The notes beneath the pieces are model-generated. The model worked only from the letters and a program-made list of their open reading frames with translations. It ran no database searches and had not been told where the DNA came from. Of a stretch of DNA of 64,000 nt, positions 1-64,000 are shown piece by piece. Numbering within the stretch: position 1 is the first letter of the stretch; the number at the start of each line of letters is the position of its first letter. The translations under genes were made by a program, and so were the position numbers. The DNA is from Akkermansiaceae bacterium (GTDB taxonomy: Bacteria; Verrucomicrobiota; Verrucomicrobiia; Verrucomicrobiales; Akkermansiaceae): positions 977,226 through 1,041,225 of the forward strand of contig CP059069.1 of NCBI GenBank assembly GCA_017798145.1, written 5' to 3'.

Positions 1-155
1 CCGAGGCGCGAGGCGTACGCGGAAGAACCGCCCTTGAACGCCGCCGCATACTCCGAGTCCGGCACCATGTGCTCCGGCCCAACGGGCTTGCAGGATGAGG
101 CCAGGAACAACAGCAAGGCGCCGCTGAAATATTGGATGGTTGTCGTTTTCAACAT
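1..155 (-). CDS. Efflux outer-membrane lipoprotein, N-terminal part (cut by window edge)
   Basis: About 51 codons are visible, read leftwards from an ATG at 155-153. The N-terminus is a lipoprotein signal with a hydrophobic stretch ending LFLASSC, so the mature protein would start at a lipidated Cys. The next residues, KPVGPEHMVPDSEY, follow the C-x-VGP-x-x-x-x-P pattern that opens NodT/OprM-type outer-membrane factors of RND efflux pumps. The start lies 21 nt after the stop of the TetR gene, in the same direction, so the two are probably one operon with pump genes beyond the window. Identification rests on the N-terminus alone; another lipoprotein is possible. Confidence 0.55.
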   Translation of the reverse strand, partial: MLKTTTIQYFSGALLLFLASSCKPVGPEHMVPDSEYAAAFKGGSSAYASRL

Positions 156-176
156 ATCTCGGTGGATGGAAAAATC

Positions 177-767
177 TTAGACGCGGGTAAGCCGGGAGCG
201 GATGTGGGCAAGGGCGGTGACCATCGGCTCGCTGGACTTCATGATCGTGGCGCGTTGCACCGCTCCCGCCCAGAGATCACGCACGAGCTTGGCCTCCGCC
301 ACGGGATCCGTGCCTGAGGAAAGCTCGCCAAGCTCCCGCGCCTGCCGGAATGCCGTGCTGAGTATCTCCAGCCATTTCTCCATCCCGCGGGCGAGCACCT
401 CGCGCATCGGCTCGCTCAGGTCGGCCACCTCAAAGGCGAGCTTGAGAACCAGACAGGGACACTTGTGACCTTTTTCCTCAAACTCCACAATACCATCCCC
501 CAGCATCCCGAGGATGCGCGCGACCGGGCTGGGATTCACATCCGACTCCAGCAGCAATGCGGATTTCTCCCCCGTCCCCTTGGCGATGTAGTGCCTGAGC
601 ATCTCCACCCCAAAGTCCTCCTTGGATTTGAACCAATGGTAAAACGAGCCTTTCGGGACACCGACAGCACCGAGGATCTCATTCAACCCGGATGCATGGA
701 AACCCCGAGTCCACATGATGCCCTCGGCGGCATCCAGCATGCGTTCCTTGGTATCCGGTGCGCTCAC
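177..767 (-). CDS. TetR/AcrR-family transcriptional regulator (NemR-like)
   Basis: A 196-residue protein with a GTG start. Residues 5-55 form the TetR helix-turn-helix, ending in the typical GVPKGSFYHWFKSKED. The ligand domain carries two closely spaced cysteines (C103, C105, in HKCPCLVLKLAFEVADLS). This is close to where NemR, which senses electrophiles and hypochlorite, has its sensing cysteine, so a thiol-reactive signal is a reasonable guess. The gene lies upstream of and co-directional with the efflux lipoprotein at 1-155. A near-palindrome sits just upstream of the start, which suggests autoregulation and control of the pump operon. Specificity is inferred. Confidence 0.85.
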   Translation of the reverse strand: MSAPDTKERMLDAAEGIMWTRGFHASGLNEILGAVGVPKGSFYHWFKSKEDFGVEMLRHYIAKGTGEKSALLLESDVNPSPVARILGMLGDGIVEFEEKGHKCPCLVLKLAFEVADLSEPMREVLARGMEKWLEILSTAFRQARELGELSSGTDPVAEAKLVRDLWAGAVQRATIMKSSEPMVTALAHIRSRLTRV

Positions 768-778
768 GGCGTAGGAAT

Positions 779-796
779 AGACCAGTCGGCTAGTAA
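779..796. promoter_or_regulatory. Candidate TetR operator
   Basis: The sequence ACCAGTCG-GCTAGT at 781-794 is an imperfect inverted repeat; 10 of 14 positions match its reverse complement and the mismatches are transitions. It lies 14-27 nt before the GTG of the TetR gene, where an autoregulatory operator would sit. Inference only. Confidence 0.4.
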
Positions 797-866
797 CGCA
801 AGGGATGATTTTCCAGGATCTCCTGATTCACGCCGCCAAGGGAAGACCCTGACAGATGTTGCTGCC

Positions 867-1358
867 CTAGGCAGCGAGCTGCGACCGCCTCCTCGTCAAG
901 GCCCGCACGGCGATGCCCATCCCCCCGGCCACAAAGAGCAAGGGGAACCAGATCGAATAGCCGGGTGCCTTCGAGTCCGGCTTGAGGATGGTGAAATCGG
1001 GATTGTCCGGATTCACATAAACCCTGGTCTTCGCACCGGCGGGGAGATCTTTCACCATCGACTCGATCCTGTCGCGCACCTTATAGCTCGCATTGCCCCT
1101 GAAGTCATACCTATCGCCGCTCTTCGCCTCACCGTTCCACTCGTATCCGTAGAGGATTTTCAAACGATATCCTTTCGGCGAAAATTCATCGTGACGCCAT
1201 TCCTCCACCTCGGACGAAAGCACCAGCCCATCCACCTGCGGCCAGCCCCGCTGCTCCACGGCACGCGCGTAGCTTTTCCACATCAGCACCGTGAAAAGCC
1301 CGCCCAGCGCTGCGGTGCACAAGCCGAGGAAGATCAGGAAAACCGTGGGCGCTCTCAT
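867..1358 (-). CDS. DUF3592 family membrane protein
   Basis: A 163-residue protein started at the ATG at 1358, which places a transmembrane helix (residues 5-25) at the N-terminus; upstream in-frame codons look non-coding. A second helix lies at about 137-155. Between them is a soluble domain with the DUF3592 features W-P-x-VDG-x-x, a Y-x-Y-x-WNG-E strand pair, and a V-Y-V-N-P-x-x-P motif. The function of the family is unknown. It is transcribed divergently from comM. Confidence 0.75.
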   Translation of the reverse strand: MRAPTVFLIFLGLCTAALGGLFTVLMWKSYARAVEQRGWPQVDGLVLSSEVEEWRHDEFSPKGYRLKILYGYEWNGEAKSGDRYDFRGNASYKVRDRIESMVKDLPAGAKTRVYVNPDNPDFTILKPDSKAPGYSIWFPLLFVAGGMGIAVRALTRRRSQLAA

Positions 1359-1544
1359 CTGCGGGCAAGACAATAGGCGGCGCTGGGAAATTGCAAGCGG
1401 GGCGAACGCACCGACACCGCCCGTTACCTGATTGCCATGCGCGGAATCCCGATAAGAAATCTGCAAATCCCGATTCCGGGAAAGCCGTCATGGAAATTTG
1501 CTCTTGTCACAAGCACTTGCGCCCATGAATATTCCCCTGTTCAG

Positions 1545-3080
1545 ATGATTACAAAAATGTATTCCGCCGCCCTCCGTGGTGTCGATGCGCTTGAGGTCGA
1601 GGTGGAAGTCAACGCCCGCAATTCCGAGAGCCCAGGCGTCATCATCGTCGGCCTGCCGGATGCCGCCGTGCGGGAAAGCTCCCAGCGCGTCACCTCCGCC
1701 ATCACCGCCTCCGCTCTGGAACTCGATCTCGGCGTCAAGACCGTGAACCTCGCCCCCGCCGACCTGAAAAAGGAAGGCCCATCCTTCGACCTGCCCATCG
1801 CCCTGGCCATGGTCGGCGCGAGCGGAACGAAGATCCTCGAAACCGACGCGTTCTGCGTCGTCGGCGAGCTGGGTCTCGATGGAGCGGTTCGCCCTGTGAA
1901 AGGCGTGCTTTCCATCGCCCTGGAAGCGAGGAAACGCGGACGCAAAAGCCTCATCGTCCCGGAGGCGAACGCAGCCGAGGCGGCGGTGATCGAAGGCATC
2001 GATGTCATACCCGTCCGCAGCCTGCGGCAGGCATGGGATTTCATCAGCGGCGAAAAACGCATCCTTCCCTTCAACCTCGACCGCCGCGCGTTTTTCGAAA
2101 GCCACCGCAGCTACCTCGTCGATTTCAACGAGGTCAAAGGCCAGCACCACGTCAAACGCGCCCTCGAGGTCGCTGCCGCCGGGGGCCACAACCTTCTCAT
2201 GGTCGGCCCGCCCGGCACGGGGAAGTCGATGCTCGCGAAACGCCTGCCCACGATCATGCCTGACATGACCGAGGAGGACGCAATCGAGACCACCAAGATC
2301 CACTCCATCGCCGGCACGCTGGATACGAAGAAAGGCTTCCTCACCACCCGCCCCTTCCGCGCCCCGCACCATACCATCTCCGACGCCGGTCTGTTAGGCG
2401 GCGGCACGAACCCCGGCCCCGGCGAGGTCTCTCTGGCTCATCACGGCGTCCTTTTCCTCGACGAGCTCCCCGAGTTCCGCCGGCAGACGCTGGAGGTCTT
2501 GCGGCAGCCGCTGGAAGACGGTCACGTGACGATCAGTCGCGCCGCCGGTTCCCTGACTTTCCCCGCCCGCTTCATGCTCGTCGCGGCGATGAACCCCTGC
2601 CCCTGCGGTTTTTACGGCGACTCAAAGCGCCAGTGCCGCTGCTCCGTCCGCCAGATCGAGAACTACCGCCAGAAGATCAGCGGGCCATTGCTCGACCGCA
2701 TCGACATCCACGTCGAGGTGCCGCTCGTCGATTTCCGCGAACTCACCTCGGACGCCGTCACCGGCGAGTCCTCGGCCGTGATCCGCGAGCGCGTCGCCGC
2801 CGCACGCGGAATCCAAGTGGAGCGTTTCAAGTCCGCAAAGCTCACCACCAACGCCGCGATGGGCGCGAAGCAAGTCCGCGAGTGCTGCAAACTCGACGCC
2901 GAGGGCAGGGGATACCTCGAGCACGCCATGGAGCAGATGAACTTCTCCGCCCGCGCCCACGACCGCATCCTCAAGGTCGCCCGAACCCTCGCCGATCTCG
3001 CTGGGAAGCAAAACATCACAGGGAACGAAATCCTGGAGGCTATCCAGTTCCGCTCGCTCGACCGTCAGTTGTTTGAGTGA
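1545..3080 (+). CDS. comM: ComM/YifB family AAA+ ATPase (Mg-chelatase-like)
   Basis: An intact 511-residue member of the YifB/ComM family; ComM is a hexameric branch-migration helicase used during natural transformation. The N-terminal Lon-like domain starts [20 protein letters not shown], and the ATG at 1545 matches family N-termini. Walker A is [15 protein letters not shown], followed by the [13 protein letters not shown] loop and Walker [10 protein letters not shown]. The cysteine cluster [18 protein letters not shown] and the C-terminal Mg_chelatase_C region, ending SLDRQLFE, are complete. This copy is probably functional. Its 3' end is the source or homologue of five fragments found downstream on the same strand. 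Confidence 0.95.
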
Positions 3081-3099
3081 ATCCAACACACCGAATATC

Positions 3100-3936
3100 A
3101 TGTCTCAAATCTCACTCTTCGAGGAAAAGCAAGTCCGCCGCGCCTGGAATGCGGAGCAGGAGAAATGGCTGTTCGCCATTGTCGATGTCGTAGCCATTCT
3201 GAGCAACAGCTCCAACCCACAAACCTACTGGCGCGTTATGAAAAAGCGCCTCTTGGATGAGGGAAATGAAACCGTTACAGATTGTAACGGTTTGAAAATG
3301 ACCGCCGCCGACGGCAAACAGCGCATGACCGATGTCGCCGATACCGAACAGCTTCTGCGCCTCATCCAGTCCATCCCATCCCCCAAAGCCGAACCCTTCA
3401 AGCGCTGGCTCGCCAAAGTCGGATACGAGCGCCTTGAGGAAATCGAGAACCCTGAACTCGCCGCCAAGCGCACACGCGAAATCTACGAATTAAAGGGTTA
3501 CTCGGAAGAATGGATCGAAAAACGCCTGCGCGGCATCGCCGTCCGCGACGAACTCACCGACGAATGGAAAAAGCGCGGCGTCAAACAAGGCAAGGAATTC
3601 GCCATCCTCACGGCCGAAATCAGCAAAGCCACCTTCGGCATGACCCCATCCGAGTACAAAGAGTTCAAGGCGCTTTCCAACCCCAAGGAAAACCTCCGCG
3701 ACCACATGACCGACCTCGAACTCATCTTCACCATGCTCGGCGAGGCATCCACCACCGAGATCGCCAAGAAACGCAATGCCCTTGGATTCCCGGAAAACAA
3801 AAAGGCTGCGGAAGACGGCGGTTCCGTCGCCGGCAAAGCCCGCAAAGACCTCGAAAAGCAAAGCGGCAAGCGCATTTCCACACGAGAGAACTTCAAGGAA
3901 CCACCCGAATCCCGAAATCGAATCCCCAAAAGCTGA
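3100..3936 (+). CDS. BRO-family / prophage antirepressor-like protein
   Basis: A 278-residue protein of the Bro-N (COG3617) type. The ATG at 3100 is chosen over a TTG overlapping comM; it begins MSQISLFEEKQVRRAW. The Bro-N-like domain at about 8-105 contains WLFAIVDVVAIL and LLRLIQSIPSPKAE. The C-terminal part has the typical LRDHMTDLELIFTMLGE and ARKDLEKQSGK segments. BRO proteins bind DNA and often occur in phages and mobile elements. The gene lies 20 nt after the comM stop and is followed by the first comM fragment. A relic of its start codon region also follows the second fragment, so comM 3' end plus bro seems to be one duplicated unit. Confidence 0.75.
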   Translation: MSQISLFEEKQVRRAWNAEQEKWLFAIVDVVAILSNSSNPQTYWRVMKKRLLDEGNETVTDCNGLKMTAADGKQRMTDVADTEQLLRLIQSIPSPKAEPFKRWLAKVGYERLEEIENPELAAKRTREIYELKGYSEEWIEKRLRGIAVRDELTDEWKKRGVKQGKEFAILTAEISKATFGMTPSEYKEFKALSNPKENLRDHMTDLELIFTMLGEASTTEIAKKRNALGFPENKKAAEDGGSVAGKARKDLEKQSGKRISTRENFKEPPESRNRIPKS

Positions 3937-3942
3937 AATAGC

Positions 3943-4041
3943 CCGCATCCTTCAGACCTCGAGGGAAAGCAGGACATCACCGGCAACGAGATCCTCGAGG
4001 CTATCCAATTCCGCTCCCTCGACCGGCGGCTGTTCGAGTGA
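3943..4041 (+). pseudogene. comM 3'-end fragment A
   Basis: This matches the last ~120 nt of comM with an internal gap: CGCATCCT, then a missing stretch, then the segment encoding [25 protein letters not shown] and a TGA at 4039-4041. Many differences from the intact gene are synonymous (for example CTCGACCGG for CTCGACCGT), so it descends from a diverged comM rather than a recent copy. It has no start codon or ATPase motifs. Confidence 0.85.
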
Positions 4042-4190
4042 TTTCACCTGTTCCAGAGACCTCGCCAGATCCCGCTTGAATGTTGAGATTAGCGATTCGC
4101 TTCATTTTTCATAAAGTCTTTCAATCCGATCGGCCGCAATTGCGTGGCTGACCCGGACAAAAGGCCGAAGCTTTTGCAAAACGCTGCGTG

Positions 4191-4970
4191 TTATCTGCGA
4201 CGGCGCACAAACATGAAGCCGAAAGCCAAGCCGAGAAGTGTCGCTGACGAGGTCTCGGGAATAACGTTGCCGTCGCTTAGCGAAAAGCTGGTGATTGTGC
4301 CGGGACACTGCTCCCCCGAGAGGGCAAAGCCGACCGAGTTGATGGAGGCCTGGCTAACAACATCCTCGGTGCCCTTGATGACCGTGTAGGAGGAAGCCGT
4401 CGCATCCTTGGCATACCATGTGGCTGTCCATGTGGTAGCCGTGGTATCCAGGACAATGCGCATGTCGATCGTTCCGGTCACGCTGATCGTGTTATCTTCA
4501 ACGTGATTGACACTGGTTCCATCTTGCCAGGCTGCACCACCGCCACCTTCACTCATCAACATCCAGACCCGCCCCAGTGGCGTACTGCCGGTAACGAAAC
4601 GAGCTTGGAAATTGGTGGCGGTGCTTTGGCCGCTCGCAAAACCCATGGCGAGCCAGCCGGTCGTGGAGGTGACATCCATCCGCGAGTCGAGTGTGTAAAC
4701 CTTACCTGAGCTTGGCGTGTAGAGCAGGGTCGCACTGGCTCCCGCTGTGCCGCTCGCTGCCAGGAACGAACCATCGGCATTAAAGTTCGATGCAGAAACC
4801 CAAGCGGCTGCACCGGTGGTGGTGTCGGGTGACTCGCCGTTCAAGCCGTCTGCTCCGGTGTCGGGGTTACCCGTGAAATCGTCCTGAAAAATCACGGCGG
4901 CTTGCAGGGAGGAACAAGCCATTAGGATTCCCAGGGATAAGAAAGGGGCGATGGTATGGTCGGATTTCAT
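4191..4970 (-). CDS. Secreted PEP-CTERM-type protein with beta-sandwich domain
   Basis: A 259-residue protein started at the ATG at 4970, giving a clean signal peptide MKSDHTIAPFLSLGILMACS ending near SLQA-A. The body (VIFQDDFTGNP onward) has the alternating-strand composition of a LamG/concanavalin-like sandwich. The C-terminus is IPETSSATLLGLAF plus RRRR: a PEP-CTERM-like signal with PET in place of PEP, a hydrophobic helix and a basic end, used for exosortase-dependent sorting. It is divergent from the GntR/LacI regulator at 5109, which may control it. The substrate is unknown. Confidence 0.7.
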   Translation of the reverse strand: MKSDHTIAPFLSLGILMACSSLQAAVIFQDDFTGNPDTGADGLNGESPDTTTGAAAWVSASNFNADGSFLAASGTAGASATLLYTPSSGKVYTLDSRMDVTSTTGWLAMGFASGQSTATNFQARFVTGSTPLGRVWMLMSEGGGGAAWQDGTSVNHVEDNTISVTGTIDMRIVLDTTATTWTATWYAKDATASSYTVIKGTEDVVSQASINSVGFALSGEQCPGTITSFSLSDGNVIPETSSATLLGLAFGFMFVRRRR

Positions 4971-5108
4971 GATGTTGATTGGTTTTTGATTTCTCGGAGG
5001 GGTCGCCTGGTGACATCGGGCGATTACTGCCAAACTAGTTCCTCCGTAAAATGATCCACAAGGGGATTTCCCTTGCCTAGCTGTTGGTTTTTCCGACAGG
5101 TTTTGGCC

Positions 5109-6176
5109 ATGTCCGAATGCAATTTCACCTCGCGTGCCGATCAGGTTGTTGAGCGGCTGCGCGAGGGCATGCTGGACGGCAGCTGGCGTGGCAGCCTGCC
5201 GGGACGGAGCCGGCTGGCGGGACGATTCGGGGTCAGTCACTCGACCGTCGAGGAGGCGATGCGGCGCCTGGCCAAGGAAGGCTGGTTGGTTTCCGATGGC
5301 CCCGGGCGGCGGCGGCGCATCGTCCTACCCAGTGGCGCGGCAAGGGCACGCACCTTGAGGATCAGGATCCTGCTCTACGAGCGAAAGGACATCGGCGCGC
5401 GCGAGGAGCTCGAAGTGCTGGCTGAACTTGACCGGGCCGGCTTCGCTGTCGGCTTCGCCCAGAAATCACTCCACGACCTAGGGATGGATCCGGGGCGGGT
5501 CGCCCGTTTTGTCGCGAAAACCCAAGCCGATGCGTGGATCGTCTGTGCGGGGAGCAGCGAGGTGCTGGAGTGGTTCAGCCGGCAACCCGTGCCGGCCTTC
5601 GCGCTGTTCGGAGTGAAGTCCGGGTTGCCGATCGCCGGAAGCAGCGCTTGGAGAGACCCTACTGTGGTGGTGCGGCGTCTGGTCGAACTGGGTCATCGCC
5701 GCATCGTTATGCTGACGCGGGAAGAACGCCTGGTTCCGAAGCCCGCGCTTTATGAACAGGGCTTTCTTGACGCCCTGGAAGCCCATGGCATCGTCACCGG
5801 TCCCTACCATCTGCCCTGCTGGGGCAGCACCCCTGAGGAACTGCATCGCTACCTCGACCCGCTCTTCAAGCACACGCCACCAACCGCTTTCATGATCAGC
5901 GAGCCACCACTATTCATTGCGGTTCGCGATCACCTCGCGCAGCGGGGCATCATCGCACCGCGCGATGTGTCCTTGGTCTGCGAGGAAGCGGACGCCGCCC
6001 TGTCGTGGTGCGATCCGGAGGTCGCTTGTTTTGAGTGGGACTTCGCGCCGATCCGGCGGCGGATCCTGCGCTGGGCCAAGCTCGTGGCGCAGGGCAAGGA
6101 CGACCGTCGCCAGACCTTTTCCATAGCGCGGTTCATCGAGGGCGGCACGATCGGACCGGTGCCAGCGGGCAGATGA
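5109..6176 (+). CDS. GntR-type HTH / LacI-type effector domain transcriptional regulator
   Basis: A 355-residue regulator; the ATG at 5109 is used because upstream in-frame codons lack coding character. Residues 5-75 form a winged-helix GntR domain (LREGMLDGSWRG-LPGRSRLAGRFGVS). The remainder is a periplasmic-binding-protein-like domain with the LacI-family segment LVELGHRRIVMLTREER and a conserved FLDALEAHGI helix. Regulators of this arrangement control sugar catabolism in PVC bacteria and Bacteroidetes. It is divergent from the PEP-CTERM gene, separated by 138 nt that probably hold both promoters. The ligand is not deducible. Confidence 0.8.
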   Translation: MSECNFTSRADQVVERLREGMLDGSWRGSLPGRSRLAGRFGVSHSTVEEAMRRLAKEGWLVSDGPGRRRRIVLPSGAARARTLRIRILLYERKDIGAREELEVLAELDRAGFAVGFAQKSLHDLGMDPGRVARFVAKTQADAWIVCAGSSEVLEWFSRQPVPAFALFGVKSGLPIAGSSAWRDPTVVVRRLVELGHRRIVMLTREERLVPKPALYEQGFLDALEAHGIVTGPYHLPCWGSTPEELHRYLDPLFKHTPPTAFMISEPPLFIAVRDHLAQRGIIAPRDVSLVCEEADAALSWCDPEVACFEWDFAPIRRRILRWAKLVAQGKDDRRQTFSIARFIEGGTIGPVPAGR

Positions 6177-6308
6177 CCTATTGTGATCGCTTCCGCCAAC
6201 CTGACAAACGGGGGACGGGTGAAATTACGCCCAAGAATCCTTTCGACTCTCCGGCTTTCAGGATTGCCCCGGCGTTCGACTTTTTCTTCGACGTTTCTCC
6301 TGCAAACA

Positions 6309-6401
6309 AACTCCTGCCCTTGTGGTTTCTGCAGGTGTCCAAAGGGATGGTTTCACGGCTCCGTCCGGCAGATCGAGAACCACCGCCAGCTGTTCGATTG
6401 G
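6309..6401 (+). pseudogene. comM 3'-end fragment B
   Basis: The sequence encodes CPCGF...GSVRQIENHRQ, matching the comM cysteine cluster and RQIENYRQ segment, then jumps straight to the last codons (CAGCTGTTCGATTGG for QLFE-stop). The join is at the shared CGCCAG/CGTCAG, so the deletion probably ran between short repeats. The stop codon is lost. Homology continues past the comM end into the bro gene start (see 6429-6461). Confidence 0.85.
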
Positions 6402-6428
6402 AATGAAAACCGGCACCCACGACAGGGC

Positions 6429-6461
6429 ATGTCACAAATCTTCCTGTTTGTGAAAATGAGA
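6429..6461 (+). pseudogene. Relic of the bro gene start
   Basis: The reading MSQIFLFVKM compares with MSQISLFEEK at the start of the BRO-family gene at 3100, and the nucleotides agree at most positions (ATGTCxCAAATCT..CT.TT). It lies 27 nt after comM fragment B, comparable to the 19-nt spacing of the intact pair, so the duplicated unit spans the comM-bro junction. Similarity is lost after about 11 codons. Confidence 0.6.
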
Positions 6462-6513
6462 GAGAAGAAAGACAGTCCCTCTGGTCACCGTTCAAGAACC
6501 AGCGCTTCGGATC

Positions 6514-8862
6514 ATGAAAACCATACCCACCAAGCATCTCCTCTCCAGCCGCCTGCTTCTGGCTGCCATCTCCAGCCTGCTCCTGACCGGCGCCCACGCC
6601 AGGACATGGACCAGTTCCGACGGAGCCAAGACCTTCGAGGGCGAACTCAAGTCCTACGACCCCAGGATCGGATTGGTCACGGTGGCCTTGTCCAACGGCA
6701 CGAGCATGCATTTCGAGCAGGACAAGCTGGCCGCTGCGGATATCGCCTACCTCAAGGAATACCTTGAGGAAAAACGCACCATAGGGGTGCCGACATCGGT
6801 GCCCACCCCGGCGGGCGCATCGGATCCCAAGGATCTCCCGGATGTCTGGCCTCCCGCGGACGAGAGTCCCTATAAGGGCAAGAGACTAAAGTCCGGCTTT
6901 GCGTCCGATTTGAAATCACTCAAGGAGGAAATCTCCCGCGCGCTGCCCAAGGTCGGCGACAGTGCGGTGGCGGATCTTGAAAATGCGGCGAAAGTGCTCG
7001 CCGAAGCATCGGCCACGGCGGATGCCGCGCAAAAGGGTCTCGGCCAGATCGCAGCCGCGAAAGGCTTGATCGACCACGCGAATGGCAAGTGGATCGGCGG
7101 CGCGAAGAAGGATATCGCAGCGGCTCAGGCGAACCTGAAGAATGCCAAAACCGCGGCGGAAAAGAAAGCCGCCGAAAACCAACTCGAGGCCGCCGAGAAA
7201 AACCTCGCCGCGGGCGAGGCCGCCCTCAAGGAGCGCACGGCTCTCTATGAAAAAGCCAAGGCCGACGAGCCATCCCTCAAGAAAGCCCACGAAAAGGCCC
7301 AAGCCGAACTGGCCAAGGCCAAGGCCGACGAGACCGCCGCCGCCAAAAGCCTCATGGGATCGATGGGTTCCTTCCTCGACAACGACACGCTCGACGGGAA
7401 ACTCGCCAAGGCCTTCGTTCTCACCGCAGCCACCCCGGATGGGCTCGCCGATTTCGCCGAGCAAAGCGCCGACAACGCCGAGGCGGTCGGGCAGCTGCTG
7501 GCCGACGAGGCCTTGATGAAGGAGATGATGGAGGCCGGTGGCGCCCGCTTCGGAAAGTTCGGCGAGGCGATGAAAATTTTCACCGTCATCCGGAAGGTCA
7601 GCCCGCAGGCGAAGGACGGGGTTTTGCGCCGCCTCGCGCTGGCCACCAGCCTTGAGCACGCCAACCCGGTCACCCAGAAAAACAGCCCCAACGTGAAGGA
7701 CCAATCCTCCCACATCCACCCGGTGAAGCGTTATCTGCATTTCGAAAAAGCCTTCCTGGGCGGCGAACTGGATCCCGCTTTCAAAAGTCTCACCACATGG
7801 GAGATGCGCTTTGTCGCCAACGCCGAGGACCCCGACGAAATCCTCGCATGGGGGCGTGAAATGCTCCGCACCTACCGCCCGGACCACATATACGGCGCGG
7901 ACTACGGCTGGCGCTATGTTTCCAGCGTGAAGAGCGAGGTGCCCTACGGTTCGCAGAACGTGCAGTATGACGACCCCCAGAATCACCATATGCAGAACAT
8001 CATCCGCAACGGCGGGGTCTGCGGACGCCGCGCGTTCTTCGGGCGTTTCATCCTGCGTTCCTTCGGGATCCCGACATGGGGAGTGACGCAGAAAGCCCAC
8101 GCCGCCCTCAGCCACTGGACGCCGAAAGGCTGGGTGGTCAATCTCGGCGCCGGTTTCCCCCACAGTTGGTGGGACAAGGACGATGTGCCTCTCAGCGGAT
8201 CCGAGTTCCAGCTGGAGACCCAGGCGCGCGCCCACAAGGAGGACTATATGAAAATCGTGCGCGCGGAAATGGTCAGCCGCATTCTCGGCGAGCCGGCCTA
8301 CAGCGAACGCCGCAAGGTCGATGGCGGGTTCTGGAGCCGTGTCGCGCTTTACCAGTCCCGCACCCTCGCCGCAAACGCCGCCGACCTCGGCGCGCTCGGT
8401 GAGGAGCTCGCCGAAGCCAACGAGAAGGAGCAGAAAATCCAATCGGAGGCGGCCGCCAAGGCAGATCGTGAAATCCGCGAGGAAGGCGGCATCGTCACCA
8501 TCCCGTCCGTCGCCCACGAAACGACATCCGGAAAATCGGCCTCGATGCGCTCGTTCTCCGGCGGCATGCAGATCCACGCCTTCGGTGGTTTCAAAACCGA
8601 GTACAAGGTCAAAGCACCTAGATCAGGGAATTACCTGCTGACAGCGAAGGTCGCCACCGCCCAGACCGGCCAGAAATTCCTCTTCGCCGTGAATGACGAA
8701 AGTCCTGTGGAACAACCCGTGCCCTACACCATAGGCCTCTGGCAAACCACAGAGCCGATCCCGGTCACCCTGAAAAGCGGATCGAACACCCTCCAGTTCG
8801 AAATCGCCCAGGGCAGCCGCGGCGTCACGATCAAGGAATTCATCCTCACCCCGGCGGAGTGA
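6514..8862 (+). CDS. Secreted SHD1-domain protein with transglutaminase-like core
   Basis: A 782-residue protein. The signal peptide (residues 1-29, ending AHA-R) is followed by an SHD1 domain (RTWTSSDGAKTFEGELKSYD), common in PVC-group exported proteins. Residues ~140-285 form a long Ala/Lys/Glu-rich coiled coil. The central part resembles a transglutaminase/protease fold: NGGVCGRRAFF with C503, then His at 529 and 534 in KAHAALSHW, followed by WVVNLGAGF. The C-terminal ~100 residues look like a carbohydrate-binding beta-sandwich (KAPRSGNYLLTAKVA). The role is unknown; protein processing or cross-linking at the cell surface is possible. It sits between comM fragments B and C. Confidence 0.65.
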   Translation: MKTIPTKHLLSSRLLLAAISSLLLTGAHARTWTSSDGAKTFEGELKSYDPRIGLVTVALSNGTSMHFEQDKLAAADIAYLKEYLEEKRTIGVPTSVPTPAGASDPKDLPDVWPPADESPYKGKRLKSGFASDLKSLKEEISRALPKVGDSAVADLENAAKVLAEASATADAAQKGLGQIAAAKGLIDHANGKWIGGAKKDIAAAQANLKNAKTAAEKKAAENQLEAAEKNLAAGEAALKERTALYEKAKADEPSLKKAHEKAQAELAKAKADETAAAKSLMGSMGSFLDNDTLDGKLAKAFVLTAATPDGLADFAEQSADNAEAVGQLLADEALMKEMMEAGGARFGKFGEAMKIFTVIRKVSPQAKDGVLRRLALATSLEHANPVTQKNSPNVKDQSSHIHPVKRYLHFEKAFLGGELDPAFKSLTTWEMRFVANAEDPDEILAWGREMLRTYRPDHIYGADYGWRYVSSVKSEVPYGSQNVQYDDPQNHHMQNIIRNGGVCGRRAFFGRFILRSFGIPTWGVTQKAHAALSHWTPKGWVVNLGAGFPHSWWDKDDVPLSGSEFQLETQARAHKEDYMKIVRAEMVSRILGEPAYSERRKVDGGFWSRVALYQSRTLAANAADLGALGEELAEANEKEQKIQSEAAAKADREIREEGGIVTIPSVAHETTSGKSASMRSFSGGMQIHAFGGFKTEYKVKAPRSGNYLLTAKVATAQTGQKFLFAVNDESPVEQPVPYTIGLWQTTEPIPVTLKSGSNTLQFEIAQGSRGVTIKEFILTPAE

Positions 8863-8947
8863 ACAAGACCATCTCCTATCTCGTGGAATCCTCTCAATCG
8901 GCAACAGGCGGGAACTTGTAGTTTGAAGGGCGTGAGGAGCGCCGATC

Positions 8948-9445
8948 ATGATGGATGCTTGTATGACGGAATGGATCACGTTTTTGGAGATGGTGGAGCG
9001 GCCGGTGAATTTTCCGACGGTGCCTGAGGATTTCCAGATCGCCCTCGCGGAAAAAAATGGGCGGATCAACCTGGACTGGTATCGAAGGGTGGGCGCGCGG
9101 TGGGCTTGGACGGATCGCCTGAAGTGGTCGGAGGAGGAGTGGCGCGGGTATGTGGAATCGGAGAATCTGGAGACATGGATCGCGAGTTTCCAGGGGCAGG
9201 ATTGCGGGTATTTCGAGCTCTCGAGACAGGACGAGGGAGTCCGGATCGCGCTGTTGGGATTGGCTCCGGAATCCATCGGAAAGGGTCTGGGCGGGTCTTT
9301 GCTATCGAAGGCTTTGGAGCGCGCATGGACGGAGGGAATCGGACGGGTGTTTCTCGACACCTGCTCGAAAGATCATCCCAACGCATTGCCGACTTATCTT
9401 CGGAACGGCTTCCGGATCATCCGGACGGAATACGGGAGCCGATGA
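8948..9445 (+). CDS. GNAT-family N-acetyltransferase
   Basis: A 165-residue protein. GAGGAG about 8 nt upstream supports the ATG at 8948, with alternatives at 8951 and 8963. The acetyl-CoA motif A is IALLGLAPESIGKGLGGSLL (R/Q-x-x-G-x-G/A form), followed by the typical VFLDTCSKDHPNALPTYLRN segment that pairs a late beta strand with the product-side helix. The substrate is unknown. comM fragment C starts roughly 20 nt after the stop, so the gene end and the comM remnant are nearly abutting. Confidence 0.85.
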   Translation: MMDACMTEWITFLEMVERPVNFPTVPEDFQIALAEKNGRINLDWYRRVGARWAWTDRLKWSEEEWRGYVESENLETWIASFQGQDCGYFELSRQDEGVRIALLGLAPESIGKGLGGSLLSKALERAWTEGIGRVFLDTCSKDHPNALPTYLRNGFRIIRTEYGSR

Positions 9446-9468
9446 GCTCCATGCCGGTGTCTGCGAAA

Positions 9469-9694
9469 ATGGAGCCCAGACCCGTGCGGGTTTTACGGAG
9501 ACGGGTAGAGGCAGTGCCGCTGCTCCGTCCGGCAAATCGAGAACTACCGCCAGAAAATCAGCGGATCCCTGCCCGACCGAATTCTCAGGGTCTCCCGCAC
9601 CTCGACCGACCTCGCCGGAAAGGAAAACATCACCGGTAACGAAGTGCTTGAGGCGATCCAGTTCCGCTCGCTCGACCGGCAGCTCTTCGAGTGA
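9469..9694 (+). pseudogene. comM 3'-end fragment C
   Basis: The fragment encodes PCGFYGD, an in-frame TAG, then [25 protein letters not shown] joined directly to [37 protein letters not shown] and TGA. The join matches a deletion between the two GACCGCATC copies present in intact comM (near 2695 and 2965), as expected for loss between short direct repeats. The nearest frame has one stop, so it is a pseudogene. Synonymous differences again show a diverged source. Confidence 0.9.
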
Positions 9695-9765
9695 CAAGTA
9701 ACTGCTCCCAGATCACGCATCACATTTCTATGGCTACCTCATCAAGCCACAGGAGGGTCACTGCA

Positions 9766-10299
9766 TCATTTCGGTGCCTGCTTTGAAGGTTCGGATTCGG
9801 CCGCCTTTTTTCCCTCATCGAACTTGAGCTGTGTGGTGTCCGGGTGCTCGCGCTCGACGGACGGGAAGCCTTCCTTGGCAAAAGAGGTCACGATGTTCGC
9901 ATGGTTCTGGGCAATCTTGATGGCACGCGGGGTTTTGCCCGTCACCGTGACTTCGAGACCGTTCTCAACCGGGGTGATCTTTGCATCAAGATCCTCGTAG
10001 TGCTCCACCATCTCGGCGTAAGCCGGATCCCAACGCCGCACCATTGCGCCGGAATCGAGCCGCTTTTTCATGTAGGCGACATGGGCGTGAAGCTTTTCCA
10101 CTAGCTCCTTGTTCTCTGTGGTGGTGACCGCGCTGTATCCCGTCTCCGTCATGGTGACTTTTCTCGACAACTCAGCGTGGTGCTCCGCCATGTAGTGGAT
10201 GATGTCGCGCTGCTCTTCGGGAAGTGGGCCGCGGAAGGATTCTGCGCGAGAAGAGGCCGTGCTGGCGAGAAGGACGGGAATCAGGAGTAGGGCTTTCAT
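9766..10299 (-). CDS. Conserved secreted protein of unknown function
   Basis: A 177-residue protein from the ATG at 10299, giving the signal peptide MKALLLIPVLLASTASSRA. The mature part is mostly helical and rich in His and charged residues, with HYMAEHHAELSRKV, LHAHVAYMKKRL, MVRRWDPAYAEMVEHYEDL and KIAQNHANIVTSFAKEGF. I recall a similar WDPLF...QAH-type conserved hypothetical family in other Gram-negatives, without known function. The histidine content hints at metal or heme handling, which would fit the nearby redox genes, but this is a guess. It is divergent from the kelch-like gene at 10416. Confidence 0.6.
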   Translation of the reverse strand: MKALLLIPVLLASTASSRAESFRGPLPEEQRDIIHYMAEHHAELSRKVTMTETGYSAVTTTENKELVEKLHAHVAYMKKRLDSGAMVRRWDPAYAEMVEHYEDLDAKITPVENGLEVTVTGKTPRAIKIAQNHANIVTSFAKEGFPSVEREHPDTTQLKFDEGKKAAESEPSKQAPK

Positions 10300-10330
10300 T
10301 GTTGAAACGGTCGGTTGGTTTGGCATGACG

Positions 10331-10358
10331 ACAAATATATTCTTCTATCGCGATATTT
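10331..10358. promoter_or_regulatory. Inverted repeat in divergent intergenic region
   Basis: CAAATAT and ATATTTG form 7-bp arms separated by 14 nt, inside an AT-rich patch between the divergent genes at 10299 and 10416. The inner part (ATTCTTCTATCG) resembles the ATTCTT-containing repeat beside the ArsR gene at 12145, so it may be an ArsR-type operator. Low certainty. Confidence 0.35.
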
Positions 10359-10415
10359 GCAATTGATGGGATGAGGAATTTTTGGGACGGTCTATCCATT
10401 CCTAGGAACTCCAGC

Positions 10416-12053
10416 ATGAAAGCAATCACGATCAAGACTTCAACGCTCTCGCTGTTCGTGCTTGGCGCTCTTCCTTCAGCAGCTCAACACCAGACAGCTG
10501 AACTCACTTTGCCCTATGCCGAGGGCACCCTGCCATATTCCCTGGAGATTCGGGAGATTTCCTTGGCTCCGGCGGTTCTGCCGAACATTCACTCGGTGGC
10601 AGCGGCCTCATGGGAGGGGGAGTGGATTCTCATGGCGGGGCGAACCAACGGATTGCACGGCATGACGGGAATGAATGCTTTCGACCCGGTGTACGAGAAC
10701 CGGGAGGTCTGGGTCATCAACCCAACGACCAGGCAATCGTGGCACAAGTCGCTCGAAACTTCCGGCGCCAGTGGTTTGTCTGCGGATCAGGTCGATAGCC
10801 TTTCCTCGACCAATACCCAATACCACCAACAGGGGGAAACGCTCGTGATCGCGGGCGGCTATGGCTACAGGCGATCGGTATCAGACCACCGAACCTATGA
10901 CACTCTGTCGGCGGTCAACCTGCCGGGAATCGTCGCTTGGGTGAAAGAAGCCGCAGGTGCCGAGACTTCCATGGCCAGCGCCCACATCAGGCAGATTTCC
11001 GATCCCTATTTCCAGGTCACCGGCGGAGCCTTGGAAAAGCTGGGCACCGAATTCCAACTGGTCTTCGGGCAAAAATACGCCGGGCGCTATCGTCCGAATT
11101 TCAATGGTGTCTACACGCGGCAGGTTCGTCGTTTTGAAATGGGCCTGGATGCCTCCGGAAATCCTGTTGTCCCCGCAGCCTCCAAGATGGCAACTCCGGC
11201 CGATGACGCCTATCGCCGCCGGGATCTCAATGTGGTGCCGATCGTCAGGCGAACCGGCCTCGGGGAATTTGAGGAGGCCGCCATGGTGCTCTCGGGTGTC
11301 TTCACCCCGGAAAACGGGGTCTGGACCCTGCCCGTCCTGATCGGGCAAGGGGGGAGCGTCTCGATGCAAGACCCGGGTGACCAGGCCTCGCTAAAGCAGG
11401 CCTTCCAGATCTACCATTGCGCCAAGACCACCCTTTACCAGCGAGCCAACGATGAGTGCCATATGATCCTTTTCGGCGGCCTGACAATTCTAGAGCGGGA
11501 ACTCGTCGGCGGCTCCTTCGTAAGGGACGACCAAGCCCCGTTCACCAACCAATGCTCGGCCGTCGTCCGCTCGTCCGACGGTTCGCTGCGGCAATACTGG
11601 CTTCACACGCGATTCCCCCTGGTCGAAAGCAATGGCAAAGAGCTCCGCTTTGGAACCAATGCCGAATTCTTTCCGAAAGAGGGTCTCCGGACGCTCGCCC
11701 CGAAGGTTCTCGACCTCACCGTGATGAACCAGCCTCTCGTAATCGGACACATTTTCGGCGGTATCGTAGCGGATGCCGGAAACGGCGGGAACACAGGGGC
11801 ATCGGGTCGTGTTTTCGAAGTCGTCCTCACGCCAAACGTTCCGGAAACGGCACTAAGCATCAGGCTCGGGCCGGGTGAGTTGACCTGGGGGCCGCTTCCC
11901 GTCGGGACGTCCATACTGGTCGAGGAGTCAGCCGATCTTATCGGGTGGCGGGAGCTTGCCACCGGCCTAACGGCAGGGGTCTATGGATTCGATGAGACAA
12001 AGGCCGCGCAGAAGTTCTTCCGCATATATCCAGCGACGGAGGCCACCCCATAA
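10416..12053 (+). CDS. Secreted beta-propeller (kelch-like) protein
   Basis: A 545-residue protein from the ATG at 10416, giving the signal peptide MKAITIKTSTLSLFVLGALPSAAQ. The repeated pattern of a hydrophobic strand, GG/AG, and an aromatic (ILMAGRTNGLHGM, LVIAGGYGYR, ILFGGLTILE, IGHIFGGIVAD) is kelch-like, consistent with a six- or seven-bladed propeller at about residues 45-470. The last ~60 residues (LTWGPLPVGTSILVEES...FFRIYP) match the C-terminal beta-sandwich often found in verrucomicrobial exported proteins. It probably binds a ligand or glycan outside the cell; no catalytic motif is evident. Confidence 0.6.
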   Translation: MKAITIKTSTLSLFVLGALPSAAQHQTAELTLPYAEGTLPYSLEIREISLAPAVLPNIHSVAAASWEGEWILMAGRTNGLHGMTGMNAFDPVYENREVWVINPTTRQSWHKSLETSGASGLSADQVDSLSSTNTQYHQQGETLVIAGGYGYRRSVSDHRTYDTLSAVNLPGIVAWVKEAAGAETSMASAHIRQISDPYFQVTGGALEKLGTEFQLVFGQKYAGRYRPNFNGVYTRQVRRFEMGLDASGNPVVPAASKMATPADDAYRRRDLNVVPIVRRTGLGEFEEAAMVLSGVFTPENGVWTLPVLIGQGGSVSMQDPGDQASLKQAFQIYHCAKTTLYQRANDECHMILFGGLTILERELVGGSFVRDDQAPFTNQCSAVVRSSDGSLRQYWLHTRFPLVESNGKELRFGTNAEFFPKEGLRTLAPKVLDLTVMNQPLVIGHIFGGIVADAGNGGNTGASGRVFEVVLTPNVPETALSIRLGPGELTWGPLPVGTSILVEESADLIGWRELATGLTAGVYGFDETKAAQKFFRIYPATEATP

Positions 12054-12144
12054 GTCGGTTGATCGGATTTCCTGGTTGCCCCGGAGGCTATCGGAGGGCG
12101 ATTGCCAAGAAGCCGCTGCCGGAACCCAAAACCTTCCTTGTCCG

Positions 12145-12492
12145 TTATATCGAATAGTCGATCTCTCCGCGGCTCTTTTGATCGGTATTCAGTTTCCCAC
12201 AAACCAGTCTGCAGAGTGTGAAAACCATTTCGTCCTTCAACGAATAAAACACCTTCACGCCATCTTTCCGGCGCGAGACAAGTCCCGCGTCGAACATCAG
12301 CTTGAGATGTTTCGAAACACTCGCCTGCCCCTGTCCGCTTGCCTCAACAAGCTCACCTACGGTTTTTTCCCCGGATTTCAGCTCCTGAAGCAGCGAAAGG
12401 CGACCCTCCTCACCCAGAACACGGAACATCCCGGCGACTTTCTCCAATGCCGCTGCTCCCATCTTTGATTTTCCACTGGACTTCGTGCTCAT
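12145..12492 (-). CDS. ArsR/SmtB-family transcriptional repressor
   Basis: A 115-residue winged-helix protein. The core reads FRVLGEEGRLSLLQELKSGE-TVGELVEASGQGQASVSKHLKLM-AGLVSRRKDGVKVFY, a standard ArsR fold. The ELCVC-type metal site of ArsR/CadC is absent; two cysteines lie near the C-terminus in TLCRLVCGKL. It is divergent from the heme-binding DUF3365 gene and close to a CoA-disulfide reductase with a rhodanese domain, so it could respond to sulfur species or redox state, as SqrR/BigR-type ArsR proteins do. That role is inferred from context. Confidence 0.85.
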   Translation of the reverse strand: MSTKSSGKSKMGAAALEKVAGMFRVLGEEGRLSLLQELKSGEKTVGELVEASGQGQASVSKHLKLMFDAGLVSRRKDGVKVFYSLKDEMVFTLCRLVCGKLNTDQKSRGEIDYSI

Positions 12493-12494
12493 CT

Positions 12495-12510
12495 ATTCTT
12501 ACTTCGGAAT
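12495..12510. promoter_or_regulatory. Candidate ArsR operator
   Basis: ATTC-N8-GAAT is an inverted repeat placed directly before the ArsR start (12492) and 10 nt before the ATG of the divergent gene at 12521. Its position fits repression of both genes. Short arms make this tentative. Confidence 0.35.
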
Positions 12511-12520
12511 CTATTCATTT

Positions 12521-13318
12521 ATGTCTCTACAAAATTCTATCGTCACCCAACCACCTGTCGCAAGCAGACTTTCAGAGAAGCGCGGAAGCAACCCGAAATT
12601 TCTCTTTCTTGCCACCTTTCACCCGCAAATCAACACAGGCTCCCACGAGCTGCTGGATGTCAGCATCGATGTCGATTTCGCGGAGCATCACGTCCCGGGA
12701 TTCCACCACACCAGACTGAGCCTCTTCACCTCTCTTCTTTCCGCCTGTCTGCTCCCATTCACCTCGGGCTGCAGCTCTGATAATGACACTACCAACACAG
12801 CAGAACTGCCGCCGGAGCAGGTCGAGACAGCCGGGCGCATTGGCTCGGACGCCTCGCTCACCCTCAAGAAAAATCTTGGAGCACAGCTCAAAGCCGCCCT
12901 CCAATCCGGCAGCCCGGAGACCGCACTTCACGTCTGCCAGAAAATCGCCCAGCCACTAACCACGCAAACCAGCCAAGAGTTCCCAGAGGCAATCGTCTCC
13001 CGCACCGCACTACGAGTGCGCAATCCTGCCAACGCCCCCACCGATCAAGACCGCGCAGTCCTCCTCGAATGGGAAAATCTCCTCGCTTCAGGAAAAGATC
13101 TCCCTCCATCGAAACTCATCCACAACGGCCGCACTCAAATCATCTACTACCAACCCATTCTCACCGAAGCAATCTGCCTCAAGTGCCACGGCTCCCCCTC
13201 GGAATTTTCCTCCGCGCTGTCGGAAAAAATCATCGATCTCTATCCCAACGACCAGGCAATCAACTTCTCCGAAGGCGACCTCCGCGGTGCGTTCCGTGTC
13301 ACCGTCACACTCGATTAA
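12521..13318 (+). CDS. Exported DUF3365 (Tll0287-like) c-type heme protein
   Basis: A 265-residue protein. From about residue 75 onward there is a lipoprotein signal (LSLFTSLLSACLLPFTSGC) and then a Tll0287-like/DUF3365 domain: VRNPANAPTDQDRAVLLEW, IIYYQPILTEAICLKCHGSP and GDLRGAFRVTVTLD. The CLKCH is a c-type heme attachment motif. Such domains act as periplasmic redox or gas sensors. Oddly, about 70 residues precede the export signal and no ATG, GTG or TTG lies closer in frame. Either translation starts at a non-standard codon or the 5' end has been replaced or frameshifted. The gene is divergent from ArsR and 18 nt before the CoA-disulfide reductase. Confidence 0.7.
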   Translation: MSLQNSIVTQPPVASRLSEKRGSNPKFLFLATFHPQINTGSHELLDVSIDVDFAEHHVPGFHHTRLSLFTSLLSACLLPFTSGCSSDNDTTNTAELPPEQVETAGRIGSDASLTLKKNLGAQLKAALQSGSPETALHVCQKIAQPLTTQTSQEFPEAIVSRTALRVRNPANAPTDQDRAVLLEWENLLASGKDLPPSKLIHNGRTQIIYYQPILTEAICLKCHGSPSEFSSALSEKIIDLYPNDQAINFSEGDLRGAFRVTVTLD

Positions 13319-13336
13319 TCCATTTCCACGCATCCT

Positions 13337-14944
13337 ATGAAAATCCTCATCATCGGAGGCGTCGCCGGTGGCGCATCCGCCGCCGCCCGCGCCCGCCGCC
13401 TCTCCGAATCCGCAGAAATCACCATCATCGAGCGCGGCCCGGACGTTTCCTTCGCCAACTGCGGCCTGCCTTACCACATAGGCGGGGAAATCCAAGACCG
13501 CTCGGATCTCGCGATCCAGACCCCCGAGTCCCTCTCGCAACTCCTCAATCTCACGGTGCTCACCCGCACCGAAGCGCTCTCCATCGACCGCCCCTCAAAA
13601 AGCGTTCTCGTCCGCGATCTCTCGACGGGCACCGAGACGAAACTGCCCTACGACAAGCTCGTTCTCGCCCCCGGAGCTTCGCCCATCGTCCCGGATCTCC
13701 TCGGTATTGATCTCCCGCGCGTCCACTCCCTGCGCACCCTGCAGGATATGGATCGGATCGAGGACGATCTGAAATCCGCGAAGTCCGTGCTCATTCTAGG
13801 AGGCGGTTTCATCGGGCTGGAAATGGCGGAACAGATCCATCGCCTGGGCAAGCAAACGATCCTCGCGGAGCGCTTTCCGCAAGTGCTCCCGCCCCTCGAT
13901 CCCGAGCTTTCCCACGATCTCGCGAAAGCGCTTTTCACAAATGGAATCGAGCTGCACCTCAGCGAGAATCTCATCTCCATCGAGCCAGGTCTGACGGCCT
14001 CCTTTTCCAGCGGCCTCCGCGTGGAAACGGATCTCATCATCCTCTCCGTCGGTGTCCGTCCGGAAAGCTCCCTCGCCAAGGACGCCGGCCTCACCCTCGG
14101 CCAGCGCGGCCATATCCGCGTCAATGAGTTCCAACAAAGCTCCGACCCCGACATCTACGCGGCCGGAGACGCCGTCGAAACGCGCGATGCCATCCTCGGC
14201 ACCTACCGCCCGCTTCCTCTTGGCGGCCCCGCGAACCGCCAGGGGCGCACCATCGCAGATCACATTTTCCGCGGAGAAAAAGCCCTGCCATACCCCGGCT
14301 CGATCGGCACCGCCATCGTCCGCGTCTTTGACCAGATCGCCGCCGTCACCGGGCATGGCGAGGCGTTTCTCAAAAGCCAGGACATCCCCTACGAAACCGT
14401 CACGATCAACGCATCCTCCCACGCGGATTACTTCCCCGGCTCGGAAACCATCAAGCTCAAGCTCCTTTGGTCCCCGGAAGACGGCCGCGTTCTCGGCGCA
14501 CAGGCCGTGGGCAAGGACGGCGTGGACAAGCGCATCGACATCATCGCGACCGCCATACGCGCCCGGATGACCATCGACGACCTCTGCCACCTGGAACTCT
14601 GCTACGCGCCGCCTTTCGGCTCCGCCAAAGACCCGGTCAACATCGCCGGATTCGCCGCCTGCAATCTCCGCGACGGCCTGCTGAAGCCCGCCTACGGCCT
14701 GCCGGAAGAATCCGCCCAGATCATCGACGTCCGCCCTGCCGCGAAATCGGCAACCCAGCCCGTGCCCGGAGCGAAAAACATACCCCTCGCCCAGCTCCGC
14801 AGCCGCCTTTCCGAGATCGATTCTTCGCAATCGGTCTTCACCATTTGCCAGATGGGAAAGACGTCCTACTTTGCTGCGCGCATCCTCCAGCAGAACGGTT
14901 TTGATGCCCACTCCATCATCGGAGGCGCGCACCTCAATCTCTGA
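13337..14944 (+). CDS. CoA-disulfide reductase-like flavoprotein with C-terminal rhodanese domain
   Basis: A 535-residue protein. The N-terminal FAD motif is ILIIGGVAGGASAAARARR; the redox cysteine C42 lies in SFANCGLPYHIGG, the signature of CoA-disulfide/polysulfide reductases. A second dinucleotide fold follows (ILGGGFIGLEMAEQI), then FAD-binding IYAAGDAVE and the dimerization domain. Residues ~460-535 are a rhodanese domain with catalytic-loop Cys504 (ICQMGKTSY). Such fusions reduce CoA disulfides, persulfides or polysulfides with NAD(P)H. It is co-oriented with the DUF3365 gene (18-nt gap) and the CcoS-like gene (5-nt gap), so it is likely in an operon under ArsR control. Confidence 0.9.
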   Translation: MKILIIGGVAGGASAAARARRLSESAEITIIERGPDVSFANCGLPYHIGGEIQDRSDLAIQTPESLSQLLNLTVLTRTEALSIDRPSKSVLVRDLSTGTETKLPYDKLVLAPGASPIVPDLLGIDLPRVHSLRTLQDMDRIEDDLKSAKSVLILGGGFIGLEMAEQIHRLGKQTILAERFPQVLPPLDPELSHDLAKALFTNGIELHLSENLISIEPGLTASFSSGLRVETDLIILSVGVRPESSLAKDAGLTLGQRGHIRVNEFQQSSDPDIYAAGDAVETRDAILGTYRPLPLGGPANRQGRTIADHIFRGEKALPYPGSIGTAIVRVFDQIAAVTGHGEAFLKSQDIPYETVTINASSHADYFPGSETIKLKLLWSPEDGRVLGAQAVGKDGVDKRIDIIATAIRARMTIDDLCHLELCYAPPFGSAKDPVNIAGFAACNLRDGLLKPAYGLPEESAQIIDVRPAAKSATQPVPGAKNIPLAQLRSRLSEIDSSQSVFTICQMGKTSYFAARILQQNGFDAHSIIGGAHLNL

Positions 14945-14949
14945 TCACA

Positions 14950-15189
14950 ATGCTCACCGCCATCATCATCGTCATGGTCATCATGATCCTCGGCAGCCTC
15001 GGGACGATCTTCGCCTTCTCATGGGCTGCGAACAACCGCCAGTTCGAGGATCTGGAACATGCCGCCGAGACGATTTTCGATGCCAACGAACCCAACGGAG
15101 AGCCAACCGATCCATCCATTTTCTACTCGACGGTGAAATCATCGGGCAAACCAACTTCCGCGAGGAATCCCGCGAGGGCGCTACCCTAG
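14950..15189 (+). CDS. CcoS-like cbb3 oxidase assembly protein (possibly truncated or frameshifted)
   Basis: A 79-residue product. The N-terminus has one transmembrane helix followed by FSWAANNRQFEDLEHAAETIF, the pattern of CcoS/FixS (a helix, then W-A-x-x-x-x-Q-F/Y-D-D-L-E). The last ~25 residues are low in similarity to anything, and another frame over the same DNA continues into a P-type ATPase-like tail. CcoS normally adjoins the copper ATPase CcoI, so this may be a broken piece of a cbb3 maturation cluster. Confidence 0.55.
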   Translation: MLTAIIIVMVIMILGSLGTIFAFSWAANNRQFEDLEHAAETIFDANEPNGEPTDPSIFYSTVKSSGKPTSARNPARALP

Positions 15190-15365
15190 CAATCGACCAA
15201 CTCCTCGCCTTCACCCTTGCCTACAATTTCATCGGCATCGCATTCGCCGCCTCCGGACTCCTTCACCCGGTCATCGCCGCCATCCTCATGCTCGCATCCA
15301 GCATCACCGTCCTGGCCACTGCCAACCAATCACTTGGTGCATTGGCCAAAGAAGGAAATGAGTGA
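15126..15365 (+). pseudogene. Remnant of a heavy-metal P-type ATPase C-terminus
   Basis: This frame encodes LLAFTLAYNFIGIAFAASG, then LLHPVIAAILMLASSITVL, which matches the last transmembrane pair of CopA/CcoI-type ATPases (N-L-x-x-A-x-x-YN-x-x-G-x-x-x-AA-x-G-x-L-x-P-x-x-A-A-x-x-M-x-x-SS). There is no start codon, and no phosphorylation or nucleotide-binding domain upstream. It overlaps the 3' end of the CcoS-like gene in another frame and ends 26 nt before comM fragment D. A small two-helix protein is the alternative. Confidence 0.4.
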
Positions 15366-15391
15366 GGAAATCGAAGTGGTGAAACTCATCA

Positions 15392-15892
15392 TTTCCCCGC
15401 CCGCTTCATGATCGTCACGGCGATGAACCTACACCCGTGCGGTTTTTACGGGGACTCGAAAAGGCAGTGCCGCTGCTCCGTCCGGCAGATCGAAAACCAT
15501 CGCCAGAAAATCATCGGCCCGCTGCTGGATCGCATAGACATCCAGGTCGAGGTGCCGCTCGTCGATTTCCTCGAACTCACCTCCGATGCCGTCACCGGTG
15601 AATCATCGGCAGTGATCCGCGAGAGATTCGCCGCCGCGCGCCACATCAAGGTGCAGCGTTTCAAATCCGCGAAACTCACCACCAACGCAGCGATGGGCGC
15701 GAAACAGGATCGCGAATGCTGCCAGCTCGACGCCGAATCACGCGGCTACCTCGAACACGCCATGGAGCAGATGAACTTCTCCGCCCGCGACCGCATACTA
15801 AAAGTTTCCCGAACCCTCACCGATCTCGCGGGGAAGCAATACATCACCGGCAACGAGGTGTTCGAAGCGATCCGGTTCCGGTCACCCGATAG
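15392..15892 (+). pseudogene. comM 3'-end fragment D (largest)
   Basis: This covers about the last 165 codons of comM with the frame open from ATG 15408, starting at the equivalent of FPARFML. By eye there are about 22 substitutions plus a two-residue loss (AH of ARAHDRI) over roughly 160 aligned residues, with many additional synonymous changes. The Walker A and B motifs lie upstream and are missing, so it cannot be an active ATPase. The last four codons are replaced by an ISAs1-transposase remnant joined after SPDRQ. The open frame runs on to 15986 only because of this fusion. Confidence 0.9.
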
Positions 15893-16422
15893 ACAGGGCA
15901 ACCAGGGCACGCTGCACGATGGTGCGGGTCTCTCTTTTCGGACGGAGGGGCGCTGGATTGGATCGAGGCCGGGCGCGGTGAGGTGACCCGCCATGCCGGG
16001 ACCGATGCAGGCCATGGCCGTGCCGAGGAACGCAGGATCCGCGTGACGAATCATCTCGGTTGGATCGCCCCGAAAGGGCGGATCATGTGGGTGGGGATCT
16101 GCAGAGTGATGTGTGTGGGAAGCGTCCGGCACCTGCCGGGTGAGGAGGCTGTCAGGGCGAGGCGCCACTGGCTGAGCAGCCTGCCACCCGAGGCAACGCG
16201 GTTGCTCGCGCTCGTGCGCGGATATTTGGCGATCGAAAACCGCTGCCACTGGGTGATGACGTGATGTTCAACGAGAACCAGTCGCGCGGCCGCAGCGGGC
16301 ATGCGGCGAAGAACATGTCGCTGCTGCGCCGTCTGGGCCACAACCTCCTGCAAACAAGCGGCGAACTTGCGGGGAAATCGGATCGTTCAAAGCGTCTAGC
16401 CGCCTTCCTCGGAACAACCTGA
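15893..16422 (+). mobile_element. ISAs1-family transposase remnant (C-terminal half, frameshifted)
   Basis: Pieces in successive frames match ISAs1/H-repeat transposases: GNQGTLHDG (KGNQ-x-x-L motif) in the frame of comM fragment D; then LDWIEAGRGEVTRHAGTD and AGHGRAEERRIRVTNHLGW; WLSSLPPEATRLLALVRG and YLAIENRCHWV; then, after a one-base loss near 16255-16262, MFNENQSRGRSGHAAKNMS and LLRRLGHNLL up to a TGA at 16420. The N-terminal half and terminal inverted repeats are not seen. It directly interrupts the end of comM fragment D and is followed 15 nt later by fragment E. Confidence 0.8.
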
Positions 16423-16437
16423 ATGCGGTAGCCCTGG

Positions 16438-16477
16438 CATCCAGTTCCGCTCGCTGGACAGGCGGTTGTTGGAGTGA
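16438..16477 (+). pseudogene. comM 3'-end fragment E (last codons only)
   Basis: The sequence encodes [12 protein letters not shown] and TGA, matching the final 12 codons of comM ([12 protein letters not shown]). It overlaps the region present in fragment D (FRSPDRQ), so it is not simply the displaced end of D. It is the most decayed and most distal of the series. Confidence 0.75.
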
Positions 16478-16825
16478 TTGGACGGATATCAAACTAATGG
16501 GAAAACTCTCCGATTGCTGGGCAAAAACCGATCTGGCAAACGGAAAGCCTGGTCTCTCGGTTGAGGCTCACTGCCGGTTCGTCGGACACATTGCGAATGC
16601 GCTTTGGGAGAATTCGCCAAGACCCGTTAGGGACACAATACGCGAATGCACGGTCACCCTCAGGTTTCCCCACACCCGTGGGGATGAACCGCAGACTAGA
16701 CAGCGCCATAGCCGCCGGTGGGGATGATTCTGTGCCTGAACGGGTAAGCCGAGCGCCGCTGCAGACGGGTGATTGACCAGAAAGTTCCGGCAAGTAGGAT
16801 AGGCCATAGAGAAGCCTGCCGAAAC
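16478..16825. other. Gene-poor stretch downstream of the comM fragment series
   Basis: I see no convincing gene in these ~350 nt. Short open frames exist, but they are the well-known artefacts of a type I-E CRISPR repeat read in three frames (RFPHTRGDEP, RFIPTGVGK, SSPRVWGN). The stretch holds one repeat-like hairpin at 16663-16691 and presumably the promoter of the dehydrogenase gene at 16826. Confidence 0.5.
16663..16691 (+). repeat. Solitary type I-E CRISPR-repeat-like hairpin
   Basis: The 29-nt element begins GGTTTCCCCAC and ends GTGGGGATGAACCG. It contains the perfect stem CCCCAC/GTGGGG around an ACCC loop and the GATGAACCG tail typical of type I-E repeats. No second full copy lies at the expected ~61-nt spacing on either side. 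A weak echo (GGTGGGGATGATT) starts 40 nt downstream. No cas genes are in the window. It may be a degenerate array remnant or an unrelated hairpin. Confidence 0.5.
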
Positions 16826-19510
16826 ATGAGACCCATCCACTTCCTGCCACTCCTTTTTTCCTCCGCCGCTTTCGCCTGGAGTCCCACCGATGAGGCTCCC
16901 GAGATGCCCTTGGATTCCTTCGTCTTACCGGAAAGCCTGGAGATTGTCCCGTGGGCCGCCTCGCCGCTGCTTTTCAACCCGACGAACATGGATGCGGACC
17001 ATCTCGGCCGCATCTGGGTCACCGAGGGGGTCAACTACCGGGGCAAGCAAGGCCGCCGACCCGAGGGTGACCGCATCGTGATCCTCGAGGACACGGATAT
17101 GGATGGGAAAGCCGACAGGTCCACCGTGTTCTGGCAGGATCCCGAACTCGTCGCGCCGCTCGGAATCGGCGTGTTCGACAACGTGGTCATGGTTTCGCAG
17201 CCGCCCAACCTTCTCAAGCTCACCGATGTGAACCGCGACGGGAAATTCAGCGAGGCGGACGGCGACACGAAAGAAGTTTTCCTGACCGGCTTCAACGGGC
17301 GCAACCACGACCACTCGCTCCATTCCGTCACCGGCAGCCCGGATGGGAAATGGGTTTTCAACCAGGGCAACACCGGCGGGATGTTCACCGACAAGGCAGG
17401 CAAGGCCTTCCGCTTCGGCGGATCCTACGTGCACGAGCCGTTCTCGAAATACGTCACCGATGTCCGGAAAATCGCCGGACTGGCCTCCGACGACGGCTTT
17501 TCCTACAACGCGGGCGCGGCTTTCCGCATCAACCCGGACGGCACCGGCACCGAGGTGATCGGCCACGGTTTCCGCAACTCCTACGAGCAGATCACAAACT
17601 CCTTCGGCTTCGTTTTCCAGAACGACAACGACGACCCGCCTGCCTGTCGCGTGACCCACATGATCGAGCATGGAAACGCCGGCTACTTCTCCCGCGACGG
17701 CAAGCGCGACTGGCGAGCCGACAAGCGTCCCGGCCAGGACACGCCCACCGCAGAGTGGCGGCAGCAGGATCCGGGCACCATGCCGGCGGGCGATGTCTAC
17801 GGGGGCGGCTCGCCCACCGGGATCGCATTCTACGAAAACGGCGCGCTGCCGGAAAGTTTCAGCGGCACCCTGCTTTCCTGCGAGCCGGGCAAAAACGTGA
17901 TTTTCTCCTACCGCCCGGAACTCGATGGTGCGGGCTTCAAGCTCGATCGCCACGACTTCGTCACCTCGAACGCCGGAAAGGAATTCCGCGGCTCTGATTT
18001 CGTCGGGGGGGTGAAGAAAAAGGATAACTCGAAGACGGGCCGCGAGGTCTTCTATCAGTTCCGCCCTTCGGATGTGATGGTCGGCGCTGACGGTGCGATC
18101 TACGTCGCCGACTGGACCGATTCGCGCGTGGGCGGTCACGGCACCAACGACGAGGCGGCCTCCGGCGTCATCTACCGCATCGCCCCGAAAGGCTTCAGGC
18201 CGTCCGTCCCGAGGATCGATCTCTCGACCATGGATGGGGCTGTCACCGCGCTGGAATCTCCGGCGAACAACGTCCGCTGGTCAGGCTTCCGTAAGCTCAA
18301 GGAAGATGGGGCAAAGAGCCATGAAGCGATTGCCGGGGTGCTGGAAAACGAGAATCCCTTCGTAGCAGCACGGGCGGTCTGGTTGCTCCCTTACGTTGGT
18401 GATAGGGGTGTTGCGAAGCTCGAGGAAATCCTCTCCGGGGACGATGAGAGAGAACGTCTCACCGCTTTCCGAGCGATCCGCCGCTCCGGCAAACTGGACG
18501 CACTGGCATACGGCAAGAGGCTCGCTTCGGACAGCTCCGCCGCCATCCGCGCGGAGGCCGCGATGGAAATGCGCTACCGCAGTTGGGACGAGGCCGGGGA
18601 AGTCCTTGTCGCCGTCGCCAAGGCATGGGACGGCAAGGATCGATCCTACCTCGAATCGCTAGGCCTCGGCGCGGGGCACAACACCGAGGCTCTCTGGAAG
18701 GCGCTTGTTGAGGAAATGAGACCCGGCGCACCCAATGCTTGGCCGGAAAGTTTCGCATGGCTCACCTGGCGGCTCATGCCGCAGGCCGCCGTTCCCGCGC
18801 TCGCCGCCCGCGCCAGCGAGAAAAGCTTTTCCGATGTGCAGCGCAGATTTGCGGTGGATTCGCTCGCCTTCATCGACACACGCGAATCCGCCGATGCACT
18901 CATTGCCTTGGCCGCGGAAAGCTCCCCCGCACGCGAACAGGCGACGTGGTGGCTGCTCAACCGCAGCGGTGGCGAGTGGTCATCCATGAACCTCCAGCCA
19001 GCGCTCGCGAAAAGGGGGATCGCCGGAAAGCCCGCGATGATCGTCGCCTCCCCCATGCCACCCAAACCGGAGGCCATGAAATTTTCCGTGCAAGATGTCC
19101 TGGCCCTGAAGGGCGATGCGGCGAAGGGCAAGCAGCTCGCAGCCCGTTGCATGATGTGCCACCAGATCGATGGCAACGGCCCGGACTACGGGCCGGCGCT
19201 CAAGGGGTTTGCGAGGGCTCAGCCGGCCGAGGTGGTTGTGCGCAGCATCGTCGATCCATCCGCCGACATCGCGCAGGGATTCGAGGGGCAGTCGCTCACA
19301 CTAAAGGACGGCAAGCGCATCGATGGGATCGTGCTTTCCGGAGGGAAAGCCGTCTCCATCCGCTCCACCGGAGGCATCACCCAGGATGTGCCGAGACCGC
19401 AGGTCAATGACCTCAAGCCGCTTGACCGTTCCCTAATGCTCAGCGCCGACCAGATCGGCCTCAGCGCACAGGATGTCGCGGACATCGTGGAGTGGATGAA
19501 GGGATATTAG
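16826..19510 (+). CDS. PVC-type membrane-bound dehydrogenase with HEAT repeats and cytochrome c domain
   Basis: An 894-residue exported protein (signal peptide MRPIHFLPLLFSSAAFA). Residues ~25-430 form the beta-propeller of the putative membrane-bound dehydrogenase family abundant in Planctomycetes/Verrucomicrobia (DHLGRIWVTEGVNYRGKQG, IVILEDTDMDGKAD, YVADWTDSRVGGHG). Residues ~430-740 are helical HEAT-like repeats. The C-terminal ~130 residues are a c-type cytochrome with CMMCH at 775-779 (GKQLAARCMMCHQIDGNGPD). It probably oxidizes a sugar or alcohol in the periplasm and passes electrons to its own heme. The substrate is not known for the family. The start at ATG 16826 is set by the signal peptide. 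Confidence 0.85.
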   Translation: MRPIHFLPLLFSSAAFAWSPTDEAPEMPLDSFVLPESLEIVPWAASPLLFNPTNMDADHLGRIWVTEGVNYRGKQGRRPEGDRIVILEDTDMDGKADRSTVFWQDPELVAPLGIGVFDNVVMVSQPPNLLKLTDVNRDGKFSEADGDTKEVFLTGFNGRNHDHSLHSVTGSPDGKWVFNQGNTGGMFTDKAGKAFRFGGSYVHEPFSKYVTDVRKIAGLASDDGFSYNAGAAFRINPDGTGTEVIGHGFRNSYEQITNSFGFVFQNDNDDPPACRVTHMIEHGNAGYFSRDGKRDWRADKRPGQDTPTAEWRQQDPGTMPAGDVYGGGSPTGIAFYENGALPESFSGTLLSCEPGKNVIFSYRPELDGAGFKLDRHDFVTSNAGKEFRGSDFVGGVKKKDNSKTGREVFYQFRPSDVMVGADGAIYVADWTDSRVGGHGTNDEAASGVIYRIAPKGFRPSVPRIDLSTMDGAVTALESPANNVRWSGFRKLKEDGAKSHEAIAGVLENENPFVAARAVWLLPYVGDRGVAKLEEILSGDDERERLTAFRAIRRSGKLDALAYGKRLASDSSAAIRAEAAMEMRYRSWDEAGEVLVAVAKAWDGKDRSYLESLGLGAGHNTEALWKALVEEMRPGAPNAWPESFAWLTWRLMPQAAVPALAARASEKSFSDVQRRFAVDSLAFIDTRESADALIALAAESSPAREQATWWLLNRSGGEWSSMNLQPALAKRGIAGKPAMIVASPMPPKPEAMKFSVQDVLALKGDAAKGKQLAARCMMCHQIDGNGPDYGPALKGFARAQPAEVVVRSIVDPSADIAQGFEGQSLTLKDGKRIDGIVLSGGKAVSIRSTGGITQDVPRPQVNDLKPLDRSLMLSADQIGLSAQDVADIVEWMKGY

Positions 19511-19592
19511 GCGGGAGATTTTTCCGAAAAAAACGCCTCTCTCATGCTTTTCTCATGAAGTGGCGGCTATTCCTTTGCGCATCAGCCCCACA

Positions 19593-19742
19593 ATGATCCA
19601 GCGCGTCATCAGCTCCTACCCCATGCGTTTCGCATTCGTGGTGGGTGCCTTGGCGACCGCGTTGCTCATCGTCCATTACCGTTTGCTCTTGAAAAGGGAC
19701 ACCTCCCTTTTCCGCGCGAACCGGCACCGGACAGGCGGCTGA
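19593..19742 (+). CDS. Small single-helix membrane protein (hypothetical)
   Basis: A 49-residue frame starting at ATG 19593 with one predicted transmembrane segment (FAFVVGALATALLIVHYRLLL), a basic N-terminus before it and a basic tail after it. It ends 16 nt before the LtaS-like gene and is co-oriented, so it could be the first cistron of that operon. No family recognized; it could be spurious. Confidence 0.4.
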   Translation: MIQRVISSYPMRFAFVVGALATALLIVHYRLLLKRDTSLFRANRHRTGG

Positions 19743-19758
19743 TGGAACCCGCAAATCC

Positions 19759-21693
19759 ATGAGAAAACTGACCGCATCCATACCCGCCCGCTTCGCCATC
19801 CTATCCTTCGCCCTGTTCTTCGCATTCTCGCTCATCGCCCGGATCGTGCTCGCCATCTCCGCCCACTCGGAGCTTGGCTTCAACGGATCCCTCCTCGGCG
19901 CCTTCGCGGTCGGCCTGCTCTACGACCTTGCGGCGGGCGTTTTCGCGGCCATCCCGTGGCTCCTTCTCGGCATCATCCTCCCATCAAGGCTGTCACGGAA
20001 AACATGGGCGCAGTGGCTGCTCGCCGCCCTCGCCGTGCTCTACACCGGCATGCTCGTTTTCATCACCACGGCGGAATGGTTTTTCTGGGATGAGTTCGGC
20101 GCACGTTTCAACTTCATCGCCGTCGATTACCTGATCTGGACCCAGGAAGTCTGGGGCAACATTTCCGAATCCTACCCCATGGGGCTCATCATGCCCGCCA
20201 TAGCCCTGACAGCCGTCGCCATCGTCTGGGGCATGCGGCGCGCAGGGCTTTTCGGATTCCTGGACGAAAGGGCTACCACCTGCCTGCGCCACCGCGCCAG
20301 CGGCCTCGCCGTCCTGCTCACCGTCCCTTTCCTTACAAACCGCCTCGTCAGCCAGTCCTACATCCCCGCCTTCGGCAACCAATACGACACCGAGATCGCC
20401 AAGAACGGCTGCTGGGCTTTCTTCGCGGCCTTCAAGCAGATGGAGCTCGATTACAAGCGCTGGTACCTTGAGGGGGACGAGAATGAGATGCTGGAAAGCG
20501 CAAGGCAACTGCTCGTCACGGAAAACGAAAAACCCGCTTCCGGAGCCGCCGACGATCTCTCGCGCACCATTTCGAAACCCGGAAAGGAAAACGAATGGAA
20601 TGTCGTGCTTATCTGCATGGAAAGCCTCAGCGCGGATTTCATGTCCTACTCCGGCGGAAGCGGAAGCCTCACGCCAAACCTCGACCGCCTCCGCGAGAAC
20701 TCGGTCTTTTTCGAGAACCTCTACGCCACCGGCACCCGCACCGTTCGCGGCATGGAAGCCCTCACCCTGAACCTGCCCCCCACCCCTGGCCAGGCCATCA
20801 TCTACCGCCCGCAGGGCACCGATCTCAAGACCACCTTCGGCCCCTTCCTGGACCGCGGCTACGATTGCGGGTTCTTTTATGGAGGCGACGGACGATTCGA
20901 CTTCATGAACCGCTACTTCTCCACCGCAGGCTGCCGCATCATGGACTCCAATGCATGGGAGGAAAAGGACACCACCTTCAAGACCTCCTGGGGTGCATGC
21001 GACGAGGATCTTTTCAACAAGGCCATCGCCGAGGCCGACAAGGACCACGCCGAAGGCAAACCCTTCCACTTCTTCTGCATGACCACCAGCAACCACCGCC
21101 CCTACGAATTCCCTGCAGGCCGCATCGATCTCACCCCGGCAGACCGCCGCAGCGGTGCCGTCAAATACGCCGACTGGGCATTGGGCGATTTCATCGAAAA
21201 GGCCTCCGGAAAGCCATGGTTCGCCAAAACCCTCTTCGTCATCGTCTCCGACCACTGCGCAAGCAGCGCTGGCAAGCAGGACATCGACGTCACGAAATAC
21301 CGCATCCCAGGGATGATCTACAATCCCGCCCTCGTCCAAGCGCAAAAGATCAGCAAGCTCTCCAGCCAGATCGACATCATGCCCACCGTCTTCGGCCTGC
21401 TGAACTGGAACTACACAACCCTGAGCTTCGGCCACGATTACCTCAGCGCCGCCGCCACCAGCCTGCCGGAGCGTTCCTTCGTCAGCAACTACCAGAAGAT
21501 CGCCATGATCACCCCGGATAGCATGACCATCCTCAAGCCGAACAAGAAGCACTCCTCCTACAACTGCCTTTTGGCCACCGGCGAACTGACACCCATGGGC
21601 AACCGTGAGAAAGCCGCAGCCCTGCTCCGCGAAACCATCGTCTGGTACCAGGGAGCCTCATGGCTCTTCGGCTCCGGGAAACTGAAACGCTGA
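19759..21693 (+). CDS. LtaS-type membrane sulfatase-fold transferase (phosphoglycerol/phosphoethanolamine transferase-like)
   Basis: A 644-residue protein. The N-terminal third holds about five transmembrane helices; the rest is an alkaline-phosphatase-superfamily domain on the periplasmic side. Metal and nucleophile residues are recognisable: E288 in ICMESLSADF, Thr328 in the TGTRTVRGMEAL motif, and D498/H499 in IVSDHCASSAG. Family members transfer phosphoglycerol or phosphoethanolamine from phospholipids to envelope glycolipids. The PAP2 phosphatase starts 1 nt after the stop and a two-component system follows. That layout recalls the eptA-basRS arrangement that modifies lipid A, though this protein is closer to LtaS/MdoB than to EptA. 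Confidence 0.85.
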   Translation: MRKLTASIPARFAILSFALFFAFSLIARIVLAISAHSELGFNGSLLGAFAVGLLYDLAAGVFAAIPWLLLGIILPSRLSRKTWAQWLLAALAVLYTGMLVFITTAEWFFWDEFGARFNFIAVDYLIWTQEVWGNISESYPMGLIMPAIALTAVAIVWGMRRAGLFGFLDERATTCLRHRASGLAVLLTVPFLTNRLVSQSYIPAFGNQYDTEIAKNGCWAFFAAFKQMELDYKRWYLEGDENEMLESARQLLVTENEKPASGAADDLSRTISKPGKENEWNVVLICMESLSADFMSYSGGSGSLTPNLDRLRENSVFFENLYATGTRTVRGMEALTLNLPPTPGQAIIYRPQGTDLKTTFGPFLDRGYDCGFFYGGDGRFDFMNRYFSTAGCRIMDSNAWEEKDTTFKTSWGACDEDLFNKAIAEADKDHAEGKPFHFFCMTTSNHRPYEFPAGRIDLTPADRRSGAVKYADWALGDFIEKASGKPWFAKTLFVIVSDHCASSAGKQDIDVTKYRIPGMIYNPALVQAQKISKLSSQIDIMPTVFGLLNWNYTTLSFGHDYLSAAATSLPERSFVSNYQKIAMITPDSMTILKPNKKHSSYNCLLATGELTPMGNREKAAALLRETIVWYQGASWLFGSGKLKR

Positions 21694-21694
21694 C

Positions 21695-22432
21695 ATGGAC
21701 AGAACCCTTTGGCCATCCGTCGTTGTCCTCGCCGCTGTTTTCGCGATCTGCGAGGCCACCGGCATGGACCTGTGGCTCCAGGATCATTTCTACAACTTCG
21801 CCACCCACCGCTGGGTCGTCGATGCGAATGCCACTGTGCCACGCCTGCTCTTCTACACCGGCCCAAAGGTGATGATCTGGTTGCTCGGACTCTTCACAAT
21901 CGGCGCAGTTGTTTGTTGCAGGAAACCCCGAAAGCTCCCCTTCGCCCGCCGCGATCTCATCATCCTCGCCGCCACCCTCGCAAGCGCACCCGCCCTCGTC
22001 GCCTTCGGAAAAGCCACCACAGACACCTTCACCCCCGCGCAGATCCGCCGCTACAACGGTGATGCCCCTTACGTGAAAGTCATGGGACATTACCCGCCCG
22101 GCGATCACCCGGCCAAGCGCGGGCGAGGCTTCCCCGCCGGCCATGCCAGCGGCGGCTACTCCCTGCTCGCCCTGGCCGGCATGGCTTCCACCCGCCGTGG
22201 CCGTGCCATCGGCATCTCCATCGGGCTCTGCGTCGGCACCATGATGGGCACCTACCAGATGCTCAAGGGCGCCCATTACCTCTCCCACACCCTCGTCACC
22301 GCCATACTGTGCTGGATCGTCTTCCTCTCATGGCGGCGCATCATCCCGCCCGCGCCCCCGGCCCAAATGCCCTCCGTGCCGGAAAAGCCGCACCCCATCT
22401 TCCATGGTTGGCGTTTCAAATCCAACGGCTAG
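21695..22432 (+). CDS. PAP2-family phosphatase (LpxE-like)
   Basis: A 245-residue membrane protein with about five or six hydrophobic segments. The PAP2 signatures are present: K in FGKATTDTFTP, GFPAGHASGGY (PSGH-type motif with Ala for Ser) and GAHYLSHTLVTAIL (SR-x5-H-x3-D-type motif in its SHT form). Proteins with this motif set remove phosphate from lipid A or undecaprenyl/phosphatidyl lipids. It starts 1 nt after the LtaS-like gene, so the two are translationally linked, which suggests one acts on products or substrates of the other at the outer leaflet. Confidence 0.8.
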   Translation: MDRTLWPSVVVLAAVFAICEATGMDLWLQDHFYNFATHRWVVDANATVPRLLFYTGPKVMIWLLGLFTIGAVVCCRKPRKLPFARRDLIILAATLASAPALVAFGKATTDTFTPAQIRRYNGDAPYVKVMGHYPPGDHPAKRGRGFPAGHASGGYSLLALAGMASTRRGRAIGISIGLCVGTMMGTYQMLKGAHYLSHTLVTAILCWIVFLSWRRIIPPAPPAQMPSVPEKPHPIFHGWRFKSNG

Positions 22433-22445
22433 GATTCGCAGGGAA

Positions 22446-23123
22446 ATGCGACTCCTCATCATCGAAGACAACCGCGGCCTGCGCGAGTCCCTCACACAAT
22501 ACATGCGCGAGGCATCCTTCGTCGTGGACTCCACCGGCAACGGTGACGAAGGCCTCTGGCATGCCACCGAACAACCCTACGATGCCATACTCCTCGACCT
22601 CATGCTTCCCGGGATCGACGGCATGGAGATCCTGAAAAAACTCCGCAAGAAAGGCACCGACACCTTCATACTCGTCATCAGCGCGCGCGACGGCCTGGAA
22701 GATCGCCTCGAAGCCCTCAACGCCGGTGCCGACGACTACCTCACCAAGCCCTTCCCCATGGCCGAGGCTCTCGCCCGCATCCACGCCATGCTCCGCAGGA
22801 AATTCGACCGCAAGGACCCTGTCATCCACATCGCGGATCTCAACCTCGACCCCGTACGCCGCACCGTTTCACGCGCCGGCAAAACCATCGATCTCACCGC
22901 CCTGGAATACCGGCTCCTGGAATACCTCGCCTTCCGCAGCGGCGAACCCGTCTCCCGCACCGATATCTGGGAGCACGTCTTCGAGGACTCCACCGGCGGC
23001 ACCTCGAACGCCGCCGACGTTTACATCGGCTACCTCCGGAAAAAACTGAACACCGGCGATCTGCCCAACCTCATCCACACCCGCCGCGGACACGGCTTCG
23101 TCCTCTCGGAAAACCCCGTATGA
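22446..23123 (+). CDS. OmpR/PhoB-family response regulator
   Basis: A 225-residue protein from the ATG at 22446 (MRLLIIEDN). The receiver domain has acidic residues E7/D8, phospho-acceptor D51 (ILLDLMLPGIDG), and K101 in DDYLTKPF. The C-terminal winged helix includes LTALEYRLLEYLAFRSGEPV and NAADVYIGYLRKKL. It overlaps the kinase gene by 4 nt (ATGA) and follows the PAP2 gene by 13 nt, so it is in the same operon. Confidence 0.95.
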   Translation: MRLLIIEDNRGLRESLTQYMREASFVVDSTGNGDEGLWHATEQPYDAILLDLMLPGIDGMEILKKLRKKGTDTFILVISARDGLEDRLEALNAGADDYLTKPFPMAEALARIHAMLRRKFDRKDPVIHIADLNLDPVRRTVSRAGKTIDLTALEYRLLEYLAFRSGEPVSRTDIWEHVFEDSTGGTSNAADVYIGYLRKKLNTGDLPNLIHTRRGHGFVLSENPV

Positions 23124-24559
23124 GCAGCCCTTCCATCCGCCGCAGCCTGCTCATCCGCTGCGGCATCGGCACCGGCATCCTCGCCGCCGTCCTCTCACTC
23201 TCCATCTACCTGATGGTCCGCCACAGCCTCTACGAGGAAATCGACAATTCACTCCGAGAGACCGCCTCCATCCTCGCCAACCAGATGGAATACGAGGGCG
23301 GAGCGATCATCTTCGAGTGGGAGGAAGGCATCGGCACCAACCCCGCCCTGAGCGACCAATCACTCTTCCAGTATTGGAACGAGCAAAGCGGCCTCACCAC
23401 CCGCTCCCCCGCCCTCCGCAACAACGACCTCCCGAAATTCACCGGCCCCGAAGGCGAGCCCGATATCGAAACGATAGCAATCCCCGGACGCCTGGAGCAC
23501 GCCCGCGCCATCGGACTTCTGATCTTCCCATACATTTTGCCCGGGGAGAAAGCCGCCATGAATGCCGCAGGGATGAAGTTCCATCCGGAGGAACATCCGC
23601 ACACCCTCGTCGTCGCCAGGGATCTCACACCCGTCCTCCGCACCCTCGCCGAACTCACCGTCATCCTCTGCGTGGGCACCCTTGTCACCCTCGCGATCGG
23701 CTTCTACCTCATAGACCACGCCATCCGCGGCTCGCTCACCCCCATCGCCTCCCTCACCGAGCAAGTCCGCAGCCGCAGCGGAGAACGGCTCGACTCTCCC
23801 ATCGTCCTACCCGGCGGCATACCCGCCGAACTCACTCCGCTCGCCGAATCCTTCGACACCCTGCTCTCCCGCGTCGCCGCCATCCGCAGCCGCGAGCAGG
23901 ATTTCATACGCCACGCCTCCCACGAGCTGCGCACACCCATCGCCAGCCTCAGCGCCACCACAGAACTCGCCCTCTCGAAAGACCGCGACGCAAGCGAATA
24001 CAGGCGGCACCTCGAAGCATGCGCAAAAACCTCCGCCGAGCTTGCCGCACTCGTCCAGCGCCTCTCCGCACTATCCCGCATCGGAAGCCAGGGCGACCCT
24101 GCAAAACCCGCCCCCATTGACCTCGGGGAAATCCTGACCGAATCCCTCGATGCTTTCGAAAAACGCTACAATGACTGCGAGATCGGCCTATCGATCACCT
24201 ACCCAAACGACAACTTCACCTCCTTCGCCGATCCCGTGCTCACCGCCCTGATCATCAACAACCTCGCGGATAACGCCGCATCCTACTCCCCCCCGGGCTC
24301 CACCGTTTCCATCCGGCTCTCACGTTCCGAAGGCCGCCATGAAATCTCCTTCACCAATCCCTGCGCTGATCTCCCGGATGACCTCGAACGCCTTTTCGAG
24401 CCGCTCTTCCGCCGCGATGCCTCCCGCACCAGTTCCGCCCACCTCGGCATCGGACTCACCCTCTCCCGCGAGGCCGCCGAGGCCATGCGCGCAACCCTCA
24501 CCGCCGACATACCCGAAAAAGGCTGCATACGGTTCACGCTCTCGTTGCCAGGCGCCTGA
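23120..24559 (+). CDS. Membrane sensor histidine kinase
   Basis: A 479-residue protein. TM1 at ~13-33, a periplasmic sensor region of ~150 residues with no recognized fold, TM2 at ~180-205, a HAMP domain, and a HisKA domain with H268 in FIRHASHELRTPIASL. The HATPase domain follows, with N-box NNLADNAASYSPPG and G-box GIGLTLSREAAEAM. It pairs with the overlapping response regulator. As in PmrAB/BasRS systems, the pair probably adjusts the two upstream envelope enzymes in response to cations, peptides or acid; the signal is not deducible. Confidence 0.95.
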   Translation: MSSPSIRRSLLIRCGIGTGILAAVLSLSIYLMVRHSLYEEIDNSLRETASILANQMEYEGGAIIFEWEEGIGTNPALSDQSLFQYWNEQSGLTTRSPALRNNDLPKFTGPEGEPDIETIAIPGRLEHARAIGLLIFPYILPGEKAAMNAAGMKFHPEEHPHTLVVARDLTPVLRTLAELTVILCVGTLVTLAIGFYLIDHAIRGSLTPIASLTEQVRSRSGERLDSPIVLPGGIPAELTPLAESFDTLLSRVAAIRSREQDFIRHASHELRTPIASLSATTELALSKDRDASEYRRHLEACAKTSAELAALVQRLSALSRIGSQGDPAKPAPIDLGEILTESLDAFEKRYNDCEIGLSITYPNDNFTSFADPVLTALIINNLADNAASYSPPGSTVSIRLSRSEGRHEISFTNPCADLPDDLERLFEPLFRRDASRTSSAHLGIGLTLSREAAEAMRATLTADIPEKGCIRFTLSLPGA

Positions 24560-24687
24560 TTTCTCCATTCCAGCCATGATCCGGCGTGATCAACCCTCCC
24601 ACTGATAGATGGCCGCACCATTTCACTGCGAGACAGTGATCGAAAGCGCCACCTTGCGCCTCCCTGCATTTCTGGCATCCTGTCGCC

Positions 24688-26418
24688 ATGGGATTGCACG
24701 CGCTCGGAGACTCGGCATGGCTCTTCAAGGCCAGCGGATCGACCCCGGAAGACAGGCTCGGGCTCATCCTCCGCCTGCGCCGCGTTCTGCAGTCAAATCC
24801 CATCCCGGAGATCGTCGATATCGTCTCCTCCTTCGACACCATCGCGGCACATTTCAATCCAGCCGACGGCCAGAAGGTGCTCGACCACCTGACCTTGCTC
24901 GATCTCGACCAGGCCGGAGGGGAACAAACCACAGCCGCAAAAACCGTCACCATCCCCGTGGCCTACGGCGGGCAATGCGGCTCCGACCTTGAGGCGCTGG
25001 CCGAAGCCCGCAATCTTACCGTGCCCGAACTCATCGCTCTGCACGGCAGCGCGGAATACACCGTCGCCGCCATCGGCTTCTCGCCCGGTTTCCCATACTT
25101 GCTGGGACTGCCTCCACAGCTCCACCAACCCCGCCACCCCAGCCCGCGCAAAGTGCAAGCCGGTTCCGTTGCCATCGCCGGCAACCAGGCCGGCATCTAC
25201 CCCTTCGCATCGCAGGGCGGATGGCATGTGATCGGTCGCACGAATCTGACCTTGTTCGATCCCCACCGCGAGCCTCCGTCACTGCTCCAACCCGGCGACA
25301 AGGTGCGTTTCGCGGAGACGGACACGCTTCAGGAAACCGAACCCTCCCCCCCGCGATCCGAAGCCCCAAGCGAAGGCATCGAGGTCATCGAGCCGGGTGC
25401 GCTCAGCTCCATCCAGGATCACGGCAGATGGGGCAGCCAGCACCTCGGCGTATCGCCCGGAGGAGCCGCCGACCCGGTGCTTGCCTCCATCGCCAACCGC
25501 CTTGTCGGCAATCCGGACGAAACCGCCGTCATCGAATGCACCATGACAGGCCCCGTGCTGCGGTTCGTTGCGGATGCTTGCGTGGCATGGGTCGGCTGGG
25601 GGGATGAAAGCTCCGGGCGTCCGCACGGGATCAAGGCCGGGGAAATCGTCGATCTGCGCGGCCGCATGTGCCACCTGCGTGGCTATGTCGCCGTGGCGGG
25701 TGGCATCGACGTTCCGAAATTGCTTGGCAGCCGTGCGACGGACCTGCGCGCGGTTTTCGGCGGACAGCATGGCCGCACCCTACGAGCCGGAGATTTACTG
25801 CCCGTGGGAAAAGCGAGCACCTCCCAGACATCCGCAAACTGGCACGTTGCATGGCCCCATCCCGACGGGAAACTGATCGAAATCCGCTACCTCCGGGGGG
25901 GGCAGGCGGATTGGTTCGGCCTGGAAGCACACCGCGCCTTCTCTGGAAGTTTTTATGAAGTCAGCCCGTCCTCAGACCGGACGGGCACACGGTTGGAAGG
26001 GCCAAGGCTCGGCCTCAGGGAACCACGCGAAATGGTTTCCCAGCCGGTCGTATTCGGATCGGTGCAGGTTCCCCCGGACGGCCAGCCCATCGTCCTGATG
26101 AGCGAGCGCCAGACCATCGGCGGCTACCCGCAGATCGGCCACGTGATCTCGGCGGACATCCCCAGACTCGCCCGCGCCTGGCCGGGGACACAGCTGCGCT
26201 TCCGGGAGGTCGGCCTGGACGAGGCACGGGATGCCTGGAACGGGCTGCAGCGCGAGCTTGGCATTCTCAACGCCGGACTGATGCTCGCCATGCGGGAGAA
26301 TGGGGCTGGTGGCAACGCCGCTACGCAAAGCCGTCCTTCCGGGCGGCAGCACAAGCCGGGTGCGGCGGCGCCTCAACCGAATCCTGCCGCCTCGGAGGTC
26401 GGCTTTCCATTTCCCTAG
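24688..26418 (+). CDS. pxpBC: Fused 5-oxoprolinase subunits PxpB-PxpC
   Basis: A 576-residue fusion. Residues 1-~215 are PxpB (KipI): GDSAWLFKASG, YGGQCGSDLEALAE, and the signature FSPGFPYLLGLP. Residues ~230-560 are PxpC (KipA/AHS2): GIEVIEPGALSSIQDHGRWG, FGGQHGRTLRAGDLL, and RQTIGGYPQIGHVI. With PxpA these subunits cleave 5-oxoproline to glutamate using ATP, removing a damage product of glutamine and glutathione. Separate B and C genes are usual, so the fusion fixes their stoichiometry. pxpA follows 19 nt later. Confidence 0.93.
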   Translation: MGLHALGDSAWLFKASGSTPEDRLGLILRLRRVLQSNPIPEIVDIVSSFDTIAAHFNPADGQKVLDHLTLLDLDQAGGEQTTAAKTVTIPVAYGGQCGSDLEALAEARNLTVPELIALHGSAEYTVAAIGFSPGFPYLLGLPPQLHQPRHPSPRKVQAGSVAIAGNQAGIYPFASQGGWHVIGRTNLTLFDPHREPPSLLQPGDKVRFAETDTLQETEPSPPRSEAPSEGIEVIEPGALSSIQDHGRWGSQHLGVSPGGAADPVLASIANRLVGNPDETAVIECTMTGPVLRFVADACVAWVGWGDESSGRPHGIKAGEIVDLRGRMCHLRGYVAVAGGIDVPKLLGSRATDLRAVFGGQHGRTLRAGDLLPVGKASTSQTSANWHVAWPHPDGKLIEIRYLRGGQADWFGLEAHRAFSGSFYEVSPSSDRTGTRLEGPRLGLREPREMVSQPVVFGSVQVPPDGQPIVLMSERQTIGGYPQIGHVISADIPRLARAWPGTQLRFREVGLDEARDAWNGLQRELGILNAGLMLAMRENGAGGNAATQSRPSGRQHKPGAAAPQPNPAASEVGFPFP

Positions 26419-26437
26419 TCCCACCCGATACAAACCC

Positions 26438-27166
26438 ATGCACACGATCGACCTCAACGCGGATCTCGGCGAAGGTGGCGAACAGGATGAAGCCCTCATG
26501 GCCTTCGCCAGCTCGGCCAACATCGCCTGCGGCGGACATGCCGGGAACAGGGAAAGCATACGCCGCGCCGTCGGACTCGCCATCAATGCGCAGGTCGCCA
26601 TCGGCGCCCATCCCGGCTACGAAGACCCCGCACATTTCGGCAGGCGTCCGATGATCCTTTCGGCCGGTGAAATCCGTTCCCTGATTCATCGCCAGCTGGA
26701 GCGCATCCTCGCCATCCATCCAAGGCTGCACCACGTCAAGCCCCACGGCTCCCTCTACAACCAAGCCAACGAGGACGAGGCCATGGCCTCGGCCCTCGTC
26801 TCCGCCATCGCTGAGCTGCAACCGGACACGATCCTCTACTCCCCTCCCCGAGGCGCACTCGCCCTAGCCGCCGCCGCGATCAAGATGGCCACCTGCCCCG
26901 AAGGCTTCATCGACCGCCGCTACCAAGACGACGGAAGCCTATGCCCACGAACCGATGAACGGGCGCTCATCGAAAACGCCGATGAAGCGGTTTCACAGGC
27001 CATCCAAATCGCCATCAAAAAATCAGTCACCACCCTCAGCGGAGCCACCATCCCCCTGAAAGCGCAAACCCTATGCATCCACGGCGACAGCCACCATGCC
27101 CTGGATCTAGTGACCCTCACCCGCTCATCCCTGGAAAACGCCGGCATCAGAATCAGCGCGCCCTAA
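26438..27166 (+). CDS. pxpA: 5-oxoprolinase subunit PxpA (LamB/YcsF family)
   Basis: A 242-residue protein started at ATG 26438. It has the LamB/YcsF hallmarks DLNADLGEG, SANIACGGHAGN, AIGAHPGYEDPAHFGRR, HHVKPHGSLYNQ and the C-terminal LCIHGDSHHALD. It works with the PxpB-PxpC fusion directly upstream. It is a little shorter than the ~250 residues typical of the family but has all motifs. Confidence 0.95.
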   Translation: MHTIDLNADLGEGGEQDEALMAFASSANIACGGHAGNRESIRRAVGLAINAQVAIGAHPGYEDPAHFGRRPMILSAGEIRSLIHRQLERILAIHPRLHHVKPHGSLYNQANEDEAMASALVSAIAELQPDTILYSPPRGALALAAAAIKMATCPEGFIDRRYQDDGSLCPRTDERALIENADEAVSQAIQIAIKKSVTTLSGATIPLKAQTLCIHGDSHHALDLVTLTRSSLENAGIRISAP

Positions 27167-27203
27167 CCCGGAATCCGTGCACCCCTTATCACTCCTCATT
27201 CCC

Positions 27204-27869
27204 ATGACCCTAGCCCAGTTCATCGCCAAACACACCAGCCAGGGAAAACGCCACGCCAAAAAACTGTTAGAATCAGGGGCCGTCATCCTGAACGGAAGCA
27301 CCGAAACCGACGGCACCCGGGAAATTGGAAAGTTCGACCAAATATCAGCCGCAGGAGAAATCCTCCAAGCTAACACCCGCCGCATCATCCTCCTCCACAA
27401 GCCCGCCGGCATCCTCTCCGCCACCAAAGATCCGACCCACCAAACCGCCATCGACCTGATCGGAGAACCCTGGGCGCACGAACTGCACCTCGCCGGCCGC
27501 CTCGACCGCTCCACCACCGGCCTCGTCATCCTCACCAACGACAGCAAATTTTCCGAATCCCTCACCCGCCCGGAGAACAAGATCCCCAAAACCTACCTCG
27601 TCCACACCGACCAAACCATCCCGGAAGAAGCCATCGCAAAATTCCGGGCAGGCATGTCTTTCGAAAAGGAAAACACCCGCTCCCAACCCGCCACCGTCGA
27701 TCTTCTAACGGAAACATCCTGCCGCCTCACCATCCACGAAGGACTCCACCACCAGATCAAGCGCATGTTCCTCCGCTTCGGAATCCGCGTGACCTCGCTG
27801 CATCGTGAGTCAATCGGCGCATACTCCCTTGGGGAACTGGAAGTGGGACAGTGGTGTGAGGTAACGTAA
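27204..27869 (+). CDS. RsuA/RluB/RluE-family pseudouridine synthase
   Basis: A 221-residue protein from the ATG at 27204. An N-terminal S4-like RNA-binding segment (LAQFIAKHTSQGKRHAKKLLESGAV) precedes the catalytic domain with AGRLDRSTTGLVILTND; D101 is the catalytic aspartate. KTYLVHTD and the GLHHQIKRMFLRFGIRVTSLHR motif complete the family pattern. Substrates in the family are 16S rRNA U516 or 23S rRNA sites; which one applies here cannot be told from sequence alone. It converges on the antiporter genes. Confidence 0.9.
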   Translation: MTLAQFIAKHTSQGKRHAKKLLESGAVILNGSTETDGTREIGKFDQISAAGEILQANTRRIILLHKPAGILSATKDPTHQTAIDLIGEPWAHELHLAGRLDRSTTGLVILTNDSKFSESLTRPENKIPKTYLVHTDQTIPEEAIAKFRAGMSFEKENTRSQPATVDLLTETSCRLTIHEGLHHQIKRMFLRFGIRVTSLHRESIGAYSLGELEVGQWCEVT

Positions 27870-27893
27870 CGGCGGCATAAGATCGCCGGCACC

Positions 27894-29468
27894 TCACCCC
27901 TTCACCCTGTCATTGTTCTCCAGCCAGGCCATGAAGGTATCCGCCGCCGCCATGGAGTTCATCACCGGCCTGCCACCAGCCTCCCGAATCTTCTCCGCAT
28001 CCACCTCTTCGAAGACCCTGGCGACCACGGGAACGCCTTTCACATGGCGCAATACGGTCAGCGCATCACCCACGCGGCGCATCGAGGCGATGACTAGTTT
28101 CGCATCCCGCGCCCCGGCTTTCTCAAGCACCTCGACCTCCGCTCCGTCTCCACGTAGGAAAGGAATGCCCTTTTTCGCCAACGCGGCGCAGACAACCGCA
28201 TCATCATCGACAACGAGGACATTTTCGCCCTGGGCGAGGAGGGGTTTCAAAGTCCACATCCCTGCGGAGCCAAAGCCGAGGATGAGCACATGGCCGCTCG
28301 GAGCGGACTCGATCCGGCCTTTTTTCCGCAGCGGATGGAAGGGCAGCAGGAAATTCGCGACAGACTCGCGGCCGAGGAACGGGGTCGCCGTCATGGTGAT
28401 CACCGTCGTCAGCGCGAGGACGGAAAAGGTTTCCGGGCTGACGTGGCCGAGCATCACGCCTCCCAATCCGAGCAGCAGGGAATACTCGCTGGTCTGCGCG
28501 AGCAGCAGGCCGGATTCGATCCCGGCGCGCGCGTTGAGCCCGCGCCACTCCGCCACCAGCGCGACGAGCGGCGGCGTCACCACGATCACCACCAGCGAGT
28601 AGACAAGAGCCTGCCCCCACAGACCCGCTTCCGGCACGCCGAGCAGCGCACCGAGCGCTACGAAGAACATCGCCTGGAAAAAATCCACCAGCGAGGAGAG
28701 CTGGCCGCGCACAAGGCCGTTGAGGGGAAATGCGGAAAAGACAAATCCGCCCACGAAAGCGCCTGCGATCAGCGGCAGATCAAGCCACGAGGCGAGCCCG
28801 ACAAAACCGAGCAGCACCGCCACCAGCCACAGCAGCAGGTTCTCCTCATCCGGCTTGAAGCGGAACACCAGCTTCGGGATCACAAAGCGCTGCGCGACCC
28901 ACGCGGCCCCGCCCAGCACCGCCGCTTCCAACAGGCCTCTCCCGACATTCCATCCACCGTCATCCACGTGCGAGAGAACGATGATCAGCAGGACCAGAGC
29001 CACATCCTGCAACAGCAGAACCCCCGTGACCACGCGCCCATACGGCTCGAACATCGCCTTGCGCTCCTGCAGGTGGCGCAGCACCACAAGGGTCGAACTC
29101 GCGGCCAACCCACCGCCCACATACACCGCCTCCAGCGTTCCCATTCCCATCCAGATCGCGCAGAGAAAACCGACACCCATCGCCAACGAAAACTGCACAC
29201 CGGCCACCCAGAGCACCGCCTTTCCGAACCTCCTGAAGCGCCTCGGGTTCAGCTCCACACCCGAAGCGAAAACGAGGAACACCAGCCCGAGCTCCAGCAT
29301 GCCCATCGTGCCCTCGCCGCCGCCGAGCGCCAAACCCTCCGGCACAAGCCCCGCCATCCCAAGCAACATCCCAGCCCCGATCAGCACGGGAATCGACGGC
29401 AACCTGAAGAAGCGGCAGAACCCATAGGCCACCGCTGCGGTCACGAGGAGCAAAGCGAACGCCGTCAC
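27894..29468 (-). CDS. CPA2 (Kef-type) cation/proton antiporter with RCK domain
   Basis: A 524-residue protein read from a GTG at 29468 that overlaps the upstream antiporter stop by 4 nt (GTGA). The antiporter domain has about twelve helices with PSIPVLIGAGMLLGM, VFLVFASGVELNP, and LLQDVALVLL. It ends in an RCK-N Rossmann domain (HVLILGFGSAGMWTLKPLL) that binds NAD(H)/glutathione or nucleotides in Kef proteins. It is paralogous to its upstream neighbour and translationally coupled to it, so the two may form a heteromer. K+/H+ exchange is most likely; Na+ is possible. Confidence 0.88.
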   Translation of the reverse strand: MTAFALLLVTAAVAYGFCRFFRLPSIPVLIGAGMLLGMAGLVPEGLALGGGEGTMGMLELGLVFLVFASGVELNPRRFRRFGKAVLWVAGVQFSLAMGVGFLCAIWMGMGTLEAVYVGGGLAASSTLVVLRHLQERKAMFEPYGRVVTGVLLLQDVALVLLIIVLSHVDDGGWNVGRGLLEAAVLGGAAWVAQRFVIPKLVFRFKPDEENLLLWLVAVLLGFVGLASWLDLPLIAGAFVGGFVFSAFPLNGLVRGQLSSLVDFFQAMFFVALGALLGVPEAGLWGQALVYSLVVIVVTPPLVALVAEWRGLNARAGIESGLLLAQTSEYSLLLGLGGVMLGHVSPETFSVLALTTVITMTATPFLGRESVANFLLPFHPLRKKGRIESAPSGHVLILGFGSAGMWTLKPLLAQGENVLVVDDDAVVCAALAKKGIPFLRGDGAEVEVLEKAGARDAKLVIASMRRVGDALTVLRHVKGVPVVARVFEEVDAEKIREAGGRPVMNSMAAADTFMAWLENNDRVKG

Positions 29469-31111
29469 TTCAGCACCCCCATTTCCTTGAGAATCCTGAG
29501 CTGCGCCTTCACCCCATCGACCTTGGAAACCATCAGGTAATCCGCCTCCAGCTCCAGCAAGTTGTCCACCACGGAGAGATCCACCACATGGATCGCACAC
29601 GGCACGCCGACGCTCTTGCAACGGTAGGCGAGCAGGTCGTTCGTCTCCTCGATCTGCAGGGCGCTGACCAGCAGCTTCGCCCGCTTGTAGCCCGCTTCCT
29701 CCAGCACCGAGAGATACCCCACGCTGCCCAGCAGGGAGCTCCCGGGCAGCCCCTCAAGCTTCAGCGGATCGGTATCCACCGCCAGCACATCCTCGCCCTT
29801 TGCCGTCAGGCGCCGCACCAGTTCGCGCCCCAGCGTGTTCATCCCCACCACGATCACATGCCGATCCAGATGCTCGCCCGCATGCACGATCCTGTCAGCC
29901 ATCTCCGGCTTTCCATCGAGGAATTTCCAGCGCAGCAAGCCCATCCTCAATGCCCACGCATAGACATTGTGGCTGTAGAGGATCAGGTAGGAGGAAACGG
30001 CGATCGTCACCACCCCGACCAGCGCGGACACCAGCATGATCTCCCCGCCGATCAGCCCCTTGGCCATCGCCAGCCCGGCGAGGATGAACGAGAACTCGCT
30101 GGTCTGCGCCATCGTCACGCCGGTGAGGAACGAGGTCTTCCTCCCGTAGCCGAGCCGCCCGAGGATCAGCAGGAACACGATGGGCTTGCCGATCAGCACA
30201 AAGGTGGAAATCGCCAGCACGGAACCCAACTGATCCACCACCCCCCCGAACTCGATGCGTATCCCCAGCGTCACGAAAAACACCGCGACGAAGAAGTTCA
30301 TCAGCGGATGCACCCGCCGCCGCAGATCCTCGTTGTATGGGAGCTGGGCTAGGCTCATCCCGGCAAGGAACGCCCCGACCTCCAGGGAAAGCCCGAACTC
30401 ATGTGCCCCGAAGACCATCAGGAAACACCATGAAAGTGCCCAGATCAGCAGAATTTCCGGCGACCTTGCCGCCCATTTGAACGGCCTCGGGAGAATGTAT
30501 TTCGCCGCGACCGCAGCCACCGCCAGCAGCACCACCATCCCACCGAACGCCTTGAGCAAGCCCATCCCGATCGCCCCCGCATCCAGCCCGGAATCCGCCC
30601 CGGAAATCCCCGCAAGGAAAGTCAGCAGCATGATGACCACCAGATCCTGCACCAGCAGCACCCCCAGCGAGATCCTGCCGTAGAGGCTCTCCAGTTCGCC
30701 CTTTTCCTCCAGCAGTTTCACCACCACCACCGTGCTGCTGAAGGTCACCGCCAAGGCGATGAACACCCCTTCCACCAGCCCGAAACCCAGCCCCCACGCC
30801 ACCAGATACCCCAGCCCCACGGTCAGCGCGACCTGCGAGAAGCCCGCTGCGAGCGCCACCTTCCCGACATCCTTCACCTTCGAAATGCTCAGCTCCAGCC
30901 CCACGAGGAAAAGCAGCAGGGCAATCCCCGTCTCGGAAATCAAACCCAACCCCTCATCCATCCCCACCCAGCCCAGCACCGGGCCGAGCAAAATGCCGCA
31001 GAGCAGATACACAACGATCGCGGGCATCCGCACCGCCCGCCCCAACGCCACCAGCACCGCCGCGCAAACCGCGATGATCCCGAGGCTCTGCAAAAATCCC
31101 ACGCCCGTCAT
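29465..31111 (-). CDS. CPA2 (Kef-type) cation/proton antiporter with RCK domain
   Basis: A 548-residue protein. The transporter domain has MPAIVVYLLCGILLGPVLGW, GIALLLFLVGLELS, TFSSTVVVVKLLEEKGE and LLVQDLVVIMLL, typical of KefB/C. The C-terminal ~130 residues are an RCK-N domain (HVIVVGMNTLGRELVRRL) with an acidic residue after the glycine-rich loop (VLAVDTDP) that favours NAD(H). It is the first gene of a two-antiporter unit, overlapping the next by 4 nt. Confidence 0.9.
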   Translation of the reverse strand: MTGVGFLQSLGIIAVCAAVLVALGRAVRMPAIVVYLLCGILLGPVLGWVGMDEGLGLISETGIALLLFLVGLELSISKVKDVGKVALAAGFSQVALTVGLGYLVAWGLGFGLVEGVFIALAVTFSSTVVVVKLLEEKGELESLYGRISLGVLLVQDLVVIMLLTFLAGISGADSGLDAGAIGMGLLKAFGGMVVLLAVAAVAAKYILPRPFKWAARSPEILLIWALSWCFLMVFGAHEFGLSLEVGAFLAGMSLAQLPYNEDLRRRVHPLMNFFVAVFFVTLGIRIEFGGVVDQLGSVLAISTFVLIGKPIVFLLILGRLGYGRKTSFLTGVTMAQTSEFSFILAGLAMAKGLIGGEIMLVSALVGVVTIAVSSYLILYSHNVYAWALRMGLLRWKFLDGKPEMADRIVHAGEHLDRHVIVVGMNTLGRELVRRLTAKGEDVLAVDTDPLKLEGLPGSSLLGSVGYLSVLEEAGYKRAKLLVSALQIEETNDLLAYRCKSVGVPCAIHVVDLSVVDNLLELEADYLMVSKVDGVKAQLRILKEMGVLK

Positions 31112-31159
31112 TTCTCCGGATGGATACCGTTAGGGGAAAATTGTCTCAACACGAATCGG

Positions 31160-32263
31160 CTACTTTTCCTTGGAAATCGCCCCGAGCCCGAGCTCGCCTC
31201 CCATCACGCGGATGAAGTCCTCCTCGCCGGAAGGCAGCCCGTGAAGGATGCGGGTTCCCTTGACCACGAGCTTCGGCAGCTTGGGAGTGGGGGTGGAGAG
31301 CTTGCGCCATCCGGCGATGTTGCCGCGTATGGCCTCATCGATCCATGGATCGGCAAGCGCCTTTTCCAAGCCGTCCTCGCGAAGCAGGCCGAGCGCCAGT
31401 TTCCGCGCCACCGCTGCTTCCGGCTGCGCCAGCAAGGCGGAGTGAAAAGCGGGGAACGCCGCAGGATCGGCCCGCCACACGGCGAGGGCGATGCGGGTGA
31501 TCTCGCAACTGCCCGGATGCTGGGCCGCATGGGGATTGCAGGAGCCGTCGAGCGGCACCGGCCTGAGCACCACCGCGATGTCGTCGGGATATCTCCGCAT
31601 CAATCCCGTGATGAATCCGGACATCGTGGCGCAGGCTGCGCATGGGTAGTCGAAATACTCCACCAGCACATGCTTCGCTCCCGGGTTGCCCAGGCGGGGA
31701 AAGCCGCCATCCGCCTCGCTGCGGGGCGGTGATTTCACATCCGCGACCATCGCTCCCGGAGCCGGCCCCCAAAGCTGGATCAGCGCAACCGCTGCGCCTC
31801 CCAGGTAGGCCGCATTGAACATCGGCTTCGCGATGTCCGCTGCCCTCACCGATTTCCTGAGTAGGAAAAATCCGGCCACCGCGAGCGCAACGCCGATCCC
31901 ATGCGCCGCCATACACCAAGGGCAGAATCTCTTTTCCAAAAACGCCTGGGCAAAGGTAAGCCAAACCGCCGCTCCGACTATCAGACCCAGCAAAGGAGCC
32001 AGGGCGCGACGCCTCGCATCCCGCATCGCTGCCATCACGCCCAGATAAATGATCGACCCAAAGGCGGTGACAGGCACGCCCAGCACCCGCGCCCAGCGCG
32101 ATGCGAATAGTGATCCGCAATCCTCCGCACCGCCACATCCAATCACTCCTGTGGATGGATCCGACAGGGTCGTGAACAGCAGGAAGCCGTTCAGCGTGAG
32201 TCCGCACAAAGCCAGAAACCAAATCAACGCCAGCAGAGGGCGGCAACTTCCCGGGCGGTTCAT
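31160..32263 (-). CDS. VKOR-DsbA fusion (disulfide-bond formation)
   Basis: A 367-residue protein. Residues ~10-165 are a four- or five-helix VKOR domain with the loop cysteines C43 and C49 (GCGGAEDC) and the redox pair C114-PW-C117 (KRFCPWCMAAH). Residues ~190-360 are a DsbA-like thioredoxin domain with C208-AA-C211 (YFDYPCAACATMSG). The VKOR part reoxidizes the DsbA part by passing electrons to quinone, so one polypeptide does the work of DsbA plus DsbB. VKOR-thioredoxin fusions are known in bacteria and plants. It probably folds the many cysteine-containing exported proteins of this organism. Confidence 0.9.
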   Translation of the reverse strand: MNRPGSCRPLLALIWFLALCGLTLNGFLLFTTLSDPSTGVIGCGGAEDCGSLFASRWARVLGVPVTAFGSIIYLGVMAAMRDARRRALAPLLGLIVGAAVWLTFAQAFLEKRFCPWCMAAHGIGVALAVAGFFLLRKSVRAADIAKPMFNAAYLGGAAVALIQLWGPAPGAMVADVKSPPRSEADGGFPRLGNPGAKHVLVEYFDYPCAACATMSGFITGLMRRYPDDIAVVLRPVPLDGSCNPHAAQHPGSCEITRIALAVWRADPAAFPAFHSALLAQPEAAVARKLALGLLREDGLEKALADPWIDEAIRGNIAGWRKLSTPTPKLPKLVVKGTRILHGLPSGEEDFIRVMGGELGLGAISKEK

Positions 32264-32315
32264 AGGGCGGAGATTAGCCGCCGCGCCGCGCCGCGCAAAC
32301 CTTTACGCGGAAGGC

Positions 32316-33230
32316 TCATTGCGCAGGCAGGCGAAGGGCGATCCGGATGAAGCGTCTCGGATTTCCCGGGGCGAGCGGCGTCCTGTCGCGCACCACGAAA
32401 TCATCCGCGTTGTTCTCGACAAGTTCGGTGAATTCATCCCCTTCCTGCCATACCGCGAGATCGGAGGAGACCTGCACGGAAACCTGCACCGCCCGATCCA
32501 CCGGACGCGGAACACGGATACTGAGATAGCTTGATCCCGCAACGCCGCGCAGCGCAGCAGGCAGCGCGGGCCCCGCGCCGGGTACCGTGGGCACGCCGCC
32601 GAACGCGAACTCGAACAGGTTCGAAACCCCATCCTTGTCGGGATCGTCGAGGAGGCCGTTCTGCGCGACCCCATCCAGCAGGCCGGCCTGCCACTGCGCC
32701 CATGTCAGCGGGGTGTTGCCCGCGGCGGCGGATCTCATGAGAAACGGGGAACCCGAGGAATTGATCGTGCCGACGACGGTGGTGACGGTGGTGACGGTCG
32801 CCGCGTTCGCCGTCCATGGGGCGAGCGCGGGGGACGGAAATGAGGCGTCCGGCCATGTCCATGAGGGGGCGCGGAAAAGGATCCACTGCGAGCCGCTCCT
32901 GCCCCAGACATACGCCGGTTTTCCAACCGTGAACGGGGCGGTGTTGCCCGTGGCGTTGTGGACGGAGGCGTAGCGCGAGGTCGCGGGATTGTAGCGGGAG
33001 CTGTCCGCCATGTTCCAGTTCGCCGCCCAATCGGCCGTGTTCCCGGCGGTGGGCACGAAGGTTCCGGTGAAAACGCCCAGCTCGAAGACGTAGGTCGCGT
33101 CCATCGCCGCACCGAGGCTGCTCTGGTTCACCGCGCCGGCGGGGCTGCTCCAGGGGATGGGCACCTGCGCCGCCAGATTCGCGCAGAGCAAACAGGCGAA
33201 CAAACCGATCCTTGATCCGGGGCGCGTCAT
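32316..33230 (-). CDS. Secreted protein, paralogue of the adjacent PEP-CTERM protein
   Basis: A 304-residue protein with signal peptide MTRPGSRIGLFACLLCANLAAQ. Its N-terminal half (TYVFELGVFTGTFVPTAGNT, DWAANW, YVWGRSG) repeats the pattern of the next gene (TYVFEIGVFADTFTPTDANT, DWFANW, YVWVRNS), so the two are tandem paralogues. The C-terminal half instead carries DDPDKDGVSNLFEFAFGG, a Ca-binding TSP3-like motif, and the beta-sandwich often ending verrucomicrobial exported proteins; no PEP-CTERM is present. Function unknown. Confidence 0.7.
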   Translation of the reverse strand: MTRPGSRIGLFACLLCANLAAQVPIPWSSPAGAVNQSSLGAAMDATYVFELGVFTGTFVPTAGNTADWAANWNMADSSRYNPATSRYASVHNATGNTAPFTVGKPAYVWGRSGSQWILFRAPSWTWPDASFPSPALAPWTANAATVTTVTTVVGTINSSGSPFLMRSAAAGNTPLTWAQWQAGLLDGVAQNGLLDDPDKDGVSNLFEFAFGGVPTVPGAGPALPAALRGVAGSSYLSIRVPRPVDRAVQVSVQVSSDLAVWQEGDEFTELVENNADDFVVRDRTPLAPGNPRRFIRIALRLPAQ

Positions 33231-33243
33231 TTCTGCGGGCGAG

Positions 33244-33903
33244 TTATTGCGGTCTGCTTCTCCTTGTCAGTAGGAAAGCGCAGCCGAGAAGAGCCAGCAG
33301 AGCCGATGAAGGCTCGGGGACGAAGGTGTAAGTCTGGAGTTCATAAACCCCGTCCGAGGTGAACTCACCCTGACCATCGGTGCCCATCTGGCTGCCCCAT
33401 ACAGGGGTGTTCGTCGGTGTGAGATCAGCGAGCGACCACTGGACGGGCAGCGCATTGTCGCAGCAGCCCGGGGTGGCGTCGGGGAAAGTCCAGGCCGGGG
33501 ATTTCACCAGGAACCACTCGGTGGTGGGCGAGGGTGTCGCCGAATTGCGCACCCAGACATACGCCTCCAGGCCCTCGAAGCTGGGCGCCGCCGCCGTCAT
33601 GAACGGGCTTTCGCTGGTGCCGGCATCCGTCATTTCCGCCGTGGAGGCGAAGTAGCCGTTGGTCTCGGAGTAGGCCGCACGGTCGAAAGCGAACCAGTTG
33701 GCGAACCAATCATCGGTGTTGGCATCGGTCGGTGTGAACGTGTCCGCGAAGACGCCGATTTCAAAAACGTAGGTGTTGTCCAGCGCCGCGCCTTTGCTGT
33801 CGACGATCTGGCTGAATACCTCGCTGCCCCACTCGATCGTCTGGCCGCGAAGGCCGGAGATCAGGGAGACCAGCGAGATCATGATGATGATGTATGTTTT
33901 CAT
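33244..33903 (-). CDS. PEP-CTERM sorting-domain protein
   Basis: A 219-residue protein from the ATG at 33903 (MKTYIIIMISLVSLISGLRG signal peptide). The mature domain matches the first half of the 32316-33230 protein. The C-terminus is a textbook PEP-CTERM: FVPEPSSALLALLGCAFLL followed by TRRSRPQ, expected to be cleaved by an exosortase and linked to exopolysaccharide. It lies 52 nt after the giant gene in the same direction and may be co-transcribed with it. No catalytic motif is evident. Confidence 0.8.
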   Translation of the reverse strand: MKTYIIIMISLVSLISGLRGQTIEWGSEVFSQIVDSKGAALDNTYVFEIGVFADTFTPTDANTDDWFANWFAFDRAAYSETNGYFASTAEMTDAGTSESPFMTAAAPSFEGLEAYVWVRNSATPSPTTEWFLVKSPAWTFPDATPGCCDNALPVQWSLADLTPTNTPVWGSQMGTDGQGEFTSDGVYELQTYTFVPEPSSALLALLGCAFLLTRRSRPQ

Positions 33904-33955
33904 GTCTGAAATTTTTCCGTATGGGGTGTTTGGGTGCATGGGGGGTAATTTCTGT

Positions 33956-36900
33956 TCAGGGGGTCCAGGGTGTGGGGATGACGTATCCGGTCTTGTCCGT
34001 GGCGACGCGTGTCATCACGCCGCCGTCACGCTTGAGTAACAGCTCGGCATCGCGGGGGGTGATGTCCACATCTCCCGTTTTCACCCAGCGTTTCACCGTC
34101 GGCTGTGAGGCACCCCCATCGAGCAGGAAATACGTGTCGTAACCGGAAGCCGTCGCGCTTCCGTCCGTGCGCCACACGAAGAACGAATCCGCCGTCTTGA
34201 AGTTCCTGCTGCCGAAGAAGCCGTCGGCGAGGTTCAGCCCGCGGCTGTTGTTGCCGATCGCGGATTGGTCGAGCGGATAGCCGCCGCCGACCATGTTCAC
34301 GCCCTGGAGGAGCGGGCGGTGGAAGTCATGGCCGCGAACCTCCCCGTAGGCGAGGATCGATGTGGGGGCGGTGCGGTTGTGGAAGAAGACACCTTGTCCG
34401 GCGGGGATCACCGTGGCTCCTGCATCGACCATTGTGACATCGTCGGCGTTGACCCAGCGGGTCGCGGCGCCGTCCTCGAAGAGCCAGTAGATCGCCCAGG
34501 TGCCGTTGGCGAAAACCTGCACCTCGTCGGAGGTTTCCTGGGTCAGACCCGCTCCGAAGGAGGCCGCTGGGAACTGCCCGTTGAGCGTCTTGCAGGTGTG
34601 CAGCGCGATCCTATCACCAGCGAGCAGGGCCGGAGCTGCTCCCGTAAGGGTGTTGAACGGCGGCGAGGCGGAGCTCAGGCTGGCGTCGTTGGCGAGGGTA
34701 AGGCTTGTCGCGGTGGCTCCCGTCACATCGAAGCGGTGCCCCTCGAGGTCGCCCGTTTCCACCTCGATGTAGTAGGAGGTTCCGGGCACGAGCAGGGTGG
34801 AAAGATCCGAAGACCCGGCGCTGGTGGTGAGGACAAGCTCCTGGCCGTTCACGGAATCCACGGTGCCGGTGAAGGTCGCGCAGGGCAGGAACGGGTTGTT
34901 GTATGTGCGGCAGCACATGCCGAGCTGCGTTTCCACCCAGCCGAGCACCTCGGTGGAGTCCTCGGCGGTGTCCACGCCGTTGTCGAGCTGCACGCGGATA
35001 CGGACGAAGCCCGCGCCCGCCGTGAGTCCCGTGAGGCTTTCCAGGTCGACGATGCGGACGGTTTCCGAGCCGTCGCCGTTGTTGGTAACGGTGGTGTTGC
35101 CGCCGGTGAGGGTGATGCTGTTCCAGGACGTCGGATCACCGAGCGCCGCTGCGTAATCGAGGATGTAGGTGACGTCCTGCGGGCCGCCTGCGGTGCGGGA
35201 GAACACGCCGTCCAACCCGCCCGTGACGGACAGCGAATTGACCAGGCAGAAGGGTTTGCGGCCTCCGCTGTTCGGCGGCATGCAGAAGGCATATTCGAGG
35301 AGGTTCGAGTAGCGGTCGCCGTCCGGATTATTGATGAACGCCGTTTCACCACCGAGAATCGTATCCCATTTGTCCTGCCACTCCGTCCACAGGTCGGGGC
35401 ATTTCTGCAGCATCTCGAGGAAGTCGTTGAGAGGGTTCACCTGACCGGCGTTGACGACGATCACGGCGATGAGTTCCGGATTGCCGCCGTCCTTATCGGA
35501 GATGCTCCTGTAGCCCGGATCGTTGATTTTCGCTACCTGGTAGGTGCCCGGAGGCAGGTTGCCGAAGCTGTAGGTTCCGTTCGCCGCCGTCACCGTGGTG
35601 ACGGGGACATTGCCCGCACCGAGGACGGGATCGCCGTTACCGTCCTGCAGGCTGAGGATCGCACCGGCACGGATCGCGTCAGGTGTGCCATCGTTGTTGT
35701 TGTCCACCCGGACGATTCCGGTGATGGACCCGGGGAGGAAATACCCGTCGTTGCCTGCGGAAGTGTCTGCACCTGCCACAGCCGTTACGGTGGTTGGGTC
35801 GGTGCCTTCCTTCTGGATGCTGCCAGTCGGATATTGTGGATCGGTTTCATCGACATTGGCAGTGGTGCTTCCGGGCGGAACGCTTGCCGTCCAATTGCCG
35901 GATGAGTTGGTAGCGACAGTTTGCTGGGCACCGAATGAGTCGGTGATGACGACATCGACATTGGCCAGATCCGGTTCGCCGGAGTCCTGACTGCCGTTGC
36001 CGTTCGTATCGATATAGAGATGGCCGCTGACTGTGCCGTTCTCGCGGACGCCGAAGTTCGCGTTGGTGACCGACGAGGTGACGACAGGCACCGCGAGGCT
36101 GCCGTTGACGGTGCCGTCGCTGCCGGTGCCGGCTCCGACGTTTTCGCCGGTGTTGACGTAACCCGCAGGGAGGGACGCTGCCGGGGCGGCGGCTCCGACC
36201 GTGCCTTGGGTCGTGCTGAGGACAACGGTATAGTTGGTGTTCGCGGCAACCGTGCCGAAATTATACGCACCGGCGGTGACAGTGACGACCTGGGCGACGT
36301 TGCCGCCGCTCACCAGGTTGGCGTAAAGCGTCGGCCCGGCGTAGGCGGTGCCGTCCACCGTGTTCACCGGCGTGCCGAGCAGGCCGTTCGCATCGTTGAA
36401 GACGTTTCCGCTGATGCCGATGGCCGTGAACGGCATGGTCGCGGTGGCGGGTGCCGAGGACTTCCCTGCCGCATCGACTGCAGAATAGGTGAAGCTCGCG
36501 GTGATCGCGCCGTCGTCGGGATCGAGCTTGAGCAGCGAGGCGTTGTAACTGGTGATCGTCTGGCCGAGCGTGACGGCGCTGCCGTTGTAATAGAGCGTGC
36601 CGTTAGTTGGCAGCGTGTTGATGGTGAAGCTGGTGACCGAGGTGTCCTCCGGATCGGTGGCGGTGAGCGTAGGAACGGTCACTTGCGCGGTGCCCGCCGG
36701 GTTCAGCTGCGAGGCCGATGAGACATTGGTGGCCGTTGGAATGAGCTCGACCCCGAAGTTTGCGTTGGTGACCGACGAGGTGACAACAGGCACGGCGAGG
36801 CTGCCGTTGACCGTGCCGTCGCTGCCGGTGCCGGCTCCGACGTTTTCACCGGTGTTGACGTAGCCCGATGGAAGGGACGCTGCCGGGGCGGCGGCTCCGA

Positions 36901-39900
36901 CCGTGCCTTGGGTCGTGCTGAGCACCACGGTGTAATTGGTGTTCGCGGCAACCGTTCCGAAATTATACGCACCGGCGGTGACGGTGACGACCTGGGCGAC
37001 GTTGCCGCCGCTCACCAGGTTGGCGTAAAGCGTGGGTCCGGCGTAGGCCGTGCCGTCCACCGTGTTCACCGGCGTGCCGAGCAGGCCGTTGGCGTCGTTG
37101 AAGACGTTTCCGCTGATGCCGATCGCCGTGAACGGCATGGTCGCGGTGGCGGGTGCCGAGGACTTCCCTGCCGCATCGACTGCGGAGTAGGTGAAGCTCG
37201 CGGTGATCGCGCCGTCGTTCGGATCGAGTGTTAGCAACGAGGCGTTGTAGCTAGTGATCGTCTGGCCGACGGTGACCGCGCTGCCATCGTAATAAAGCGT
37301 GCCGTTGCTTGGCAGTGTGTTGATGATGAAGCTGGTGACTGAAGCATCTTCCGGATCGGTGGCGGTCAGAGTGGGGACCGTGACTTGCGCGGTGCCCGCC
37401 GGGTTCAGCTGCGAGGCCGACGCAACGTTGCTGGCCGTTGGAATGCGCTCGACCCCGAAGTTCGCGTTGGTGACCGACGCGTTCGTCACTGGCACCGCGA
37501 GGCTGCCGTTGACTGTGCCGTCACTGCCGGTTCCGGCTCCGACGTTTTCGCCGGTGTTGACATAACCCGATGGAAGAGAAGCTGCTGGCGGAGCGGCTCC
37601 GATCGTGCCTTGAGTCGTGCTGAGCACGACGGTGTAATTCTTGTATCCGGCAACTCCACTGAAATCATAAGCACCCGAAGTGGCGGCGACGGCTTGCACC
37701 ACCGCACCATTTTCCACCAAGTTTGCGTAGACTGTCGCACCGCCGTAGGTCGCACCGTCCACGGTGTTCACCGGTGTGCCTAGCAGGCCATTCGCGTCGT
37801 TGAAGACATTTCCGCTGATGGAAACTGACTGGACTTCCACGAACGATGCGGTTCCGGAACCGGCGACGGGAAGGTTGATTGCCACTCTATCATCAGTGCC
37901 TCCATCGGTGTCGGTGATGGTAAGGAATCCCGATGGTTGGGTTTCGACCACGACGTATGCGCCTGGAGGAAGGCCAGTGAACGAGTAGGCCCCACCCACT
38001 GCGGTGGAAGTAGTCGCAAATACAACCCCGTCTGTGAAGTCGCCGTCGCCATTGGGATCGGTGTATAGGGTCATGCCGACCGACTGGATACCCACATCGC
38101 CAGCATTGTCGTTATTCGTATCTGCCTGGACGGTTCCGGAAATGGAGCCATAGCTGGAAACTGGAACAAAGCCGAAGTCCACGCTGTTGTCCGTTTCACC
38201 CGCCGCGATGGCAAGCGCCGGACTGCTGATCGCCTGACCGGCTGCGGATTGGATACCGTTGTCATCATTATCCTGCTGATTGTCCGCTGTGTCGGTGAAG
38301 TAGCTGGAGAGCGTCGCCGTTTCCAACGCTTTCCCTGCACCAAAGTTCGAGGTGGGAAGATAGATGATGTAAGTATCCGCGGGGACGTTGCCAAAACTGT
38401 AGATTCCGCCACCGGAAGTCGTGGTGGTCTTGTATGGGACATCGACGCCCGGTGTCTGCGACGAACGGTAGAGCTGGACGGCCACACCATTGATGCCCGT
38501 TTCACCGGAATCAAAGACGCCGTTGTTGTTCGTATCGCTCCAGATCAGGTTGCCGATGGTTCCGGTTGCAGCGAGGTTCGAGGTATCGAGGAAATCATTG
38601 CCAGTGCTGGTTTGCGAGGCAGCCACGGTGACCGGGATTCGGTTGTCGTTTGGCAAGGTGATGTCGGCAGTGCTTACAAATCCGGTGGGATCGCTTTCCA
38701 CGACGACATAACTTCCGGGCGGCAAGTTGGTGAAGCTGTAGTTGCCGCTGCCATTGGTCAGGGTAGTTGTGAACAACACGCCGTCGGCGGGGTTTCCATC
38801 GCCGTTCGGATCGGTGAAGAGATCAATGGTGACTCCTGAAATCCCGGAATCGGCATCGAGAAGATTACCGTCTGCATCGGTGTCATTGCGCACCTGGCCA
38901 CTGATATTTCCGTAAAGGGCGGGATCGATGAACTGATCGAGGAAGTTGTTGCCTGTGCTTGGTGTGGAGGAAGTGAGTGTGACAGGGATACGGTTGTCAT
39001 TTGCGCCCTGAGTATCCGCGATGCTCTCAAACCCGAATGGATCGGTTTCCACAACGGTATAGTTCCCGAGTCCGAGGTTCAGGAACTCGTAGGTTCCGTC
39101 GGCTTGCGTTTCCGTGATCGCCACGAGGGTTCCATCGGAAGGATCACCATCGCCGTTAGGATCGGTGAAGAGGGTAACGGTGACTCCGGACAAGGCGGTA
39201 TCTCCACCACCGTAACCGGCGGTGCCTTGGTCCTCAAGCACGCTACCGTAGATGCTACCGGCGGTGGTTACGAGGCTGGCGCTACTGATGGAAGGCGGCA
39301 CCGGATCACCGTTGGAATCGACCGCAAAGCTGACCTCAGCACGGTTTGTGGCCGGGCTGGCGGCACCGATCGCTCTAAGTGTGACAGTGATGTTTTGACT
39401 GGATCCGGCAGCGAGGCTTCCCGCACCCGTGATGTCGAGCCAGAGTAGGCTTCCGGATCCGGTGGAATCGGGCGGAACGCTCGCAGAGACGAACTCGAAT
39501 GTCGCTCCGCTGTAGATATCTTCAAGTGGCAGCGAGGAAATCGGAGTGTCGCCGGTGTTGTTCACGTTGATATTGAAAACGACATCGTCACCCTTGTTTG
39601 CGGGGCCGGGATTCGGACTGACGAGGGTTTTTGTCACGGTGACAGCCGGACGGGTGATGATGACGTTGCGAGTGCTGGTGCTGGTGACACCACCTCCCGC
39701 ATTGGCTGTGGCGGAATTCGTCACAGGATTTCCCGAAGCAAGCGCGGTGAAATTCACGATGATGGTTACGCTCTGACCCGGCGTCAGCGGGCCGACATTC
39801 GTCCATGTGAGTGATCCGCTTGCCACGGTGTTGGGCGCGGTGGATGCAGAGCCATAGGTGAGATTTGCGGCCGGGAATGTGTCGGTCAGCGATACCGTGG

Positions 39901-42900
39901 AAAGCGTTGTACTACCCGTGTTTACCACCCTCAGTCGGTATTGCACCGCCTCGCCAATGACGGCTTGTCCATCGGATGGTGCGAGTAATGTTTTGGAAAC
40001 CGAGATGCCCGGTGTGCCTGTTGGCAATGGAACCGTGGCGTTGGCAGATGAGGTATCACTCGAATCGTCGGGATCGACGTAGTTCACGGTAAGGGCAGAA
40101 CCCTGTGGCGCATGGAGCGTGCCGTTGTTCGATGTGCCGGGCGCCGTGGAGCTGGCCGGTATGACAAAAGTGAAGACTCCAGTGTTAGGGCCGGTTTCCG
40201 TGAGGGTCACCAGTTCACTGTCCCCGCTGCTGCTGGTGATGACTGCGGTGATGGTTTCCACAACTCCCGGAAGCTTGTTTTTATCGATGTCGGTGACGCG
40301 CACCCCGACCGACACGTTCGGATTGTAGGTATTTGTCGCCGCGCCGTTGTTTCCGACGGTGAACTCGGTCGTACTGGGTGTTCCGAGATCGAGGAAACTC
40401 ATGTTCACCGCGGTGGAACGCTGGGAGGTGATCGTATTTTCAAAGCCTTCCCTGGCGGTGGCGGCGATGTTGTATGCTCCGGTGGTGGTGCCGGTATTCC
40501 ATACATATTCGTAGGTCTTGGTCGCTGCCGTTGTAGCCACGACATTTGATGCACCAAGCGTCACCGAGATATCGCTTGCGGCTCCGGGGCCATCGATGCT
40601 CAGCGGCAGGCTGGTGATGTCATAGGCGCCAAAAGGATCACCCACGACAGTTCTAACATAAAGTGTCTGACCATTGGCCGGGGTGGTAGTGAGCGTGCCA
40701 CCGGGGAAGGGCGCGTCATAGACTCCTACCGAATCGACGCGGATCACGGTATTGGTCGGCAAGTTGATGCGGGAAGGTCTCGTGGTGCTGTCGTAATCAA
40801 GCCTGAAAGTCACGCCACTCTGGCCGTTAGAAATGACCAAGGAAATGACGTCATTCGCCACGAAATTCGTCGGATTGACAGGGAAGGTGAAAGTGAGCAA
40901 GCCGCCAGAGGCTGTGACACCGGTGCTAGTGGCAAACGGGATACCATTTTTCCTAAGCACGGCACTGATGTCCGGGCTAGCGGGCATCGTTCCGCTGCTC
41001 ACGGAATAATAGGCGATCACGGACGGCAAGGAAGTCATGCTGAACGCTTCTGCGAAGGCCGGAGTCTGCGTGAAAGTGACCGGGGTGCCTGCCGCAGGCT
41101 TGATAGGAACGGCGCAGATTGCCCAGTCGTCGTTGTTGGTTAGAGTCCACGACATCGTCACACTGCTGGCACCCGGCTCCGTGCTCCCGGCACCTGAAAC
41201 GCCATCGCCAGCATTATCGGTGTTCAAATTCCATTGCTGAGCTTGGCCGGATCCCACTGTGACTCTCCTGCTGTCGTCAAGAGCCACGGTATCAAACACC
41301 AGCTCGCCACTGGCCGAGGAAACATTGACCGTGGCGGGGCCAGACGACCCGATGGCAGACACAGCGGTGCCGAACGGATTTGCCTGATTCACTCCGGAAA
41401 AGGTGCTCACTCCAACCACGATTTCGTCATCGGTAGCACCCGCGCCAGCCGTGGCGACGGTCACCGTGCCTGCGCCACTGGGAGGATTGATTAGGTACCA
41501 AATTTCAGACCCGGCTTCCACCGCTGAAGCACGTTGGATCAATCGGGTGAGTGGAAGTCCAGCGTAGGAAACCGAAGGAACCTTGAATCCGTCATTGTCA
41601 TCATCCTCGTAAGATAAGCCCACCAACATCAGGCGATTGCTCCCGGAACCAGTCGTATGATTCACCGAAACAGTGCTGCCAGCCGAGCGGATGGCGACCG
41701 CGCCAATTGCCCAAGGGCCGTTCGTGCTCGTCCAACTCATCGTAACACTATCTGCGCCAGCACTCGTGCTTGAGGCACCAATGAGAGTGGCACTTTGTCG
41801 CACATTCCAGCGTCTCGTTTGGCCACCGGCCACAGCGAGATTGTTTGAGTCGGCATTCAAGGCGACGGTATCGTAAACGAGCTGATCGCTTGCGGCGGTC
41901 ACACCTACTGCAGGCGTCGTCGAACTGCCGGTATTTGATGTAAATGCCTCCAGCGGTGTGATCTGATCCACACCCGTAAACGTCGTCGCCCCTATCGAAG
42001 CCTGCCCAGAGGCGCTGAGCGTCACGACAACGTTGGCAGCGCCACTCGATGGATTAGTGAGACTCCAGATTTCAACCCTTGCGTTGGAGCCATTGGCTTG
42101 GGTGCCAACCCGGGTGAGTGCCGCACCGCCGAAGGTCACCGAGGAAACTGACTGGCTCGCGTTGTTTCGCAGGGTCACACCGACCAGCAGCAGCCGGTTG
42201 GCGCCATTTCCGGGATTGTGGGAAAACGTGAACGAAGAAGCGGATCCGGAGGTTGTACTTACCGAAGCGAACGCAGGCTGCACAGGTGTTGAGGTGAAAA
42301 CCGTGGATGACGATGAGGACGGAGAATCGGCAACAATGGTCGCTTGGCCAAGGATGGCCGTCTGCGATGTGGAGCCATCTGCCGTGTTAACCGGATCCAC
42401 GCGATCCAAGTTGCCCGTGTTGTCGTTGTCCGTCCCATCCGTGGTAAGATACAGTTGTTTAATGAGACCCGGGGCGATGATGGTGGCTGTGGCACTCGCG
42501 CTGTCGCCGAAAATCGGATCGGTGTAGCTAACAGATAGATTGTTCAGCGCAAGGCCGTTCAGGGTTCCGTCATACGGTGCCAAGCCGGCGGTCGTTGAGG
42601 ACGGCAGGACAGCGGTTGTGTTCCGGAAAACGCCGGAGCTGGCAGTCGTTTCGGTGAGAGTGACGAATTCAAGATCTCCGTTGGTCGTATTTTTCACCAA
42701 AACCGTGACCGTCTGGATGGTAGAGGAGTTGGTGTTTGCATCGGGATCTGACATCTGGATATAGATTCCACTGCCCTCATTGTAAGTTGCAACCGTGGTG
42801 CCGCCGCTATTGGTGAAATTGATCGTACAGGGCGAGCTGCCGTCAGGAACAGCCACGGAAACACTGGAAGTCACACCACGAAAGGAAGTACTCACGGTGT

Positions 42901-44827
42901 TGGTGATTGAACCTCCGGCATTGATGACGGTGCGATATCTAAGTCTTGTCACCCCGCCGCGTGGTAAGACCGGAATGATGATGCCTGTTTCATCAAGCGG
43001 AAAGGCAGAGGACGGTGACAAATTATCGCTAATCGCTACGGTATCTCGAGTTGTGGATCCGGCGACATAAGTGAGGGTAGGTGGAAGACCGTCCACCACG
43101 AACAGGTTACCCAACGCCACGAGGCTGTTGTTGTTCATCGTGATGAGGTATTCCAAGGTATCGCCAACACTCAGACCAGTTGCACCGACATCGTTGACGA
43201 TCGTGTAAGATTTCGTAATCACAGGCACCGGGAAGGCGGGAATCGTGGTGCCGGCATCGAGAAATGGATTTCCGGGACCGGCCACGGCGGGATCTTGACC
43301 CCAAGCTCCGGTGATCAGAGTGCCATCCAAGGTGTAAACCCTCATTCCGGTCTGGTCTCGACTCGGATCGTAGAGGCGTTGCACCTCAAGCGCGGAGATA
43401 TCGTAATGGACATCATAGTTGTCACCGTCCGGATCGGTTTGGGGGCCCGCGTAGTCCCCACCGTAGTCGACGTAGATGCGTGTGTTGCCCACGGCGGTTG
43501 CCCAAACAGGGCTGCCGTTGACGCTGAGATTGGAACTGCCCGGGCCCCAACCGCAGACGATAGAGGTGGTGAGATTCCCCTCGGGCACAAGACTGAAGCC
43601 CCAGTCGTGGACATTGTTGGCTGTTGGCTTTGCACCAACGGCGCCGATCGCGAAGAAGGGTCGGCTTGCCGTATTATAAAAGTGAGCACCGGAATCCTGC
43701 GGCATCAGGAAGCGGTAGCTGTCATTTGCAGGAAGCACAAAGGACCCAGTTCCTGAACGGGTGGTGTAGTTGACCGTGATTGCTGCCGGATCCGGGTTGT
43801 AGAGAAAAATATAGGTATCATCGCCGTCATTGGCAGTGCCAACAGGCGTGTAATAGCTACTGCCCCATTGATCGAGCGGAGCAACAGTATACCACCGAGA
43901 CTCGTAGTTCGCCCCAATGTCACCTGTTAGGAGATGAACCTGCACCGGCTTCGACGCAGCGACGGTGGCACCTTTCAATATACCCCGATCCAAATAATAG
44001 TTCTCACCTTGGTTCAAGGTGACGGTGGTATCCACGCTGCCGTTTCCGTCCCTGTCCAACTGCACCACCGTGCCGTTCTGAGAGGCCTGAACGAAAATTG
44101 AGACGAGCTCAAACATGGAACTCGTCGCCGGAGTGGGGAAAATCTCATTTTCGCCGACCGGCATGACGAAATTCCTGCCCCAGTCGATCGTGGCGCTCAC
44201 CTCCGTGGCATCCGCGAGGACAGAACCGGGTGTGGTGGCCCATGAAGAGCGAGACATGACAATGCCCTTGGTGGAACCCACGCGGTCGCGGCCGTCGAAA
44301 AGAATGCTCGAAGGATTGCGCGGCAGGCTGACATTATTGCGCAAAGCGATCACCGTGCCGGCATCAAGCGATGTGGGATCTTGGGCATATCCGGGCGGCT
44401 TGCCGTTGGCGTCGTTGCCATCGCCCCATATCTGGGTGCTGGCCTGAGTTGGATTGTTGATGTCGACCTCATAGCCATCCTCCCAGTGGTCGTAGACCAT
44501 ACGCGTCCCGCTGGTTCCCACCACCATCGACACCACCGTATCCATCGTGGTGCCGGTATTCGATGCGAGTATGAGGAACGACTGCCGGATCTGAGCTTCC
44601 GGCATCGGAACGTAGTATTCCTGCACAATGGTCTGAGCTCCCACGACACCCGTGGATGCGGCGAACAAGCCCATAGCCAGGCATCGGCGAGAAAGGTGCG
44701 ATGCAATGAACTCTTCTAAAAAAAGAATCGGAGACAGCCTATTGCCAGAATTGCGAGTTTTCTTAGCGAGACCCGAAAACACGAGAGTGTTACGCTTCGA
44801 AAGGGAATGCAGGATAGGGATATTCAT
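33956..44827 (-). CDS. Giant secreted multi-domain adhesin-like protein (3623 aa)
   Basis: One uninterrupted frame. The export signal lies about 50 residues in (RRCLAMGLFAASTGVVGAQT), an extended form like those of some large exported proteins. The N-terminal ~500 residues are a unique domain (MVYDHWEDGYEVDI). DUF11-type segments occur near 530, 1605 (VSKTLLAPSDGQAVIGEAVQ) and 1725 (VTKTLVSPNPGPANKGDDVV), and SdrD-B-like repeats with FTDPNGDG at ~1855-2330. Three 234-residue tandem repeats starting ISGNVFNDANGLLGTPVNTV occupy ~2335-2930. A Ca-binding motif (NNPDGDRYSNLLEYAF) and a unique C-terminal region follow; no PEP-CTERM is present. The N-terminal half of the gene is visibly lower in GC than its neighbours. 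It is probably a surface or matrix adhesin. Confidence 0.85.
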   Translation of the reverse strand: MNIPILHSLSKRNTLVFSGLAKKTRNSGNRLSPILFLEEFIASHLSRRCLAMGLFAASTGVVGAQTIVQEYYVPMPEAQIRQSFLILASNTGTTMDTVVSMVVGTSGTRMVYDHWEDGYEVDINNPTQASTQIWGDGNDANGKPPGYAQDPTSLDAGTVIALRNNVSLPRNPSSILFDGRDRVGSTKGIVMSRSSWATTPGSVLADATEVSATIDWGRNFVMPVGENEIFPTPATSSMFELVSIFVQASQNGTVVQLDRDGNGSVDTTVTLNQGENYYLDRGILKGATVAASKPVQVHLLTGDIGANYESRWYTVAPLDQWGSSYYTPVGTANDGDDTYIFLYNPDPAAITVNYTTRSGTGSFVLPANDSYRFLMPQDSGAHFYNTASRPFFAIGAVGAKPTANNVHDWGFSLVPEGNLTTSIVCGWGPGSSNLSVNGSPVWATAVGNTRIYVDYGGDYAGPQTDPDGDNYDVHYDISALEVQRLYDPSRDQTGMRVYTLDGTLITGAWGQDPAVAGPGNPFLDAGTTIPAFPVPVITKSYTIVNDVGATGLSVGDTLEYLITMNNNSLVALGNLFVVDGLPPTLTYVAGSTTRDTVAISDNLSPSSAFPLDETGIIIPVLPRGGVTRLRYRTVINAGGSITNTVSTSFRGVTSSVSVAVPDGSSPCTINFTNSGGTTVATYNEGSGIYIQMSDPDANTNSSTIQTVTVLVKNTTNGDLEFVTLTETTASSGVFRNTTAVLPSSTTAGLAPYDGTLNGLALNNLSVSYTDPIFGDSASATATIIAPGLIKQLYLTTDGTDNDNTGNLDRVDPVNTADGSTSQTAILGQATIVADSPSSSSSTVFTSTPVQPAFASVSTTSGSASSFTFSHNPGNGANRLLLVGVTLRNNASQSVSSVTFGGAALTRVGTQANGSNARVEIWSLTNPSSGAANVVVTLSASGQASIGATTFTGVDQITPLEAFTSNTGSSTTPAVGVTAASDQLVYDTVALNADSNNLAVAGGQTRRWNVRQSATLIGASSTSAGADSVTMSWTSTNGPWAIGAVAIRSAGSTVSVNHTTGSGSNRLMLVGLSYEDDDNDGFKVPSVSYAGLPLTRLIQRASAVEAGSEIWYLINPPSGAGTVTVATAGAGATDDEIVVGVSTFSGVNQANPFGTAVSAIGSSGPATVNVSSASGELVFDTVALDDSRRVTVGSGQAQQWNLNTDNAGDGVSGAGSTEPGASSVTMSWTLTNNDDWAICAVPIKPAAGTPVTFTQTPAFAEAFSMTSLPSVIAYYSVSSGTMPASPDISAVLRKNGIPFATSTGVTASGGLLTFTFPVNPTNFVANDVISLVISNGQSGVTFRLDYDSTTRPSRINLPTNTVIRVDSVGVYDAPFPGGTLTTTPANGQTLYVRTVVGDPFGAYDITSLPLSIDGPGAASDISVTLGASNVVATTAATKTYEYVWNTGTTTGAYNIAATAREGFENTITSQRSTAVNMSFLDLGTPSTTEFTVGNNGAATNTYNPNVSVGVRVTDIDKNKLPGVVETITAVITSSSGDSELVTLTETGPNTGVFTFVIPASSTAPGTSNNGTLHAPQGSALTVNYVDPDDSSDTSSANATVPLPTGTPGISVSKTLLAPSDGQAVIGEAVQYRLRVVNTGSTTLSTVSLTDTFPAANLTYGSASTAPNTVASGSLTWTNVGPLTPGQSVTIIVNFTALASGNPVTNSATANAGGGVTSTSTRNVIITRPAVTVTKTLVSPNPGPANKGDDVVFNINVNNTGDTPISSLPLEDIYSGATFEFVSASVPPDSTGSGSLLWLDITGAGSLAAGSSQNITVTLRAIGAASPATNRAEVSFAVDSNGDPVPPSISSASLVTTAGSIYGSVLEDQGTAGYGGGDTALSGVTVTLFTDPNGDGDPSDGTLVAITETQADGTYEFLNLGLGNYTVVETDPFGFESIADTQGANDNRIPVTLTSSTPSTGNNFLDQFIDPALYGNISGQVRNDTDADGNLLDADSGISGVTIDLFTDPNGDGNPADGVLFTTTLTNGSGNYSFTNLPPGSYVVVESDPTGFVSTADITLPNDNRIPVTVAASQTSTGNDFLDTSNLAATGTIGNLIWSDTNNNGVFDSGETGINGVAVQLYRSSQTPGVDVPYKTTTTSGGGIYSFGNVPADTYIIYLPTSNFGAGKALETATLSSYFTDTADNQQDNDDNGIQSAAGQAISSPALAIAAGETDNSVDFGFVPVSSYGSISGTVQADTNNDNAGDVGIQSVGMTLYTDPNGDGDFTDGVVFATTSTAVGGAYSFTGLPPGAYVVVETQPSGFLTITDTDGGTDDRVAINLPVAGSGTASFVEVQSVSISGNVFNDANGLLGTPVNTVDGATYGGATVYANLVENGAVVQAVAATSGAYDFSGVAGYKNYTVVLSTTQGTIGAAPPAASLPSGYVNTGENVGAGTGSDGTVNGSLAVPVTNASVTNANFGVERIPTASNVASASQLNPAGTAQVTVPTLTATDPEDASVTSFIINTLPSNGTLYYDGSAVTVGQTITSYNASLLTLDPNDGAITASFTYSAVDAAGKSSAPATATMPFTAIGISGNVFNDANGLLGTPVNTVDGTAYAGPTLYANLVSGGNVAQVVTVTAGAYNFGTVAANTNYTVVLSTTQGTVGAAAPAASLPSGYVNTGENVGAGTGSDGTVNGSLAVPVVTSSVTNANFGVELIPTATNVSSASQLNPAGTAQVTVPTLTATDPEDTSVTSFTINTLPTNGTLYYNGSAVTLGQTITSYNASLLKLDPDDGAITASFTYSAVDAAGKSSAPATATMPFTAIGISGNVFNDANGLLGTPVNTVDGTAYAGPTLYANLVSGGNVAQVVTVTAGAYNFGTVAANTNYTVVLSTTQGTVGAAAPAASLPAGYVNTGENVGAGTGSDGTVNGSLAVPVVTSSVTNANFGVRENGTVSGHLYIDTNGNGSQDSGEPDLANVDVVITDSFGAQQTVATNSSGNWTASVPPGSTTANVDETDPQYPTGSIQKEGTDPTTVTAVAGADTSAGNDGYFLPGSITGIVRVDNNNDGTPDAIRAGAILSLQDGNGDPVLGAGNVPVTTVTAANGTYSFGNLPPGTYQVAKINDPGYRSISDKDGGNPELIAVIVVNAGQVNPLNDFLEMLQKCPDLWTEWQDKWDTILGGETAFINNPDGDRYSNLLEYAFCMPPNSGGRKPFCLVNSLSVTGGLDGVFSRTAGGPQDVTYILDYAAALGDPTSWNSITLTGGNTTVTNNGDGSETVRIVDLESLTGLTAGAGFVRIRVQLDNGVDTAEDSTEVLGWVETQLGMCCRTYNNPFLPCATFTGTVDSVNGQELVLTTSAGSSDLSTLLVPGTSYYIEVETGDLEGHRFDVTGATATSLTLANDASLSSASPPFNTLTGAAPALLAGDRIALHTCKTLNGQFPAASFGAGLTQETSDEVQVFANGTWAIYWLFEDGAATRWVNADDVTMVDAGATVIPAGQGVFFHNRTAPTSILAYGEVRGHDFHRPLLQGVNMVGGGYPLDQSAIGNNSRGLNLADGFFGSRNFKTADSFFVWRTDGSATASGYDTYFLLDGGASQPTVKRWVKTGDVDITPRDAELLLKRDGGVMTRVATDKTGYVIPTPWTP
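36040..37821 (-). repeat. Three tandem 702-nt coding repeats inside the giant gene
   Basis: The phrase CTGCCGTTGA (plus-strand reading) recurs at 36099, 36801 and 37503, exactly 702 nt apart, with long near-identical flanks. Two copies are complete and the third ends after the segment NANFGV. Each copy encodes a SdrD-B-like module (ISGNVFNDANG) plus a cadherin-like module (NPAGTAQVTVPTLTATDPED). The downstream two copies are closest to each other. Copy number may vary between strains and may be mis-assembled from short reads. Confidence 0.9.
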
Positions 44828-45000
44828 AGCCGGGTGAGCTCTCGCTGGAGGTATTTGGAAAATTTCACACCATCTTTTTTTGGACTTGAGGACGGCGACG
44901 AGTAAAAGTGATTAAATTTTTAAATTTTGTCTAGTTAATAGTTAACGTACCTTAAAGAAAATTTCAGCGCATACGGAAGACCGCCTGGAACTGAAGGAAC
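44828..45000 (-). promoter_or_regulatory. AT-rich promoter region of the giant gene
   Basis: An AT-rich tract at about 44908-44960 (reading ATTAAATTTTTAAATTTTG on the plus strand) contrasts with the GC-rich surroundings and lies 80-130 nt before the giant gene start. This is a plausible promoter or H-NS-like silencer target. I cannot assign -35/-10 boxes with confidence. The same gap also serves the divergent rph fusion gene. Confidence 0.3.
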
Positions 45001-45063
45001 ACCTTTCTCCAAATCCCCAATTTGATGTTTGATGTTTCCGGCTCGGCCTTTGATCTTCCCGCC

Positions 45064-46953
45064 ATGACCCGCCCCGACAGCCGCGCCAGCGACCAGCTCC
45101 GCCCCATTTCCTTTCATCCCAACGTCGCCCCGAACGCCACCGGCTCCGTCCTCGTTTGCTTCGGCGAGACCCGGGTGATCTGCTCTGCGACCATCGAGGA
45201 AGGTGTGCCCGGCTGGATGCGCTACCAGAAAGTCTCCGGCGGCTGGCTGACGGCGGAGTATTCCATGCTCCCCTACTCCACCCACGACCGGAAAGCCCGC
45301 GACATCTCCCGCGGCAAGCTCGATGGCCGTTCCTCGGAGATCCAGCGCCTCATCGGCCGTTCGCTGCGCGCCGTGGTGGATTTACAAAAAATCGGCCAGC
45401 GCACCCTTTGGATCGACTGCGACGTCCTCCAGGCGGACGGCGGCACCCGCACCGCATCCGTCACGGGAGCCTGCGTGGCAGTCGCCATCGCCTTCAACCG
45501 CATGATGGCGGAGGGCAAGATCAAGGATTTCCCCCTCAAGAAACTCGTCGCCGCCGTTTCCGCCGGCATCTACGAAGACACACCCGTCCTCGATCTCAAC
45601 TACCCCGAGGACAAGGCCGCCACCGTCGATTTCAACATCGTCATGACCGAGGCACTGGAATTCGTGGAGGTGCAAGGTTCCGGCGAGGAGGCCGTATTCA
45701 CTTCCGAACAGATGAACGCAATGCTAGACCTCTCCAAAAAAGGAATCTCCGAAATTTTTTCCCTCCAGAAAATGGCAATCCTCAACGCCGAAGAAGCCGA
45801 GCCTCTCGATTTCGCATCGCTCGTCGGCTCCTTCGGGAAAAAATCCCTGCTCGCCCTGCCCTTCGCGCTGGGCTTGGCGGCAGCCACCCTCGCCCCGGCC
45901 GCGGACCCCCCCAATCCCCAGTTCCTCCCCACCACCAAGGCAATCCACGAAAAAATCGTCGCCACTCCGGATCTCAGTGTGGATGCCATGAAAGCATACT
46001 CGGAAAAAATCCCTTTGGCAGGGGACGCCACCGTGGATCTCATCCCCATCCCCGGCGGCACCTTCAGGATCGGATCCACGGATTCCGAGACAGGCCACAA
46101 GCCCGACGAATCCCCGCAGAAGGAAGTGACCATCGCCCCCTTCTGGATGGCGAAGCTGGAAACCACCTGGGACATCTACCGCCCCTTCATGGAGAACGGA
46201 AAATCCCGCAACAAGGACGGCACACTCAACCGCGATTCAGACATCTACAGCGCCGAGCCTCCCGAGATCAAGGAAGGCGAGACCCTCGTGGACACCGTCA
46301 CCCAGCCCACCCCGCCCTACATGCCCATGCATTTCTCGATGGGCGATGGATACTCCAAGGAATATCCCGCCGTCGGCATCACCTACCATTCCGCAAACAA
46401 ATTCTGCGAGTGGCTCTCCGCCCAGACCGGTCACTTCTACCGCCTCCCCACCGAGGCGGAGTGGGAATACGCCTGCCGCGCCGGCACCACCACCGCATAC
46501 TCCTTCGGCGATGATGCAGCACAGCTCGGCGATTACGCATGGTTCGCCGACAACTCGGAATTCCAATACCAGAAAGTCGGCACCAAAAAACCGAACCCGT
46601 GGGGTCTCCACGACATGCACGGAAATGTCGCAGAGCTCACCCTCGACCAATATATCCCTGAGGCCTATGCGAAGCTCGCTGACGGCGTAAAAAATCCGTG
46701 GAACCCACCAGTGGAGCGCCACCCCACCGTCTTCCGTGGCGGTCACTGGGATGCCGATGCCGCAATGCTCCGCTCCGCCGCACGCGCCCAGACATCCACC
46801 GATCTCAAGATCCAGGATCCCCAGATCCCGAAATCCCTCTGGTATTACACCGATGCCTCATGGCTCGGCTTCCGCATCATCCGACCGCTCGTCACACCCA
46901 GCGTCGAGGAAATGCACAAAGCCTGGAACCAAGGCCCCGGCGAAGCCGAGTAG
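45064..46953 (+). CDS. rph: RNase PH fused to an export signal and SUMF1/FGE-like domain
   Basis: A 629-residue frame. The ATG at 45064 gives the standard RNase PH start MTRPDSRASDQLRPISF. Residues 1-~240 are a full RNase PH (YSMLPYSTHDRKARD, DGRSSEIQRLIGRSLRA, DCDVLQADGGTRTASVTGA, LDLNYPEDKAATVDFN), which trims tRNA 3' ends with phosphate. Then, without a stop, comes a signal-like helix at ~258-279 (GKKSLLALPFALGLAAATLA) and a SUMF1 domain (IPGGTFRIGST, YRLPTEAEWEYACRAGTTTA, FRGGHWDADAAMLRSAAR). The FGE catalytic cysteines near FRGG are absent. No good start codon lies between the parts except ATG 45771. Either a true fusion or a lost stop at the A6 run near 45840. Confidence 0.8.
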   Translation: MTRPDSRASDQLRPISFHPNVAPNATGSVLVCFGETRVICSATIEEGVPGWMRYQKVSGGWLTAEYSMLPYSTHDRKARDISRGKLDGRSSEIQRLIGRSLRAVVDLQKIGQRTLWIDCDVLQADGGTRTASVTGACVAVAIAFNRMMAEGKIKDFPLKKLVAAVSAGIYEDTPVLDLNYPEDKAATVDFNIVMTEALEFVEVQGSGEEAVFTSEQMNAMLDLSKKGISEIFSLQKMAILNAEEAEPLDFASLVGSFGKKSLLALPFALGLAAATLAPAADPPNPQFLPTTKAIHEKIVATPDLSVDAMKAYSEKIPLAGDATVDLIPIPGGTFRIGSTDSETGHKPDESPQKEVTIAPFWMAKLETTWDIYRPFMENGKSRNKDGTLNRDSDIYSAEPPEIKEGETLVDTVTQPTPPYMPMHFSMGDGYSKEYPAVGITYHSANKFCEWLSAQTGHFYRLPTEAEWEYACRAGTTTAYSFGDDAAQLGDYAWFADNSEFQYQKVGTKKPNPWGLHDMHGNVAELTLDQYIPEAYAKLADGVKNPWNPPVERHPTVFRGGHWDADAAMLRSAARAQTSTDLKIQDPQIPKSLWYYTDASWLGFRIIRPLVTPSVEEMHKAWNQGPGEAE

Positions 46954-46989
46954 CTGCCGTGATGGCGGCGTCCCGCCACCCCTCCCACC

Positions 46990-47868
46990 ATGACCACCCG
47001 CAGGAAAACCATCCAACTTCTCTGCGGTGCCGCTTTCCTTCCAGCGATTGCACGTGCCCAACCGCACTCCACGGAACGGCCCCTCATGGGCACCCTGTTC
47101 CGCATCAAGACGTACGCCGACGACACGGGCCTCGCCGAAAAAGCCTCCGCCCAAGCCTTCGCCGCCGCAGAGGCGATCAATGCCGCCGCCTCCGACTACA
47201 TCGCGGACTCCGAGCTGCTCTCCTTTTCCAAGCTACCCTTCGGGAAACCCCATCCGGTTTCCGAAACCCTTTTCCCCCTCCTACTACAGGCACAGCATTA
47301 CGCCAGGAAAACGGACGGGGACTACGATCCCACCCTCGGCCCCCTTACAAAGCTCTGGCGCGAGTCCCGCCGCCGCAAGTCGCTTCCGGATCCCGAAGCC
47401 CTTGCCAAGGCCATGGCCTCATCCTGTTACAACAATCTCATCCTCGATGAAAAGGGGCGCACCCTCACCTTCACCGTCCCGGGAATGCGCCTCGATCTCG
47501 GCGGCATCGCCAAGGGACAGGCGGCCGATGCGATGCTTGCCGTTTTCAAGAAACACGGACTCCCCCGCACCTCCATCACCTGCGGCGGCGATGTCAGAGT
47601 CGGCGATCCGCCGCCCGGGAAGGATCACTGGCTCGTCGCCGTGATAAACTCCGGCACCGCCAAGCCCCCGCTCCAACTCAACAACTCCGCCGTCTCCACC
47701 TCCGGCGACCTCCACCAGTTCATCGAGATCGGAGGCAAGCGCTACTCCCACATCATCGACCCCCGCACCGGCCTCGGCCTCACCGAGGCGCGCACGGCCA
47801 CCATCATCGCACCCACCGCCGCGGAGTCCGATGCGATGGCCACCGCCGCCTGCGTGGATCGTGGTTGA
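46990..47868 (+). CDS. apbE: ApbE-family FAD:protein FMN transferase
   Basis: A 292-residue protein with a Tat-like or Sec signal (MTTRRKTIQLLCGAAFLPAIARA). ApbE motifs: MGTLFRIKTYADD, DGDYDPTLGPLTKLWRES, MRLDLGGIAKGQAADAM, SITCGGDVRVGDPP, NSAVSTSGDLHQFIEIGGKR, YSHIIDPRTGLG and the C-terminal ATIIAPTAAESDAMATAA. The enzyme attaches FMN to periplasmic flavoproteins such as RnfG/NqrC. The C-terminus (CVDRG) is slightly short of usual family members. It is co-oriented with the rph fusion (36-nt gap) and the sodium channel (34-nt gap). No Rnf/Nqr target is in view. Confidence 0.92.
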   Translation: MTTRRKTIQLLCGAAFLPAIARAQPHSTERPLMGTLFRIKTYADDTGLAEKASAQAFAAAEAINAAASDYIADSELLSFSKLPFGKPHPVSETLFPLLLQAQHYARKTDGDYDPTLGPLTKLWRESRRRKSLPDPEALAKAMASSCYNNLILDEKGRTLTFTVPGMRLDLGGIAKGQAADAMLAVFKKHGLPRTSITCGGDVRVGDPPPGKDHWLVAVINSGTAKPPLQLNNSAVSTSGDLHQFIEIGGKRYSHIIDPRTGLGLTEARTATIIAPTAAESDAMATAACVDRG

Positions 47869-47902
47869 TACGGCATGATTTTCGGATAGATCTTCCTTAC
47901 CA

Positions 47903-48742
47903 ATGAGTGAATCCGACCTGCTCCGCCTGCTCCAGGGCAACAATGTCTCGCCACGCCGCATAAGCGCGGCGAAATGGATCGAGTCGAAGAACGTGCAGGG
48001 CTTCGTCATCGCCGTGATCCTGCTCAACGCCCTCATCCTCGGCCTTGAGACCAGCAAGGCCGCCATGGCATCCTTCGGAGGGCTCCTGCTCATCCTCGAC
48101 AAGCTCTGCCTCCTTGTCTTCGTCGCCGAGCTTGCGGTGAAAATGTCCTGCTACCGCTCCCATTTCTGGCGCAGCGGCTGGAACGTGTTCGATTTCCTGG
48201 TCGTCGCCATCGCCCTCGTGCCCGGCGCAGGGGTTTGGGCCGTTCTCCGCTCGCTGCGCGTCCTCCGGGTCCTTCGCCTGCTCACCGCGGTGCCGAAGCC
48301 TGAAAAGGTCGTCGCAGCCTTCGTCCACTCCATCCCCGGCCTCTCGGGGGTCATGGCCGTAATGGCGATTTTCTTCTACACCATGGGCGTGCTCGCCACC
48401 CGCCTCTTCGGCGAAACACACCCGGAGTGGTTCGGTTCCCTAGGGGCGAGCCTCTACACACTTTTCCAGGTCATGACCCTTGAAAGCTGGTCCATGGGAA
48501 TCGTCCGCCCCGTCATGGAAACCCACCCGTGGGCCTTCGCCTTCTTCGTGCCCTTCATCATCGTCGCCACCTTCACGATCCTGAACCTTTTCATCGGCAT
48601 CATCGTCTCCACCATGCAGGAGCTATCCCTCGCACCCGAGATTACCGCAAATGCCGATCCCGAACTGCTTTCCCTGCTGGAAAGGATAGACACCGACCTG
48701 AGATCGCTGAGATCCCAGATCGAGAAAAAGGCGAATCCCTGA
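47903..48742 (+). CDS. Bacterial voltage-gated sodium channel (NaChBac/NavAb type)
   Basis: A 279-residue six-helix channel subunit. S4 carries regularly spaced arginines (LRSLRVLRVLRLL). The pore loop has the selectivity filter TLESWSM with E194, the same motif as NaChBac and NavAb, which makes it Na+-selective. S6 includes FIIVATFTILNLFIGIIVSTM. A C-terminal helix (ELLSLLERIDTDLRSLRSQI) is the coiled coil expected to hold a tetramer. In bacteria such channels link Na+ entry to motility or pH control. The Na+-type transporters downstream fit a sodium economy. Confidence 0.92.
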   Translation: MSESDLLRLLQGNNVSPRRISAAKWIESKNVQGFVIAVILLNALILGLETSKAAMASFGGLLLILDKLCLLVFVAELAVKMSCYRSHFWRSGWNVFDFLVVAIALVPGAGVWAVLRSLRVLRVLRLLTAVPKPEKVVAAFVHSIPGLSGVMAVMAIFFYTMGVLATRLFGETHPEWFGSLGASLYTLFQVMTLESWSMGIVRPVMETHPWAFAFFVPFIIVATFTILNLFIGIIVSTMQELSLAPEITANADPELLSLLERIDTDLRSLRSQIEKKANP

Positions 48743-48748
48743 ACGGGA

Positions 48749-50041
48749 TCAGAAAACCTTCGTCACACCCGGGATCGGTGCCGGGTAAAGGCCGTCCGGC
48801 CCCGGTTTCGGGCCGGGATCGGCATCCCATGCGAGCACCTTGGGCATGGTGTCGAGATCCGAGTTCAGCGCCTGCTCCCAGGTCACTTCCGCGCCGGAGT
48901 AGGTCGCCATGCGCCCCATGATCGCGGTGAGAGTGGACTCCGCCGTGTAGAACGCATTGTTGATCGGTTTATCCTCCAGGATGTGCTTCACCAGCACGTC
49001 GTGCTCCGTCTGGTAGGGGTTGTTGTTCTCCCCGCGGAAACGCCAGATGATCTTGCCGCTGCGATCCTTGATCACGCCCGGTGTCGCGCTGCCCTTGGTG
49101 CCGACGATCGTTTCCGAAACCTTGGACCACGTGCCGTTCCAGTGTTTGCACTGGCTGTTGGTGATCGTCCCGTCCGCATAGGTGTATTCGACGTAGTGGT
49201 GGTCGAAGATCTCGCCCCAATCCTTGCCGATTCGCTTGGTCCGCCCGCCGATTCCGTTCGCCTTGACGGGATGCCCGCCGAGGAACCAGTTGCTGACATC
49301 GATGTTGTGGATGTGCTGCTCGCAGATGTGGTCTCCGCAGATCCAGTTGAAGTAAAACCAGTTCCGCATCTGGTATTCCATTTCGGTCATCCCTTCCTTG
49401 CGGTCGCGCGTCCAGACGCCGCCGCCGGACCAATAGACCTGCGCGCCGGAGATATCCCCGATCATGCCTTCCTTGATCTTTTCCAGGGTCTCAAGATAGC
49501 TGTTCTGGTAACGCCTCTGCAGGCCGCAGACGACCTTGAGATTCTTTGCGTCCGCCGCCTTTGCAGCCTCGATCACCTTGCGGATGCCCGGGCCGTCCAC
49601 GGCCACAGGCTTCTCCATGAAAACGTGTTTCCCTTTCTCCACCGCGTACTCGAAGTGCTGCGGGCGGAAGCCGGGAGAGGTGCAGAGCAGGACAAGGTCG
49701 GCGGCGTCGATGGCTTTCCTGTAGGCATCAAACCCGCTGAAACGGCGCTCCTCCGGGACATCGACGCGGTCGCCGAACTGTTTTTTGAGGGATTCATAGG
49801 CGCGCCCGACGTTATCGCCGAAAGCATCGGCCATCGCCACGAGCTTTGTGCCGGGGACATTGAGCGATTGGGAGGCGGCGCCTGTGCCGCGCCCTCCGCA
49901 GCCGACGAGCGCGACCTTGATTTCCTTGCCGCCATCCTGCGCGGAGGCCGATTCCGGGAGGAGGGATGCTGCGGTTGCAAGGCTTCCTGCCTTGAGGAAA
50001 CTGCGGCGGTCTGTGTCTTGTGGGTTGTCGGAATGTTCCAT
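48749..50041 (-). CDS. Tat-exported Gfo/Idh/MocA-family oxidoreductase
   Basis: A 430-residue protein from the ATG at 50041. The N-terminus DRRSFLKAGSLATAASLLP is a twin-arginine signal. The Rossmann fold starts VALVGCGGRGTGAASQSL; the family motif is HVFMEKPVAV and the catalytic-domain segment HNIDVSNWFLGGHPVK provides a conserved histidine. Exported members of this family are abundant in PVC bacteria and act on sugars or glycosides, sometimes as glycosidases with tightly bound NAD. It is followed by the sulfatase in the same orientation, so it probably belongs to a sulfated-glycan utilization set. Confidence 0.9.
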   Translation of the reverse strand: MEHSDNPQDTDRRSFLKAGSLATAASLLPESASAQDGGKEIKVALVGCGGRGTGAASQSLNVPGTKLVAMADAFGDNVGRAYESLKKQFGDRVDVPEERRFSGFDAYRKAIDAADLVLLCTSPGFRPQHFEYAVEKGKHVFMEKPVAVDGPGIRKVIEAAKAADAKNLKVVCGLQRRYQNSYLETLEKIKEGMIGDISGAQVYWSGGGVWTRDRKEGMTEMEYQMRNWFYFNWICGDHICEQHIHNIDVSNWFLGGHPVKANGIGGRTKRIGKDWGEIFDHHYVEYTYADGTITNSQCKHWNGTWSKVSETIVGTKGSATPGVIKDRSGKIIWRFRGENNNPYQTEHDVLVKHILEDKPINNAFYTAESTLTAIMGRMATYSGAEVTWEQALNSDLDTMPKVLAWDADPGPKPGPDGLYPAPIPGVTKVF

Positions 50042-50087
50042 TTTGCAAGATACGTGCGCCCGTTTCGCGGTCTTTCGGGAAATGGCA

Positions 50088-51416
50088 TCATGTTCCGGCA
50101 ATCCCGGCACCGACCTCCTGCGCCATCTTCTCCATCAGCCCGCGAAGCTCCGCCACCTTCTCCGGAAGCTCCGCAGCGCGGTCGATCCGCTCCGAAACAT
50201 CCGTCCTGAGATTGAAAAGCTCCGGCTTGCCGGATGTCGTCCGCAGCTTCCAGTCCCCCGAGCGCACGGCCTCCAGCTTGCCGTTGAAATAATAGTAATC
50301 GGGACGCGGGGACAGATCGGCTTTCCCGGCGAGGAAATCCGTCAGGTCATATCCGTCCAGCACGTGTTCCGGGAGCTTCGCCCCGGCGACACCGAGCAGG
50401 GTTCGGTAGATGTCGGGCATCCCGACGAGATCCGCCCTCACCTGCCCGGCCTTGGTTGCCACAGGCCAGCGGATGAGCGCCGGAACACGCGTCCCGCCCT
50501 CGTAGGTGCTGGCCTTGGATCCTCGCAGCGGCCCGGTCGATCCGGCGTGCCATCTCTTGTTCCCCGCCTGGAGCATTCGCGGCGGCATCTCGATCCATGG
50601 CCCGTTGTCGGAGAGGAAAATGACGATGGTGTTTCCCGTGATCCCTTTTCCCTCCAGCGCAGCGAGCACCTCGCCCACGCTCCAATCCAGCTCCTCGATC
50701 ACATCCCCGTAAAGACCCGCTGCCGATTTCCCTCGCCTTCCCTCGGAAACCGCAAGCGGCAGGTGCGGCATGGAATATGCGAGGTAGAGGAAAAACGGCA
50801 CTGCGCCGCTCTTTCCGATCAGCGAAACCGCCTCCTCCGTGTAGCGGGTGGTGAGGGGATCCTGATCGAAGGGATGCTCGACCATTTCCTCGCCCCGGTA
50901 GAGGCCGAGCGGCTCGTCGGTGTTCACCCAAGGCCTCATGTAATCGTTCGAGTAAGGCAGCCCGAACCACGTGTCGAAGCCCTGGTACACCGGCAGGAAA
51001 CGCTTTTCCTTGTACCCGAGGTGCCATTTCCCGATCATGTGGGTGGCGTATCCCGCCGCCTTCAGCCCTTCGGCCAAGGTCAGCTCGGAATCCGGCAAGC
51101 CGCCCTTTCCATCCGATCCGGTGCCGCCTTTGAAATCCACTCTAGGCATATAGCGGCCCGTCATCAGCTCCGTGCGAGAAGGCACGCACCACGATGCGGT
51201 CACGAACGATGTCAGACGCATCCCATCCGCAGCGAGTCTGTCGATGTTCGGCGTCTTGATCAGCGGATTCCCGTAGCAGCCCGCATCCCCGTAGCCCATG
51301 TCATCGGCGAAAAGGATGACGATATTCGGCTGCGCGCCCTCGGAACGGACAGCTTGCCCAGGGATTGCGCAAGCGGTGAGCAGGGCGAATGCGGTTTTCG
51401 GAAACGTTCTTTTCAT
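50088..51416 (-). CDS. Secreted arylsulfatase (S1 family)
   Basis: A 442-residue protein with signal peptide MKRTFPKTAFALLTACAIPGQA. Metal ligands appear in NIVILFADDMGYGDAGCYG. The formylglycine site is C77 in SWCVPSRTELMTGRY, the C-x-P-S-R form matured by formylglycine-generating enzyme or an anaerobic maturase. GKWHLG and FLSDNGPW are further active-site motifs. It removes sulfate from a carbohydrate; the exact substrate class cannot be read from sequence by eye. The gene is co-directional with and 46 nt upstream of the Gfo/Idh/MocA gene. The GH9 gene is divergent. Confidence 0.95.
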   Translation of the reverse strand: MKRTFPKTAFALLTACAIPGQAVRSEGAQPNIVILFADDMGYGDAGCYGNPLIKTPNIDRLAADGMRLTSFVTASWCVPSRTELMTGRYMPRVDFKGGTGSDGKGGLPDSELTLAEGLKAAGYATHMIGKWHLGYKEKRFLPVYQGFDTWFGLPYSNDYMRPWVNTDEPLGLYRGEEMVEHPFDQDPLTTRYTEEAVSLIGKSGAVPFFLYLAYSMPHLPLAVSEGRRGKSAAGLYGDVIEELDWSVGEVLAALEGKGITGNTIVIFLSDNGPWIEMPPRMLQAGNKRWHAGSTGPLRGSKASTYEGGTRVPALIRWPVATKAGQVRADLVGMPDIYRTLLGVAGAKLPEHVLDGYDLTDFLAGKADLSPRPDYYYFNGKLEAVRSGDWKLRTTSGKPELFNLRTDVSERIDRAAELPEKVAELRGLMEKMAQEVGAGIAGT

Positions 51417-51536
51417 CCGGCATTCGATAGGCGCACGGGCAAGGAACCGGAAGCCTTTTTCTCACCGACCGGGGGAATGGCAGTTTTCGGCCACTTGCCC
51501 GGTTTCTGGGTTTCCATCAGGTTAAGTCAAAAGCCG

Positions 51537-54500
51537 ATGCTCCGAATCCTTCTGCCACTCGCCGCCACCCTGGCTACCGCGCTTTCCCAGACCGCACCCG
51601 TCAACATCACCTTCACCGCCCGCACACCGACATGGGAGGACGGCTTCAACGCGGACATCGTCATCACCAACAACAGCACGGCAGACATCATCGGATGGAC
51701 TGTCGCCTTCGATCTTCCCGCCATCGGTTTCTCGAACATCTGGAACGCTGAGGAAGGAGCCTCCACCGCAACCCGCAAGTCCTTCTCTAACATCCCCACA
51801 AACGAAAGGATCCGCGCCGGCTCGTCCCGTTCCTTCGGCTTCACCGCCATCGGTCCCTACACCACGCCGGCAAGCAACTTCACCTTCAACGGCCTTCCGC
51901 CGGGCAGCACCCCCCCCACCCTCTCCATCGCCGATGTATCGGAAAACGAAGGCAGCACGAGCCGCGAGATGGTTTTCACCGCCACCCTTTCGAGGGCGGC
52001 CGAAACGCCGGTCACCGTAAGGTGGTCCACCGCGGACGGAAGCGCCACGGCGGGGCGGGATTACACCGCAGCATCTGGCTCGCTCGGCTTCGCCGCCGGG
52101 GAAATCACCAGGCAGCTCTCCGTCACGGTTGCCGGAGACACCACTCAAGAATCGAACGAAACCTTCACCGTCACCCTCACCAGTCCGAGCGGTGCCACCC
52201 TCGCCAAAGCCCAGGCGATCGCGACCCTTCTCAACGACGACCAAGGGGAGGGCGGCGGCTCGGGCACCGCAGGAAAACCCCAGGCAGGCACCTACAACTT
52301 TGCGGAAGCCCTCCAGAAATCCCTGCGCTTCTACGATGCCCAGCGATCCGGGAAAATCCCCGACGATTTCCGCATCCGCTGGCGCGCCGATTCCGCGCTA
52401 CTGGACGGCAGCGATGTCGGGATGGATCTCAGCGGAGGGTTCTACGACGCGGGCGACCATGTGAAATTCGGCCTGCCCATGGCCCACAGCCTGACCATGC
52501 TCGCGTGGGGCGGGATCGAATACAGGCAGGCCTATTCGGAAACCCGTCAGCTTGACACCCTGTTAGAGAATCTGAAATGGGGCACCGATTACCTGATGAA
52601 ATGCCACGTGCGCAACCCGGACGGCAGCACCGCCGCCTTTTACGGACAGGTCGGAAACGGCAACACCGACCACGCCTACTGGGGACGCGCCGAGGCCATG
52701 GCCATGGCGCGTCCCGCCTACAAAATCGATGCCACCAAACCCGGCTCCGACCTCGCGGCGGAAACGGCCGCCGCCCTCGCCTCGGCGGCCATCCTTTTCA
52801 GGGAAGCCCAACCCGATTACGCCACCCAGCTCCTCGGCCACGCCCGCGCCCTCTACACCTTTGCAGACACATACAGGGGGAAATACAGCGACTCCATCCC
52901 CGATGCCGCGAATTTCTACAACTCATGGAGCGGCTTCCAGGACGAGCTCGTGTGGGGCGCGATCTGGCTTCACCGCGCCACCGGGGAGGCCGCATTCATG
53001 GACAAGGCCAAGGCGGAATACCCCGCCCTCTCCGGCGGCGGCGCGGGCAACCATCCCCACCAGTGGACGCTTTCATGGGATGACAAGAAATACGGCTGCT
53101 ATGTCCTCATGGCCATGCTCGACGGCGCCGCCGCCTACAAGGCCGATGCCGAACGCTGGCTCGACTGGTGGTCCATCGGCCACAACGGCCAGAAAGTCCC
53201 CACCACTCCCGGCGGACTCGCCCGCCTCGACCAATGGGGCAGCCTCCGCTACGCCGCGAACACCGCCTTCTGCGCCTACGTTTACGCGGATCGCGTGAAC
53301 AACCCGGACTCCCGCTACAGCACCTTCGCCCGCAGCCAGATCGAATACGCCCTCGGCTCGAATCCCGCCGGTCGCAGCTACGTATGCGGCTTCGGCAACA
53401 ATCCGCCCATCAACCCCCACCACCGCAATTCCCATGGCTCCACCACCAACGACATCAACACCCCAGCCACCAACCGCCACATCCTCCACGGAGCACTCGT
53501 CGGCGGGCCGGGGGCCAACGACGACTATGCGGATGTGCGCACGGACTTCGTCAAAAACGAGGTGGCCCTCGATTACAACGCCGCATTCACCGGCGCGCTC
53601 GCTCGGCTGTACGACCAGTTCGGCGGCTTTGCCCTGGACGAAACCATCACCCCGCCCGCTCCCGCAACCCTGCTCCATGAAACGCTGGACTCCTTCGCGC
53701 CGGGCGCAAAAACCGATGACGAATGGCTGCCGCTCTGGCCCGGCACGAAATGGGCGAACGGGCCGGACGAGGGCAGGCTGGCGGTGGATGCGGACATCGC
53801 CTACGATGCCAGCGGGAAATCGGTGCGCGTGCTCTACCCCCAGGGCGGCAAGCAATCGGGCAACAGCGGAGCCCAATGGTTCGTGGACATAGGCGGGAAC
53901 CAGCAAGACCTTTACCTCAGCTACTGGGTGCGCTTCGAGAAAGGCTTTGATTTCGTGCTCGGCGGCAAGCTGCCCGGCTTCGGCGGGGCGAGCTCCTTCG
54001 CCGACCGCAGCAACGAATGGTCCACCCGCCTGATGTGGCGCGAGGACGGGAAAGCCGAATTCTACATCCACGTGCCCGCCGACAACCTCCACAACCCCGG
54101 CACCCGCTTCTGGTGGAACACGGAGGGCTTCCAGGCCACCTTTGTCCCCGGACGCTGGCATCACATCGAGATCCACATGCGCATGAACTCGCCCGGACAG
54201 TTCGACGGGCTGATGGAGGGATGGTTCGATGGCAAGAAAGCGGCGCACTACCCGGCCTTCCTGTTCCGCGATTCCAACACCGCCAGCGCAGAGATCGCAT
54301 GGGTGTTTTTCAGCACCTTCTTCGGAGGCAGCAGCAGCCCGGTCTGGGAGGCGAAAAAGGACGAGTACGCGAACTTCGACCAGTTCACGGTCTCGAACAC
54401 CCGCATCGGCTATCCGGGAATCCCCCGCGATGTCGATTCTGACAAGCTGCCCAACGAATGGGAGATCCGGTTTTTCGGCGACGACAGCGGGGCGGATCCC

Positions 54501-54812
54501 GATGAGGACTCCGACGATGACGGTGAGAGCAACAGGAACGAATTCATCACAGGGACCGATCCGAAAAGCGCCAGCTCCCGCTACGCAATCGGCGGCCTGT
54601 CCGAATCCCCCGCCGGTTCCGGAACATTCCTGATCCGCTGGCAAGGCTTGGCCGGGCGCACCTATCAGGTCGTCCGATCGGACGATCTTGCAGAGGAGTC
54701 ATGGGAGCCGATCGCGACCCTACCCGGCAGCGACGGGGAAATGTCCTGCGAAGACCCCGCGCCCCCGCCCGACGGAAAGGCGTTCTACAAGATCCGTGTC
54801 ACGCTCGACTGA
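51537..54812 (+). CDS. Multimodular GH9 endoglucanase with PL14-like lyase module
   Basis: 1091 residues, starting at ATG 51537 to give the signal peptide MLRILLPLAATLATALS. Modules: a CBM2-like domain (~20-128, ADIVITNNSTADIIGWTVAF); Calx-beta (~130-232); a GH9 catalytic domain (~245-690) with base aspartates D304/D307 in YDAGDHVKFGLPMA, His628 in PHHRNSHG and acid E675 in FVKNEVALDYNAAF. Then a PL14-like lyase domain (~700-960: FVLGGKLPGFGG with K811, S829/R831 in STRLMWRED, Y843); a TSP3-like Ca-binding segment (DPDEDSDDDGESNRNEF); and a C-terminal beta-sandwich (WQGLAGRTYQVVRSDDL). The pairing implies attack on mixed beta-glucan/uronate material. It is divergent from the sulfatase gene. 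Confidence 0.88.
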   Translation: MLRILLPLAATLATALSQTAPVNITFTARTPTWEDGFNADIVITNNSTADIIGWTVAFDLPAIGFSNIWNAEEGASTATRKSFSNIPTNERIRAGSSRSFGFTAIGPYTTPASNFTFNGLPPGSTPPTLSIADVSENEGSTSREMVFTATLSRAAETPVTVRWSTADGSATAGRDYTAASGSLGFAAGEITRQLSVTVAGDTTQESNETFTVTLTSPSGATLAKAQAIATLLNDDQGEGGGSGTAGKPQAGTYNFAEALQKSLRFYDAQRSGKIPDDFRIRWRADSALLDGSDVGMDLSGGFYDAGDHVKFGLPMAHSLTMLAWGGIEYRQAYSETRQLDTLLENLKWGTDYLMKCHVRNPDGSTAAFYGQVGNGNTDHAYWGRAEAMAMARPAYKIDATKPGSDLAAETAAALASAAILFREAQPDYATQLLGHARALYTFADTYRGKYSDSIPDAANFYNSWSGFQDELVWGAIWLHRATGEAAFMDKAKAEYPALSGGGAGNHPHQWTLSWDDKKYGCYVLMAMLDGAAAYKADAERWLDWWSIGHNGQKVPTTPGGLARLDQWGSLRYAANTAFCAYVYADRVNNPDSRYSTFARSQIEYALGSNPAGRSYVCGFGNNPPINPHHRNSHGSTTNDINTPATNRHILHGALVGGPGANDDYADVRTDFVKNEVALDYNAAFTGALARLYDQFGGFALDETITPPAPATLLHETLDSFAPGAKTDDEWLPLWPGTKWANGPDEGRLAVDADIAYDASGKSVRVLYPQGGKQSGNSGAQWFVDIGGNQQDLYLSYWVRFEKGFDFVLGGKLPGFGGASSFADRSNEWSTRLMWREDGKAEFYIHVPADNLHNPGTRFWWNTEGFQATFVPGRWHHIEIHMRMNSPGQFDGLMEGWFDGKKAAHYPAFLFRDSNTASAEIAWVFFSTFFGGSSSPVWEAKKDEYANFDQFTVSNTRIGYPGIPRDVDSDKLPNEWEIRFFGDDSGADPDEDSDDDGESNRNEFITGTDPKSASSRYAIGGLSESPAGSGTFLIRWQGLAGRTYQVVRSDDLAEESWEPIATLPGSDGEMSCEDPAPPPDGKAFYKIRVTLD

Positions 54813-55058
54813 CAGGAAGGGGAAAACCGCCGAATCCCGGCAGGCATGACGCTCCGTTCTTGCTCTGCCAGACCAAAAAAAATCCCCCAGAAACACGCGA
54901 TCACGTGATGCTGGCAGGCAGAAAACCTGTCAGCTTGTGGTCGTTCGCAACGCGGACTCCCCCCAACACGGATCGAACCGCCTTCCCCCGGCGTTACGAT
55001 CCTACGGTTCCCACCGGGAACAGCCGATCTCCCCCCATCCTCAGTCAGAGGTGTTTTG

Positions 55059-56600
55059 TTAGTAGCTCCGTCCCCACAGGGTGACGGAGCTGCTTTTTTT
55101 TCCAGTCAGGAAACATTTGTCGCCGACCTTGGAGAGCAGGCCTTCCGGCAGCCCGGCATCGGCCAGCGGGATGCAGCGGATGGTGATCTTGTGCTGCTTG
55201 GAAAGCGTGTCCTCCTCCTCCGGCGTGCCTGCCCAGGGCGTCGCGAGCCAGCCGGGGTTCTCCGTTTCCCAATGGGCGTGGAAGGCATCCGGTTCATTGC
55301 ATGCGGAAATGTTCGCATCGCGGAACGCGAGCGCGCGGGCGAAGAGATTGTCGTGGATCTCCTGCAGGATATCGGTCACGGACTGGATGAACTCGTCCTT
55401 CTCCATGAAGGATTTCTCGGTCGGGGCATTGTCGCGGCGCTGCACGCAGACCTTACGGGACTCGATGTCGCGCGGGCCGATCTCGATGCGGATCGGCGTG
55501 CCTTTCTTGACCCATTCCCATTTTTTCTGGCCGCCCTGGATGTCGCGGGCATCGACGTGGGCGCGGATCGGATCGCCGTGATAGGATTTGGTGGAGCGCA
55601 GGGTTTCCGCGAGCGCATGGCAGGCGGCGAGGACGGCATCTTTCGTATCCTCCTTCGGGGTGACGGGGATGATCACCACCTGCTGGGTGGCGACACGTGG
55701 AGGCAGCACCAGCCCGTCGTCGTCGGAGTGCGCCATGATGAGCGTGCCGATCAGGCGGGTGGAAACACCCCATGAAGTCGTATGGGCGAACTCCTGCACC
55801 CCGTCGCGACTTGCGAAGCAGATGTTCTGCGCCTTCGAGAAATTCTGGCCGAGGTAGTGCGAGGTGCCGGCCTGGATCGCCTTCCTATCCTGCACCATCG
55901 CCTCGACGGTCAGGGTCATGTCCGCACCGGGGAAGCGCTCGTTCTCGGTCTTCTCGCCGGGCACGACGGGAATCGCGAGGTGGTCGCGTAGGAATTCCTC
56001 ATACAAACGGTGGATCATGCGGGTCTCCACATGCGCCTCGTCCTTCGTTTCATGGGCGGTGTGTCCTTCCTGCCAGAGGAACTCGGCAGTCCGGAGGAAA
56101 AGCCTGGGGCGCATCTCCCAGCGCATCACGTTCGCCCATTGGTTGATGAGCAGCGGCAGGTCGCGGTAGCTCTGCACCCAGCGCGCGAACGCCGCGCCGA
56201 TGATCGTCTCGGAAGTCGGGCGGATCACGTACGGCTCGGCAAGCTCGCCGGTCGGGATCATTTTCGTTTTTCCGGTCTCCGGATCTTTCACCGCCTCAAG
56301 GCGATGGTGGGTGACCACCGCGCACTCCGTCGCAAAGCCCTCTGCGTGCTCCGCCTCTTTCTCAAGATACGAAAGCGGGATGAGCAGGGGGAAGTAAGCA
56401 TTCTGGTGCCCGGTCGCCTTGAAACGCCGGTCGAGCTGCTGCTGGATCAGTTCCCAGATCCCGTAGCCCCACGGCTTGATCACCATGCAGCCGCGCGTCT
56501 CGGAGTTTTCCGCAAGGTCGGCGGCCTTGATGACCTGCTGATACCACTCGGGGAAATCCTGGGCGCGGGTCGGGGTGATGGCGGTCTTTTCGTTCGACAT
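55059..56600 (-). CDS. proS: Prolyl-tRNA synthetase, archaeal/eukaryal-type (ProS type 3)
   Basis: A 513-residue class II synthetase: motif 1 region (GCMVIKPWGYGIWELIQQQL), motif 2 (RPRLFLRTAEFLWQEGHTAH) and motif 3 (GTLIMAHSDDDGLVLPPRVA). It lacks the editing insertion of the long bacterial ProS and ends in the zinc-like C-terminal domain and a terminal Tyr, as ProS type 3 does. Several bacterial phyla carry this form. Its last codons overlap a strong hairpin that would act as a terminator for the opposing GH9 gene. Confidence 0.96.
   Translation of the reverse strand: MSNEKTAITPTRAQDFPEWYQQVIKAADLAENSETRGCMVIKPWGYGIWELIQQQLDRRFKATGHQNAYFPLLIPLSYLEKEAEHAEGFATECAVVTHHRLEAVKDPETGKTKMIPTGELAEPYVIRPTSETIIGAAFARWVQSYRDLPLLINQWANVMRWEMRPRLFLRTAEFLWQEGHTAHETKDEAHVETRMIHRLYEEFLRDHLAIPVVPGEKTENERFPGADMTLTVEAMVQDRKAIQAGTSHYLGQNFSKAQNICFASRDGVQEFAHTTSWGVSTRLIGTLIMAHSDDDGLVLPPRVATQQVVIIPVTPKEDTKDAVLAACHALAETLRSTKSYHGDPIRAHVDARDIQGGQKKWEWVKKGTPIRIEIGPRDIESRKVCVQRRDNAPTEKSFMEKDEFIQSVTDILQEIHDNLFARALAFRDANISACNEPDAFHAHWETENPGWLATPWAGTPEEEDTLSKQHKITIRCIPLADAGLPEGLLSKVGDKCFLTGKKSSSVTLWGRSY
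55064..55103 (+). terminator. Rho-independent terminator for the GH9 gene, inside the proS 3' end
   Basis: AGCTCCGTC pairs with GACGGAGCT, extended by CCC/GGG around an ACA loop with one bulged T, and is followed by GC and a run of nine or ten T on the plus strand. That is a canonical intrinsic terminator for rightward transcription. It overlaps the last ~13 codons of proS (which encode the SSSVTLWGRSY end), so the proS C-terminus and the terminator share sequence. Confidence 0.8.
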
Positions 56601-56660
56601 GATGAGGGGCGGAGAGTGACCGCATCAACCCGCCCTTTGCAAGCCGCTAGCGCCAGGATA

Positions 56661-57065
56661 TCAGAACATTTTCCGGCGTTCCACGAGCGAAAGCACATAA
56701 AACGGCGCATAGGCAAGCACCGCCGAGACGGATGTCACGAAGAGGGCGATCTGGGTCTGCGGCAGGTTCTTGGGTATGACGAACATGCCGATCATGCCTA
56801 TCGCCTCAGCCAGCGCCAGGCCGACCACCATCGCAGGCAGGAGTTTCGCAAGATCCTTGATCCTCGGGATCAGGAGAAAACGAATCGCCATCGAAACGGC
56901 CGCAAGTGCCATGGCAACCAGCACGAGACCCATTGGCGTTTCGCCTTCGTTCGTGCCTTCCGGGATACCTCCTGCGGCGAAGAACAGGATGATGAAAAGC
57001 CCGTTCAGGATCGCAAACCAGATGATCCAGAAAACAAATGGCACAGGTGGCTTACGTCCGCTCAT
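56661..57065 (-). CDS. Small multi-helix membrane protein (hypothetical)
   Basis: 134 residues from the ATG at 57065 (MSGRKPPVPFVFW); an ATG at 57101 would add 12. Four hydrophobic helices (FVFWIIWFAILNGLFIILFF; LVLVAMALAAVSMAIRFLLI; LLPAMVVGLALAEAIGMIGM; IALFVTSVSAVLAYAPFYVL) with a short Gly/Glu loop. No family recognized. It lies between the DUF1080 gene and proS on the same strand. Confidence 0.65.
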   Translation of the reverse strand: MSGRKPPVPFVFWIIWFAILNGLFIILFFAAGGIPEGTNEGETPMGLVLVAMALAAVSMAIRFLLIPRIKDLAKLLPAMVVGLALAEAIGMIGMFVIPKNLPQTQIALFVTSVSAVLAYAPFYVLSLVERRKMF

Positions 57066-57114
57066 GAGCTCGAAATTGATGGTGGGGCGGAACCAATGCA
57101 AGCCTGTCCGCTTG

Positions 57115-57804
57115 TCACTTTTGCCCCAACCGTTTGAGCAGGATGCTCCGATACTCGATCACCATCGGCGGGCCGACGTGCACCTGCACGCCAAGCAAGC
57201 CTTCCGCCACCCGCCTTTCTGCATCAAGATCCTCGACCTCGCTCATCAGGACGCCGTTGACGAAGTGCTTCATCACGTTGCCCTTGGCGACGATGCGATA
57301 GGTGTTCCAATCGCCTTTTTTCACCGCCTTCTGCAACTCGTCCTTGTCGCCGATCTCGGAAACGACCTCTGGCTTCGAATCCGGTTTCAGCACCACGCAT
57401 TGCCCGCGATATGCCAGAAAAGTGCGCCCGCGCTCCTCGTAGTTCTGCCCCGTCCACCTGTCTCCGCCGTCGATGTCCGCCTGATAGCCGGTCAGCGACC
57501 ATTTGAGATCCGGCGTCACCACACTGCGGTAATTGATCCCCGAATTCCCTTTTTCGGAAACGCGGTATTCCACCACCAGCTCAAAGTCCCCCAACGTGCC
57601 GCCTTTCCAGATGAGAAACGAGTTCCGGTTGAGGAGCGTTTCCGGCGTCACCTCGCCGACGATCGCACCGTCCTTCACGCTCCAATAAACCGGGTCTCCC
57701 TCCCAGCCATGCAGGGTTTTCCCATCGAAAAGCGGCACGAAGCCTTCCTGCGCGGCGGCGCATGCGGAGAGGAAAGCTGCGACCCATGAGATGCGGAATG
57801 TCAT
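57115..57804 (-). CDS. Secreted DUF1080 (3-keto-disaccharide hydrolase-like) protein
   Basis: A 229-residue protein with signal peptide MTFRISWVAAFLSACAAA. It has the DUF1080 pattern FVPLFDGKTLHGWEGDPVYW, SFLIWKGGTLGDFELVVEYR, NSGINYRSV, GYQADIDGGDRWTGQNYEE, WNTYRIVAKGNVMKHFVNG and GLLGVQVHVGPP. The family is a concanavalin-like fold; some members hydrolyse 3-keto-glycosides, cooperating with exported Gfo/Idh/MocA-type oxidoreductases such as the one at 48749. It is divergent from the transglutaminase-like gene. Confidence 0.92.
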   Translation of the reverse strand: MTFRISWVAAFLSACAAAQEGFVPLFDGKTLHGWEGDPVYWSVKDGAIVGEVTPETLLNRNSFLIWKGGTLGDFELVVEYRVSEKGNSGINYRSVVTPDLKWSLTGYQADIDGGDRWTGQNYEERGRTFLAYRGQCVVLKPDSKPEVVSEIGDKDELQKAVKKGDWNTYRIVAKGNVMKHFVNGVLMSEVEDLDAERRVAEGLLGVQVHVGPPMVIEYRSILLKRLGQK

Positions 57805-57855
57805 TCCCGTTTTTCATCGCTCCCGTGCACCATTCCAAGTATTTTCAATCCGCCC

Positions 57856-58965
57856 ATGAAAGCAATCACCCTTTGGATCGCCCTGGCAGCGCTGGCCATC
57901 TCCGCCCCGACCGATGAGTTCATCGCCGCAGCTAGCACCAAACACGGCGAGTTCGGCGGGAAGGCGGCGCGTTTTCTTGTCGAACACATGGCGCCATCCG
58001 ATAGGGAATCCCTCACCGCCGGTTTCCTCACAGAAAACCTCAACCTCGCCCTCAAAGCCCGCGAAACCTTTCCATGGGCGAAGGATGTCCCAGAGGAAAT
58101 CTTCCTCAACGATGTCCTCCCCTACGCGGTCTTCGATGAACCCCGCGACCCATGGCGCGCGGACTTCATGGCGAAGGCCGCCCCACTCGTGAAGGATGCC
58201 AAGTCCGCCTCCGAGGCCGCGCAAATTCTCAACCGCGATTTCTTCAAGCTCATCAACACCCACTACAATACAGGGAGGAAACGCACCAACCAGTCGCCCA
58301 AGGAATCCATGGAGCAAGGCCGCGCCACCTGCACCGGCCTTTCCATCATCCTCGTCGATGCCTGCCGCGCCGTCGGCATCCCCGCCCGCGCCGTCGGCAC
58401 ACCCATGTGGCACGACGACAGCGGCAACCATACCTGGGTCGAGATCTGGGACGGCGAATGGCATTTCACCGGTGCCGACGAATACACGGAGAAAGGCCTC
58501 AACCACGGCTGGTTCACGGGCATCGCCGGCAAGGCGGACGCCACGGATCCCCTCCACTCCATCCACGCAACCTCATGGAAGCGTGACGGCGGCCATTTCC
58601 CCATGGTCTGGTCTCCTGAAAGCAAGGCCGTTGGCGGAATCAATGTCACGGGGCGCTACGCCGCGAAGACCGCACCCGTTGCCACCACCATCGGCATCCG
58701 CTATTTCAAGGGGCTGGAACGCGTCGAAATGGATGGCACCCTGATGGCGGCGGACAACAAACCGGTCGCCTCCTTCCGCACCAAGGCCGGCAGGGCGGAT
58801 CTCAACGACATGCCCCGCCTCGCAGTGAAGCCGGGCGAGGAATACCACCTCACCTTTGCCCTAGGCGGGGAAACCCTCCGGACGGCCACCTTCACACCCG
58901 CGCAGGTGGAAGGGGGCATCCTGGACATCCGGGAAAAGGATCTGCTGCGCGTCCAGAGACCCTAG
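57856..58965 (+). CDS. Secreted transglutaminase-like protein
   Basis: A 369-residue protein with signal peptide MKAITLWIALAALAISA. The catalytic region is EQGRATCTGLSIILVDACRAVGIPARAV (written here in overlapping parts: EQGRATCTGLSIILVDACR and ACRAVGIPARAV), followed by WHDDSGNHTWVEIWDGEWHF and GADEY. This gives Cys-His-Asp/Glu of a transglutaminase core (residues ~150-215). The C-terminal third is a beta-rich domain. Proteins of this kind often act as peptidases or amidases; substrate unknown. A second transglutaminase-like protein, of different architecture, lies at 6514. Confidence 0.75.
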   Translation: MKAITLWIALAALAISAPTDEFIAAASTKHGEFGGKAARFLVEHMAPSDRESLTAGFLTENLNLALKARETFPWAKDVPEEIFLNDVLPYAVFDEPRDPWRADFMAKAAPLVKDAKSASEAAQILNRDFFKLINTHYNTGRKRTNQSPKESMEQGRATCTGLSIILVDACRAVGIPARAVGTPMWHDDSGNHTWVEIWDGEWHFTGADEYTEKGLNHGWFTGIAGKADATDPLHSIHATSWKRDGGHFPMVWSPESKAVGGINVTGRYAAKTAPVATTIGIRYFKGLERVEMDGTLMAADNKPVASFRTKAGRADLNDMPRLAVKPGEEYHLTFALGGETLRTATFTPAQVEGGILDIREKDLLRVQRP

Positions 58966-59045
58966 CCGCGCATCGGCCGAGAAATATCCTTCCCACCGCA
59001 TGGACAGGCATTTAGACCATTGGGGGAACCCGAAACCCATTCCCC

Positions 59046-59336
59046 ATGAGCAAGCTACCCACCGAACAGGCGATACGACTTTACTGGAAGGCGAACCTGA
59101 AATGGCTGGCCATCCTCCTCTCCATCTGGGCTTTCGTCTCACTCGGCTGCGGGATCCTTTTCGTCGATTTCCTCGATAGGTTCAAGCTGCCCGGCAGCAA
59201 CCTCAACCTCGGCTTCTGGTTCGCACAGCAGGGCAGCATCTACTGCTTCATCCTGCTCATCGTCGCCTATGCACGTATCATGAACCGCCTCGACCGCGAA
59301 TTGCTCGAAGGCACCGGTGCCGAAGAAGGCTCCTAA
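59046..59336 (+). CDS. DUF4212 small subunit of Na+/solute symporter
   Basis: A 96-residue protein with two transmembrane helices. It matches DUF4212 (YWKANLKWLAILLSIWAFVS, GCGILFVDFLDRFKL, LGFWFAQQGSIYCFILLIVAYA, MNRLD), the small partner that always precedes the VC_2705-type sodium:solute symporter. The large subunit starts 25 nt later. Confidence 0.93.
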   Translation: MSKLPTEQAIRLYWKANLKWLAILLSIWAFVSLGCGILFVDFLDRFKLPGSNLNLGFWFAQQGSIYCFILLIVAYARIMNRLDRELLEGTGAEEGS

Positions 59337-59361
59337 AACATTTTTCCAAAAAACACCCATC

Positions 59362-61188
59362 ATGGACGTAACCACTTGGACCTATATTTTCGTCGGGCTC
59401 TCATTTGCCCTCTACATCGGCATCGCAATCTGGACACGTGCCGGAAACACCGGCGACTTCTACGTCGCCGGTGGCGGGGTTCCGAAAATCGCCAACGGCA
59501 TGGCCACGGCGGCAGACTGGATGAGCGCCGCCTCCTTCCTCTCCATGGCCGGCCTCATCTCCGTGATGGGGCGCGATGGCGCCGTCTATCTGATGGGCTG
59601 GACCGGCGGATACGTGCTGCTCGCGCTGTTGCTCGCACCATACCTCCGCCGCTTCGGGAAATTCACCGTCCCGGATTTCATCGGCGACCGCTACGATTCC
59701 TCCACCGCCCGCGTTGTGGCAGTGTTCTGCGCAATCTTCGTTTCCTTCACTTACGTCGCCGGGCAGATGCGCGGCACCGGCGTGGTGTTCTCGCGTTTCC
59801 TTGAGGTGGATGTGAACACCGGCGTCATCATCGGCATGGTCATCGTCCTTTTCTACGCAGTGCTCGGCGGGATGAAAGGCATCACCTACACCCAGGTCGC
59901 GCAGTATTGCGTGCTGATCTTCGCATACCTCGTCCCGGCGATCTTCATCTCCATCATGCTCACGGGAAATCCCATCCCGCAGCTCGGCCTCGCCAGCAAT
60001 GCCACGGGTGAAACCATGGGCCTTGTCCAGAAACTCGATGGCCTCAGCAAGGAACTCGGCTTCGACCAATACTCAACCGGCCACAAGCCGATGATCGACG
60101 TCTTCGCCATCACCCTGGCGCTCATGGTCGGCACGGCTGGCTTGCCGCACGTCATCGTCCGTTTCTACACCGTGAAAAAAGTCAGTGACGCCCGCAAGTC
60201 AGCCTTCTGGGCTCTGCTTTTCATCGGCATCCTCTACACCACCGCCCCGGCCATCGCCGTCTTCGCCCGCACCAACTTGCTCGGCACCGTTTCCGAAGCC
60301 ACTTACACAGAGCTGCCTTCGTGGTTCAAGAAATGGGAGAACTCCGGACTCATCGCATGGGTCGATAAAAACGCCGACGGGAAAATCACCTACAACGGCA
60401 GCGGTGAGGCCTTCAAAATTCACCCCACGAAAACCAAAGTGGAACCGGTGTTCGTCGAGAAAGGCTCGGTCAATGAAAAGGGATTCTCAAACGAACGCAT
60501 CCTTTACAACGAACCCACCGACAACTCGAACGAGCTCTACGTCGATCCGGACATCATCGTCCTCGCCAATCCCGAGATCGCGCAACTCCCTGGCTGGGTG
60601 ATCGGCCTCGTCGCCGCAGGTGGACTCGCCGCTGCCCTGTCCACCGCCGCAGGTCTGCTGCTGGTGATTTCCACCTCCATCGCCCACGATCTGGTGAAAC
60701 GGACTCTCAACCCATCGATCTCCGACAAGGCCGAACTGCTCCTCGCCCGGATCGCGGCGGGTGTGGCCGTGGTCGTCGCCGGATACTTCGGGATCAACCC
60801 GCCAGGTTTCGTCGCACAGGTGGTCGCATTCGCCTTCGGCCTTGCCGCCGCGTCCTTCTTCCCTGCCATCGTGCTCGGCATTTTCACGAAACGGGTGAAC
60901 CGCTTCGGCGCAGTCTCCGGTATGGTCGCGGGCATCGTTTTCACCGGTGCCTACATCTGGTACTTCACACTGGCACCGACAGGGATGCGCGGCGATCCGA
61001 AAGACTATCTCTTCGGCATCTCGCCCCAAGGCATCGGATCCATCGGGATGCTCATCAACTTCGCCGTCGCCATCACCGTCTCCCTCTTCACACCGCGCCC
61101 ACCAAAGCATATCGAGGATCTCGTGGACGGCATCCGCGTGCCCCGTGCAGCCTTCGGGAAGGTCGATGCCGGCCCCAGCCACCACTGA
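59362..61188 (+). CDS. Sodium:solute symporter, VC_2705 family (large subunit)
   Basis: 608 residues from ATG 59362 (MDVTTWTYIFVGLSFALYIG), chosen over an upstream start overlapping the DUF4212 gene. About 13 helices. SSS-family motifs include FYVAGGGVPKIANGMATAAD, WMSAASFLSMAGLI, TVPDFIGDRYDS and GLAAALSTAAGLLLVISTSI. A ~110-residue hydrophilic insert (ENSGLIAWVDKNADGKITYN, ...) between helices is typical of this subfamily; its DKNADGKI resembles a Ca-binding loop. Related proteins carry acetate or other short carboxylates with Na+. It works with the DUF4212 subunit. Confidence 0.93.
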   Translation: MDVTTWTYIFVGLSFALYIGIAIWTRAGNTGDFYVAGGGVPKIANGMATAADWMSAASFLSMAGLISVMGRDGAVYLMGWTGGYVLLALLLAPYLRRFGKFTVPDFIGDRYDSSTARVVAVFCAIFVSFTYVAGQMRGTGVVFSRFLEVDVNTGVIIGMVIVLFYAVLGGMKGITYTQVAQYCVLIFAYLVPAIFISIMLTGNPIPQLGLASNATGETMGLVQKLDGLSKELGFDQYSTGHKPMIDVFAITLALMVGTAGLPHVIVRFYTVKKVSDARKSAFWALLFIGILYTTAPAIAVFARTNLLGTVSEATYTELPSWFKKWENSGLIAWVDKNADGKITYNGSGEAFKIHPTKTKVEPVFVEKGSVNEKGFSNERILYNEPTDNSNELYVDPDIIVLANPEIAQLPGWVIGLVAAGGLAAALSTAAGLLLVISTSIAHDLVKRTLNPSISDKAELLLARIAAGVAVVVAGYFGINPPGFVAQVVAFAFGLAAASFFPAIVLGIFTKRVNRFGAVSGMVAGIVFTGAYIWYFTLAPTGMRGDPKDYLFGISPQGIGSIGMLINFAVAITVSLFTPRPPKHIEDLVDGIRVPRAAFGKVDAGPSHH

Positions 61189-61280
61189 GCCGGACTCTCC
61201 ACCATCGTTTCTCATCAAGGATCAATGACCCCTGATTCTTCTTCATTGAAAGTTGATGCCTGAAGGCTGAAGGTTTCCGT

Positions 61281-62207
61281 GTGCTTGCCTTCTCAACCTG
61301 CTGGAACAACAGCCGCCACACCGAGGGCGAGGCGATGATCCAGGAAATCCTCGAACTGGGGTTTTCCAACATCGAGCTATCCCACGGGATGACCGTAGCC
61401 AAGCTTCCTGGCATCCGGAAGGCCCATGAGGGCGGCATGTTCACATGCTCCGGGGTGCACAACTATTTCCCCTCCCCCGTGGAGGTGATGATCGATGCTC
61501 CGGATGCCTACGAGTTCACCTCCCACCGCCCCTTCGAGAGGAAACGGGCGATGGACATGACACTCAAAACCCTGGAACTCGCCGCTGAATTCAAGGCGCA
61601 ATACCTTGTCCTCCACATGGGCTCCGCACCGATGAACCCCGCGAAGTTCACCAAGCCCCTGACCAAGATGGTCGCCGCCGGGCAGCAGCGGGAACCGTCA
61701 TACATCAAGAAGAAGATCGCCTTCATCAAGAAGCGCGAAAAGCTCGCCCCGCTCTACTACCGCCGCGCCACCGAAGCCCTCGAAGAGCTCGCCCCGAAGG
61801 CCGAGGAATACGGGGTGAAGCTTGCCGTCGAGTCACGCTCCCGCTTCGAGGACATGCCCAACGAGCGCGAAATGGTGATGCTCCAGGAGCACTTCAAGGA
61901 CAACCCGTGGATCGGATACTGGCACGATTTCGGCCACGTCCAGCTCAAGCACAACCTCGGACTGTTAGACCACCACGAATGGCTCGCCACCATCGCCCCG
62001 CACATCATCGGCGGCCATGTCCACGACGTCCAATGGCCCGCCCGGGATCACCGCACCCCTTTCACCGGCAGCCTCGACTACGATTCCATCCTCCCGCGTT
62101 TCCCTGAAGAATGCCCCCTAGTCTGGGAACTCAGCCCCACCCGTGAGGCTGAGGAGATCAGGGATTCGCTCACCGTCTGGAAACACAAGTTCCCGGAGCG
62201 CCGGTAA
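61281..62207 (+). CDS. Xylose-isomerase-like TIM-barrel protein (sugar isomerase/epimerase)
   Basis: A 308-residue protein starting at GTG 61281. AP_endonuc_2-type barrel: ELGFSNIELSHG, YLVLHMGSAPMN, YGVKLAVESRSRFEDMP (Glu ligand), WIGYWHDFGHVQLK (Asp/His ligands) and IIGGHVHDVQWPARDHRTPF (His/Asp ligands). These metal ligands fit an isomerase or epimerase of sugars or inositols; the exact substrate cannot be named. It stands between two Na+-coupled transporters. Confidence 0.85.
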   Translation: MLAFSTCWNNSRHTEGEAMIQEILELGFSNIELSHGMTVAKLPGIRKAHEGGMFTCSGVHNYFPSPVEVMIDAPDAYEFTSHRPFERKRAMDMTLKTLELAAEFKAQYLVLHMGSAPMNPAKFTKPLTKMVAAGQQREPSYIKKKIAFIKKREKLAPLYYRRATEALEELAPKAEEYGVKLAVESRSRFEDMPNEREMVMLQEHFKDNPWIGYWHDFGHVQLKHNLGLLDHHEWLATIAPHIIGGHVHDVQWPARDHRTPFTGSLDYDSILPRFPEECPLVWELSPTREAEEIRDSLTVWKHKFPERR

Positions 62208-62242
62208 ATCCGACCAAGTCACGCGCCCACTATCCGTCCCGC

Positions 62243-63817
62243 ATGAAACAGGCCGTCATCGCATTCGCCATCCTCGGCTTAAGCGCCTTCTTGCCATTGC
62301 TGGACCCACCGGATTTCATCATCGCACTCTGGCCCGCCGTGTGCGCGCTGGTCGTCATCACCATCACCCGCCATGCCTCCCTGGGCCTCGGCAGCGGGGT
62401 GGCGGCGGGCGCTTTGCTCATTCATCACGACAACCCCGCCGGTGCGCTCAGGGCGATCTTCGCGGACTACATTTTCCCCTCACTCGATGGATCTTGGCAC
62501 GTGGGCGCGATTATCTTCACGCTGCTGCTTGGCGCCTTCGCGGGCCTGCTGGAAAAATCCGGCGGCTTCGACACCATACTCGCACGACTGGTCGCCAAGG
62601 CGAAATCCCCGGAAAAACGCCTGCTCGGAAGCGTGTATCTCATCGGCTTGCTATGCTTCTTCGACGGCCTTGCCAACAGCCTACTCACAGGCCGCATCGC
62701 CCGACCCTTGGCCGACAGGACCGGCGTTTCACGCGAAAGGCTGGCGTGGGTGGTTGATTCCACCTCGTCCCCGGTGGCCTGCGTGGCCTTCATCTCCACC
62801 TGGATCGCGACGCAGCTGAGCCTGATCCAGCAAGGGCTGCAGGACGCGACCTTTGCGGTGGAGCCCTACTCGCTGTACTTCCAGTCCATCCCGGCGAACC
62901 CCTATTGCCTGCTCACCCTCATCCTTGTCCCGCTCGCCATCTTCCTGAACTACCAGCCGCAGGCCATGAGCCGCTATCTGCCGCAGGCTCCGGAAACAGG
63001 AAAATGGAACGGGCAGGATGAGGCTTCCCCAAAACATGCGGTGATCCCACTGCTCGCCCTGGTGGTTGGGATTTTCGCTGCCTTTCCCTTGCTTTCCTCA
63101 CCGATGACAGACCCGCTGTCCATGCAAGGCTGGCGCGAGGCTTTCAGCGGCGATGCCGGACCCTATGCGCTGGTTGCGGGCAGCCTCTTCGGGCTGGCTG
63201 TGGCATGGGCGATGTATCCGAAAAACCGGAACATTTCAGCGGGCGGAGCCGCCTACCACGGTGCCACAAACCTGCTCCCCGCACTCATTATCCTCATCCT
63301 CGCATGGTCGCTGGGAAATGTTTTCTCCGCCCTAGGTGCCGGGGATCAGCTCGCAAAGCTCCTAGCCGGAGGCTTCCGCGTGGAGTGGCTGCCGCTGGCT
63401 GTCTTCGCCGCTGGCTCACTGATGGCATTCGCCACCGGCTCCTCCTGGGGGACGATGGGCTTGCTCATGCCATTGGCATTGCCCGCAACACTCGTTGCGG
63501 CGGGCTCCGCCAGTCTTCCGCCCGAAGAACTGACCACGCTCATTCCCATGATCATCGGTGCGGTCTTCGGCGGTGCGGTCTTCGGCGACCACTGCAGCCC
63601 GTTCTCAGACACGACCATCGTCAGCGCCATCGCATCCGGCTGCGAGCCGACCGCACACGTCCATTCGCAGCTGCCGTTCGCAGCCCTCGCCGCAGGGTTT
63701 TCCGCAATCGCCTACGCGCTCATGGCAGGAGGAATCCATGCTGGGATCTCCACCGGGATTGCGGCACTGCTGATGTGCGCGGCAATCTGGATGCTTGCGA
63801 AAAAAATCACCCCTTAG
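62243..63817 (+). CDS. NhaC-family Na+/H+ antiporter
   Basis: A 524-residue protein with about twelve helices. Family motifs: GSWHVGAIIFTLLLGAFAGL, CFFDGLANSLLTGRIARPLADR, SRERLAWVVDSTSSPVACV, MAFATGSSWGTMGLLMPLAL and FGDHCSPFSDTTIVSAIASG, the signature of the NhaC/MleN group. It exchanges Na+ for protons, or a carboxylate pair as MleN does. It overlaps the convergent partial gene at 63807 by 11 nt. Confidence 0.9.
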   Translation: MKQAVIAFAILGLSAFLPLLDPPDFIIALWPAVCALVVITITRHASLGLGSGVAAGALLIHHDNPAGALRAIFADYIFPSLDGSWHVGAIIFTLLLGAFAGLLEKSGGFDTILARLVAKAKSPEKRLLGSVYLIGLLCFFDGLANSLLTGRIARPLADRTGVSRERLAWVVDSTSSPVACVAFISTWIATQLSLIQQGLQDATFAVEPYSLYFQSIPANPYCLLTLILVPLAIFLNYQPQAMSRYLPQAPETGKWNGQDEASPKHAVIPLLALVVGIFAAFPLLSSPMTDPLSMQGWREAFSGDAGPYALVAGSLFGLAVAWAMYPKNRNISAGGAAYHGATNLLPALIILILAWSLGNVFSALGAGDQLAKLLAGGFRVEWLPLAVFAAGSLMAFATGSSWGTMGLLMPLALPATLVAAGSASLPPEELTTLIPMIIGAVFGGAVFGDHCSPFSDTTIVSAIASGCEPTAHVHSQLPFAALAAGFSAIAYALMAGGIHAGISTGIAALLMCAAIWMLAKKITP

Positions 63818-64000
63818 CCACTTTCCAGGCTGTGAGCCACTGCGTTTTCACCCGCACAAATCCCCTCTCCAGCAGCCTCTTCTCCATATCCGGGAAATGC
63901 GCGGCGCCATAGAAGATCCCAATCTTCTTCCCGCCCTTCGCAATCTCACGATCCAGCACCTCCATGCACTTCGCATTGCGATCCGTGATGATCACGTTTT
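63807..64000 (-). CDS. C-terminal end of a TraB/GumN-like protein (cut by window edge)
   Basis: About 63 C-terminal codons are visible: NVIITDRNAKCMEVLDREIA, GKKIGIFYGAAHFPDMEKRL, and LLERGFVRVKTQWLTAWKVA. The pattern R-N-x(n)-G-K-K-I-x-x-x-G-A-A-H-x-P-x-M is that of TraB/GumN-like (TIKI-related) proteins. It extends to the right beyond the window; there is no need for a start at the internal GTG near 63995. Function of the family in bacteria is unclear. Confidence 0.6.
   Translation of the reverse strand, partial: NVIITDRNAKCMEVLDREIAKGGKKIGIFYGAAHFPDMEKRLLERGFVRVKTQWLTAWKVAKG

Follow-up and report, generated by a model that had tools for sequence, protein, structure and literature searches.

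What leaves the end of one gene and the beginning of the next, in their native order, a short way behind the place where both still stand intact? The question arises in the window, by which we mean the whole 64,000-nucleotide stretch of an Akkermansiaceae bacterium analyzed here (contig CP059069.1), and all window features named below lie on its forward strand. Intact comM (1545–3080; TIGR00368 E 1.1e-182, 608 bits against a cut-off of 362) encodes a YifB-family Mg chelatase-like AAA ATPase with the Pfam domains Mg_chelatase, ChlI, and Mg_chelatase_C; we number its codons from the ATT at 1548 as codon 1, the ATG being at 1545. The gene bro (3100–3936) begins 19 nt after it. An initial annotation proposed that a piece of DNA farther right, which we call fragment B, repeats the comM 3' end and the bro start as one unit, and that this unit is mobile or recombining with bro as its first gene.

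A decayed copy of the comM end and bro start

Fragment B (6309–6456) corresponds, in decayed form, to comM codons 349–375, the last comM codons, the spacer, and the start of bro. Its comM part (6309–6400 by alignment, with 6309–6389 also recovered by blastn) is homologous to comM as had been read from the sequence, but the homology is broken, codons 376 to about 504 being absent, and the comM stop is mutated. The decayed bro start (6428–6456) is identical to 3099–3127 at 22 of 29 nt. The resemblance of its MSQIFLFVKM to the Bro N-terminus is genuine, but only about nine bro codons are left.

Could so short a similarity be accidental? The bro piece is only 29 nt long and weak when taken alone, because a 36-nt query from the bro start matches one other place in the window, at 47.4 kb, equally well. 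Shuffle tests nevertheless refute this explanation, to which we give practically no credence. Aligning 3081–3140 with 6402–6465 gives a score of 15, against a mean of 6.9 and a maximum of 12 in 1000 dinucleotide shuffles, none of which reached 15. The comM end, spacer, and bro start together score 18.5, and the comM part (2592–2672 against 6309–6389) scores 40, each with 0 of 1000 shuffles as high; a fourth test gave 0 of 300. A control stretch (9694–9760) did no better than its shuffles, 744 of 1000 reaching its score. The order and spacing of the pieces are correct as well, and related genomes carry matching junctions: when comM–bro adjacency was sought in other genomes, a closely similar succession of comM stop, spacer, and bro start appeared in G332 and G307, and a decayed one behind intact comM in G331. 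The identification of the bro start is convincing because it is placed right behind a comM end and because relatives share this junction, and the proposal that comM 3' end and bro start form the repeated unit is therefore borne out.

Fragment B is not alone. By blastn, the 13.4 kb behind intact comM hold five stretches of comM 3' sequence, which share one strand. Directly behind bro lies a remnant of codons 478–511 (3941–4041; 79.4% identity in blastn, junction read), followed by fragment B and then by a remnant (9481–9694; 82–83%) that consists of two pieces, codons 351–385 joined to 471–511 by an internal deletion. These three stretches (the second as 6309–6389) were also found among the repeat families of the window. 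Farther right are a nearly whole 3' remnant, codons 337–505 (15392–15889; 82.5% over 504 nt), and the last 13 comM codons (16439–16477; 87% over 39 nt), where the array ends; these last two could be parts of a single remnant separated by other DNA. The DNA between them (15890–16438) is decayed and looks transposase-like by eye only. Elsewhere in this one-contig genome, a comM search listed just two weak matches (E 0.12 and 0.26), which fall in a different region of the protein. The unit repeated in the array is comM coding sequence; an integron cassette array would be recognized by an IntI integrase and attC sites. Candidate cargo genes lie among the remnants: a GntR/Peripla_BP_3 regulator, so assigned by Pfam, to the left of fragment B (5109–6176), and a GNAT acetyltransferase (8948–9445; PF00583 E 1.9e-10). 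In G013, a comM fragment likewise has on its left a regulator 47% identical to the former.

Within the genus, comM 3' sequence was matched in 64 of 73 genomes, and at least twice in 29 of the 73, a count that takes in split genes and contig breaks. In a sample of the family, 18 of the 43 genomes from this genus had at least two matches, vs 7 of 112 from other genera (p 5e-7); the query was the window's own comM, which makes decayed fragments harder to detect in distant genera. The 112 include genus g13, with 0 of 40. Separately, comM-like 3' ends were seen in 5 viral contigs and 21 phage records.

Insertion sites in comM and their probable traces in the window

In related Akkermansiaceae, elements that encode a large serine recombinase (LSR) insert into comM, at places near codons 320 and 349. 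Site B, at codon 320 in the motif QPLEDG (2505–2521 in the window), is where nine junctions in relatives break when read directly (L043 twice, L045, L022, L051, L073, L078, L079, and L089). Site A, at codons 349–354 in the motif NPCPCG (2592–2608), is defined by edge counts and by pairs of genomes with empty and occupied sites, whose comM halves overlap by 18 bp (G001/G012), 17 bp (G280/G127), and 5 bp (G038/G035).

These pairs show what an occupied site looks like. G001 has an intact comM and thus an empty site. One G012 contig, with which its comM–bro locus aligns over 6.8 kb at 90.6%, runs through the comM 5' half into LSR domains (PF07508 and PF13408; L054, a partial gene at the contig end); the other, aligned with G001 from comM onwards at 82.8%, carries the comM 3' half, with some 16 nt left of the bro start, and then DNA common to G001. 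The 18-bp overlap covers codons 348–354. These contigs, separate in a draft genome, appear to be the two ends of one element. The comM halves lie about 80 kb apart in the one-contig genome of G127, and about 39 kb apart in G035, where a 572-aa LSR (L060; PF00239 and PF07508) stands at the left end; in G008, a 587-aa LSR starts beside a comM 3' half at codon 318. A split comM with both halves matching an empty-site relative was thus found in G012, G035, and G127, and an integrase with Resolvase/Recombinase domains in G012 and G035. Inverted repeats at the element ends were scored against 2000 shuffles, of which 2 reached the score in G012, 45 in G127, and 25 in G035; the latter two are weak, and the G012 value was obtained after moving the stretch compared, an initial stretch farther right having given 818. 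Insertion at comM evidently repeats, because the insertion in G127 stands in front of further comM fragments.

The edges of comM fragments point to the same sites. Among 68 free edges in 32 genomes, located by alignment in loci chosen for holding comM fragments, 10 fall at codons 318–324, 21 at codons 331–353, and 5 at codons 379–384; the other 32 fall at none of these three sites. Before counting, 12 rows were set aside, 5 of them at the edge of a contig or locus and 7 in loci not on the genome list, and for one query the codon numbers were offset by 13. Alignment edges may overrun the true break: L041:8193 and L075, both among the 10 edges at codons 318–324 by alignment, are site A by reading, and L073 is site B. 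Codons 380–384 may be a third insertion site, as seen at L074:7407–7787, L079:6513–6893, L080:3719–4102, L052:8733–8993, and L056:7944.

How much of this is still visible in the window? Fragment B starts at the counterpart of base 2592, in codon 349, which is also the first base of the G280/G127 overlap. Immediately to the left of the 9481–9694 remnant, 9444–9473 resembles the arm of a site-A element, as an attR scar would: compared with five site-A arms from relatives, its score was reached by 0, 0, 1, 4, and 124 of 2000 shuffles, and the best of these arms, from G012, matches it better than any of 4554 other places in the window. In the same way, 15373–15391, at the left edge of the nearly whole remnant, resembles a site-B arm; 0, 0, 7, and 10 of 2000 shuffles reached the score of four relative arms, and the best, L043:14905, matches here better than at any of 5316 other places. 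Compared with five site-A arms, the DNA to the left of fragment B gave scores that 63 to 1606 of 2000 shuffles reached, and no arm was recognized there; arms differ between elements. No PF07508 match was found in the genome of the window, whereas 3 of 14 control genomes have one, and on this result the array is better described as scars than as a member of the LSR elements.

The flanks of the window were compared with nine relatives, several of them represented by short loci, and the window's own empty site was not recovered in this comparison. In eight relatives only comM and its copies align, together with the bro start in G331; in the ninth, G014, a stretch of a 782-aa ORF also aligns, inverted.

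Small genes accompany some of these junctions. A 72-aa ORF with four cysteines, zinc-finger-like, occurs at six places in 39 genomes when pieces are joined (L041:1894–2109, 6349–6571, and 8086–8280; L055:7765–7971; L099:2093–2302; L047:7224–7431). At five of them a comM 3' fragment clearly adjoins the ORF; at the sixth, in G006, the adjoining fragment is very weak. At the site-A scars of G014, G012, and G032 the ORF begins inside the arm. We considered it as an HNH-type homing endonuclease and set the idea aside, the ORF being short and without a Pfam family, and element ends and LSR genes explaining the junction better. A 115-aa protein with a weak PDC-M05A match lies behind a comM 3' end in G014 (L041:3729–4700), adjoining what by eye is a possible nucleotidyltransferase gene, and a similar protein, again by eye, lies behind intact comM in G016 (L031:7378–7725).

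Origin of the displaced comM ends

Taken together, these observations suggest that fragment B is probably the decayed scar of an LSR-element insertion into comM. An LSR-bearing element would have inserted into comM at codon 349, displacing to the right the comM 3' half together with the bro that followed it at that time. Later recombination between comM copies, unequal or transformation-borne, would have restored an intact comM and bro on the left and deleted the integrase along with most of the element, while the right end of the element and the displaced comM end stayed in place; the window would have passed through several rounds of this kind, involving two insertion sites. Supporting this explanation are the empty and occupied pairs, the edge peaks, the start of fragment B at codon 349, the two arms in the window, the repetition of insertion, and the absence of any LSR domain match in this genome. 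We infer the manner in which comM was restored each time and, for fragment B with its unrecognizable arm, the LSR insertion itself. Against the explanation stand the restoring step, which was seen in no genome, and the fact that precise excision would leave no fragment. The missing arm of fragment B, the weak inverted arms of G127 and G035, the 32 of 68 edges at none of the three sites, and the separate contigs of G012 count against it too, as do the junctions between bro and comM ends at several codons, which LSR sites do not explain.

The relationships among fragments bear on the same question. For 21 fragments the intact comM of their own genome was in the set compared. The nearest comM sequence came from the same genome for 15 of them, and for 10 of the 15 it was the intact copy (one by a tie). 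The other six are nearer the comM of another genome (G021, G319 twice, G257, one of the two in G018, and the 15392 remnant of the window), which also weighs against insertion and local restoration, as does a clearly foreign comM fragment in G225; the window remnant is 82.6% identical to its own comM, 83.0% to that of G257, and 83.5% to a fragment of G332. The 15 of 21 fit a second explanation as well, in which all the fragments come from simple tandem duplication or from illegitimate recombination at comM, such as a one-sided exchange during natural transformation, and no integrase acted in this genome. The variable junctions behind bro and the lack of an LSR domain also agree with duplication, but it accounts neither for edge peaks at two sites and arms at two scars in the window nor for the empty and occupied pairs with LSR genes in relatives, and we regard it as improbable. 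Short pieces of the comM 5' end were also observed, some near intact comM (L045:12107–12199, L072:1882–2025, L076:11261–11779, L092:5222–5425, and L028:9158–9262).

A third explanation puts bro first: a unit of bro and a short leader would move on its own, enter behind comM, and leave a second comM 3' end behind itself, fragment B being an old copy. The gene encodes a 278-aa protein with a Bro-N domain (PF02498 E 5.1e-11, 43.5 bits against a cut-off of 25.6). Judged by its similarity to the PADLOC profile PDC-S13 (E 3.8e-127; residues 2–272 on profile positions 5–273 of 286, nearly full length), it is a candidate member of this candidate phage-defense family. Domain profile searches found no recombinase domain in it, which counts against a unit that moves on its own. 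After merging pieces of one gene by hand and placing bro against comM positions, we counted 37 bro places in the 73 genomes of the genus, 9 of them within 35 bp behind a comM end, vs 68 edges in 32 genomes, so that most comM fragments are without bro. Among the best 80 of 569 bro relatives, the nearest in other species, just 1 had comM within the fetched DNA (at most 6 kb on each side). The left edge of fragment B at an LSR site also speaks against movement led by bro.

What favors it is a lineage of bro that keeps company with comM. In a tree of 25 bro proteins, the comM-linked bro of G000, G014, G332, G307, and G225 (five genomes in two genera, two of the proteins partial) form one clade with support of 0.995, apart from five other bro of the genus; those of G323 and of G319 C309 are a second, distant lineage. 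In G225, which belongs to another genus, bro is 84% identical to that of the window, against 72.7% for comM. Behind this bro stands a native comM end, 90.6% identical to the comM of G225 and 75% to that of G000. The comM end behind bro begins near codons 430, 452–455, 473, and 472–478 in different genomes; as in G225, such ends follow bro in the window, G014, G273, and G324, with at least three different codons overall. LSR insertion alone is insufficient to produce these second comM ends, and bro-linked transfer by comM homology would explain them. For these reasons (the clade, the G225 identities, and the native comM end) a moving unit linked to bro keeps some plausibility, and bro may be more than a bystander. 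As a separate observation, bro ends about 2 to 22 nt from a truncated comM 3' end at several loci (window 3936–3941, L041:3464, L093 near 6310, L091 near 3340, and L203 near 7540).

A pattern like that of comM and bro occurs at another gene in another lineage: on a Pontiellaceae contig (L127:1–2433), the 3' end of the gene upstream of bro is repeated right behind bro, over 117 nt at 74%. This too favors a unit led by bro, but in other species bro is accompanied by repeats only somewhat more often than control ORFs are. A repeat lies just behind the stop of 8 of 73 bro genes vs 12 of 400 control ORFs from the same loci (p 0.006), or 6 of 73 vs 8 of 400 in a translated version whose filter lost L127. 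With several of these repeats intergenic, we do not adopt bro as a general end-duplicating mobile gene and keep the idea as a lead. All told, movement of a bro-led unit by itself seems unlikely as the source of fragment B. The initial annotation was thus right to suspect mobile DNA, the likely cause, but bro at the head of the unit is unsupported as stated, because the comM end and bro start of G012 resemble a displaced flank and most comM fragments lack bro.

comM as a recurrent target of mobile DNA

The protein ComM helps bacteria take in DNA and serves natural transformation. Because LSR elements often land in comM-family genes, the LSR scar explanation that we prefer can be read as part of a conflict between mobile DNA and the host's cleaning of its genome. 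The row of scars behind intact comM would then record a host lineage that regained comM several times while keeping parts of its invaders, making the conflict countable over time; it would also provide candidate LSR insertion sites and a possible route by which defense-type genes such as bro gather behind comM.

A bolder and rather doubtful reading is that comM is a gene-capture locus, in which an intact comM and a displaced 3' end act as homology arms flanking the genes between them, and cargo passes from cell to cell without an integrase. In its favor are the two-genus clade of comM-linked bro, the foreign comM 3' end found in G225, and the repeated rounds of insertion. That foreign end, L203:4515–5009, is 62% like the comM of G225 and 81% like a G014 fragment. 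In genus g16, both it and L204:6437–7015 were seen to be nearer the comM of the window's genus than the intact comM of their own, and by these similarities such 3' fragments seem to move between genera. If capture is real, cargo such as bro, regulators, and candidate defense genes could enter any intact comM by ordinary recombination, comM would be somewhat integron-like but by homology, and bro would be a specialized passenger lineage.

The targeting of comM-family genes by LSRs is already published; our literature search found no multi-scar array behind a restored comM and no comM-linked bro. The AbaR islands of Acinetobacter baumannii sit in comM, a likeness to the elements described here; a Tn7-like/AbaR insertion would be marked by tni-type transposition genes and a short target duplication. 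Mobile elements inserted in competence genes including comM are also known from proteobacterial examples (PMC4774983). The available portion of that work likewise presents comM as a recurrent insertion site and sets mobile elements against transformation, but its cases are proteobacterial and carry an integrase, and it describes disruption and not restoration with scars. Prophage sr1WO of Wolbachia sits in the magnesium chelatase gene of its host (PMC9203015); the likeness is integration by an LSR that leaves parts of the gene on either side, and a row of older gene ends, which the accessible part of that report does not describe, is the difference. LSRs that target magnesium chelatase/comM-family genes have been reported as well (PMC10083194). 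In the portion of that study at hand, the gene is the target of an inserted element, whereas in the window, where no integrase was found, several displaced 3' ends stand behind a restored gene.
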